Positions 1-41,625 of a DNA stretch of 41,625 nucleotides are shown here, in pieces; within the stretch, counting starts at the first letter, position 1; every line of letters starts with the position of its first letter. Below the pieces are notes generated by a model that was not told where the DNA came from, made no database searches, and saw only the letters and a program-made list of their open reading frames with translations. Source of the stretch: Candidatus Gastranaerophilales bacterium (GTDB lineage: Bacteria; Cyanobacteriota; Vampirovibrionia; Gastranaerophilales; Gastranaerophilaceae); assembly GCA_947625345.1 (NCBI GenBank), contig CANQNX010000008.1, positions 1 to 41,625 of the forward strand. The letters run 5' to 3'. The position numbers and the translations under genes are program-made.

Positions 1-416
1 ATACTCATAAAATATTTATCTAAAAACTTTGCCGTATATCGACTCTTAACAGGAAAATGTAATTTATATTCCGCTTCATATTTAGTCCAATTTTCATAAA
101 ACTCTTCAGGCGTGTTTGTTATGGTATTGAATTTCATTCTTTTTGAAATTAATTCAAAGTCCCTTTTTCTTATAATTTCTATATCAAACCCAACTTCATC
201 ACTGTCAAAACATACTGCAGCAATATTTTTCGTATGAGATATGCTGAATTTTATCGGATTTGTTTTAAATTGCGGTTTATTATTTATTATCTCCATATCA
301 TAATTATTTATATTATAATATTCTTTTGCCGCATAATTAACTACATATCTTCCGGCTTCATGCAATGTTTTATCTTTAAACTCTGATTTATCTGTCAATA
401 AATAAAAAAGTTCCAT
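1..416 (-). CDS. 4'-phosphopantetheinyl transferase, Sfp/AcpT-like (partial, runs off left edge)
   Basis: The reverse strand from ATG 414-416 reads open to the window edge for 138 codons. The product shows the three hallmarks of the PPTase superfamily: FSISH around residue 61, VGFDIE at 75-80 (D78 and E80 would bind magnesium), and WTKYEAEYK at 110-118 (the WxxKEAxxK motif with E114 and K118). These enzymes move the phosphopantetheine arm of coenzyme A onto carrier proteins for fatty acid, polyketide or peptide synthesis. Sfp-type members are usually about 210-230 residues, so some 80 C-terminal residues lie outside the window. The ATG is two bases after the stop of the upstream TIM-barrel gene, which implies one operon. 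Whether the partner is the housekeeping acyl carrier protein or a specialised one cannot be told from here. Confidence 0.88.
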   Translation of the reverse strand, partial: MELFYLLTDKSEFKDKTLHEAGRYVVNYAAKEYYNINNYDMEIINNKPQFKTNPIKFSISHTKNIAAVCFDSDEVGFDIEIIRKRDFELISKRMKFNTITNTPEEFYENWTKYEAEYKLHFPVKSRYTAKFLDKYFMS

Positions 417-418
417 AC

Positions 419-1249
419 TTATAAACTCATATAATAATCTTTTAAAATTTTAGCATCCGTTTCAATATTCGGACTTTCACAAACAAGAGCCCCTTTTACA
501 TTAAATTCCTTAAATACTTTTAACAGCTCTTTATAATTCATATCACTTTCTTCAAAAATTAAATGATTTTTTTCACCTTTTGCTCCGTATTCAATACCTG
601 CCAAATGTGCGTGAAAATCGTTTAAAACATTATCCCCAAGTTCAGTGGCAATATATTCAAGTATTTTAGAAAATTCATCATATGTATTATATGAGCCGTT
701 ATATCTTGCGTGAATATGAGAAAAATCTATGCACGGCAGCACATTATCAAATTCTTTGGAGAGTTTCACAATCTCTTCAAACGTTCCCCACTGAGTACCT
801 TTTCCCGTAGTTTCGGGTCTTATCCATATTTTATTATTCTCTTTTGACAGTGTTTCAACAATTTTTGCCATTGAATTATATACTATGTCATAAACTTCAT
901 TAGGATTTTTACCCATATAAAATGCAGCATGAAATGTAATGCTGTACGCACCTATATTATTCCCGACTCTTGCAGTTTCAAGAATTCTTTGTATACTCGC
1001 TTCTATTTTTTCCTCTTCCTTGGAATTCAGATTTATATAAAACGGCGCATGACAGGTTAAAATTAAATCGTTCTCTTTTGTATAATCTTTAACAAACTCT
1101 TGCGTCGTTTCATTCATTTTTACACCGTGCACAAACTCAACTTCGAGTCCGTCAAGATTCATTTCCTTAAGTATTTCAAGACCTCTTTTATAACCCTTAT
1201 TCTCTGAAGATAAAGGAAGCCCTGCCGTTAATATATTTAATTTATCCAC
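419..1249 (-). CDS. Endonuclease IV / xylose-isomerase-like TIM-barrel protein
   Basis: 276 residues from a GTG start that has a good ribosome site (AAAAGGAG) inside the end of the preceding gene; the two genes overlap by 8 bases. The order of likely metal ligands follows the AP endonuclease 2 superfamily: H67 in CHAPFYINL, H107 in FHAAF, E146 in RPETTGKG, D175 and H178 in CIDFSHIHA, H213/H215 in FHAHLAG, H229 in GEKNHL, and E258 in CESPN. E. coli Nfo cuts DNA at abasic sites with a trinuclear zinc centre, and the ligands here would suit that. The same fold also serves sugar-phosphate isomerases and epimerases. Its place between a formyltransferase and a PPTase leaves both options open, so DNA repair is likely but not proven. 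Confidence 0.75.
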   Translation of the reverse strand: MDKLNILTAGLPLSSENKGYKRGLEILKEMNLDGLEVEFVHGVKMNETTQEFVKDYTKENDLILTCHAPFYINLNSKEEEKIEASIQRILETARVGNNIGAYSITFHAAFYMGKNPNEVYDIVYNSMAKIVETLSKENNKIWIRPETTGKGTQWGTFEEIVKLSKEFDNVLPCIDFSHIHARYNGSYNTYDEFSKILEYIATELGDNVLNDFHAHLAGIEYGAKGEKNHLIFEESDMNYKELLKVFKEFNVKGALVCESPNIETDAKILKDYYMSL

Positions 1250-2189
1250 TGTATAATACTTCTCCTTTTTTAGGATTTATGCGCTCTATAAAATCACGCC
1301 CCGAAGATATAAAAAATCCGCCGAATTGAACTGAATCTATTTCTAAAATATCTTTACCGCATGCAACTTTAAAAGAAGATTTCGTATCAATTATCGTACC
1401 GGGTTCTATTTTATGATTTTTTTCGATTACATACGCTGAATTTATTCTTAAAATTGTACCTTTATAACAAGTTATTGCTCCGATAAACGGATTTAGCGCA
1501 CGAATAAATCTTTCTATTTCTTCTGCGGATTTGTTCCAATCTATATAAATATTCTTTTTTTCAAATGAAAGTGTTTCCGCCTTTTTAAAATCTCCGTACT
1601 TGGGCTGAGGAGTTCTCGGAAACTCTTTTGTTTCATAATAATCCAAAGCTTCAAATAACATGGAAGCACACATATGATTAGTTCTGTAAAAAAGAGTTCC
1701 CATTGTTTCGTTTAAATCCAAATTAAATTTATATTGACTTATAATATCTCCCGTATCAAAATTTTCATCCATAAAATGAAGAGTTATTGCAGACATTTCT
1801 TCCGCATTCATAATAACATGAGAATAAGGGTTTCCGCCTCGATAATCAGGCAACTTTGAGGGATGAAGATTTATAAATCCGTCTTTTGTAAGCTTCAATA
1901 ATTCGGAAGGAAGTTTTTCATTAAAAGAAGCCACAACTCCGATATCAGCATCTAAATTTTTTATTTTTTGCAAAAAACCTTTATCGTTTAAGCTTATATT
2001 ATAGTCAATAACATTAAGCCCTAATGCCTGCGCTGTATCTGTCATTAATTTACATGTGGGTTCGGTTTTCTTTGGCGGTATGACTCCCACTATATTGATA
2101 CCGTTTGAAACTAATTTATTTAAACATACTAAAGCCATATCCGGCATTCCGACAAATAAAATTTTCTTTTTATACTCTTTCTTAACCAT
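1242..2189 (-). CDS. Formyltransferase-family protein (second Fmt-like paralogue)
   Basis: 315 residues. The N-terminal Rossmann domain carries the N-H-D catalytic set of 10-formyltetrahydrofolate-dependent formyltransferases: INLHPSKLPDYRGGNP supplies Asn and His, and MDENFDTGDI supplies Asp. The C-terminal third (from about IDWNKSAEEI) matches the Fmt C-terminal domain. It is not the housekeeping Fmt, which is encoded at 25136-26074 with the canonical NLHASLLPKYRG loop; here SLLP is replaced by SKLP. The substrate could be an amino-sugar nucleotide, a carrier-bound amino acid or another amine. It is the first gene of a leftward operon with the TIM-barrel and PPTase genes and starts at ATG 2187-2189 with only a weak ribosome site. 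Confidence 0.8.
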   Translation of the reverse strand: MVKKEYKKKILFVGMPDMALVCLNKLVSNGINIVGVIPPKKTEPTCKLMTDTAQALGLNVIDYNISLNDKGFLQKIKNLDADIGVVASFNEKLPSELLKLTKDGFINLHPSKLPDYRGGNPYSHVIMNAEEMSAITLHFMDENFDTGDIISQYKFNLDLNETMGTLFYRTNHMCASMLFEALDYYETKEFPRTPQPKYGDFKKAETLSFEKKNIYIDWNKSAEEIERFIRALNPFIGAITCYKGTILRINSAYVIEKNHKIEPGTIIDTKSSFKVACGKDILEIDSVQFGGFFISSGRDFIERINPKKGEVLYSG

Positions 2190-2293
2190 TTCCGTATTCC
2201 GATTATTAAATCACAAAAATTATAACAAAAAAAAATCTTTTATTTTAAGTATTTTTTTTATAAGATATTAAATAATGATACGAGGTGAGAATA

Positions 2294-3559
2294 ATGCTTG
2301 ATATTAGACTGATAAGAGAAAATCCCGAAAAAATAAATGAACTTTTAAAAAGAAGAAATCCTTCTTTAAGTATAGATGAAGTTATTGAAATTGATATAAA
2401 AAGAAGAAAAGTACAAACTCAGGCTGATGAACTCAGAGCAAAAAGAAAATCAATGTCAACGGAAATAGGCAATTTAAAAAAATCAGGGCAAAATACCGAT
2501 GAAATCCAAGCTCAAGTTAAAGACATGGGTGAAGAAATAAAAAGATTAGAAGAATCGGAACAACAACTTGACATTGAACAAAAGAATCTTCTTCTTTCCA
2601 TACCGAATATTCCCGATGAAACAACCCCGATAGGGCTGTCAGAAGATGATAATGTTGAAATTAAAAGAGTCGGAGAAGTTAAAAAAGTTAACTTTGAACA
2701 AAAAGCTCACTGGGATATATGCGTTGCTAAAGATATTGTGGACTTTGAAAGAGGTGTTAAGCTCGCTCAATCAAGATTCTCACTATACAGAGGAAAAGGT
2801 GCTCAACTCGAAAGAGCAATAATAAACTTTTTCCTTGATACTCACACAACAGAACACGGATACGAAGAAATACTACCTCCCGTTATGGTTAATTCGGCAG
2901 CCATGACAGGAACGGGTCAGCTTCCGAAATTTGCTCAGGATATGTATAAGTGTGAACAAGAAGACTTATACTTAATACCCACGGCAGAAGTTCCCGTTAC
3001 AAATATCTATTCAAATGAAATATTAAACGAAGAAGATTTACCTAAATATATGACGGCATATACTCCGTGCTTCAGAAGAGAAGCAGGTTCTGCCGGTAAA
3101 GACACAAGAGGGCTCATAAGACAACATCAATTCAATAAAGTAGAATTGGTAAAATTGTGTACACCTGAAACTAGTGTGGAAGAACACGAAAAATTAACAC
3201 GTAATGCTGAACATATTCTTGAATTATTGGAACTTCCATACAGAAGAGTTGCACTTTCCACGGGTGACATAGGATTTTCCGCAAGAAAATGCTATGATTT
3301 AGAGGTTTGGCTTCCTTCTTATAATTCTTATAAAGAAATTTCAAGCTGTTCAAACTTCGGCGATTTCCAAGCGAGAAGAGCTAATATAAGATATCGTTCA
3401 AAAGAAACGGGAAAACCTGTTTTCGTACATACTTTAAACGGTTCGGGACTTGCAGTCGGAAGAACATTTGCCGCAATACTTGAAAATTTCCAAAATGAAG
3501 ACGGTTCCGTAACCATACCGAAAGTACTCAGAAAATATACAGGATGGGATATTCTCTAA
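2294..3559 (+). CDS. serS: Seryl-tRNA synthetase
   Basis: 421 residues, the usual size. It charges tRNA-Ser with serine in the cytoplasm and provides the serine on tRNA-Sec where that exists. The N-terminal third is a helical coiled-coil arm rich in K, E and Q, which in the family grips the long variable arm of the tRNA. The class II core follows: motif 2 [14 protein letters not shown] begins near residue 260 and motif 3 [14 protein letters not shown] lies near 385-398. I chose ATG 2294 rather than the in-frame GTG at 2285, because family members begin [10 protein letters not shown] and the GTG falls inside the ribosome site (GAGGTGAG, 2282-2289). It is divergent from the left-edge operon and leads a plus-strand run. 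Confidence 0.97.
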
Positions 3560-4189
3560 ATGAAAAAAGGATTATTCATAACATTTGAAGGTGCTGACGG
3601 TTCGGGAAAGACAACTCAAGTTAATAAAATCAAAACTTATTTGGAAGAAAAAGGATATAGTGTTGTTGTTACAAGAGAACCGGGGTCACTTGAATTGGGA
3701 AAAAGGATAAGAGATATCCTTCTAAACTATGAAGGCGATGTTTCGGATAAATGCGAAATGTTTTTATTTCTTGCAGACAGAGCTCAACATGTTGATAAGC
3801 TTATAAGACCGTCAATTGAAAATGGTAAAATAGTTTTATGCGACAGATATACGGATTCAACCATTGCTTATCAAGGTTACGGAAGAGAAGGAGATATTGA
3901 TTTATTAAAACATTTAAACAATATTGCCATTGACTCTTTAACTCCCGATTTAACACTTTTATATGATGTTTCCGCACAAATCGCTCAAGAAAGAATAGGG
4001 GCTGAAAAAGACAGAATGGAATCATCAGGGATTGAATTTCATAAGAAAGTCAGAAACGGTTATTTGGAATTATTAAAAAACGAACCCGAAAGAATTAAAA
4101 TGATAGATGCCAATAATAGTATTGAAAAGGTATTTGAAGATACAAAAAAAATTATTGGAGAGTTAATACAAGAAAAGTTAGGAGCATAA
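3560..4189 (+). CDS. tmk: Thymidylate kinase
   Basis: 209 residues. It phosphorylates dTMP to dTDP with ATP. The P-loop is G11-T18 in FEGADGSGKTTQ, followed by the substrate loop TREPGSLELG and the DRYTDSTIAYQG motif typical of bacterial TMK, with a short LID region before the C-terminal helices. Its ATG follows the serS stop with no spacer, so it is translationally coupled, and the next gene starts directly after its own stop. dTTP made by this route is also the nucleotide used by RfbA further along the window. Confidence 0.96.
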   Translation: MKKGLFITFEGADGSGKTTQVNKIKTYLEEKGYSVVVTREPGSLELGKRIRDILLNYEGDVSDKCEMFLFLADRAQHVDKLIRPSIENGKIVLCDRYTDSTIAYQGYGREGDIDLLKHLNNIAIDSLTPDLTLLYDVSAQIAQERIGAEKDRMESSGIEFHKKVRNGYLELLKNEPERIKMIDANNSIEKVFEDTKKIIGELIQEKLGA

Positions 4190-4531
4190 ATGGATTCAGG
4201 ATTCAAACGCTGGTACGATAATGACCCTATTTTAAAAGAAGCACTCGAACTTTTAAAATTACAAACCGATGACAACAAATCTGCTGCAGCAGACTTTATA
4301 ATTTCGCTCCAAGAACAAGTTGCTCAAGATGTAATAGACCGCATATACGAATTAACAAAAGAATTCGAAAAAAAAGGGAATCGTTGGTATGATAAAGATC
4401 CTGTCATGATAAGAGCAATGGAATTTTTAAAAGCTGCACCGCCAAAAACTCAGAGAATTGCGGCATTAAAGCTTTTACTCGCAATGGAAAACAATACTAT
4501 GGATTCCTTAGAAAAAGAAGATAATGAATAA
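4190..4531 (+). CDS. Small protein with two RWYDxDP repeat units, function unknown
   Basis: 113 residues that I do not assign to a named family. Its structure is clear: two copies of a helical unit, each beginning with RWYDNDP or RWYDKDP (residues about 5-11 and 65-71), followed by an alternating alanine/leucine helix (EALELLKL and RAMEFLKA) and a longer helix. The linker is charged. There is no signal peptide, membrane segment or cysteine. It is butted directly against tmk (no spacer) and overlaps folE2 by 8 bases, so it is co-translated with both. A duplicated helical hairpin of this kind usually mediates protein-protein contact, but that is inference. The lack of frameshifts and the tight packing argue that it is a real gene. 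Confidence 0.8.
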   Translation: MDSGFKRWYDNDPILKEALELLKLQTDDNKSAAADFIISLQEQVAQDVIDRIYELTKEFEKKGNRWYDKDPVMIRAMEFLKAAPPKTQRIAALKLLLAMENNTMDSLEKEDNE

Positions 4532-5330
4532 CAGTCAGCTAAAAGATATACAAAATCAAAAGGATATAAGAGGTATAGATATACAAAAAGTCGGAGTAAA
4601 CGGAGTTGAAGTACCCTTGATTATAGAGCGAAAAAATGCTCAAAGTCAGGTGGTATCAGCTAAAGCCCGTTTAAGCGTTACGCTTCCTCATAACTACAGA
4701 GGAACTCACATGTCAAGATTTATTGAGGTTTTGAGTGACTATTCAAGCAGAAATCTCTTGGGTGTTGATATAAAAGGTTTATTGTCTGACATTCAAAAAA
4801 AATTAGAATCTCAAAGTGCACACGTAAAATTTGAATTCAAATATTTTATAAATAAAAAAGCACCCGTAAGTGAAATGGAATTCCCCGTCGGTTATGACTG
4901 TTCCTTTCAGGGTGATTTAAACGGAGATGATTATAAATTTATATTGGGAGTAAAAGTACCCGTAACAACTTTGTGTCCATGTTCAAAAGAGATTTCAAAA
5001 TATTCCGCACACAATCAAAGGACAATGGTTAAAGTAAAAGTCAGCTACAGAGAAAATGATATTATATGGATAGAGGATTTGGTTGATAAAATTGAGAGCT
5101 GCGGTTCAAGTCAAATATATTCTATTTTAAAACGTTGTGATGAAAAATATGTAACTGAAACAGCATACGAAAATCCAAAATTTGTAGAAGACGTCTTAAG
5201 AGATGTTATATGTATTTTAAAAAATGATGAAAAAGTTACTTTTTATGAGGTAGAAGTTGAAGCTCAAGAAAGCATTCACAATCATAATGCATGGGCTTGG
5301 CAATCTGAAGATAAGTTAATGGAGATATAA
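4524..5330 (+). CDS. folE2: GTP cyclohydrolase FolE2
   Basis: 268 residues. FolE2 (type IB) converts GTP to 7,8-dihydroneopterin triphosphate, the entry point for folate and for queuosine. The family signature is present: TTLCPCSKEIS with C151 and C153, then SAHNQR at 161-166, and a C-terminal ESIHNHNAWA stretch at 249-258 that contributes histidines. This type is unrelated in sequence to the zinc enzyme FolE and in other bacteria works with other metals when zinc is scarce. No folE is seen in the window, so FolE2 may be the only form here. It overlaps the RWYD gene by 8 bases and is followed one base later by the aminotransferase. Confidence 0.95.
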   Translation: MNNSQLKDIQNQKDIRGIDIQKVGVNGVEVPLIIERKNAQSQVVSAKARLSVTLPHNYRGTHMSRFIEVLSDYSSRNLLGVDIKGLLSDIQKKLESQSAHVKFEFKYFINKKAPVSEMEFPVGYDCSFQGDLNGDDYKFILGVKVPVTTLCPCSKEISKYSAHNQRTMVKVKVSYRENDIIWIEDLVDKIESCGSSQIYSILKRCDEKYVTETAYENPKFVEDVLRDVICILKNDEKVTFYEVEVEAQESIHNHNAWAWQSEDKLMEI

Positions 5331-5331
5331 A

Positions 5332-6576
5332 ATGAAAGAATTATTTAATGACTATGTACAAACATTAGAAACTTACATAATGATACGAATTAAAATGGAA
5401 ACAGCACGATTAACTCCCGAGTTAACGGCTAAAAACAGAGCGCCTATATCTCTTGCAATGGGGGCGCCCGTTGAAAAACCGCCAAAATTCGTAACGGAAA
5501 AATTAATTGAATATGCAAATACAGACGGAATGCATACTTATACGCTCGTCAAAGGCGAATCTTATCTGTTGGATTCAATAGCAAAAAATATGAAAAAACG
5601 TACAGGAATCGATTTTGATTCTAAGTCTGAAATTTGTGCATTAATAGGTTCAAAAGAAGGTATTGCAAATTTAATAAGAGCATTAATCAACCCCAAAACA
5701 GAAATGAAAGACAGAGACATAATATTAATTCCGGATCCGGGGTATGCATCATATAAAGAAATGGTTAAAGTTTCAGGCGGTATGAGTTATGGTATTCCTT
5801 TAACCCCCGAAAATAATTACATGCCCGATTTGGAAGAAATAATGAACAAACTTGAAAAAGACGGATATTCAAAAAATAAAGTTAAAGCATTAGTTATAAA
5901 CTATCCGAATAATCCTCTCGGAGCTATTTGCACAAAAGAATATTTGCAAAAAACAGTTGAATTTTGTAAAAAACATAACCTGCTTCTTATTTCAGATGCT
6001 GCATATATAGATTTAACATTTGAAGGCGCACCTAAAGCTCATAGCGTATTTGAAGTTGAAGGTGCAAAAGATGTTGCCGTTGAATTTTACAGTTTTTCAA
6101 AGCCTTATTCAATGACCGGCTGGAGAATAGGCTGGGTTTGCGGTAATCAAGATGCCGTAGGAATTTTAGGGAAATTAAAATCCACTATTGATACAGGAAT
6201 ATATAAACCGATTCAAAAAGCTGCGGCAGAGATATTAAACTCTAAAGAAGGCGACGAATACATTGTTGAAGCAAACAAAAGATTTGAAAGAAAACAAAAA
6301 ATTATAGTTGACGGATTTAAAGAGTTGGGTTGGGATATGGATAAATTAAATCCGCCTAAAGCTACATTCTATTTATGGCTTCCCGTACCTCCAAAATATA
6401 AAACATCAAAAGAATTTACCGATGCCGTTTTACAAACATCGGGAATTGTATTGGTGCCGGGAACAGGTTTCGGAGATAACGGCGAAGGTTGGTTCAGAAT
6501 GTCTATAGTTGCTTCTGAAGAACAAATGCATGAAGTTATAAGAAGATTGAAAGAGGACGGTTTCCGTTTTGAATAA
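5332..6576 (+). CDS. dapL: Fold-type I aminotransferase, probably LL-diaminopimelate aminotransferase
   Basis: 414 residues. PLP-dependent class I/II aminotransferase: NYPNNPLGA near 190-198, SDAAYIDLTF with D222 and Y225, and the Schiff-base lysine K257 in FSFSK-type context (YSFSKPYSMTGWRIGW). GAKDVAVEF just before the lysine is typical of the DapL branch, which makes LL-diaminopimelate from tetrahydrodipicolinate in one step for lysine and peptidoglycan. DapL is common in cyanobacteria and their relatives. The N-terminal 35 residues are unusual, and a later start such as M17 or M22 is possible. A general aspartate or aromatic aminotransferase remains possible. TTG of hisH lies inside its last codons. 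Confidence 0.72.
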   Translation: MKELFNDYVQTLETYIMIRIKMETARLTPELTAKNRAPISLAMGAPVEKPPKFVTEKLIEYANTDGMHTYTLVKGESYLLDSIAKNMKKRTGIDFDSKSEICALIGSKEGIANLIRALINPKTEMKDRDIILIPDPGYASYKEMVKVSGGMSYGIPLTPENNYMPDLEEIMNKLEKDGYSKNKVKALVINYPNNPLGAICTKEYLQKTVEFCKKHNLLLISDAAYIDLTFEGAPKAHSVFEVEGAKDVAVEFYSFSKPYSMTGWRIGWVCGNQDAVGILGKLKSTIDTGIYKPIQKAAAEILNSKEGDEYIVEANKRFERKQKIIVDGFKELGWDMDKLNPPKATFYLWLPVPPKYKTSKEFTDAVLQTSGIVLVPGTGFGDNGEGWFRMSIVASEEQMHEVIRRLKEDGFRFE

Positions 6577-7162
6577 GACAGTTATTGTAGATTATGATTC
6601 GGGCAATTTAAGAAGCGTTGCAAATATGCTATCATACCTTAATTGCCCGTTTGAAATAACCTCAGATAAAGATAAAATTTTAAATGCGAAACGAATTATA
6701 TTTCCTGGGCAAGGTCATTTTGCGCAGGCAATGAATAATCTCGAAAAAAAAGGATTGACTGAAATTATAAAAAAATGCTGCAATAATCAAATACCTTTTT
6801 TGGGAATTTGTATCGGGCTTCAAATTTTATTTGAAAAGAGTGAAGAAGCTGTAGGTACTAACGGATTAGGAATTTTTAAAGGCGAAGTTAAAAAATTTCA
6901 AAAAGGAAAAGTACCTCAAATCGGTTGGAATAAAATCCTCCCTACGGAAAATAATTACTATTTATCGGAAAATTATTTTTATTTTGTTAATTCATACTAT
7001 GTTGAACCCGAGGATAAAAATATTATAAGTTCTTATTGCGATTATCACGGGCAGTTTTGCGCTTCAGTACAAAAAAATAATATAACGGCAGTTCAATTTC
7101 ATCCCGAAAAAAGTTCCGAGGCAGGATTGAATTTCTTTAAAAATTGGCTTAATCAATGTTAA
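6569..7162 (+). CDS. hisH: Imidazole glycerol phosphate synthase, glutaminase subunit HisH
   Basis: 197 residues. HisH hydrolyses glutamine and passes ammonia to HisF, which makes imidazole glycerol phosphate (histidine synthesis) and AICAR. The class I amidotransferase triad is visible: C81 in LGICIGLQ, H178 and E180 in QFHPEKS. PGQGHF at 46-51 and PQIGWNK at 116-122 are typical of HisH rather than other amidotransferases. The start is TTG 6569, inside the end of the aminotransferase gene, with an AAGAGGACGG site about 8 bases upstream. No hisF or other his gene is adjacent, so the pathway is scattered in this genome. Confidence 0.93.
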   Translation: MNKTVIVDYDSGNLRSVANMLSYLNCPFEITSDKDKILNAKRIIFPGQGHFAQAMNNLEKKGLTEIIKKCCNNQIPFLGICIGLQILFEKSEEAVGTNGLGIFKGEVKKFQKGKVPQIGWNKILPTENNYYLSENYFYFVNSYYVEPEDKNIISSYCDYHGQFCASVQKNNITAVQFHPEKSSEAGLNFFKNWLNQC

Positions 7163-7190
7163 AAAAATTTTTTTAATGTAATATAAAATA

Positions 7191-8555
7191 ATGACTTTCA
7201 TAAAATCTTTGACCGAAAAAATAAAAGAATATAAATACTATATTGCCGAATTATTAATACTGTCACTCCCTCTTTTAATAGGGAACTTGGGACATATCTT
7301 AATCGGTGCGGTTGATATACTCGTTGTCGCAAAATATAATATAATGTCTTTAGCTGCAATAAGTATATCTAATTCAATACTTTTTACAATATTTATATTC
7401 CCTTTGGGAATAATTGATGCCATAACAATTATCCTCTCAAATTGGAGAGGTCAAAAACAGAAAGTAAAAAAATATCTTTTTTCAAGTTTAATTTTTTCAG
7501 GTTTAATAGCCGTTTTATTTACCGTAATCTGTTATTTAACAAAATACATTATCCCGAGTTTAGGATTTGAAAAAGAATTAATCGGTTTAATTCAAGAATA
7601 TATATCCATAGTATCATTTTCTTTGCTGGGAATGTTTATATTTCACGGTATAAAACAATTTTTACAGGCATACGAGATAGTAAAACTTCCAAATATAATA
7701 ATATTTTTCTCTGTATTTATAAATTTAATTTTGAATATAATTTTTGTTTTCGGTTTCGGGCCTATTCCTTCAATGGGTTCAAAAGGGGCAGCCATAGCAA
7801 CATTAACCGTAAGAACGTTAATGGGATTAATAATGTTAATATATGTATTCAAGCTTATAGACTTTAAATCAAAAATTGATTTTTCATATATGTTAAAGCT
7901 TATAAAAACGGGGGTTCCAATAGGAATTGGTTTAACTTTAGAATTTTTGGCATTTAATATAATAACTATATTAGCCGGAAGAGAAGCAGGAATACTATCT
8001 GCCGTACATAATATATTAATAACAATATCTTCAACAACATTTATGATACCGATGTCTATATCTGAAGGGCTTGTAATAAAAGTTGCATATAATTACGGAG
8101 CTAAAAGATATGATAATATTTTAAAATACTCGTTTTGCGCATTTTTAACAGGTGTAGGCTTTATGGCATTAGCCGGATTAATATTGGGAATATTCCCCGA
8201 ACAAATAATAAAATTATTTACCGATAATAAAGAGGTATTGGAAATAGCAATACCAATAGTACTTATAGCTGCATTGTATCAAGTATTTGACGGATTTCAA
8301 GTTATTGCCGGAGGAATTTTAAAAGGTTTTAAGATGACAAAAGCAGTATCATACAGTGTTTTAACGGGATATTGGATAGTAGGGGTTCCGATAGCTTATG
8401 TATTAGTATTTAAATATAACTATTCATTGAAAGGCTATTGGATAGCTTTAGCGTTTTCTCTTTTATCTATGGGAATAATTCAAGCTTCATTAGCGAAATA
8501 CAAGTATGACAGCATAACAAAAGAACCGACCTATATAGAGAAAAAGAGTGATTAA
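7191..8555 (+). CDS. MATE-family efflux transporter
   Basis: 454 residues with about 12 hydrophobic segments separated by short basic loops, as in MATE transporters (NorM/DinF type), which export cationic drugs or metabolites in exchange for sodium or protons. The first segments (LLILSLPLLIGNLGHILIGA) contain the conserved small-residue and polar pattern of TM1, and a second half starting about residue 230 repeats the architecture. There is no clear ribosome site before ATG 7191; the 28-base gap after hisH contains an A7T7 palindrome and a TATAAA-like stretch, so the message may start close to the ATG. The substrate cannot be predicted. The gene ends in a lysine-rich cytoplasmic tail. Confidence 0.88.
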   Translation: MTFIKSLTEKIKEYKYYIAELLILSLPLLIGNLGHILIGAVDILVVAKYNIMSLAAISISNSILFTIFIFPLGIIDAITIILSNWRGQKQKVKKYLFSSLIFSGLIAVLFTVICYLTKYIIPSLGFEKELIGLIQEYISIVSFSLLGMFIFHGIKQFLQAYEIVKLPNIIIFFSVFINLILNIIFVFGFGPIPSMGSKGAAIATLTVRTLMGLIMLIYVFKLIDFKSKIDFSYMLKLIKTGVPIGIGLTLEFLAFNIITILAGREAGILSAVHNILITISSTTFMIPMSISEGLVIKVAYNYGAKRYDNILKYSFCAFLTGVGFMALAGLILGIFPEQIIKLFTDNKEVLEIAIPIVLIAALYQVFDGFQVIAGGILKGFKMTKAVSYSVLTGYWIVGVPIAYVLVFKYNYSLKGYWIALAFSLLSMGIIQASLAKYKYDSITKEPTYIEKKSD

Positions 8556-8626
8556 AAAATTTTCCGGTATTTGTATCAATAATAAAACAATTGATAAAAA
8601 AATAAACAATTATACGCAATTTAATG

Positions 8627-8632
8627 TATAAT
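8627..8632 (+). promoter_or_regulatory. Candidate -10 element before pyrH
   Basis: A perfect TATAAT lies 36 bases upstream of the pyrH start, in the 113-base AT-rich gap after the MATE gene. No good -35 box is seen at 16-18 bases, so this is a weak promoter call. It is supported mainly by its position at the head of the pyrH-frr-cdsA-rnc-rpe-nagA run. Confidence 0.4.
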
Positions 8633-8668
8633 AGTCTTAATGTTTAATAGTATTTTAAATGGGTTGAT

Positions 8669-9394
8669 ATGGAAGATAAATTAAAGTATAAAAGAATTTT
8701 ATTAAAACTTAGCGGAGAAGCTCTCTTAGGAAGTCAAGAATTCGGAATAGACCATAATCCTTTAGAAATGATAGCAAATGAAATAAAGTTAGCATATGAA
8801 TTAGGTGCACAAATAGCAATAGTTGTAGGAGGCGGTAACATATTCAGAGGTGTTAAGAATTCCGCAAAATACGGCATGGATCAAGCAACAGGTGATTATA
8901 TCGGAATGCTGGCAACCGTAATGAATGCAATAGCGCTGCAAAGTGCTTTAAGAAAAATAGACGTTAATTGCCGTGTTCAAACTGCTATTGATATGAATAA
9001 AATAGCAGAACCTTATATAAGGTTTAAAGCAATAAGACATTTAGAAAAATCAAGAGTTGTTATATTTGCCGCAGGAACAGGGAACCCTTTTTTTACAACA
9101 GATACGGCTGCGGCATTAAGAGCATCCGAAATAGGTGCTGAAGTGATGTTAATGGCTAAAAACGGTGTGGACGGTATATACTCGGATGACCCGAGAGTTA
9201 ATCCTAATGCAAAAAAATATAATAATATAACCTATGATGACATAATAATCAAAGGTTTAAAAGTTATGGATACTTCATCTTGCGCATTATGCAAACAGAA
9301 TTCCATACCTATTGTGGTATTTGATTTTGCCGCAAAAGGAAGCATAATAAAAATATTAAAAGGCGAAAATATAGGGACATATGTAGGAGGTTAA
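8669..9394 (+). CDS. pyrH: UMP kinase
   Basis: 241 residues, the usual length. It phosphorylates UMP to UDP in pyrimidine synthesis and in bacteria is a hexameric amino-acid-kinase-fold enzyme, not a P-loop kinase. Family motifs are present in order: [13 protein letters not shown] at the N-terminus, [10 protein letters not shown] near 47-56, [10 protein letters not shown] in the middle, and [17 protein letters not shown] near 133-149, then the SDDPR(V)NP loop. It heads a run with frr one base downstream, a pairing found in most bacteria. The ribosome site is weak (GGGTTGAT). Confidence 0.97.
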
Positions 9395-9395
9395 T

Positions 9396-9956
9396 ATGAC
9401 AGTTGAAGATATGTATCAATCAGGTACGGAAAAAATGGAAAAAGCAATAAATCAGATGAAAAAAGAATTTTCATCAATCAGAACAGGCAGAGCCAATCCT
9501 ATGATATTAGACAAAGTATTGGTTGAATATTACGGAGCTCCTACACCATTAAGACAGCTTTCTCAAGTAAGTGTTCAAGACGGTACAACACTTGTTATTG
9601 CGCCTTACGATAAAACTATATTAAAAGAAGTCGAAAAAGCATTGGTAAAAGCTGATTTAGGTATTAACCCCAATTCCGACGGTATTGTTGTAAGGTTAAT
9701 TTTTCCGCCGCTCACACAAGATAAAAGAAAAGAAATATGCAAAGATGTCAAAAAAGCTTGTGAAGATACGAAAGTAGCTATTCGTAATATCAGACGTGAT
9801 ATGACGGATGAATTAAAAAAATTGGAAAAATCCGAAAATTTATCCGAAGATATAGTAAAAGACAGTCAAGACAAAATACAAAAAATTACCGATAAATATA
9901 TAAAAATATCTGATGATTTATCTCAAGAAAAAGAAAAAGAGGTTCTTACGGTATAG
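9396..9956 (+). CDS. frr: Ribosome recycling factor
   Basis: 186 residues, the standard length. With EF-G it splits post-termination ribosomes. The hallmark sequence FSSIRTGRANPMILD lies near residues 25-40 in the first long helix, followed by the VEYYGAPTPLRQLSQV segment of the small beta domain and the long C-terminal helical hairpin rich in K, D and E. It has a good ribosome site (GGAGG) at the pyrH stop and overlaps the cdsA GTG by one base. Confidence 0.97.
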   Translation: MTVEDMYQSGTEKMEKAINQMKKEFSSIRTGRANPMILDKVLVEYYGAPTPLRQLSQVSVQDGTTLVIAPYDKTILKEVEKALVKADLGINPNSDGIVVRLIFPPLTQDKRKEICKDVKKACEDTKVAIRNIRRDMTDELKKLEKSENLSEDIVKDSQDKIQKITDKYIKISDDLSQEKEKEVLTV

Positions 9957-10852
9957 TGGCTGTTTTAAATTCACTTTTAAAAAACAGAATAATAACCGGA
10001 TTTACGATTGGTGCACTCGTATTCAGTTGTATGATATTAGGGGGTAAGTTTTTACTCGGTCTGCTTATCGTATTTATTATCATAGCTTCAAAAGAATATG
10101 TAGATATACTTAAAAACAAAGGTTTCCTGCCGTTTTTCAAGGTAATACTGGTCATATCCATATCAATGATGCTAATATCAGCTTCAGGATATAATAATTT
10201 AATTCCGATAGTGTTATTAGCAGGAATTATAGCCTCATTTTTAGCTGTATTATTCAGAGGAAGACAGCCATACATAGCTAATGTAGCAACCACAATACTC
10301 GGATTCTTAATAGCTTGGATGCCTTGTCATGTCTGCCTTATCAGAAATATGGGGAATGACGTTACTCTTTTTAATATAACGTTTAAACAAGGTCTGTATT
10401 TCCTATTATTTATATTTTTTGTTATTTTATTAACGGATATTGCAGCTTATTTTTTCGGAATAAAATTCGGGAAACATCAGCTTTCACCTGTTATCAGTCC
10501 CAAAAAGACAGTAGAAGGAGCTGTAGCAGGCGGAGTATTTGCTGTTATCACCGGATTAATAATTGGTAAATTAATCGGAATATCAATTTATCATTCATTT
10601 ATATTGAGTCTTATAGTTACCGTAATGGCTCAATTAGGTGATTTATCCGAATCTCTTATAAAAAGAGATGCGGGTGTAAAAGACAGCGGTCATTCACTGC
10701 CGGGACACGGGGGTTTCTTAGACAGAGCAGACAGTTATTTATTTTCCGTTCCTGTCGCATACTATTACATTAAATATTTCATACTATCAGGCTTGTCTTT
10801 TCCCGTAATTACGGAGTTAATTAAGAAAGTACTCTATGTTATCACAGGATAG
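9956..10852 (+). CDS. cdsA: Phosphatidate cytidylyltransferase
   Basis: 298 residues with about eight membrane segments. It makes CDP-diacylglycerol from phosphatidate and CTP, the branch point for membrane phospholipids. The family signature spans roughly residues 233-260: SLIKRDAGVKDSG followed by LPGHGGFLDRADS, with the two aspartates that bind magnesium. The start is GTG 9956, sharing one base with the TAG stop of frr. The frr-cdsA order is common in bacteria, where uppS often sits between; uppS is missing at this place. Its end overlaps rnc by 17 bases. Confidence 0.95.
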   Translation: MAVLNSLLKNRIITGFTIGALVFSCMILGGKFLLGLLIVFIIIASKEYVDILKNKGFLPFFKVILVISISMMLISASGYNNLIPIVLLAGIIASFLAVLFRGRQPYIANVATTILGFLIAWMPCHVCLIRNMGNDVTLFNITFKQGLYFLLFIFFVILLTDIAAYFFGIKFGKHQLSPVISPKKTVEGAVAGGVFAVITGLIIGKLIGISIYHSFILSLIVTVMAQLGDLSESLIKRDAGVKDSGHSLPGHGGFLDRADSYLFSVPVAYYYIKYFILSGLSFPVITELIKKVLYVITG

Positions 10853-11564
10853 AGAAAAAGAAATAAAGGAACTTTTATTAAGTTTAAATATAGACTCAAA
10901 TAATTTAGAACTGTTTGATGTCGCACTTACACATCCTTCATATAATTTTGAAAGAAATAAAGAAGGCATGCCCGATTATGAAAGATTGGAATTCTTAGGG
11001 GATTCCGTATTAAGATTATGTGCAAGTAATTATCTTTATAATAAATTTGAAAATTATGACGAAGGAAACTTAACAAAAATAAGAAGTTATATAGTAAGCG
11101 ATGAATTTCTTTCAAAAGAAGCATTTAGAAAAAGTATAGATAAATATTTAAATATAGGAATTCATGAAGAAAAAGACGGGGGCAGACAAAAAGAATCCAT
11201 TTTAGCTTGTTCCTTTGAAGCAATAATAGGAGCAATATATTTAAGTTGTAATTTTGATACGGCAAAAAAATTCATATATAAAATATATGATGATATTAAT
11301 GATAATTTTAATGAACTGCTTACAAGCTATAATTCCAAAGAAATTTTACAGCAATATACTCAAGGATTAAATAAAGACTTACCCGAATATGAAATAATAA
11401 ATGAAACAGGGCAGGCACATGATAAAACATATGAAGTTATTGCAAAATACCATGGTAAAATATTAGGGACAGGAAAAGGCAAAACAAAAAAAGAAGCCGA
11501 AAAAAATGCAGCTTATACCGCAATATTAAAATTAAATCTGATTGAGGCAGGTAAAAATGAATAA
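10836..11564 (+). CDS. rnc: Ribonuclease III
   Basis: 242 residues. It cuts double-stranded RNA, including rRNA precursors. The nuclease signature YERLEFLGDSVLRL lies at 48-61 with the metal-binding E52 and D56, and a second acidic pair falls in the SFEAIIGAIYL helix. The C-terminal 75 residues form a double-stranded RNA binding domain (GKTKKEAEKNAAYTAI). The start overlaps cdsA by 17 bases, and the 3' end overlaps rpe by 8. Sitting between lipid and sugar-phosphate genes is not unusual for rnc in compact genomes. Confidence 0.96.
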   Translation: MLSQDREKEIKELLLSLNIDSNNLELFDVALTHPSYNFERNKEGMPDYERLEFLGDSVLRLCASNYLYNKFENYDEGNLTKIRSYIVSDEFLSKEAFRKSIDKYLNIGIHEEKDGGRQKESILACSFEAIIGAIYLSCNFDTAKKFIYKIYDDINDNFNELLTSYNSKEILQQYTQGLNKDLPEYEIINETGQAHDKTYEVIAKYHGKILGTGKGKTKKEAEKNAAYTAILKLNLIEAGKNE

Positions 11565-12198
11565 AATAATCATATCTCCTTCAATATTATCAAGCGATTT
11601 TGCCAATCTTGAATCCGAAATAAAAAGATTGGAATTAAACGGAGCGGATTGGATTCACATAGATGTAATGGACGGACATTTTGTCCCAAACTTAACAATA
11701 GGTGCTCCTGTCGTTAAATCAATTCGAAAGGTTACAAAATTACCTTTAGATGTTCATTTAATGATAGATAATCCTGAAAATTATATTAAAGATTTTGCTT
11801 CAGCAGGCTCAGATATAATAACATTCCATTATGAAGCAGCTAAAAACAAACTTGATGAAGTTATTGATTTAATTAAGTCATACAATATAAAAGCCGGTGT
11901 ATCCATAAAACCCGATACTAAACCAAAAGAAATAAAAGATATATTAAATAAAATTGATTTAATCCTTGTTATGACCGTTGAACCGGGATTCGGAGGTCAA
12001 AAATTCATGCCTGAGTGTGCGGATAAGATAAAAGAAATTAAATCAATGATAAAAAAAGATATCATAATTGAAGTTGACGGCGGAATAAATGCAGAGACAG
12101 CAAAATATTGTAAAGACATAGGTGCTGATGCTCTTGTTGCAGGACACTACATTTTTTCGCAAAATAATATGAAAGAAGCCATAAATTCATTGAGGTAG
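11557..12198 (+). CDS. rpe: Ribulose-phosphate 3-epimerase
   Basis: 213 residues. It interconverts ribulose-5-phosphate and xylulose-5-phosphate. TIM-barrel motifs match the family: SPSILSSDFANL at the start, HIDVMDGHFVPNLTIG (metal-binding His and Asp), LDVHLMIDNP, MTVEPGFGGQKF, and the phosphate-binding EVDGGINAETA. I set the start at ATG 11557, giving the normal MNKIIISPSILS beginning, rather than an upstream TTG at 11542; GAGGCAGG at 11544-11551 is then the ribosome site. Confidence 0.96.
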   Translation: MNKIIISPSILSSDFANLESEIKRLELNGADWIHIDVMDGHFVPNLTIGAPVVKSIRKVTKLPLDVHLMIDNPENYIKDFASAGSDIITFHYEAAKNKLDEVIDLIKSYNIKAGVSIKPDTKPKEIKDILNKIDLILVMTVEPGFGGQKFMPECADKIKEIKSMIKKDIIIEVDGGINAETAKYCKDIGADALVAGHYIFSQNNMKEAINSLR

Positions 12199-12200
12199 AA

Positions 12201-13133
12201 ATGAAAATTACAAACGGATTAATTGAACAACACCTTCATGGTGCCTTCGGAACGGATTTTATGAAATCCGATTTAAATGACATTTTAAACCTTACGGAGG
12301 AACTTTCCCAAAATGGTGTAAGCTCTTTTTTTCCGACAATTATGACCGATAATTTAGAAGTTATAAAAGAAAGAATAAATATAATAAAAGAGGCAAAAAG
12401 AAAACAAAAAAAACACAGTGCCCAAATAGAAGGTATTCACCTTGAAGGGCCTTTTATAAATCCGCAAAAAAACGGAATCCACGAAAAAAATTATATCCTG
12501 CCTTTATATGTGGAATTATTTGATGCAATTTATGATGATATTATAAAAATTGTAACCATTGCACCGGAACTTGATGATAACTATGAATTTCAAAAATATT
12601 TAAACAAAAAAAACATTAAAATATCATTAGGTCATTCAACGGGAACGGATTTTAAATACATTAATCAAGTAACACATTTATATAACGCAATGGGAGCTTT
12701 TTCCCAAAGAGGAGAATCAACGGTTGTAAAGGCTCTTGTGAATAAAGAGATTTATACGGAACTGATAGCTGATTCTCTTCATGTAAGTGATGATGTATTA
12801 AAAATAACATTTAAACAAAGACCCATTGAGAAAATATTATTAATAAGCGATGCACTTCCCATGGCGCACTCAAATAATAAAGAACAGGAATTTGCAGGTC
12901 AAATTATATATAACAATCGAGGTAAATTAATAAACAAAGACGGAGTAATTGCCGGAAGTTCAATGCTTTTATGCGATATTGTTAAAAATCTTGCAGATAA
13001 AAAACTATTAAAGTTTGACGACATAATACAATGCTCATCCGCAAACCAAATGGCATATCACAACATAACCAATAATTTAAAAGTTTTTTGGGATGAAGAA
13101 AATAATATCAATAAAGTAGAATTTATTAATTAA
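12201..13133 (+). CDS. nagA: N-acetylglucosamine-6-phosphate deacetylase (short form)
   Basis: 310 residues. It removes acetate from GlcNAc-6-phosphate during amino-sugar or cell-wall recycling. All metal and catalytic positions expected from E. coli NagA are present: the H11-x-H13 pair, E82 in GIHLEGPFINP, H145 in LGHSTG, H159 in THLYNAM, H194 in DSLH, and D217 in ISDA. VIAGSS near 249-254 is also typical. The protein is about 70 residues shorter than most NagA, because the N-terminal beta-sandwich strand and part of the C-terminus are missing; it starts just before the HxH. Its stop overlaps the stop of the convergent MerR-like gene. Confidence 0.9.
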   Translation: MKITNGLIEQHLHGAFGTDFMKSDLNDILNLTEELSQNGVSSFFPTIMTDNLEVIKERINIIKEAKRKQKKHSAQIEGIHLEGPFINPQKNGIHEKNYILPLYVELFDAIYDDIIKIVTIAPELDDNYEFQKYLNKKNIKISLGHSTGTDFKYINQVTHLYNAMGAFSQRGESTVVKALVNKEIYTELIADSLHVSDDVLKITFKQRPIEKILLISDALPMAHSNNKEQEFAGQIIYNNRGKLINKDGVIAGSSMLLCDIVKNLADKKLLKFDDIIQCSSANQMAYHNITNNLKVFWDEENNINKVEFIN

Positions 13134-13663
13134 AAAATACTGTTTTCGGTATTAGTTTTAGCATAAAAACCGAAGGGAACTTTTTTAAATGAATTAATTT
13201 CTTTTTTAAGTTTATAATTTTCTTTATTTAATTCATTAATTTTAAATCTCATTGTTTCATTTTCGGTTTTAACTCTGATGAGTTCCATAACAACGTCGTC
13301 CATACCGTCAAGTTTTTCATCCAAAAGAGCGGTAACTCTTTCTGTCATAGATTTTTCAATATTTCTCAGAGTTTCAACAAGTTGAACTATAGAACCGTTA
13401 GAAATAGAGTTAGTACCGGTTAAAACAGTTCTTTTGGAAGGAACTGAAACTGCATTACTTTTTTGGAAATTAGCAGAAACAGTTTGAAGTAATTTAGCAT
13501 CATCACGAGTAAAATATGTTAAACCTCTGTTATTTTTCTTTAATTTAATATCAGCGATTTTACACAACTCCTGAATACGTGAATTATCGATACCGAGCAT
13601 TTCTCTAATTTCTTTGGGAGAAAATTCTTTATTCTCCGATTTTTCAACAGTTGAAATTCCCAT
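13130..13663 (-). CDS. MerR-like helix-turn-helix protein with C-terminal coiled coil
   Basis: 177 residues. Residues about 13-60 (FSPKEIREMLGIDNSRIQEL, then YFTRDDAKLL) resemble the winged helix-turn-helix of MerR or Xis-like proteins, including the aromatic position before the DD. Residues about 90-165 form a heptad-like coiled coil rich in E, K, N and L. No effector or metal-binding domain is seen. A strong promoter lies upstream (13704-13732) and a good AAGGGG ribosome site precedes ATG 13661-13663. It may be a stand-alone regulator or a nucleoid/segregation protein like RacA, which also pairs a MerR-like head with a coil; the match here is to architecture only. It is convergent with nagA. 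Confidence 0.7.
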   Translation of the reverse strand: MGISTVEKSENKEFSPKEIREMLGIDNSRIQELCKIADIKLKKNNRGLTYFTRDDAKLLQTVSANFQKSNAVSVPSKRTVLTGTNSISNGSIVQLVETLRNIEKSMTERVTALLDEKLDGMDDVVMELIRVKTENETMRFKINELNKENYKLKKEINSFKKVPFGFYAKTNTENSIF

Positions 13664-13703
13664 TTAAATCCCCTTAGATAAAAATTATGAACTTTACAGA
13701 AAT

Positions 13704-13732
13704 ATTATAACTATTTTTTTAGAATTTGTCTA
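13704..13732 (-). promoter_or_regulatory. Sigma-70-type promoter for the MerR-like gene
   Basis: On the minus strand, TAGACA (13727-13732) is followed by 17 bases and then a perfect TATAAT (13704-13709). The expected start of transcription is near 13697, about 34 bases before the ATG. This is one of the two best promoter matches in the window. Confidence 0.75.
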
Positions 13733-13861
13733 AATAATTTGCATTCAAAAAGCAGTTATCTTTACATAACTTTAAAAGATTGCCATACAAAATGTCCAAA
13801 CAAAATTTTATTCTTTAGGTTAATACTATTTATACAAAAAATTAAACTACTTTCTATATCA

Positions 13862-13873
13862 ATTTTCGAAAAT
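13862..13873. promoter_or_regulatory. 12-base palindrome ATTTTCGAAAAT upstream of the exported-protein gene
   Basis: A perfect inverted repeat centred on TTCGAA lies 33 bases before ATG 13906. It could be an operator or chance in AT-rich DNA. The rest of the 242-base gap (13664-13905) shows no gene and, apart from the minus-strand promoter, no convincing signal. Confidence 0.25.
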
Positions 13874-13905
13874 CTCATATAAACTACCAAAAAAGGTTGA
13901 GATTT

Positions 13906-14685
13906 ATGCGCAAAATAACAGTTATTATTATACTAATGTTAACCTGTTTACCGTGTTTTGCAGATACAATAACAGGAGAAATAAAAAAAGAAGAACAAAA
14001 AAATGTTAATAAAATTTATGATGCACAAACTAACATTCCGATAGAAGGTGTAATAATCAAAATACCGTCAAAAGACTATAAAACCGTTACGAAAAAAGAC
14101 GGAACGTTTAAACTGCAAACAAAAATAGATTCACCTACAATAATGTCGGTTGAAAAATCAGGTTATAAACCCTATTCTCTTACACTTAATACAATCGGAA
14201 AAAATCCGATACAAGTCGGTATTGAAAAAACTACACCTCAAGACATAATAGTAGACACTGATATGATACATCTCGGTGATAATTCTTTTTCATCAAGAAG
14301 TGCTAATGCTTTTGAATTTAGTTTAAGTTCTATGGGAGCGTTTTACACAAAAGAATTTAAGCTTAAAGCTTTAAAAGCAGGAGAAAAAGTAGTACTTAAA
14401 ATAGGTTCAATAATAGGTATAGATACAATACAAGCTCAACGGCTTAATCAATCGAGAGTATTAACCGCATACGCAAGTGCACCCGAGATATTTTTTAACG
14501 GAAATAAAATAGCCGAAATTAAAATTAACGGAGATAATCAAAAAATTGATATTCCGACAATGCTTATAAAACCGAATGCATTAAATACTATTACGGTAAA
14601 AGCCGGACGAAACTTATATAAAACCTCTTCTATAGATTTTGATGATATTGAGTTTACAAATATTTTACTTGAAATTATTAATTAA
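13906..14685 (+). CDS. Exported protein with carboxypeptidase-regulatory-like domain
   Basis: 259 residues. MRKITVIIILMLTCLPCFA is a classic signal peptide, with cleavage probably after CFA before DT; it is not a convincing lipobox. Residues about 35-90 (YDAQTNIPIEGVIIKIPS, then KKDGTFKL and SVEKSGYKPY) have the pattern of carboxypeptidase-regulatory-like (transthyretin-like) beta-sandwich domains. The remaining 150 residues look like a second beta-rich domain of unknown family. I use ATG 13906 rather than the TTG at 13897, which lies in the AAGGTTGAG ribosome site. It precedes the rhamnose operon, but a separate promoter is likely at 14709, so a functional link is uncertain. Confidence 0.78.
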   Translation: MRKITVIIILMLTCLPCFADTITGEIKKEEQKNVNKIYDAQTNIPIEGVIIKIPSKDYKTVTKKDGTFKLQTKIDSPTIMSVEKSGYKPYSLTLNTIGKNPIQVGIEKTTPQDIIVDTDMIHLGDNSFSSRSANAFEFSLSSMGAFYTKEFKLKALKAGEKVVLKIGSIIGIDTIQAQRLNQSRVLTAYASAPEIFFNGNKIAEIKINGDNQKIDIPTMLIKPNALNTITVKAGRNLYKTSSIDFDDIEFTNILLEIIN

Positions 14686-14708
14686 ATATACAGAAAGATT
14701 ATTTATAG

Positions 14709-14714
14709 TATAAT
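14709..14714 (+). promoter_or_regulatory. Candidate -10 element before rfbC
   Basis: A perfect TATAAT 24 bases before the rfbC ATG in the 52-base gap. No good -35 box is seen. It would drive the four-gene dTDP-rhamnose operon. Confidence 0.4.
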
Positions 14715-14737
14715 AGAATCAAAAGAGAGGGAATTTT

Positions 14738-15283
14738 ATGCCTTTTGATTTTAAGAAACTATCAATACCTGACGTAATATTAGTAATACCCAAAGTTTTT
14801 AATGACGACAGGGGATTTTTTCTTGAAGGATATAAGAAATCCGAATTTATAAAAAACGGAATATTAACCGAATTTAACCAAGATAACCATTCAAAATCTA
14901 CAAAAGGTGTTTTAAGAGGACTTCATTATCAGGCATTCCCCAAGGCACAAGCAAAATTAGTAAGATGTGTAAGGGGCGAAATATTTGACGTTGCCGTAGA
15001 TATAAGAAAAAATTCACCGACATTCGGCAAATGGGTCGGAGAAAAACTTTCCGAAGAAAATAAACATATGCTCTATATTCCCGAAGGATTTGCACACGGT
15101 TTTAGGGTTTTATCCGATGTCGCAGAATTAATGTATAAAGCCTCAAATGAATATTCAAAAGAACACGACAGAGGTATTTTATGGAATGACCCTGATATAA
15201 ACATAAATTGGGGAATAGACTTTGAACCCATATTAAGTGAAAAAGATAAAATACAACCCAAACTCAAAGATATAAAGGATTAA
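14738..15283 (+). CDS. rfbC: dTDP-4-dehydrorhamnose 3,5-epimerase
   Basis: 181 residues, the normal size for RmlC/RfbC. It epimerises C3 and C5 of dTDP-4-keto-6-deoxyglucose. Cupin-fold motifs match: DDRGFFLEGYKKSEF, QDNHSKSTKGVLRGLHYQ with the active-site histidine, RCVRGEIFDVAVDIR, and IPEGFAHGFRVLSD. The ribosome site is strong (AGAGAGGGAAT). It is the first gene of rfbCBDA; rfbB follows two bases after its stop. Confidence 0.96.
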   Translation: MPFDFKKLSIPDVILVIPKVFNDDRGFFLEGYKKSEFIKNGILTEFNQDNHSKSTKGVLRGLHYQAFPKAQAKLVRCVRGEIFDVAVDIRKNSPTFGKWVGEKLSEENKHMLYIPEGFAHGFRVLSDVAELMYKASNEYSKEHDRGILWNDPDININWGIDFEPILSEKDKIQPKLKDIKD

Positions 15284-15285
15284 AA

Positions 15286-16269
15286 ATGAAATTATTGGTC
15301 ACAGGCGGTGCAGGATTTATAGGAAGCTGTTTTATCAGGCATATTCTTACAAAATATAAAGATTATAAAATAATAAATTTAGATGCCCTGACTTATGCTG
15401 GTAACATAGAGAATTTGGATGATATAAGAGATAATAAAAATTATACATTCATCCACGGAAATATTTGCGATAAAAAATTAGTAAGAGATATTATTTCAGA
15501 CGTTGACTGCGTTGTTAATTTTGCAGCAGAAAGTCATGTGGACAGATCCATAACGGGCCCCGAGATTTTTATAGAAACTAATGTACAAGGTACTTTAAAT
15601 TTGCTTCAAGCATCAAAAGAAGCAGGAATAGAAAGATATTTACAGGTTTCAACAGATGAAGTATACGGAACATTGGGTAAAACAGGATATTTTTATGAAA
15701 CCACACCCATAGCTCCAAACAGCCCGTATTCTGCATCAAAAGCGAGTGCAGACTTATTGGTAAGAGCTTATTATGAAACATACAAAATGCCTGTACTAAA
15801 TACGAGATGTTCAAATAATTACGGACCATACCAATATCCCGAAAAATTAATTCCGTTTTTTATATCAAAATTGTTAAGAGGTGAAAAAGTGCCGGTATAT
15901 GGTGACGGACTTAACGTAAGAGATTGGCTTTATGTATATGACCACTGCAGTGCAATAGATACGGTTTTACACAAAGGCAGAGTAGGTGAAATCTATAATA
16001 TCGGCGGACATAACGAAAAAACAAATCTTGAAATAACACAACTTATTTTAAAAGCAATGGGCAAGGATGAATCTTCAATCGAATATGTAAAAGACAGATT
16101 AGGTCATGACAGAAGATATGCAATAAGCAACGATAAAATACAAAGTGAATTGAATTGGAGCCCGTCTTTAACTTTTGAAGAAGGTATAAAAATTACAATT
16201 GACTGGTATTTAAGTCATCAGGATTGGATGAAAAATATAGAAAATAAAAGAGTCGGAGTATTGCAATGA
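15286..16269 (+). CDS. rfbB: dTDP-glucose 4,6-dehydratase
   Basis: 327 residues. It turns dTDP-glucose into dTDP-4-keto-6-deoxyglucose. Extended short-chain dehydrogenase: TGGAGFIGS at 6-14 binds NAD, STDEVYGTLG carries the catalytic Asp-Glu pair specific for dehydratases, and YSASKASADL gives the Tyr-x3-Lys. VDRSI and NNYGPYQYPEKLIP are also typical of RmlB. The stop and the rfbD start share an ATGA overlap. Confidence 0.97.
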   Translation: MKLLVTGGAGFIGSCFIRHILTKYKDYKIINLDALTYAGNIENLDDIRDNKNYTFIHGNICDKKLVRDIISDVDCVVNFAAESHVDRSITGPEIFIETNVQGTLNLLQASKEAGIERYLQVSTDEVYGTLGKTGYFYETTPIAPNSPYSASKASADLLVRAYYETYKMPVLNTRCSNNYGPYQYPEKLIPFFISKLLRGEKVPVYGDGLNVRDWLYVYDHCSAIDTVLHKGRVGEIYNIGGHNEKTNLEITQLILKAMGKDESSIEYVKDRLGHDRRYAISNDKIQSELNWSPSLTFEEGIKITIDWYLSHQDWMKNIENKRVGVLQ

Positions 16270-17087
16270 AAATTCTCGTAACCGGTGCTAAAGGTATGTT
16301 AGGGCAAGATTTATGTCCGATTTTAGAAGATGAAGGCTATGAAGTTATAGAAACTGACATAGATAATCTTGATATAACAAATTTAGAGAATACTCAGGAA
16401 GTAATAAAAGAAAACAAACCTGATATTGTTATCCATTTGGCGGCATATACAAACGTTGATAAAGCTGAAGAAGATAAAGAAACGGCATATAAAATAAATA
16501 CTCTCGGCACAAAAAATATAGCTCAAACCTGCAGGGAAGCAGGAATAACTTTAGTTTATATATCAACCGATTACGTATTTGACGGTGAAAAAGAGGGAAA
16601 ATATTTAACTACAGATAAACCTAATCCTCAAAGTGTCTACGGACAAACAAAATATGAAGGGGAAAAGGAAGTACAAAAATGTGAGAAATACTATATAACA
16701 AGAACGAGTTGGTTATACGGTCATCACGGAAGAAATTTTGTAGAAACAATGATAAGTTTAAAAGATAAAGAAGAATTAAAAGTAGTAAATGACCAAGTAG
16801 GCTGCCCGACTTGGACGGTAGAACTTTCAAACGGCATAGTAAAAATATTAAAAGAAAATATGCCCTACGGAATTTACCACGTATGCGGTTCAGGTAAAAC
16901 GAGCTGGTGGGGCTTCAGCAAAAAAATATTTGAATTATGTAATTTAAAAGTTAATTTAAAACCATGTACAACACAGGAATTTCCACGAGCTGCAAAGCGC
17001 CCTAAAAACAGCGTAATGGAAAATAACGGAATATGCAGAGAATGGGAAACCGCTTTAAAAGAATATATTGAATTGAGGTGTGAATGA
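16266..17087 (+). CDS. rfbD: dTDP-4-dehydrorhamnose reductase
   Basis: 273 residues. It reduces the 4-keto sugar to dTDP-L-rhamnose, the last step of the pathway. [10 protein letters not shown] at 7-16 is the nucleotide-binding loop, STDYVFDG near 103-110 and YGQTKYEGE near 129-137 carry the Thr-Tyr-Lys set, and RTSWLYG is family-typical. ATGA overlaps exist at both ends, so it is translated together with rfbB and rfbA. Confidence 0.96.
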
Positions 17088-17956
17088 AAGGGATTGTATT
17101 GGCCGGCGGAGCAGGTACAAGATTATACCCTTCGACCTTGGCAATTTCAAAACAGCTTTTACCTATTTATGATAAACCGATGATATATCATCCTATTTCA
17201 GTGTTAATGTTGGCAGGGATAAAAGATATATTAATTATTTCAACACCAAAAGATTTACCCGACTTTAAAAAATTGTTAGGCGACGGAAGTGAAATAGGCG
17301 TAAAATTTTCATATAAAGAGCAGCCTCATCCCGACGGACTGGCACAAGCTTTTATATTGGGAAAAGAATTCATAGGAAATGATTGTTCTGCCTTAATTTT
17401 GGGAGATAATATATTTTACGGCCCGAATTTTTCATGTTTACTTAAAAAAACAGCGGAAAAAATAGAAACACAAGGCGGTGCAAGTTTATTTGCATATCAG
17501 GTAAAAGATCCTCAAAGATTTGGTGTGGTTGAATTTAATAAAAATAATAAAGCCATATCGATAGAAGAAAAACCGGCTCAACCAAAATCTAAATATGCCG
17601 TTACGGGTTTATATTTTTATGATAATAAAGCAGTTGAATATGTCCTTAAACAAAAACCCTCCGAACGTAATGAGCTTGAAATAACGGATTTAAATAATAC
17701 CTACTTAAAAAAAGGTAAAGTAAACGTTGAAATATTAGGCAGAGGATTCGCATGGCTTGATACCGGAACTCATCAATCTCTGCTTCAAGCTTCCCAATTT
17801 ATTAAAGCAATTGAAGATAATCAGGGAATAAAAATAGCTTGTCTTGAAGAAGTTGCATACAGAATGGGTTTTATTTCAAAAGAAAAACTTATCAAATTAG
17901 GAGAAAAATATCCGAATAATCCTTATTATCAATATATTATGAACATCAAGGATTAA
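17084..17956 (+). CDS. rfbA: Glucose-1-phosphate thymidylyltransferase
   Basis: 290 residues. It joins glucose-1-phosphate and dTTP, the first step to dTDP-L-rhamnose. The nucleotidyltransferase motif [13 protein letters not shown] begins at residue 6, followed by [25 protein letters not shown] with a metal-binding Asp, and [12 protein letters not shown]. Although first in the pathway it is last in the operon. The rhamnose is probably used for a surface polysaccharide, but no rhamnosyltransferase is in the window. Confidence 0.97.
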
Positions 17957-18018
17957 ACGACGAGTGCAATGTAATTTTTAAAATAAAATAATATACTCTT
18001 CATAAAGAGGAGTTTATT

Positions 18019-18261
18019 ATGAGAAGCCCTAAAAAATCTTTAATTAATGCCCTAAATAAAGCCTGCACAAAAAAGGTAAGAATATGCACAATGAAATTTT
18101 GTGCCACGGGATGTCTTGTTGAAGACTATGATGACGACGATATAGTATGTCTTGAAAATGTTGAAATGAATTTTACCGACGGCTGCAGTGATACGGAATA
18201 CAGGGACAGTATTTGTATATGTGATAACAATATAATAGCCTTTGAAGCAATAAAAGAATAA
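18019..18261 (+). CDS. Small cysteine-rich cytoplasmic protein, unknown function
   Basis: 80 residues that I cannot assign to a family. It has eight cysteines (16, 23, 28, 32, 44, 56, 66, 68) and an acidic run DDDD at 38-41, with no signal peptide. The pattern TGCLVEDYDDDDIVCLENVE then ICDNNIIAFEAI alternates hydrophobic and polar residues like a small SH3- or Sm-like beta barrel, a weak structural guess. The ribosome site is excellent (AAAGAGGAG, 18004-18012), and the CTCTT/AAGAG hairpin beside it could mask it. It is a single-gene unit after rfbA and convergent with the next small gene. Confidence 0.65.
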   Translation: MRSPKKSLINALNKACTKKVRICTMKFCATGCLVEDYDDDDIVCLENVEMNFTDGCSDTEYRDSICICDNNIIAFEAIKE

Positions 18262-18284
18262 AAAAATTACCGCAAATGCGGTAA
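18261..18284 (-). terminator. Intrinsic terminator for the minus-strand small gene
   Basis: A perfect 7-base-pair hairpin TTACCGC-AAAT-GCGGTAA occupies 18267-18284. On the minus strand it is followed by a run of six T (18261-18266), so it terminates leftward transcription from the 18313-18585 gene. On the plus strand no T run follows, so it would act poorly in that direction. Confidence 0.8.
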
Positions 18285-18312
18285 AGTCTAAAACTGTATT
18301 TTAAAATCCTAA

Positions 18313-18585
18313 CTATTCCAACAAGTCACTCTTGATATCAGGCAGTTCGTTAAAGCTGAATATAAAGTGTGAATATCTTTCCATACGGAGTTTAAACCAA
18401 ACTAACATGGTATCAGAGCCATATATCTTTATAGTTCTCATTCTGTCAAAATTTTTATTACTCTTATTGTATGCCTCATCAATAAATGTCTGACATTTAC
18501 AATTTAACTCTTCAACCAAATCATAAAGAGTTTTGAGCCAAGCAGCCTGAACATGTAAATCATTTACTTTGTATTCTAAAATCAT
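18313..18585 (-). CDS. Small hypothetical protein
   Basis: 90 residues from ATG 18585, or 100 from an upstream GTG at 18615. I prefer the ATG because GGGAAAG lies just before it. The sequence is mixed helix and strand: MILEYKVNDLHVQAAWLKTL looks like a helix followed by a charged loop, and IKIYGSDTMLVWFKLRMERYSHFIFSF, split by charged residues, looks like strands. It has two cysteines close together (CKC) and no signal peptide. I do not recognise a family. It ends at a clear hairpin terminator, which supports a real transcribed gene. Confidence 0.6.
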   Translation of the reverse strand: MILEYKVNDLHVQAAWLKTLYDLVEELNCKCQTFIDEAYNKSNKNFDRMRTIKIYGSDTMLVWFKLRMERYSHFIFSFNELPDIKSDLLE

Positions 18586-18736
18586 TCTTTCCCGACTCTT
18601 ATAATAAGTGCACACATGATATATATGCCTAATTCCAAGTTTTTTTAAACATAATTTTTTAAATTTATTTTTTTATTATTTAAAGAAAAAAGTGAAAAAC
18701 ATACTTAAATAATAATAAAAGCAATATTAAGTTTTA

Positions 18737-19585
18737 TTAATTTATAAAACTATGCTGAATTTTAAATAATTCAAGGGTATTTTCCATTAACATTGCAATT
18801 GTCATCGGCCCGATTCCCTTTGGTACCGGAGTAATAAATGAAGCTTTATCTTTTACTTCATCAAATTTTACATCACCCGTAATACCTTTGTCTGTTCGAT
18901 TGATTCCGACATCTATAACAACTGCACCTTCTTTTATATATTCAGTCGTTATGAAATCAGGAATACCAACTGCCGAAATAACAATATCCTGTGATGATGA
19001 TAAGGCAGTCAGATTCTTAGTTTTGCTGTGAGCAACCGTAACCGTAGCATTGCGTTGTTCCAACAGAAGAGAAAGAGGTTTACCGACAATGTTAGAACGC
19101 CCGATAACAATAATATTTTTTCCCTCTAAGTCTATTTTATATTCATCTGTCAATCTTATTATACCTTTGGGTGTACACGGAACAACATACGGATTATACC
19201 CTAACGCAAGCCAACCGAAATTATAAGAAGTAAAGCAATCAACATCCTTAATGGGATCAATGGCCTCCAAAATTTTTTGCTGATTTATGGTTTTCGGCAA
19301 AGGAAGTTGTACGAGTATTGCATTTACATCGGGATTATCATTTAACTTATATATCTGTTCCAATAGATTATTTTCAGATACATCATAAGGTAAATTTATT
19401 AAAATAGAATTAAAGCCTATATAATCAGCTTTTTTTTGTTTATTGGCAACATATATACTGCTTGCATGATTATTACCGATTAAAATTACGGCTAATGTCG
19501 GTTTTTTATCATATTGCACGACTTCTGATTTAATTTTTTCAATAATTTTGTCGGCACAACTTTTACCATCCATTATAACAGTCAT
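18737..19585 (-). CDS. folD: Bifunctional methylenetetrahydrofolate dehydrogenase / methenyltetrahydrofolate cyclohydrolase
   Basis: 282 residues. FolD interconverts 5,10-methylene-THF and 10-formyl-THF, giving the formyl donor used by Fmt and the purine pathway. Y45 and K49 in IYVANKQKK are the active-site pair. QLPLPKTINQQ, PCTPKGIIRL, and the NADP loop GRSNIVGKPLSLLL all match. PVPKGIGPMT near the end has lysine where most members have glycine (PVPGGVGPMT). The start overlaps the CooC-like stop as ATGA; M5 (ATGGATGG) is an alternative start. It is last in the leftward dnaJ-like/queE/CooC-like/folD operon. Confidence 0.95.
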   Translation of the reverse strand: MTVIMDGKSCADKIIEKIKSEVVQYDKKPTLAVILIGNNHASSIYVANKQKKADYIGFNSILINLPYDVSENNLLEQIYKLNDNPDVNAILVQLPLPKTINQQKILEAIDPIKDVDCFTSYNFGWLALGYNPYVVPCTPKGIIRLTDEYKIDLEGKNIIVIGRSNIVGKPLSLLLEQRNATVTVAHSKTKNLTALSSSQDIVISAVGIPDFITTEYIKEGAVVIDVGINRTDKGITGDVKFDEVKDKASFITPVPKGIGPMTIAMLMENTLELFKIQHSFIN

Positions 19586-20340
19586 TTTAATTCCTCATTT
19601 TGGGGTATATTTAGCCTGTAATACAGCTGTTCAATTGCATTTTTAACTACTTCCGACTCTTTTGATATACGGTTTTGTTTTAAATTATCATCCTTCGGAA
19701 TGGTACCTAAAGTATTTAAATCATATTTATTTAATAAGGCGAGCAAAGGTTCAATTTCCTGTTTATTTACTTTATTCAGAATTATACCCAATTGTTCTCC
19801 TGCCGCATATTTTGCACTGTATTCTTCAATACGTTTCGCTAAATGTATTGAAGCTTCATTAGGTCTTGCAATAACTAACGTTACATTAACTTGTATATCA
19901 ACAAGCTGATACAAATATTTCAAGTCAAATTCACAGTCAAAAATAACAAAATCATATCTGTTAATCAATTTTACAAGAGCATCATTAATTTGTTTTGTAA
20001 TCGGGCACCTGCAATCCTTTGAACCGATTAACCACGACACAATTATATCCGTATTATCATCCAAGGGAACTAAAATATCCTCAAGTGCCCATTCAATGTA
20101 CTCTTGCTTTGTCATATTCTCGGGAATTCCGGTTTTATATTCGTGTTTTCCGCTTCTTATTCCGTATATTGTTTGCCTTATATCACGTCCGAAACTGTGT
20201 GCCAATTCGGATGTTAAATCATTATCAAATAATAAAACCGATTTATCCGGACATTTTTCTCTTATTACTTGCCATAAAGCTTTTGTTATTGTAGTTTTAC
20301 CGCTTCCGCTTTTTCCTGTAATTGCTATAGATACCGTCAC
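19582..20340 (-). CDS. CooC-like nucleotide-binding protein (MinD/ParA-type ATPase with CxC motif)
   Basis: 252 residues. The deviant Walker A GKSGSGKTT at 9-17 keeps the second lysine typical of MinD/ParA/CooC ATPases. FDND at 38-41 follows the usual aspartate position. A C110-R-C112 pair (KDCRCPI) sits at almost the same place as the metal-binding CxC of CooC (residues 112 and 114 in the studied enzyme), and VIFDCEFDLKYL matches the VIDxEAGxEH region. CooC proteins put nickel into carbon monoxide dehydrogenase. No such enzyme is in this window, so the client is unknown. The start is GTG with a GGAGATA site. It follows queE and overlaps folD. Confidence 0.75.
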   Translation of the reverse strand: MTVSIAITGKSGSGKTTITKALWQVIREKCPDKSVLLFDNDLTSELAHSFGRDIRQTIYGIRSGKHEYKTGIPENMTKQEYIEWALEDILVPLDDNTDIIVSWLIGSKDCRCPITKQINDALVKLINRYDFVIFDCEFDLKYLYQLVDIQVNVTLVIARPNEASIHLAKRIEEYSAKYAAGEQLGIILNKVNKQEIEPLLALLNKYDLNTLGTIPKDDNLKQNRISKESEVVKNAIEQLYYRLNIPQNEELK

Positions 20341-20397
20341 AAATTATCTCCGCTAATCTCCTCTTTTCATTATATCAAACAATATTTCTTTGTAAAA

Positions 20398-21069
20398 CTA
20401 TTGAACATTTAAATACTTATGAACTTGAGGTATTAATCTTACATTATTATACAATTTAATAAACTTTGAAAATACCTCATATAATATACGGGGAGGTATA
20501 TTCATTTTCTTACCTTCAAATTTAGGCTGTAATACTATCAATATATTTCCCAAAGCTGCAAGTTCAATTACTTTTTTAATTTCTTCATCACATATATTTT
20601 CATCAAATACAACTTTTAAAAAAATTTCTTTATTGTAATTAAGTGCCGTTTCAATAAATTTTTTATGCTCAGCCCATAAAGGTTTATTATTAGAACAAGA
20701 CGGAAGTTTTACATCCATTGAAATTATATCCGTATTATTTACAATTTTTTTTAAGTTCTCAACTAAAGTACCGTTTGTTTCAAGGTAGATTTTTTTATTA
20801 ATTTTTTTTAGTAATTCTGCGAGAAAATCTACCTCTAACAATGGCTCTCCGCCGGTTAAACTTATTGAATGAATATTAGAGTGTTTATTTATTTCTTCAG
20901 ATAATTCATCAGCTGAAAAAGATAATTTCGCATCTTTAAAATCTGTATCACAGTACTCACAATTGAGATTACATTTTGAAAATCTTATAAACAGTTGATT
21001 AACACCAATATACGGCCCTTCGCCCTGAACAGACTCAAAGATTTCTTTTATTAACACCTTATTTGACAT
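20398..21069 (-). CDS. queE: 7-carboxy-7-deazaguanine synthase (radical SAM)
   Basis: 223 residues. QueE rearranges carboxytetrahydropterin to 7-carboxy-7-deazaguanine on the way to queuosine in tRNA. SVQGEGPYIGVNQLFIRF at the N-terminus and the SAM-radical cluster motif C-NLN-C-EY-C (C33, C37, C40) fit the CX3CX2C pattern, followed by SLTGGEPLL. Its substrate derives from dihydroneopterin triphosphate, made by FolE2 (4524-5330). The start overlaps the DnaJ-like gene by 11 bases. Confidence 0.93.
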   Translation of the reverse strand: MSNKVLIKEIFESVQGEGPYIGVNQLFIRFSKCNLNCEYCDTDFKDAKLSFSADELSEEINKHSNIHSISLTGGEPLLEVDFLAELLKKINKKIYLETNGTLVENLKKIVNNTDIISMDVKLPSCSNNKPLWAEHKKFIETALNYNKEIFLKVVFDENICDEEIKKVIELAALGNILIVLQPKFEGKKMNIPPRILYEVFSKFIKLYNNVRLIPQVHKYLNVQ

Positions 21070-22108
21070 GATTTATATCTTTCCTGATATTTTTATTTGA
21101 AATTTTATACAATTTTGAATATAAGGCTTTTTCTTCTTCAGATAGAGAATCAGGCAATTTAATCTGAACCGTAATAATTAAATCTCCTTTTTTTGTTTTG
21201 GATTTATTTGATAACCCCATACCCGACAGTCTCAATTTTTGACCTGAAGATGTCATTGGAGGAATTTTCACTGACAAATTATTTTCCATTAAATTAATAT
21301 GAATTTCAGTCCCCAAAACAGCTTCCGCAGGAGTAACCGGCATATTACATAATATATTCAAGCCTTCTGTATCCCAATAAGGATCTTTATCTATTTTAAC
21401 AATCAGGTATAAATCACCGTCTTTTCCGCCATTTAAACCTTTATTTCCTTCTTTTTTGACCCTGATTTTGGAACCGTTTGTCACCCCTTTTGGTATTTTT
21501 ACGTTAATTTTCTTCTGCAGGGAAACTTGACCTGTTCCTTTGCACATAGGACATTCAGACCCGTTTATAAATTTTCTTCCGCCGCAATTTGGGCAAGGCC
21601 CCGTATGTAGAATATTTACCTTTCTGTTTGTACCGTTTGCCGCCTCAAAACAGCTCAAATTTATATCAAGATTTATATCTTCCCCGTTTATTACGACTTT
21701 TTCTTCCCTGTCTTTAATCGTATTATCTTTTTTAGTATGAAATAAATTATCTAAAGCTTCATTAATGGATTTGGAGAATATATCTTTTTCTTTTGAAGCT
21801 TTCTGAGATTTTTTAATAAATTCATCATAAACATTTTTATTTTGATCTGATTTTTTTTGAAATTCTTTTTTTATTGATTCACGATAGTATCCGTTCAAAA
21901 TATCATATTTTTTTCTTTGATTTTCATCTGTGAGAACTTCATAAGCTTGTTGTATTTCTTTAAATTTCGAAATATTATCTTCAGACTTTGAAACATCGGG
22001 ATGATAAAGTCTTACTAATTTTCTGTATGCAAGTTTAATATCCTCCTCAGATGCATTGTGAGCCACACCTAAAACTTTATAAAAATCTTTGTTGTAATAA
22101 TTAGTCAA
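21059..22108 (-). CDS. DnaJ-like co-chaperone with a reduced zinc region
   Basis: 349 residues. A J domain fills residues 8-70 with the HPD motif at 36-38, needed to stimulate DnaK ATPase. A charged linker (about 75-140) replaces the usual Gly/Phe region. The cysteine region has only two CxxC units (C172/C175 and C186/C189) instead of the four in classical DnaJ, so it can form one zinc site. A C-terminal substrate-binding beta domain follows ([24 protein letters not shown]). The start is TTG with a TTAGGAG site at seven bases. It heads the leftward operon and is divergent from glyA. A separate full dnaJ may exist elsewhere. Confidence 0.88.
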
Positions 22109-22150
22109 GAATATACTCCTAAGGACTCCGTGCGCAATTTCAACAATACA

Positions 22151-22178
22151 ATTTTACGGAATAGTAAAAAAATTTCAA
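22151..22178 (-). promoter_or_regulatory. Candidate promoter for the dnaJ-like/queE operon
   Basis: On the minus strand, TTGAAA (22173-22178) is followed by 16 bases and TAAAAT (22151-22156), about 43 bases before the TTG start. It is a good but not perfect match, lying in the 141-base divergent gap with glyA. Confidence 0.55.
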
Positions 22179-22193
22179 ACTTTTTTACTTTTT

Positions 22194-22222
22194 TTTACAA
22201 GAATTTCATATTAAGTTATAAT
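22194..22222 (+). promoter_or_regulatory. Sigma-70-type promoter for glyA and the long plus-strand run
   Basis: TTTACA (22194-22199), 17 bases, then a perfect TATAAT (22217-22222), ending 27 bases before the glyA ATG. It probably drives a large part of the 14-gene run that follows. Confidence 0.75.
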
Positions 22223-22249
22223 TTAAAAAAGACAAAAAGAGGTACTGAC

Positions 22250-23497
22250 ATGGAAATAGAAACAATAAGAAAAACAGACCCCGAAGTTGCGGAACTGATA
22301 GAAAAAGAATTAGAAAGACAACAAAATACAATAGAATTAATTGCGAGTGAAAATTTTACGTCAAAAGCTGTAATGGCAGCTTCAGGAACGGTATTAACAA
22401 ACAAATATGCCGAAGGTAAACCCTATAAAAGATTTTATAACGGTTGTGAAAATATAGATAAAATAGAAGAGTTAGCTGTAGAAAGAGCAAAAAAATTATT
22501 TAATGCCGAGCATGCCAATGTACAACCTCACAGCGGTGCTCAAGCTAACATGGCAGTATTTTTATATGCGGTAAAGCCCGGTGATACCGTAATGGGTATG
22601 GATTTATCTAATGGCGGTCATCTTTCACACGGTTCAAGCGTTAACTTTTCCGGATTATATTTTAATATAGTTTCTTATGGTGTAAATTCACAAGGTGAAA
22701 TAGATTATGAAAATGTCAGAGAACTTGCTTTAAAACATAAACCGAAACTAATAATTTGCGGTGCAAGCAACTATTCAAAAATAATAGATTTTAAAAAATT
22801 CAAAGAGATAGCAGACGAAGTCGGTGCATATTTAATGGCGGATATTGCTCATATAGCTGCGTTAGTGGCAACGGGAGAACATCCGAGTCCGTTTCCTTAT
22901 GCTGATTTTGTTACAACAACAACCCACAAAACCTTAAGAGGTCCGAGAGGCGGAATTATAATGTGCAAAGAAAAACATGCTCAAGGAATAGATAAAGCTG
23001 TTTTCCCCGGCATTCAAGGCGGGCCGTTAGAACACATTATTGCCGCAAAAGCAGTAGCTTTAAAAGAAGCCTTGTCTGAAGATTTTAAAGCATACGCTAA
23101 ACAAGTCGTTTTAAATGCAAAAGCTTTAGCTCAATCATTAATGGATGAAGGTTTGGATATAGTCGGTAACGGCACCGAAAATCATGTTATGACCTTAGAT
23201 TTAAGAAAATTAAATAAAACAGGTAAAGATATAGCTAACATTCTTGAAAAAGCAGGAATAACCGCAAATAAAAATACTGTACCGAACGACCCTCAAAGTC
23301 CTTTTGTAACAAGCGGTGTCAGATTGGGTTCCCCTGCTGCAACAACAAGAGGATTTAAAGAAGAAGACATGAAAGAAGTCGGTAAAATAATAGCAGAAGC
23401 AGTTAAAATCTCCGACACTAATGATGAAGAAAAACTTAAAGAATTAAGACAACGTTCTTTAAATTTATGCAAAAAATACCCGCTTTATAAGGATTAA
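22250..23497 (+). CDS. glyA: Serine hydroxymethyltransferase
   Basis: 415 residues. It interconverts serine and glycine with tetrahydrofolate, making 5,10-methylene-THF. PLP is held by K227 in [29 protein letters not shown] and [13 protein letters not shown] are conserved family segments. I set the start at ATG 22250 (METIR-type beginning, AAGAGGT site upstream); an earlier in-frame start at 22130 would run through the promoter. It faces the folD-containing operon, so both one-carbon genes flank the same regulatory gap region. Confidence 0.97.
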
Positions 23498-23499
23498 TT

Positions 23500-24549
23500 A
23501 TGACTTTAGTACAATTATCCGAAGCTAATATAATAGGAACTGTAATAGCCTTTATTTTAGGACTGTTTATAGTTCCGTTCGTTATATCTTATTCCGAAAA
23601 AAACGGCTTAATGGATTTACCAAACGAAAGGAAAATACACTCACATCCCATACCGAGATTAGGCGGCGCCGCAATATGGATTTGCACAATTTTATCATTT
23701 TTTGCATTAATAATATTAAGTTATTATCCTTATCGTTCACTTCTGTCAGGTTTGTTATTAGGCAGCTCTTTAATGTTTTTACTCGGACTTACGGATGATA
23801 TTTACGGCTTAGAAGCAAAATTTAAATTCACTATTCAATTAACAATTGCATCTATCGTATTCTTTTTGGGAGTAAAAATCTCAAATATATTTATACCTTT
23901 CATAGGATTAGTTCATATAAACCCTATACTTTCATATTTTGCCACGGTCGCTTGGATTGTGGGAATAAGCAATGCCGTAAATTTTATAGACGGAGTTGAC
24001 GGTTTAGCAGGCTCGGTTATAACAATAAGCTCGGTATCTTTAGGCTTAATGGCAATCAGTTTATCTCCATCAGACATAGTAAGCAGCTTAATAGCCTTCA
24101 TTTTAGCAGGCTCTATGCTTGGATTTTTAACGTACAATTTTCATCCCGCAAAAATATTTATGGGAGATTCGGGAGCATTATTTGCAGGTTTTCTTTTGTC
24201 TACACTTTCTATAATGTATCAAATGAAAACTAATGATATAAAAATGTATATTCCTCTTTTAATATTATCAGTGCCAATTATAGATATAACATTTTCCTCC
24301 GTAAGAAGAATATTAAAAGGGATATCTCCCTTTGTTGCGGATGCGGAACACATTCATCATAAATTATTAAAAATAGGCTTATCACAAAATCAAGCCGTAT
24401 TATTACTTGTAATATTTTCAATATTAATGGGCTTATTATCAACATACATTGCAGCATCTGATACCATAAAATATTTCTTTTATGCTGTTATAATATCTAC
24501 TGTAATGATAATATTAAACAGATATGCAAAAACAGGTGAAGGGAAATAG
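23500..24549 (+). CDS. WecA/TagO-type undecaprenyl-phosphate sugar-1-phosphate transferase
   Basis: 349 residues with about ten membrane segments. It links a sugar-1-phosphate, usually GlcNAc-1-P, to undecaprenyl phosphate at the cytoplasmic membrane, the first step of O-antigen, teichoic acid or similar polymers. Motifs in order: PNERKIHSHPIPRLGG, GLTDDIYGL, NAVNFIDGVDGLAG, FMGDSGALFAGF, and DAEHIHHKL. The HIHH form separates WecA/TagO from MraY. It may cooperate with the rhamnose operon in building a surface polysaccharide. Confidence 0.92.
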   Translation: MTLVQLSEANIIGTVIAFILGLFIVPFVISYSEKNGLMDLPNERKIHSHPIPRLGGAAIWICTILSFFALIILSYYPYRSLLSGLLLGSSLMFLLGLTDDIYGLEAKFKFTIQLTIASIVFFLGVKISNIFIPFIGLVHINPILSYFATVAWIVGISNAVNFIDGVDGLAGSVITISSVSLGLMAISLSPSDIVSSLIAFILAGSMLGFLTYNFHPAKIFMGDSGALFAGFLLSTLSIMYQMKTNDIKMYIPLLILSVPIIDITFSSVRRILKGISPFVADAEHIHHKLLKIGLSQNQAVLLLVIFSILMGLLSTYIAASDTIKYFFYAVIISTVMIILNRYAKTGEGK

Positions 24550-24552
24550 TTA

Positions 24553-25143
24553 ATGTCAATAAGAAAAATTGTAAAATACGGCAGTAAATCCTTAAGAGAA
24601 AAATCAAAAGAAGTACATAAAATATCAAAAAAAATACAAATTTTGGTGGAAGACTTATATGATACAATGTATTCATTAAACGGAGTAGGTCTTGCCGCAC
24701 CTCAAATAGGAGAAAATTTAAGAGTATTTGTTATAGATACGGGTGTTGATCAAAAGTCGATGAATCCTATAACATTTATAAATCCCAAAATATTAAAAAC
24801 AGAAGGTGCAATAAATTCATATGAAGGCTGTTTGAGTTTTCCCGATGCATACACGAATGTAAGAAGACACAAATATGTAAAAGTAAAGGCTTTGGATATA
24901 AAAGGCAGACCGTTTATAATTGAAGTAAATGACGGCAGTTTACTTGCAAGAGCAATACAACATGAATTTGACCATTTGGAAGGTATATTATTTATAGACC
25001 ATTCAAGAAACAGATTTGAAGCGGATAAAATACTTACCGAAAAAGGATTGAATCCTATAGATGCAAATTATCTGTTAGACGAAAAAGAAATGGAAGAAGA
25101 AATACAAAATACCGTACAAAATGAGGAGAAACCCGTTGATTAA
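24553..25143 (+). CDS. def: Peptide deformylase
   Basis: 196 residues. It removes the formyl group from new proteins. The three motifs are present: GVGLAAPQIG at 44-53, EGCLSFPD with the metal ligand C93, and QHEFDHLEG with H137, E138 and H141. The start follows the wecA-like stop by three bases. fmt overlaps its end by 8 bases, the common def-fmt pairing. Confidence 0.97.
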   Translation: MSIRKIVKYGSKSLREKSKEVHKISKKIQILVEDLYDTMYSLNGVGLAAPQIGENLRVFVIDTGVDQKSMNPITFINPKILKTEGAINSYEGCLSFPDAYTNVRRHKYVKVKALDIKGRPFIIEVNDGSLLARAIQHEFDHLEGILFIDHSRNRFEADKILTEKGLNPIDANYLLDEKEMEEEIQNTVQNEEKPVD

Positions 25144-26074
25144 CATAGTGTATATGGCAACTCCCGAAATTGCGGTAAAGAGTTTAGACGAACTAAATAA
25201 GTGTGAAGACATAAATATATTAGCCGTTGTAACTCAAATTGACAGACCAAAAGGCAGGGGTAATAAACTAACACCGCCTCCCGTTAAAGTTTTTGCATTA
25301 AATAATAACATTCCTGTTTTTCAAACTGAAAAAATAAGTAAAGATGAAGGTCTGATAAATAAATTAAAAGAACTAAAACCTGATTTTTTCGTAACATTTG
25401 CATTCGGGCAAATATTATCCGAAGAAGTTTTAAAAATACCGAAGTATTCAACAGTTAACTTACATGCCTCACTATTGCCGAAATACAGAGGAGCAAACCC
25501 CATACAAAGGTGTTTGTATAACGGAGATAAAAAGACGGGTATAACAACAATGCTAACAGTCTTGGAATTAGATGCCGGTGATATATGTGAAGTTGAAGAA
25601 ATTGACATTAACGAGAATATGACGGATTTGGAATTAACAAAAGAAATAAGTGAAAAATCACCAAAGATAATATGTTCAACTTTAAGAGGATTATACTTAA
25701 ATAAAATTAAACCGATAAAACAGAATCCCAATGAAGCCACGACAGCAAAAAAATTTAATAAGAATGACGCAATGATTGATTGGACAAAAACTGCGAAAGA
25801 AATACACAATCAAATCCGCTCAATGCTTACATTTCCGACAGCTTGCACTATTTTAAACGGAAAAACCGTTAAAATTATGGAAACAAGATTAACGGACTCA
25901 AAATTTTCATCTCCCGCAAAAATAGTAAAAGTATCAAAAGACGGCATTGAAATAGGAACAAAAGAAGGATGTATATTAATAACGAAAGTAAAACCCGAAA
26001 GTAAGGGAATAATGAGTGCATACGACTATGCAAACGGAGCAAAAATAAAACCCGATATGGAAGTTGGAGAGTAA
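25136..26074 (+). CDS. fmt: Methionyl-tRNA formyltransferase
   Basis: 312 residues. It formylates initiator Met-tRNA with 10-formyl-THF. NLHASLLPKYRGANPIQR carries the catalytic Asn and His, and ELDAGDI the Asp. The Fmt C-terminal domain follows from about IDWTKTAKEI. I choose TTG 25136, which gives the normal beginning MINIVYMATPEIAVKSL and has GAGGAG at the right distance, instead of the ATG at 25121 lying inside the ribosome site region. This is the housekeeping copy, as its partner def is adjacent; the other formyltransferase is at 1242-2189. Confidence 0.96.
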   Translation: MINIVYMATPEIAVKSLDELNKCEDINILAVVTQIDRPKGRGNKLTPPPVKVFALNNNIPVFQTEKISKDEGLINKLKELKPDFFVTFAFGQILSEEVLKIPKYSTVNLHASLLPKYRGANPIQRCLYNGDKKTGITTMLTVLELDAGDICEVEEIDINENMTDLELTKEISEKSPKIICSTLRGLYLNKIKPIKQNPNEATTAKKFNKNDAMIDWTKTAKEIHNQIRSMLTFPTACTILNGKTVKIMETRLTDSKFSSPAKIVKVSKDGIEIGTKEGCILITKVKPESKGIMSAYDYANGAKIKPDMEVGE

Positions 26075-26075
26075 A

Positions 26076-26447
26076 ATGTATCAAAGAGGTATAAGAGGTG
26101 CTATTACCGTAGATTCAAACACTGAAGAATCCGTAAGAAAAGCGGTTGTAGAATTAATTAATACGATTAAAAAGAATAATGATTATTTAAATGAAGATAT
26201 ATCACACGTAATTTTTACTTTAACTCCGGATATAGATTGTGTTTATCCGGCAAAAATAGCGAGAGAAGAAATTAAAGATTTTGCCACCGTACCTATGATG
26301 TGTTTTAGCGAAATGGAAATAAAAAATTCATTAAGAAAATGCTTAAGAATTCTTATAGTAATTAATACAAATCTTGCCCAAAAAGAAATAAAACATGTAT
26401 ATTTAAAAGGTGCAGAGATATTAAGAAAAGATATTAAAACCATATGA
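26076..26447 (+). CDS. aroH: Chorismate mutase, AroH type
   Basis: 123 residues. It converts chorismate to prephenate for phenylalanine and tyrosine. This is the trimeric AroH fold of B. subtilis, cyanobacteria and relatives. R7 and R63 align with the same numbers in B. subtilis AroH, and C76, E79, R91 and Y109 match its C75, E78, R90 and Y108 with an offset of one. The numbering supports ATG 26076 over the TTG at 26064. Its stop overlaps the next gene as ATGA. Confidence 0.95.
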   Translation: MYQRGIRGAITVDSNTEESVRKAVVELINTIKKNNDYLNEDISHVIFTLTPDIDCVYPAKIAREEIKDFATVPMMCFSEMEIKNSLRKCLRILIVINTNLAQKEIKHVYLKGAEILRKDIKTI

Positions 26448-27613
26448 ATATTTTAATTGCAGGCTCTGATTTAAATGCCGTTTTACTTGCGCAGTATTTA
26501 AAACAATCAGATAAGTATAATGATATATATGTAACGGATTCCGACAGTTATAGTGATTGCGGATTTATATCCGTTAACATAAAAGAAAACGATATAAACT
26601 CAATCAGTGATTTTATAAAGTATAATCAAGTTGAATTTACAATAGCAACATCTCCGATTTCAATAATCAACGGTATAGCAGACATACTAAAGCAGGAAGG
26701 ATTCAGTATTTTTGCTCCGTCTGCAGAAGCAGCGAGAATAACATTTTTTAACAGTGTTGCAAAAAAAATAATGTATAAATTAAAAATTAATACACCTAAG
26801 TTTGGGATTTTCGACAGAGAAAACCTTGCCGTTGAATATGTTAGAAATTCCAAATTTCCTCTAATAATAAGGAATGATTTATCACTTAATTCAACCACGG
26901 AAAATATGTATAATACCTTTTCTGCAGCAAAAAGAGGCATACAGGAAATTTTTGAGAATAATAATGAAAAAATAATTATAGAAAACTTTATAGATGCGCA
27001 AACTGTATATATATATTTTGTAACGGACGGGTATAATGCACTTCCGTTAATTAATTTAGAAAGAATAAACTATAAGGAATATGAGGAAATAAATACCTTA
27101 ACTGAAACAGTCAGTGATTTACTTATCAGAAATATATTAAATCAGGTTATTTATCCTCTTTTGGATGATATAAAACAATATGCGGGATTATACATAGGAA
27201 TCTTAGGTTTAAAATTAAAAATTAAAGGAAATAATTATAGTGTTTTAGAATTCTTTAACGGATTTCAAAGCTGTGATATGCAAGCTTTTATATCAATACT
27301 TGATGACGACATTACAAGCATATATAAAAGCGCAGCAAACGGTCAATTAGACAGAGATAAAGTTAACTTGTCAGATTTATATTCATACACTATAGCAATA
27401 AACAAAAATGATTTAATAACAAATAATGAATATGAAAATGAAGATGATGATTTTATAATAAGTGAAGATAAAAATAAATATGTGATTACATCTACTGCTT
27501 CCACACTGAATTATGCAAAAGAAAAATTGTATAATTATTTGACGGACAAATGTGAAAAAAAATTACTTAATGAAATAATAAAAAATAATAAAGAAAAGGA
27601 AATAAGGGTTTGA
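26444..27613 (+). CDS. Degenerate PurD-like (ATP-grasp) protein, function unknown
   Basis: 389 residues. The overall plan follows phosphoribosylamine-glycine ligase: an N-terminal NILIAGSDLNAVLLAQYL, a GIADILKQEGFSIFAPSAEA stretch, a VAKKIMYKLKINTPKF stretch, then an ATP-grasp-like region ending in ENFIDAQTVYIYFVTDGYNA and PLINLER. The catalytic signatures are altered: GREHA is SDLNA, GPE is TSP, FGPS is FAPS, and the glycine-rich VKADGLAAGKGV-type loop is replaced by RNDLSLNSTT. The C-terminal 100 residues are acidic and lysine-rich. An enzyme with intact PurD activity is unlikely. It is coupled to aroH (ATGA) and ylxR (overlap). Confidence 0.7.
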   Translation: MNILIAGSDLNAVLLAQYLKQSDKYNDIYVTDSDSYSDCGFISVNIKENDINSISDFIKYNQVEFTIATSPISIINGIADILKQEGFSIFAPSAEAARITFFNSVAKKIMYKLKINTPKFGIFDRENLAVEYVRNSKFPLIIRNDLSLNSTTENMYNTFSAAKRGIQEIFENNNEKIIIENFIDAQTVYIYFVTDGYNALPLINLERINYKEYEEINTLTETVSDLLIRNILNQVIYPLLDDIKQYAGLYIGILGLKLKIKGNNYSVLEFFNGFQSCDMQAFISILDDDITSIYKSAANGQLDRDKVNLSDLYSYTIAINKNDLITNNEYENEDDDFIISEDKNKYVITSTASTLNYAKEKLYNYLTDKCEKKLLNEIIKNNKEKEIRV

Positions 27614-27873
27614 AGGATTCAAGAAAATTCCTAAGACAATGCACATATTGCAGAGAATATAAAAAGAAAGAAGATCTGATAAGGATAACAAAAAATTACG
27701 AAACAAACGAAATTGAAATAAATACAGGTAAGATAACAGGTCGTTCTGTTTACATATGTAAAAATAGAGAATGTCTTGAAAAAGCCCTGAAAAAAAAGAA
27801 AATAGAAGCTTCTTTAAAAACAAAAGTACCTGAAGAAATAAAAGAAAACTTATACAATTTACTTAAAAAGTAA
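27610..27873 (+). CDS. ylxR: YlxR-type RNA-binding protein
   Basis: 87 residues. YlxR/DUF448 proteins sit between nusA and infB in many bacteria and bind RNA. The family pattern RQCTYCREYK near the start and GRSVYICKNRECLEKALKKK in the middle are present. The start is TTG 27610, overlapping the TGA of the PurD-like gene. The usual upstream neighbour nusA is not here; a divergent PurD-like gene takes its place. Confidence 0.9.
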   Translation: MKDSRKFLRQCTYCREYKKKEDLIRITKNYETNEIEINTGKITGRSVYICKNRECLEKALKKKKIEASLKTKVPEEIKENLYNLLKK

Positions 27874-27924
27874 ATTGTGTTACAAATATTATATAAAGGT
27901 TTTATAAAAAAACGGGTAAATATA

Positions 27925-30558
27925 ATGACGGTTGAAAATAAAAGAGTATATGAATTAGCAAAAGAATATTCAATGTCGAATAAAGATTTTATAGAATATC
28001 TGAATACGAAGTTAGATATAAAAGTAAAATCACATTCAAGTGCTCTTTTGCCGGGTCAGGTTGAAAAAATAAAGAAAGCAATGGAAAATAAAGACGAAAA
28101 GGAAGAATCAAAGAAACCAAAAGCATTTATTATAAAGAAAGCTAAAAATTCAACCGAAACAGTTGCAGAAGAAGAAAAAAACCAAATAAAGCATAAAAAA
28201 GAAACAGAAAAAAAAGAAGAAAAAACAACAACCGAAATTGATATAAAAACAAAAACTGAAGAAACCAATCAAAAAGATAATTTACCTCAAATACGTTCAT
28301 TATTGGAATATAATAATCGTAACAGTCAAAAGAAACGTCAAGAAATACAAAACAGACAAAGACAAGATAATGAAAAACGAGATATAAAAAAAGATTCACC
28401 AATTTCTCAAGGTTACAGACGTCCTCAAAATGAAAATCAATATAGAACAGAGGCAAAAGAACGTTTTGATAAAAAGCCTTTCATTGAAAGAAAAGCTCAG
28501 GAAGATAAACCGAAAAGCGACATAAATAAAGAAAAAAATGATAAAAATATTCAAAATAAAAAACCCATAAGGCATCATATAATTTCTCAGGAAATATATG
28601 AAGGTAAGCCCTCAAGCAATTCTCAATTTAAAAAACGCGGTCAAAAAGAGAAGAAGAAACAGTATAAAAATAAAGAAGAAGAACAAGAATTAATCAGTCT
28701 TGAAAAAACAATATCTCAAAAGCATAAGAAAAAATCAAAAGACTTATCGGAAACAGAAACAGTAAAACAGGTTGTAATTAATAAACCGCTGACAGTCGGT
28801 GAATTAGCGGATAAGATAAAAAAAGCACCTTCTGAGATAGTTAAATATCTTATGATGCAAGGCATATTAACAACCGTAAATGAAATTATCTCAGTAGAAA
28901 CTCAAAAGAAAATATGTGAAAATTTTGAGTTAGAAACACTTGAAGAAGATTTAGATGAATATATAGAACAAGAACTTGAAAAAGAAGAAAAAGAAAAAGC
29001 CATAAAAGACGTGGATGAATCACTTTTAGAAACAAGAGCCCCTGTTATTAGTATTATGGGGCACGTTGACCATGGTAAAACAACACTTCTTGACTCAATA
29101 AGAGCATCAAAGCATAAAATAGTTGCAACGGAAGTTGGTGGTATAACCCAATCAATAGGTGCATATACCGTATATTTACAAGATAATAAAAATAAGAAAA
29201 TTGTATTTATAGATACTCCGGGGCACGAAGCATTTACCGAGATGAGGGCAAGAGGGGCAAAAGCAACGGATATAGCAATATTAGTTGTTGCGGCAGATGA
29301 CGGTATAATGCCGCAAACAATAGAAGCCATAAACCATGCCCGAGCTGCCGAAGTACCTATAATTGTTGCAATAAATAAAATAGATAAAGCAGGTGCGGAT
29401 CCTGATAAGATTATGCAGCAATTAACGGAATACGGCTTAGTACCCGAAGAATGGGGCGGAGATACAATTTGCGTTAAAGTAAGCGCACTTCAAGGTAAAG
29501 GTATAGACGAATTGTTGGAATACATACTTTTACTCTCAGAAGTACAGAATTTAAGAGCAAATAAATCAGCAATGGCAACCGGTGTTGTAATTGAAGCAAA
29601 ACTTGATAAAGGTAAAGGTCCTGTTGCAACGATATTGGTACAAAACGGAACACTTCATACCGGAGATTGTTTTGTTGTTGGAAGTGTATGCGGAAAAGTA
29701 AGAGCACTTTTATCTGATTCAGGGGAAAGGATTAAAGAAGCACCTCCTTCAACACCTGTTGAAATTTTAGGATTAACCGAAGTACCTCAAGCAGGTGATA
29801 CTTTTGAAGCGGTTGAAAATGAAAAAGTCATGAGAGCTATATGTCAAGAGAGAAAAGAAAAAGAAAGAAATACTAAACTTGACAGCATGAAACCGGCTCA
29901 TATAAGAAATGAACAGATAGGCAATAGCGATAGCGAAATAAAGCATTTAAATTTAATAATAAAAGCCAATACTCACGGCAGTGCAGAAGCTGTATCACAA
30001 GGGGTATCTCAACTTGAATCAAAAGAAATCATAACCAAAATTGTACACGTAGGTGTAGGAGATATCTCCGAAGCGGATGTTATGCTTGCAAGTGCAAGTA
30101 ATGCCATAATCTTAGGTTTCACGGTTAAAGAAGATGCAAATGCACAAATTGCTGCCGAAAGAGAAGGCGTAACCATAAAGAAATACAACATAATTTATCA
30201 GGTACTTGAAGATTTGGAACAAACAATGCTAAACTTATTAAAACCCGAAATTAAAGAAATAGCATTAGGTCAAGCTGAAGTAAGACAAGTGTTTACGGTA
30301 GGCAAAACAACAAAAATTGCAGGTTGTTACGTAACAGAAGGTAAGATAGCAAGAAATAAAACGGCTATAGTAGAAAGAAACGGCATTGAAATATTTAAAG
30401 GTCAAATTGATCAGTTAAAGAGATTCAAAGATGATGTAAAAGAAGTGGCTCAAGGCTTTGAATGCGGTATTTCATTTGATAAATTTAATGATATAAAAGA
30501 GGGCGATATTATAAAAGTTTCGACAACGGAAGAAGTTGAACGTCAAATATTAGTCTAA
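27925..30558 (+). CDS. infB: Translation initiation factor IF-2
   Basis: 877 residues. It is the GTPase that places fMet-tRNA in the ribosomal P site. A short IF2N motif (RVYELAKEYSMSNKDFIEYL) opens the protein. About 230 residues of K/E/Q/R-rich linker follow, then a second IF2N unit (VGELADKIKKAPSEIVKYLM). The GTPase core begins near residue 378 (GHVDHGKTTLLDSI) with DTPGHEAF and NKIDKA, followed by domains II to IV. I start at ATG 27925; the longer frame from 27877 adds 16 unlikely residues. It is followed by rbfA and truB, the classical order. Confidence 0.97.
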   Translation: MTVENKRVYELAKEYSMSNKDFIEYLNTKLDIKVKSHSSALLPGQVEKIKKAMENKDEKEESKKPKAFIIKKAKNSTETVAEEEKNQIKHKKETEKKEEKTTTEIDIKTKTEETNQKDNLPQIRSLLEYNNRNSQKKRQEIQNRQRQDNEKRDIKKDSPISQGYRRPQNENQYRTEAKERFDKKPFIERKAQEDKPKSDINKEKNDKNIQNKKPIRHHIISQEIYEGKPSSNSQFKKRGQKEKKKQYKNKEEEQELISLEKTISQKHKKKSKDLSETETVKQVVINKPLTVGELADKIKKAPSEIVKYLMMQGILTTVNEIISVETQKKICENFELETLEEDLDEYIEQELEKEEKEKAIKDVDESLLETRAPVISIMGHVDHGKTTLLDSIRASKHKIVATEVGGITQSIGAYTVYLQDNKNKKIVFIDTPGHEAFTEMRARGAKATDIAILVVAADDGIMPQTIEAINHARAAEVPIIVAINKIDKAGADPDKIMQQLTEYGLVPEEWGGDTICVKVSALQGKGIDELLEYILLLSEVQNLRANKSAMATGVVIEAKLDKGKGPVATILVQNGTLHTGDCFVVGSVCGKVRALLSDSGERIKEAPPSTPVEILGLTEVPQAGDTFEAVENEKVMRAICQERKEKERNTKLDSMKPAHIRNEQIGNSDSEIKHLNLIIKANTHGSAEAVSQGVSQLESKEIITKIVHVGVGDISEADVMLASASNAIILGFTVKEDANAQIAAEREGVTIKKYNIIYQVLEDLEQTMLNLLKPEIKEIALGQAEVRQVFTVGKTTKIAGCYVTEGKIARNKTAIVERNGIEIFKGQIDQLKRFKDDVKEVAQGFECGISFDKFNDIKEGDIIKVSTTEEVERQILV

Positions 30559-30571
30559 ATTAGAGGTATCT

Positions 30572-30922
30572 ATGTCTTTAAGAAACGAACGAGTAAGAAA
30601 AACGTTAATGAAAGAAATTGCTGATATAATACAAAAGCAATTGAAAGATTCAAGAATACAAGGTATTGTATCTATAACCGACATAGAAATTTCACATGAT
30701 AATTCTTATGCTAAAGTTTTTTATTCCGTATTTGCCCCTGAAGAAGAGAAAAAAAATACAATAAAAGCCATAACCGAAAATACATCTAAAATAAGATATG
30801 AAGTCGGTAAGAAAGTAAGATTAAGACTCACTCCCGAATTAAGATTTATTCCCGATGATTCGTTAGAACGAGGTTCAAACGTTACACAAATTATAAATAA
30901 AATATCAAGAGGCGAGATTTAA
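30572..30922 (+). CDS. rbfA: Ribosome-binding factor A
   Basis: 116 residues. It helps 16S rRNA 5' end maturation and 30S assembly. The KH-like fold is visible: RNERVRKTLMKEIADII, then VSITDIEISHDNSYAKVFYS, and RLTPELRFIPDDSLERG. A good AGAGGT ribosome site lies 13 bases after the infB stop. The order infB-rbfA-truB is preserved. Confidence 0.96.
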   Translation: MSLRNERVRKTLMKEIADIIQKQLKDSRIQGIVSITDIEISHDNSYAKVFYSVFAPEEEKKNTIKAITENTSKIRYEVGKKVRLRLTPELRFIPDDSLERGSNVTQIINKISRGEI

Positions 30923-30927
30923 TTTTA

Positions 30928-31785
30928 ATGTTCGGATTCTTGAATATAAATAAAGCGAGAGGAATAACATCACATAAAGTTATATCCGTATTACGGAAAA
31001 TCACGGGTATAAAGCAAATAGGACATTCTGGAACATTAGACCCTTTAGCAACGGGTGTTTTACCTATTGCTATCGGTAAAGCATCAAAATTAATTGATTA
31101 TTTACCTCAAGAAAAAGCATACAGAGTTACAATGTGCTTAGGATATATTTCAGACACTTACGACAATGAAGGAGATATAAAAAGGTATTCGGACAAAATA
31201 CCCGATTTAAAAGAAATAGAGGAAGTAAAAAAAAGCTTTATCGGAGAAATAAAACAAATTCCTCCCGTATTTTCCGCAGTTCACTATAAAGGTAAAAGGC
31301 TTTATGAACTTGCAAGAAAGGGAGATATTCCGAATGATATTCCCCAAAGGGATATAACGATATACAGAAATGAAATAATATCATTTGACTCTGAACAAAA
31401 TACGTTAACTTTGGATATAGAATGTTCAAAAGGAACCTATATAAGGTCTATAGTAAACGATATAGGCAAAATGTTAAATACCGGCGCAATTATGACTGAT
31501 TTGACAAGAATAAAATCCTCGGGAATGTGTATTGAAGATTCATTAAATATAACCGATGAAACAGACCCTGATTTTATAAAAAATCATATTATAAATCCGC
31601 AGAATATAATAAAAATGCCCACACTTGAAGTTAATGAAGAGGAATATAAAATTTTATTAAACGGAAATAAATTTAAAAACAGAACTTCATTAAATGGTGA
31701 TTTATTATTAATAAAAGATGAAAAAATCATAGCCATAGCGAATGCAAAGGAAGATATAATACAGCCAAAGAAAGTCTTAATATGA
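30928..31785 (+). CDS. truB: tRNA pseudouridine-55 synthase TruB
   Basis: 285 residues. It makes pseudouridine 55 in the T loop of tRNAs. GFLNINKARGITSH begins the fold and the catalytic aspartate is D38 in GHSGTLDPLATGVLP. KGTYIRSIVNDIG is also a family motif. The end overlaps the DUF2993-like gene by ATGA. Confidence 0.97.
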   Translation: MFGFLNINKARGITSHKVISVLRKITGIKQIGHSGTLDPLATGVLPIAIGKASKLIDYLPQEKAYRVTMCLGYISDTYDNEGDIKRYSDKIPDLKEIEEVKKSFIGEIKQIPPVFSAVHYKGKRLYELARKGDIPNDIPQRDITIYRNEIISFDSEQNTLTLDIECSKGTYIRSIVNDIGKMLNTGAIMTDLTRIKSSGMCIEDSLNITDETDPDFIKNHIINPQNIIKMPTLEVNEEEYKILLNGNKFKNRTSLNGDLLLIKDEKIIAIANAKEDIIQPKKVLI

Positions 31786-32630
31786 ATAAAACAATATTAA
31801 TAGGGTTAATAATAATATTTTTAACTGGGAACATTGCATATACAAAAGACAATTGTGAAATAATATGTAATACGAAAGGCAATACCGCAAAAGAGAATAT
31901 AATAAACAAAATAACGGGATTTAATTTTTTATCTCAAAAAACAATAGAAAAGGTCATACAAACAGAACTTAATAAAGAAATAAGCAAAGGCTTCAGGGTT
32001 GAGTTAGAAATATATAATTTAAAGGGCTTGAAAAACGGAGAGTTTAAAAGTCTAAAGATATCAAACAAAAATATATTTTATAAGGGATTTTCAATGTCCG
32101 ATTTTAATGCGGAAACAATTTGTCCCATGAACAAAATAATTTATAAAAATAACAAGGTATACTATCCTGACGATATAGCGTTTAAATATGAAGGCACAAT
32201 TACCAACGAAGATTTGCTAAACACAATTAACTCAAAAGAATTTCAAAAAGAATTAAACAAAATCAGCTCAATAATAAATTCAACGGGATTATTTGAACTT
32301 AAATCACCCAAAATACAATTGTCAGAGAATAGACTTAATTTTGAAATTCCGATAAAAACATTCTTTGGGAGTTTTAAAATAAAGTTTAAAGCTGATATTG
32401 AAGCAAAAAATAATAAAATAGAGTTAAAAAATATCACTTTTAACTCAAAAAGTAATATAATTAATGATAGCATGTCAAATTTATTGACCGAAAAAATAAA
32501 TCCTATATCATACGAATTGGATAATATAAAAGGGAAATACTTTAAAATTTATATAAAAGAAGCAAAAATAGAAAATAATATAATAAAAACAAACGGAATA
32601 TTTAAAATAAACAAGAATTATGGCGGGTAA
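31782..32630 (+). CDS. Exported DUF2993-like (LmeA-type) lipid-binding family protein
   Basis: 282 residues. MNKTILIGLIIIFLTGNIAY is a signal peptide or single anchor. The body has the pattern of DUF2993 proteins of cyanobacteria and actinobacteria: a helix start near FLSQKTIEKVIQTELN, a block YNLKGLKNGEFKSLKISNK, ISNEDLLNTINSKEFQKEL-like helix, and a repeating strand region. In mycobacteria LmeA binds mannosylated phosphoinositides at the envelope. The role here is unknown. It is translated together with truB and overlaps the GerMN gene. This family placement rests on overall pattern and is moderate. Confidence 0.65.
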   Translation: MNKTILIGLIIIFLTGNIAYTKDNCEIICNTKGNTAKENIINKITGFNFLSQKTIEKVIQTELNKEISKGFRVELEIYNLKGLKNGEFKSLKISNKNIFYKGFSMSDFNAETICPMNKIIYKNNKVYYPDDIAFKYEGTITNEDLLNTINSKEFQKELNKISSIINSTGLFELKSPKIQLSENRLNFEIPIKTFFGSFKIKFKADIEAKNNKIELKNITFNSKSNIINDSMSNLLTEKINPISYELDNIKGKYFKIYIKEAKIENNIIKTNGIFKINKNYGG

Positions 32631-32631
32631 A

Positions 32632-33255
32632 ATGAGTAAGTTTTCAAAAATAGTAATATTGATACTTTTATTGTTAAGTTTCTTTTTTATAAAAGAGAAG
32701 TACGGCAATGAAATACAAAGTTTAATAGCAAACATAAATACTCAAAGCAGCTCAATAAAAACAATGACGAAAGAACCTGAAATACGTGTTAAAGAGAATA
32801 CTGAAACACCTAATAAGGAGTCTTTAGAAACAAAAGAAACCGTAACCGTATATTTTCTCGCATTAGATTCTCATTCAAACGGAATATATAAAAAAGTACA
32901 AAGAGAATTACCAAAAGGGGAAGATAAATTGGAATACGCAATAAAGGAACTTTTAAAAGGTCCTAATATTGTGGAAAAATCAACAGGCGCATACAGTGAA
33001 ATACCTGCGGGAACAAAATTATTGAAGATACAACAAAAAGGTAAAGAAGTAATAATAGATTTAAATTCGGATTTTCAATACGGCGGCGGAACTGACAGTG
33101 TATATTCAAGAATGATGCAATTAATTAAAACATCATTAGCGAACACAAAAGGGAAAAAAATCTATTTATATTTAGACGGCAGTCAAGTTAATTTTATAGG
33201 CGGAGAAGGCATAATGATAACTCAGCCGTTAAATGAAAAATCATTAGAAGTATAA
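32632..33255 (+). CDS. Exported or membrane-anchored GerMN-domain protein
   Basis: 207 residues from ATG 32632 (an upstream ATG at 32620 would add four). Residues about 8-20 are a hydrophobic anchor without a cysteine lipobox. A Ser/Thr/Glu-rich linker follows to about residue 60. The rest is a GerMN (sporulation/germination) domain: TVTVYFLALDS, LEYAIKELLKGP, SEIPAGTKLLKI, VIIDLNSDFQYGGGTDS, and LYLDGSQVNFIGGEG. GerMN domains act in the envelope of both sporulating and non-sporulating bacteria, where their role is poorly known. No other sporulation gene is present. Confidence 0.85.
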   Translation: MSKFSKIVILILLLLSFFFIKEKYGNEIQSLIANINTQSSSIKTMTKEPEIRVKENTETPNKESLETKETVTVYFLALDSHSNGIYKKVQRELPKGEDKLEYAIKELLKGPNIVEKSTGAYSEIPAGTKLLKIQQKGKEVIIDLNSDFQYGGGTDSVYSRMMQLIKTSLANTKGKKIYLYLDGSQVNFIGGEGIMITQPLNEKSLEV

Positions 33256-33323
33256 AAAATCTGATTACAAAAATATAGTTATATGATAGAATTAACTAAC
33301 AAAGGAACTTAAGGAATACAATA

Positions 33324-34697
33324 TTGTTTGAAAAGTTTACGGAAAAAGCGATAGATATAGTAAAATCAGCTCAGATACGAGCTATTGAAATGAATCATGA
33401 GAAAATATATCCCGAACATTTACTGATATCATTGTTAAATGATTCTAACAGTATAATTGTAAAAACATTAGGGATATATAAGGTTGAAATAAATGAAATA
33501 AAAAAAGAGATTGAAAAAATTTTAAATAAAAGAGCCGTTATAAATCCCGTAGAATTTGTTGTATTCAGTGATTCTTCAAAGGATATATTTAACAGAACTC
33601 TTGATATAGCTAAGTTATTAGGCAATTCATATGTTAAACCCGAGCATATATTTTTAGCCATTTGGGATTATCCGAAGTTAGAATTGGTAAATGTATTAAA
33701 ATCAAGAGGAATAGATGTAGATAAAATGAAGGAAATGTTCTATAACATTTTATCGGCAAATAAACCAAAAAAAGTGAAACATCCTGAAGAAATTGAAAAA
33801 AGAAGAAGAAATGACAAATCGGAAAGTATACTTTCAATATTAGAAAGTTCAGACAGTGCAAAAATATTTGACAGAGCAATAGCTAAATTATCCACCTCAA
33901 ATTATGAGATATTAGGTACGGAACAGATAATGCAATCTATATTAGAAGATAGTGAATCCGAATTAAATAAGACACTGTCAGGTTTTGGAATAACACCGGA
34001 AACTTTTTCAAGCAAACTAAAAGAAATATCCTCAAGGCAAGCGGAATTTGGGGACAGGCAAATAATTTTCACACCGAATGCACTAAAAACATTAATGTGT
34101 GCATTAGATATAGTAAGAGAAGAAGGTTATGCATCAATATTACCCGAGCATATAATATTAGGCATTTTAAAATCAAAAAAAGGTATAGCATACAACATAT
34201 TAAAAGAACTGAATGTAAATGAGTATTTATTGGAAGAAAAAATAATGCAGCCAATAGAGAAGCAAGTCAATGAAACATTGTATATAATGAGGCTTGCGAA
34301 GCAGGAAGCGAGGAGAATAGGCAACTCAACGGTAGGTTCAGAGTTAATACTATTAGGAATAGTATTGGAAGCTAACAGTATAGCTGCTGAAGTATTAAGA
34401 GATTTAGGTGTAATAGTAAAAGATGCCCGTGAAGTAATAGAGGAATTAATAGGAATAACCGATGACTATTCATCAACGGGAGAAATCACCTTCAGTCAAA
34501 GAGCGAAATTAATACTTGAGGATGCTTGGAATATAGCGAAATCACAGAATAAATCAAAAACGACTGCAGATGATTTGTTAATTGCGATATGCAATCAACC
34601 CGATTCAGTTGCGATGAAAGCATTAACAAGATTAGGGGTAGATGAACTTGAAATCAGACAGGGAATTAAAAACAAGCTTGAAAGCATCAGAATTTGA
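33324..34697 (+). CDS. Stand-alone protein with three tandem Clp N-domains (six repeats), no ATPase
   Basis: 457 residues made almost wholly of Clp N-terminal repeats. Six units can be counted: 1-68 (FTEKAIDIVKSAQIRAIEMN then YPEHLLISLL), 79-145 (KPEHIFLAIW), 178-236 (GTEQIMQSIL), 247-312 (LPEHIILGIL), 316-378 (VGSELILLGI), and 388-455 (TADDLLIAIC). Two repeats form one Clp_N domain, so there are three domains, linked by a basic stretch (146-166). No Walker A or B motif or AAA+ module is present, unlike ClpA/ClpC/ClpB. Free Clp_N proteins are known as ClpT subunits in chloroplasts, but three in one chain is unusual. The start is TTG with an AAGGAA site. It overlaps the rlhA-like gene by 56 bases at most. 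Confidence 0.85.
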   Translation: MFEKFTEKAIDIVKSAQIRAIEMNHEKIYPEHLLISLLNDSNSIIVKTLGIYKVEINEIKKEIEKILNKRAVINPVEFVVFSDSSKDIFNRTLDIAKLLGNSYVKPEHIFLAIWDYPKLELVNVLKSRGIDVDKMKEMFYNILSANKPKKVKHPEEIEKRRRNDKSESILSILESSDSAKIFDRAIAKLSTSNYEILGTEQIMQSILEDSESELNKTLSGFGITPETFSSKLKEISSRQAEFGDRQIIFTPNALKTLMCALDIVREEGYASILPEHIILGILKSKKGIAYNILKELNVNEYLLEEKIMQPIEKQVNETLYIMRLAKQEARRIGNSTVGSELILLGIVLEANSIAAEVLRDLGVIVKDAREVIEELIGITDDYSSTGEITFSQRAKLILEDAWNIAKSQNKSKTTADDLLIAICNQPDSVAMKALTRLGVDELEIRQGIKNKLESIRI

Positions 34698-36498
34698 ACT
34701 TTTAGTTCCTGCTAATAATAAAAATACGGCAATACAAGCAATAAAAGCAGGTGCTGATGCCGTATATATAGGTTATTCTAAATACGGAGCAAGGGTACAA
34801 GCCGGCAATTCACTTGAAGATATAGCTGAAGTTATTAATTTTGCCCACATATACAATGTAAAAATATATATTACATTAAATACAATATTAAAAGATGACG
34901 AAATAAGCAAAATGGAAAAGCTTATAAATAAGCTTTATAAAATAGGCGCTGACGGAATAATAATTCAGGATATGGGGATATTAAAATGTAATTTACCGCC
35001 TATAAAACTTATAGCCAGCACTCAATGCCATAATAATACGGCAGAAAAAATAAAATTTATGGAAGAAACCGGTATTTCAAGAGTAATATTACCGAGAGAA
35101 TTAAGTTTAGATGAAATAAAAGAAATAAGGAAATCCGCGAATATAGAATTGGAATGTTTTATACATGGTGCATTATGCGTGTCATACAGCGGTCAATGTT
35201 ATTTAAGTTATGCAATAGGAAAAAGAAGCGCTAATCGTGGAGAATGCGCACAGCCTTGCCGAAGAAAATATACGCTTAAGGATGCAAATGGGAAAACCAT
35301 AATCAGAAACAAACATTTATTAAGTTTAAAAGATTTGAATTTATCGGAAAAACTTGAAGATTTAATATTGAACGGAGTAACTTCATTTAAAATTGAAGGA
35401 AGATTAAAAAATGAAACATATGTCATAAACAATACGGCATATTACAGACAGGCAATAGATAAGATATTAAATAATTATGGTTTAAAACGCTCATCTGACG
35501 GAGAATCAATCCAAGACTTTGAACCTGATGTTAATAAAACCTTCAACAGAGGATACAGCTTATTTAATTTTGAAGGAAAAAAACAAGATATTGCAACAAT
35601 AGACTACACTTCATCCATCGGAGAATATGTGGGAGTGGTTAAATTTGTGAAAAAAAATTACTTTTCACTCAATACAACCATGCTCAATAACGGAGACGGC
35701 ATCTGCTTTTTTGATGAAAATAATGAATTAAAAGGAACAAATATAAATGTAACTGACGGAAATATTATATACCCCGCATCCATAAAAGGAATAAAAGAGG
35801 GTATAAAAATATACAGAAATTATGATAAAGAATTTGAAGATAAAATAAAAAACTGTAATTTAGAGAGGAAGATTCCGGTTAAAATCAAGGTCAGAGAAAC
35901 AAAAAATGATTATATGTTTATCATAGATGATAATAAAGGCAACAGCGCCTGTTATTTAACTGATAAAAATTATGAACCGGCAATAAATAAAGAAAAAGCA
36001 ATTAATACTTTAATAATACAGCTGACTAAATCCGGTAATACGGAATTTAAAGCGGAGGAAACAGATATAAAAATCGACAATATTCCGTTTATAAAAGTTG
36101 CAAGAATAAATGAAATAAGAAGAAAATTAACATCAAAATTAAAAGATATAATAATAAAAAATTACAAAAGATATGAACAAAAACCAATAAAAAAAGTTGA
36201 GTATCCGATAAAAGAATTAGACTATAAAGCCAATATATATAACGAGAAAGCAGCCGAATTTTACAAAGAAAGAGGCTGTATAATAAAAGAGTATGCGCTT
36301 GAAACAGGGCTTAAAACAAAAGATAAAGATTTAATGACCTCAAAATATTGTATTAAAAATCAATTAAAATTATGTCCCAAACAAACACCTATAAATAAGT
36401 ATAAAGAACCCTACGTCTTAATAGACGAATTCAACAAGGAATATCTTGTTGAATTCAGTTGTAAGGATTGTGTTATGAAAATCAGGAGCAAAGATTAA
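34642..36498 (+). CDS. rlhA: U32-family protein, RlhA-type 23S rRNA C2501 hydroxylase candidate
   Basis: 618 residues. The U32 signature ECFIHGALCVSYSGQCYLS begins at residue 171, and further cysteines (GECAQPC) follow. A middle DUF3656-like region and a C-terminal LMTSKYCIKNQLKLCPKQ with C570, C578, C607 and C610 match the RlhA (YdcP) end rather than the shorter TrhP (YegQ) type. U32 proteins of this kind were called peptidases, but in E. coli RlhA hydroxylates cytidine 2501 in 23S rRNA; prephenate and iron-sulfur supply are reported requirements. The start is uncertain: ATG 34642 or TTG 34678; both lie in the end of the Clp_N gene. Its stop overlaps the convergent secreted protein. Confidence 0.8.
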   Translation: MNLKSDRELKTSLKASEFELLVPANNKNTAIQAIKAGADAVYIGYSKYGARVQAGNSLEDIAEVINFAHIYNVKIYITLNTILKDDEISKMEKLINKLYKIGADGIIIQDMGILKCNLPPIKLIASTQCHNNTAEKIKFMEETGISRVILPRELSLDEIKEIRKSANIELECFIHGALCVSYSGQCYLSYAIGKRSANRGECAQPCRRKYTLKDANGKTIIRNKHLLSLKDLNLSEKLEDLILNGVTSFKIEGRLKNETYVINNTAYYRQAIDKILNNYGLKRSSDGESIQDFEPDVNKTFNRGYSLFNFEGKKQDIATIDYTSSIGEYVGVVKFVKKNYFSLNTTMLNNGDGICFFDENNELKGTNINVTDGNIIYPASIKGIKEGIKIYRNYDKEFEDKIKNCNLERKIPVKIKVRETKNDYMFIIDDNKGNSACYLTDKNYEPAINKEKAINTLIIQLTKSGNTEFKAEETDIKIDNIPFIKVARINEIRRKLTSKLKDIIIKNYKRYEQKPIKKVEYPIKELDYKANIYNEKAAEFYKERGCIIKEYALETGLKTKDKDLMTSKYCIKNQLKLCPKQTPINKYKEPYVLIDEFNKEYLVEFSCKDCVMKIRSKD

Positions 36499-37079
36499 GA
36501 TCTTTTTAAAGAAGAATAAGCGGGGTTGTTAGCTATAATGTTAGCTATAGAAGTCATTTGATTACCGTCTTTTGTATATAATTTTGATAAGTAGTTTAAT
36601 CTTTTAACTAATTTAGAATCAGAAACTTTTAAAGAAGGATTAACATTTGTGAAAGCCACCCAAGTTTGAACTTCACAAGTCCAAGCTCTAACTTCTTCAT
36701 CATAAGTTTTTGTATTTTCATGATGAACTGATTCGTGAGCGATTAAACAAGCAACTGCTTCAACAGGAGCTGTTTTATAATTTGAACTGATTAATATAAC
36801 AAGATTACCTTCTGCTGTTTTAGCAGTAACCGCTTCACAAGTACCGTAACCTAAAGCTTCTAAGTTTCTGAACATAATTCTTATCGGTCTGTTTGTAGAA
36901 TTTTGACCTTTAATAACGTTCAAAACTTTTGTATTATTCATAGCTTCTAATTTTTCCAAAGCTGCAGTTAAAACAGGTTGTTTAGTATTAGCTGTGAAAT
37001 CTGTAGCGAATGCTACATTAGATAAACTCAACAAAATTAATGCGCTAAAAAGCACAAGTACTCTTCTCATAAATTTCAT
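36495..37079 (-). CDS. Secreted protein with HExxH motif, putative metallopeptidase
   Basis: 194 residues. MKFMRRVLVLFSALILLSLS followed by NVAFA is a signal peptide with probable cleavage before TD. The mature part has H115-E-S-V-H119 in LIAHESVHHE, the zinc-binding motif of zincins; E129 or E136 could be the third ligand. Three cysteines (81, 111, 135) flank the motif and could form a disulphide. I cannot place it in a named peptidase family; a domain of the SprT/M48-neighbouring kind or an inactive relative is possible. The AAAGGA site suggests the first ATG (37077-37079). It is convergent with the rlhA-like gene, whose stop it overlaps. Confidence 0.72.
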   Translation of the reverse strand: MKFMRRVLVLFSALILLSLSNVAFATDFTANTKQPVLTAALEKLEAMNNTKVLNVIKGQNSTNRPIRIMFRNLEALGYGTCEAVTAKTAEGNLVILISSNYKTAPVEAVACLIAHESVHHENTKTYDEEVRAWTCEVQTWVAFTNVNPSLKVSDSKLVKRLNYLSKLYTKDGNQMTSIANIIANNPAYSSLKRS

Positions 37080-37239
37080 AACAGGGAATCCTTTAAGAAC
37101 AACTATTTACACTTTAAGGTTTTCATTAACCTAACAATTATACTTATCGGCTATTTAAAATTTAACTTTAGTTTTTAGTTCAAATTTTTATCATTTTTGT
37201 AACATTTCTTAAAGAAAATCTTCAAAACACTTGTAAACA

Positions 37240-37269
37240 TTGGATTTTAAAATCAGCAAAATATATAAT
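37240..37269 (+). promoter_or_regulatory. Candidate promoter for pyk
   Basis: TTGGAT (37240-37245), 18 bases and TATAAT (37264-37269) precede the pyk start by 36 bases. A GATTTTAAAATC palindrome (37243-37254) overlaps the -35 area. The match is partial. The rest of the 226-base gap (37080-37305) has no gene that I can see. Confidence 0.4.
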
Positions 37270-37305
37270 TAAAATATAAAATTAAGTATAAAGGGGGAAG
37301 TGTAA

Positions 37306-38745
37306 ATGGATAATATAAGGACAAAAACTAAAATAGTTGCGACGTTAGGACCAACAACCCATACTAAAGATATCATAAAAGAATTGGTGTTATCAGGTGT
37401 AACAATGTTCAGAATCAATACTTCTCACGGCAAGAAAGAAGAACATAAGGAAAAAATTGATTATATAAGAGAAATAGAAAAAGAATTAAATATAAATATA
37501 CCGGTATTAATTGATTTACAAGGTCCCAAAATAAGGGTAGGAGAATTAAAGGCGCCTATCGAAATAAGAAAAGGCGAGGAAATAGTTTTAGAACATACGA
37601 CTAATGAAGAAAACGGAATAATTCCCGTAGATTATGAAGGAATAGCTAAGGATGCGGCAGTAGGAGAAAAAATACTCTTAGATGACGGAAAAATCGGATT
37701 AGTAGTAAAAAAAATAGAAAACAATAAAGTATATACGGAAGTTTTATACGGAGAAGTAATAAAACCGAGAAAAGGAATAAATTTACCCGGAGCTCAGGCA
37801 AGTCTTGAAGCAGTTACGGCAAGAGATAAAGAGTACATTAAGTTTGCGGTTGAAGAAAAAGCCGATTATATAGCACTGTCATTTGTGAGAAAAGCAGAAG
37901 ACATAAAGTGTGCGAAATATTACACAAAAGCGTACGGCGAAAATGAAATTCCCATAATTGCGAAAATAGAAAAGCCACAGGCACTTGATAATTTAGAGGA
38001 GATAATTATTGAATCTGATGCGATAATGGTAGCAAGGGGTGATTTAGGAATAGAGATGTCACCACAAGAGGTACCAATAGCACAAAAGAAGATAATAGAA
38101 TTATCTAACAAACACAAAAAACCTTGTATAGTAGCCACACAGATGTTGGAATCAATGATAGAAGAGCCAATACCGACGAGAGCTGAGGCAAGTGATGTTG
38201 CGAATGCAATATATGACGGAGCGGATGCAATAATGTTATCGGCAGAAACCGCTTCAGGCAAATATCCTATAGAGGCTGTTAAAATGATGAATATAATAGC
38301 ACAAACGGTTGAAGAAAGTTCTTATCTCAAAACAGATTTAGATATTGAACTTATACGGGAATTAAATCCTATATCACAAGCGATATCAAACAGCAGTGTA
38401 CAAATAGCTAAAAATATGGATGCGGAGGGCATATTAATATTTTCGGAAAACGGATATACTCCTCGTATAATATCGAAATTAAAACCTTCGGTACCGATTA
38501 TAGTAATAACACCTTCAATTATAACAGCCCGTCAATTAAACTTATATTGGGGTGTATTTACTTATGTTGCTGACGAATACAATAATATTTTAGATGAAAA
38601 ATTATTTAAGAAAATAGATGAAAAACTAATAGAAAAAGCTCATTTCAAGGAAGGGGATGAAATAGTAATAGTAAACTCATCTCCCAAATTAATGACGGGG
38701 AATGTGAATACTATAAGAGTTCACATATTGGGCGAATCTATTTAA
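37306..38745 (+). CDS. pyk: Pyruvate kinase
   Basis: 479 residues. It makes pyruvate and ATP from phosphoenolpyruvate, the final step of glycolysis. TKIVATLGPTTHT opens the fold. IAKIEKPQAL carries the catalytic lysine, MVARGDLGIEM the metal-binding acid, and LSAETASGKYPIEAV the usual helix. FRINTSHG replaces the common RLNFSHG, a mild difference. The C-terminal domain is of normal length without a PEP-utiliser extension. A GGGGGAAG site precedes the ATG. It is convergent with purA, with an 8-base overlap. Confidence 0.97.
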   Translation: MDNIRTKTKIVATLGPTTHTKDIIKELVLSGVTMFRINTSHGKKEEHKEKIDYIREIEKELNINIPVLIDLQGPKIRVGELKAPIEIRKGEEIVLEHTTNEENGIIPVDYEGIAKDAAVGEKILLDDGKIGLVVKKIENNKVYTEVLYGEVIKPRKGINLPGAQASLEAVTARDKEYIKFAVEEKADYIALSFVRKAEDIKCAKYYTKAYGENEIPIIAKIEKPQALDNLEEIIIESDAIMVARGDLGIEMSPQEVPIAQKKIIELSNKHKKPCIVATQMLESMIEEPIPTRAEASDVANAIYDGADAIMLSAETASGKYPIEAVKMMNIIAQTVEESSYLKTDLDIELIRELNPISQAISNSSVQIAKNMDAEGILIFSENGYTPRIISKLKPSVPIIVITPSIITARQLNLYWGVFTYVADEYNNILDEKLFKKIDEKLIEKAHFKEGDEIVIVNSSPKLMTGNVNTIRVHILGESI

Positions 38746-40033
38746 AAGGATTTTCCAAAATAATGGTCTGTTCTCTGTCAGGACCCACGCTGATAATTTT
38801 AACGGGGATTCCTACGAGTTCTTCGACTTTTTTAAGATACGATTTAGTATTTTCGGGCAAATCCGAGAAGGATTTAATATTTGAAATATCAGACTTCCAG
38901 CCCTTAAGCGTTTCATAAACAGGCTCTAAATACTTGTGTATGTTGATATTCGTGGGATAGTCTTTATATATTTGACCGTTTCTTATGTCTTTATATGCAA
39001 CACAGATTTTAATTTCATCGAAATTGTTAAATACATCTATTTTTGTGATAGCCATTTGAGTTAAACCGCCGACCAACACGCAATATTTTGACAAAACAGC
39101 ATCAAACCAACCGCAACGTCTTGGTCTGCCGGTAGTAGTCCCGAATTCAGCCCCGATTGTTCTGATTTTTTCTCCGATTTCATCGGTCAATTCAGTAATA
39201 AAAGGACCTTCACCGACTCTTGTAACATAGGCTTTTGTAACGCCGATAACATTTTTAATATGCGTAGGACCTATTCCGCTGCCCGTTGCCGCACCGCCGC
39301 CTATAGGGTTTGAGCTTGTAACAAACGGATATGTACCGTAATCAATATCAAGCATAATACCTTGAGCGCCTTCGAAAAGTATTTTTTTATCTTCCTTAAT
39401 TGCTTTAGAAAGCTCACTCACCCATTCATTACAAACATAAGGTTTAAATATTTCGGCATATTTTTTACAATATTCAAGCATTTCTTCTTTTGAATAAGTC
39501 TTAGTTTGATAAACCTTTTCAAGTATTTTATTTTTTAGAGGAAGAATAGCATCTAATCTTGAATTAAGAAGTTCTTCATCATATAAATCCTGAATTTTAA
39601 GTCCATGCCTGCCTATTTTATCGGAGTATGTAGGGCCGATACCTTTTTTAGTCGTACCAATTTTATTTTTACCCGAACTATTTTCACTTATGCCGTCAAT
39701 ATCGATATGGTAGGGAAGTGTAATTGAAGCGAGGGGGCTTATTTTAAGGCATGAAAGGTCAACACCTCTATCTATGAGTTCCTGACTTTCTTTTAAGAAG
39801 GTTTCAGGGTGAATAACAGTACCTGCACCAATAAAACAGAATTTATTTTTATAAAGCACACCTGAAGGTATTAAGTGGAATTTATAAGTTTCATTATTAA
39901 CAACAACGGTATGTCCTGCATTACAACCGCCCTGATAGCGGATAATAACATCGGCATACTCAGCCAATAAATCAGTAATTTTTGCTTTACCTTCATCACC
40001 CCATTGGGCACCGACAACTACAGTATTTTTCAT
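38738..40033 (-). CDS. purA: Adenylosuccinate synthetase
   Basis: 431 residues. It joins IMP and aspartate with GTP to adenylosuccinate. VVGAQWGDEGKAKITD at the N-terminus is the GTP loop with the catalytic Asp; the usual GDEGKGK has alanine here. NAGHTVVV, TKKGIGPTYSDK and TRVGEGPFITEL and GRPRRCGWFDAV are the other family motifs. It follows gatB with a 17-base gap and an AAGGG site, so the two form a leftward operon. Confidence 0.97.
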   Translation of the reverse strand: MKNTVVVGAQWGDEGKAKITDLLAEYADVIIRYQGGCNAGHTVVVNNETYKFHLIPSGVLYKNKFCFIGAGTVIHPETFLKESQELIDRGVDLSCLKISPLASITLPYHIDIDGISENSSGKNKIGTTKKGIGPTYSDKIGRHGLKIQDLYDEELLNSRLDAILPLKNKILEKVYQTKTYSKEEMLEYCKKYAEIFKPYVCNEWVSELSKAIKEDKKILFEGAQGIMLDIDYGTYPFVTSSNPIGGGAATGSGIGPTHIKNVIGVTKAYVTRVGEGPFITELTDEIGEKIRTIGAEFGTTTGRPRRCGWFDAVLSKYCVLVGGLTQMAITKIDVFNNFDEIKICVAYKDIRNGQIYKDYPTNINIHKYLEPVYETLKGWKSDISNIKSFSDLPENTKSYLKKVEELVGIPVKIISVGPDREQTIILENPFK

Positions 40034-40050
40034 TTTATACCCTTTTCTGA

Positions 40051-41520
40051 CTAACCGTTCGGATTATCCAAAGCTTCTTTTAAAAGTTTATTAAGAAGCT
40101 GAGGATTAGCTCTTCCTTTAGTTTCTTTCATAACCTGACCGACGAAGAAACCGAAAAGTTTATCTTTACCGCCTCTATATGCTTCAACCTGCTGCGGATT
40201 TGAGTTAATAACGTTTTCAACAGCGCTTTTTAGAGCACCTTCATCGGAGATTACGCTCAAACCCTGTTTTTCAACTATTTCTTTAGCGCTTCCGCCTTCT
40301 TTTAACAATGTAATAATAATTTGTTTACCGATATTATTTGAAATAGCTCCCGAAGTAACCATATTAATAAGTTCTTGGAAGGATTCGGGAGAAAGCTTTG
40401 TTTGTTCAATAGAAATTTTTTCTTCTTTAAGATATGCAGCAACTTCCTTCATAAGAAAATTATTAGCAATTTTAGCATCTGCCCCCAAATTAACGGCTTT
40501 ATCATAGAACAATGCTATATCTTTTTGTTCTACGAGAACATTAGCATCATAAGGAGATAATCCGTAAGAGACATATCTTTGTCTTCTTTGAGCAGGTAAT
40601 TCCGGCATTGTGGCAGCTATTTTATCGACCCATTCCTTGGAAATATGTAAAGGCATTAAATCAGGTTCGGGGAAATATCTGTAGTCATGTGCATCTTCCT
40701 TACCCCTCATAGATTTTGTAATACCTTGATTGTCGTCCCAGAGTCTTGTTTCCTGAACAACTTTTTCACCTGCTTCAACAATATCTATTTGTCTGTCTAT
40801 TTCATATTCGATAGCTCTTTGAAGTGCTCTGAAACTGTTTACGTTTTTAATTTCAGCCCTTGTACCGAATTCTTTCTGACCTTTAGGACGAACGGATATA
40901 TTGGCATCACAACGCATAGAACCTTCTTCGAGGTTGCCGTCACAAACACCTATATAAACGAGAATATTTCTTAGTTCTTCCATATATGCTTTTGCCTCAT
41001 CCGAAGAGCGCATATCAGGTTCCGAAACGATTTCAAGCAAGGGAGTACCTGCTCTGTTCAGGTCAACCAAAGAATAGCTTGACCCGGCAATACCTGATGA
41101 ACCCATGTGAACTAATTTACCGGCATCTTCTTCAAGGTGAGCTCTTGTAATACCTATTCTTTTACCGTCTATATCTATATAACCGTTAACACAAATAGGT
41201 TTATCATATTGAGAAATTTGATATCCTTTAGGTAAATCGGGATAGAAGTACTGTTTTCTGTCGAATTTACAATACTCAGGAATAGTACAATTAAGAGCCA
41301 AGCCCGTCAGAATACCCATATTAACAACTTCTTTGTTAAGAACGGGCAATACACCCGGCATACCCAAAGTAATGGGGCTAACATGCGTATTTTGTTCAGA
41401 GCCGAATTGTGTGGAATCACACGCAAAGATTTTGGATTTTGTTTTAAGCTGGGCATGTACTTCAAGCCCTATAACAACTTCATATTTTTTTCTTAATTCA
41501 TCAATAGTATCAACTGCCAT
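40051..41520 (-). CDS. gatB: Aspartyl/glutamyl-tRNA amidotransferase subunit B
   Basis: 489 residues. GatB is the kinase/tRNA-binding part of GatCAB, which amidates Glu-tRNA-Gln (and Asp-tRNA-Asn). YEVVIGLEVHAQLKTKSKIF opens the catalytic domain; FDRKQYFYPDLPKGYQISQY and the EDAGKLVHM segment are conserved, and the C-terminal YqeY-like tail domain is complete. I chose ATG 41518-41520 (MAVDTIDEL) because CAGAGG lies nine bases before it; a TTG at 41541 would add seven residues. gatA and gatC are not adjacent in this window. Confidence 0.97.
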   Translation of the reverse strand: MAVDTIDELRKKYEVVIGLEVHAQLKTKSKIFACDSTQFGSEQNTHVSPITLGMPGVLPVLNKEVVNMGILTGLALNCTIPEYCKFDRKQYFYPDLPKGYQISQYDKPICVNGYIDIDGKRIGITRAHLEEDAGKLVHMGSSGIAGSSYSLVDLNRAGTPLLEIVSEPDMRSSDEAKAYMEELRNILVYIGVCDGNLEEGSMRCDANISVRPKGQKEFGTRAEIKNVNSFRALQRAIEYEIDRQIDIVEAGEKVVQETRLWDDNQGITKSMRGKEDAHDYRYFPEPDLMPLHISKEWVDKIAATMPELPAQRRQRYVSYGLSPYDANVLVEQKDIALFYDKAVNLGADAKIANNFLMKEVAAYLKEEKISIEQTKLSPESFQELINMVTSGAISNNIGKQIIITLLKEGGSAKEIVEKQGLSVISDEGALKSAVENVINSNPQQVEAYRGGKDKLFGFFVGQVMKETKGRANPQLLNKLLKEALDNPNG

Positions 41521-41625
41521 ATTATATAACCTCTGTTTCAAGCATTATCAAACTGCCACACAAAAATCATAACATAAAAAAGGGATTTATAACGAAAATT
41601 TTGTCATTTTGAATTTATTTCAGGG

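Follow-up and report, generated by a model that had tools for sequence, protein, structure and literature searches.

A Protein of Three ClpC-Type N-Domains without an AAA+ Module, Conserved across the Gastranaerophilales

RESULTS

A Gene Composed of Clp N-Domains

The window (the whole stretch of DNA that was analyzed, 41,625 nt) contains a 457-codon open reading frame that runs without interruption or frameshift from a TTG codon at 33324 to a stop codon that ends at 34697. The gene, its parts, and its downstream neighbor are as follows.

33311–33316, + strand: AAGGAA, a Shine-Dalgarno-like (ribosome-binding-like) sequence 7 nt upstream of the TTG, read directly from the sequence
33324–34697, + strand: gene for the 457-aa triple Clp N-domain protein, TTG start, stop at 34695–34697 (reading frame, Pfam, orthologs, AlphaFold2)
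33324–33770, + strand: D1, residues 1–149, ClpC-type N-domain with the canonical MFE(K/R)FTEKA start (model, structure matches, alignment)
33771–33848, + strand: D1–D2 linker, residues 150–175, low pLDDT and the fastest-evolving part (model, dN/dS analysis)
33780–33788, + strand: invariant His-Pro-Glu (HPE), residues 153–155, within the linker (37 of 37 orthologs)
33849–34262, + strand: D2, residues 176–313, the most diverged N-domain (model, profile scores, domain alignment)
34263–34694, + strand: D3, residues 314–457, the most ClpC-like and most conserved N-domain (structure matches, tree, alignment)
34678–36498, + strand: gene for a U32-family protein, probable start TTG at 34678, which gives a 20-nt overlap with the Clp_N frame (34678–34697)

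The only Pfam family found in the protein was Clp_N (PF02861), in six stretches (E 1.6e-49, 166 bits against a curated cut-off of 20.7), and no AAA family matched the 457 residues at E ≤ 1. Because each Clp N-domain is a two-repeat unit, the six halves correspond to three domains. An AlphaFold2 model based on an alignment of 37 orthologs (pLDDT 83.3, pTM 0.60) contained three helical units, with borders at about 1–149, 176–313, and 314–457, separated after the first by a poorly predicted linker (150–175). The initial annotation had described six repeats spanning the 457 residues and three Clp N-domains with no AAA+ module, and both descriptions are borne out, the units covering the chain apart from the linker. 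It was also correct to state that ClpA, ClpB, and ClpC carry one such domain each. Hsp100/Clp unfoldases have one or two AAA+ modules with Walker motifs, whereas here three N-domains fill the chain.

The model has the helical double-repeat fold of Clp N-domains: in the leading matches it aligned with the N-domains of ClpC, ClpB, and Hsp104 at Z 17–23 and an rmsd of 1.2–2.5 Å. D3 matched the N-domain of Arabidopsis ClpC1 (5gui) at Z 23.4 and 1.5 Å over 147 residues, and D1 matched the N-domains of Hsp104, ClpB, and ClpC2 at Z 17–19. Several of the D3 alignments included D2 residues ~262–271 in place of the ClpC N-terminal strand, which is a weak hint, from one model, that D2 may pack on the D3 groove. 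The HPE tripeptide, invariant in an otherwise variable, low-confidence linker, resembles a short linear motif with a putative partner.

Throughout the genus, the gene is adjoined by the U32 gene and, nearly always, by a convergent 194-aa reading frame (orf194). The neighbors change between families, and in all other families they differ from this arrangement; no clp gene lies beside the triple Clp_N gene in the loci compared. Because the neighbors differ in all other families, gene context gives no function. We therefore rejected an operon with U32 or with truB/infB as a functional clue, and the U32 gene is outside the mechanism proposed below.

The Gene Is Nearly Universal in One Order

We searched with a profile built from 37 orthologs and found a full-length match (E < 1e-100) in 189 of the 193 sampled Gastranaerophilales genomes, which are the genomes of the same order counted in the class table; the named relatives are Candidatus Gastranaerophilales. 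Two distant orthologs that were scanned each contained six Clp_N stretches as well. The remaining four genomes (G247, G260, G040, and G314) gave matches at the level of ClpC only. In G247 the gene is cut by a contig end. G260 contains a 143-aa D1-like reading frame (L116; G260:C47, 1114–1545, − strand), and we read the stretch after it and found no D2 or D3; the triple protein may here have been cut down to a single domain. In G040 (8 contigs, 99% complete), Clp_N was present in ClpC and ClpB only, and the triple gene appears to have been lost. As G040 retains ClpC, ClpB, and ClpP, the protein has been dispensable at least once.

Outside the order, none of 96 genomes from other orders of the class scored above ClpC level, and in a survey of the phylum 0 of 213 Cyanobacteriota genomes passed E 1e-48. 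In seven other families of the class (f9–f15, one genome each), Clp_N occurred almost only in ClpC- or ClpB-sized frames.

Orthologs are of the same length and are 75–86% identical within the genus and 35–45% identical for more distant members. Nei-Gojobori analysis gave a dN of 0.09–0.18, a dS above 1.5, and a dN/dS of about 0.05–0.1, which is approximate because dS is near saturation; judged from these sequences, the gene is under strong purifying selection. The protein is single-copy across the order. In G016, an assembly flagged as 9% contaminated, a second full-length copy (45% identical) was found in two places with identical scores (G016:C18 and G016:C41), and it is probably a foreign bin or a duplicated contig. 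A recent gene fusion or an artefact of metagenome assembly was rejected, as the architecture is identical in 189 of the 193 genomes. We place very high confidence in the anatomy and distribution of the protein.

The Three Domains Derive from ClpC-Type N-Domains

The top NCBIfam match had suggested that the protein derives from ClpB, but profile scores and a tree of single domains reject this origin. D1 scored 113–119 bits with ClpC profiles versus 46–81 bits with ClpB profiles, and in the tree all three domains fell on the ClpC side, with ClpB split off at 100/100 and D3 nearest ClpC. D1 (93/81), D2 (100/99), and D3 (100/100) each formed one clade across the order, which indicates that the architecture arose once. 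Full-length three-domain matches and domain-wise clades define an order-level ortholog group. These sequences are most simply explained if ClpC-type N-domains were assembled once, before the order diversified, and the gene was passed on vertically thereafter. The N-domain of ClpC is almost unchanged in lineages without the triple protein, and no co-evolution signal is visible.

Mean conservation across the order is highest in D3 (53.5% identity), followed by D2 (41.5%) and D1 (39%). Identity with ClpC is 28% for D1 and 24% for D2 of the window protein, and the mean for D3 across the order is 43%. These values bear on the possibility that the protein is a holdase or peptide-binding scaffold independent of Clp, in which generic binders of unfolded chains were recruited from ClpC and no longer touch it. 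The drift of D1 and D2 and the lack of linkage to clp genes are in keeping with such a role, and the N-domain grooves of ClpB and Hsp104 do bind unfolded proteins (cited in PMC12583610). However, the identity of D3 to ClpC and its retention of most anchors exceed what a generic binder needs, and we consider this explanation quite unlikely.

ClpC Ligand-Site Residues Are Distributed over the Three Domains

ClpC is kept in its resting state by its N-domain, in which R9, R122, and K85 touch the M-domain and AAA1, and N-domain sites that take part in this also bind adaptors and phospho-arginine (pArg) substrates (PMC12583610); the positions known to matter are T7, R9, E32, K85, and E106 (PMC12583610), together with F2, F80, and E89 (PMC10030653). 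In the domain alignment, D1 retains the equivalents of T7, E32, F2, F5, F80, K85, and E106, with Lys for R9. D2 retains those of E32, F80, T81, P82, and E106 and is without the K85 anchor, F5, and the N-terminal FxxFT strand. D3 retains E32, F80, T/S81, R83, and K85, as well as E106 outside this genus (Asp within it). The E89 contact is absent from D1 and D2, and D2 and D3 lack much of the N-terminal strand that forms the groove. We take T81 to be the second-repeat equivalent of T7; this position is Thr in D2, Ser in D1, and Ser or Thr in D3. Of the pArg-pocket pairs T7/E32 and T81/E106, the E32 and E106 types are mostly retained, and T7 is present in D1 only. As far as alignment can tell, most of the residues of the pArg pocket, the groove, and the resting-state anchors of ClpC are retained, but they are distributed over three domains.

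Across the order, nearly all of the six half-sites carry a residue of the Glu32/Glu106 type, as would be expected of a pArg reader that acts without ClpC. D2 and D3 lack the Thr7 partner, however, and the arginine-kinase family (PF00217) gave no match in 38 genomes. No control genome was positive either: Bacillus subtilis, which we take to encode ClpC and McsB, was positive for ClpP and negative for both Clp_N and the arginine-kinase family, so the McsB negatives are untrustworthy. A pArg reader of this kind is highly improbable.

Antimicrobial peptides abound in the gut, and the free N-domains could instead be a decoy or sponge that protects ClpC by capturing toxic peptides or natural products able to hijack the N-domain of ClpC. 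The groove phenylalanines would allow this, F2 and F80 being retained in D1 and F80 in D2 and D3 of the genus, and the ClpC2–cyclomarin pair provides a precedent (PMC10030653). Against this, D1 and D2 no longer have the E89 contact, the groove strand is largely missing in D2 and D3, and the protein has no N-terminal dimerization domain of the ClpC2 type. The near-universal occurrence, single copy, and slow evolution of the gene across the order are also easier to reconcile with a core function than with an arms race. We regard this role as unlikely.

The Genome Encodes Intact Clp Machinery and No Detectable ClpS

An intact ClpC is encoded elsewhere in the genome (contig C20); it is 813 aa long, contains AAA modules and a UVR motif, and has the sequence LGF at the expected position of the ClpP-binding loop. 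The genome also contains an 877-aa ClpB-like frame (contig C51) and two full-length ClpP loci. A broken or frameshifted ClpC was rejected, since ClpC is intact elsewhere and the orthologs keep the length of the reading frame. Together with the intact frame and the lack of an AAA match, this supports the earlier judgment that a hidden AAA+ module or a ClpC remnant is unlikely. In the S. aureus ClpC resting state, the partners of the N-domain anchors are E435/F436 of the M-domain and E359 (PMC12583610). The ClpC of this genome retains the equivalents of all three, and D356 is Pro (numbering mapped on the B. subtilis chain).

ClpS, a frequent adaptor of Clp N-domains, was not found in any of 38 relatives or in any additional genome of the order that we searched, and control genomes were positive. 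Most of the class's other families lack it too, and its loss is therefore not linked to the triple protein. A ClpS sponge is thus unlikely in this lineage. Of the initial proposal, a free multivalent form stands, as there is neither a hidden AAA+ module nor a ClpC remnant, whereas ClpS must be dropped as its partner.

DISCUSSION

A Possible Accessory of ClpC/ClpP

We propose that the triple protein serves ClpC/ClpP as a trans-acting accessory, gathering substrates or tuning ClpC, a reading drawn by analogy that we advance tentatively and rate at somewhat short of an even chance. The three domains would offer ligand sites of the ClpC N-domain type, namely acidic Glu32/Glu106 pockets, a hydrophobic groove, and basic R9/K85 anchors. 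With such sites, the protein could collect unfolded or tagged substrates, and at the M-domain and AAA1 it could compete with the N-domains of ClpC or take their place, which would tune ClpCP activity. D3 would be the likeliest docking module towards ClpC or ClpC ligands, because it is closest to ClpC and most conserved, and D1 the likeliest receptor for substrates or peptides, because its N-terminal strand and groove are intact.

The intact ClpC, the two ClpP loci, the retained sites, and the precedents of ClpT1 and ClpC2 count in favor of the accessory role, and the lack of clp linkage, the absence of a co-evolution signal, and the loss in G040 count against a role directed at ClpC. Docking in the manner of ClpC is uncertain, as the anchors appear partly lost (K85 in D2, the N-terminal strand in D3, and D356 in ClpC). 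A stronger version, in which the protein is a dedicated control subunit whose detached trivalent N-domains compete for the M-domain/AAA1 anchors and for substrates, and so set the balance of resting and active ClpC across an order in which no ClpS was found, seems to us rather doubtful.

Plastids descend from a cyanobacterial ancestor to which this lineage is related, and two ClpP loci are present; on another reading, the protein would sit on the ClpP ring, as an accessory like plastid ClpT, and control its assembly or the docking of chaperones. ClpT1 and ClpT2 are stand-alone Clp N-domains that match the model at Z about 19. However, the closest matches in fold and sequence are the N-domains of ClpC rather than ClpT, and ClpT is reported from algae and plants only (PMC7966870) and has one N-domain versus three. 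A place on the ClpP side is decidedly unlikely.

Should the protein bind ClpC or ClpC ligands, a whole order would have a regulator of a central protease that was made by detaching and triplicating the protease's own recognition domain, and the ClpC N-domain would have a natural use as a free multivalent receptor beyond actinobacteria and plastids. The ClpC N-domain is a current drug target and BacPROTAC handle. As a near-universal, order-restricted, single-copy protein, the triple protein also provides a clean molecular marker for the Gastranaerophilales.

Comparison with Known Clp_N Proteins

Stand-alone Clp_N proteins are already known, and an architecture without an ATPase is not in itself new. 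Keyword searches of the literature for stand-alone or tandem Clp_N proteins returned nothing relevant, and we found no literature on the Clp proteins of Gastranaerophilales; the order-wide, fixed triple form appears undescribed in the literature searched. The suggestion in the initial annotation that a free form could be a sponge, a collector, or a ClpC regulator is plausible by analogy, as there are precedents in ClpC2 (PMC10030653) and ClpT1 (PMC4243950).

Searches of phages, viral contigs, and plasmids gave partial matches of about one domain, and none in phages or plasmids covered 80% of the protein. Actinobacterial plasmids carry proteins annotated as "Clp protease N-terminal domain-containing." The mycobacteriophages Myrna (gp251, NC_011273.1) and Phabba (MF668280.1/NC_054714.1) carry Clp N-domain-like genes that match D3 over ~120 residues and are possible phage-borne decoys of host ClpC.

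Family f8, another family of the class, also encodes proteins with Clp_N repeats only and no AAA+ module, such as two neighboring proteins in G057 (L095, 1654–2958 and 4302–6791, − strand) of 434 aa (four stretches) and 829 aa (at least five). They differ from the triple protein in the number and arrangement of repeats, occur as several paralogs per genome, and are not collinear orthologs. The same genome encodes a 482-aa protein in which a Clp N-domain is fused to a Ser/Thr protein kinase domain (L096, 1400–2848, − strand).

The triple protein resembles the N-domain of ClpC, a class I Hsp100, in fold (Z 21–23 with 5gui, 3wdc, and 5hbn), two-repeat unit, most ligand-site residues, and tree placement, but it has three copies per chain and no AAA1 linker, ATPase, M-domain, or ClpP loop. 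Actinobacterial (mycobacterial) ClpC2, a partial ClpC homologue, is likewise a stand-alone Clp N-domain without AAA+ (8ad9, Z 17.7 to D1). ClpC2 acts as a molecular sponge that competes for a ClpC1 ligand; it has a four-helix dimerization region ahead of its single N-domain, binds cyclomarin, and binds and represses its own promoter (PMC10030653). In the triple protein, by contrast, the first of three N-domains starts at residue 1. Plastid ClpT1 and ClpT2, which have a double Clp-N motif, share with it a stand-alone N-domain (4y0b/4y0c, Z about 19), and ClpT is a Clp accessory: ClpT1 binds to Hsp100 chaperones and raises the ATPase activity of ClpD (PMC4243950). ClpT has one N-domain (two motifs), is reported to be restricted to algae and plants (PMC7966870), and is 20–24% identical in structural alignment, whereas the triple protein is bacterial and has three domains. 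The triple protein is a member of neither ClpT nor ClpC2.
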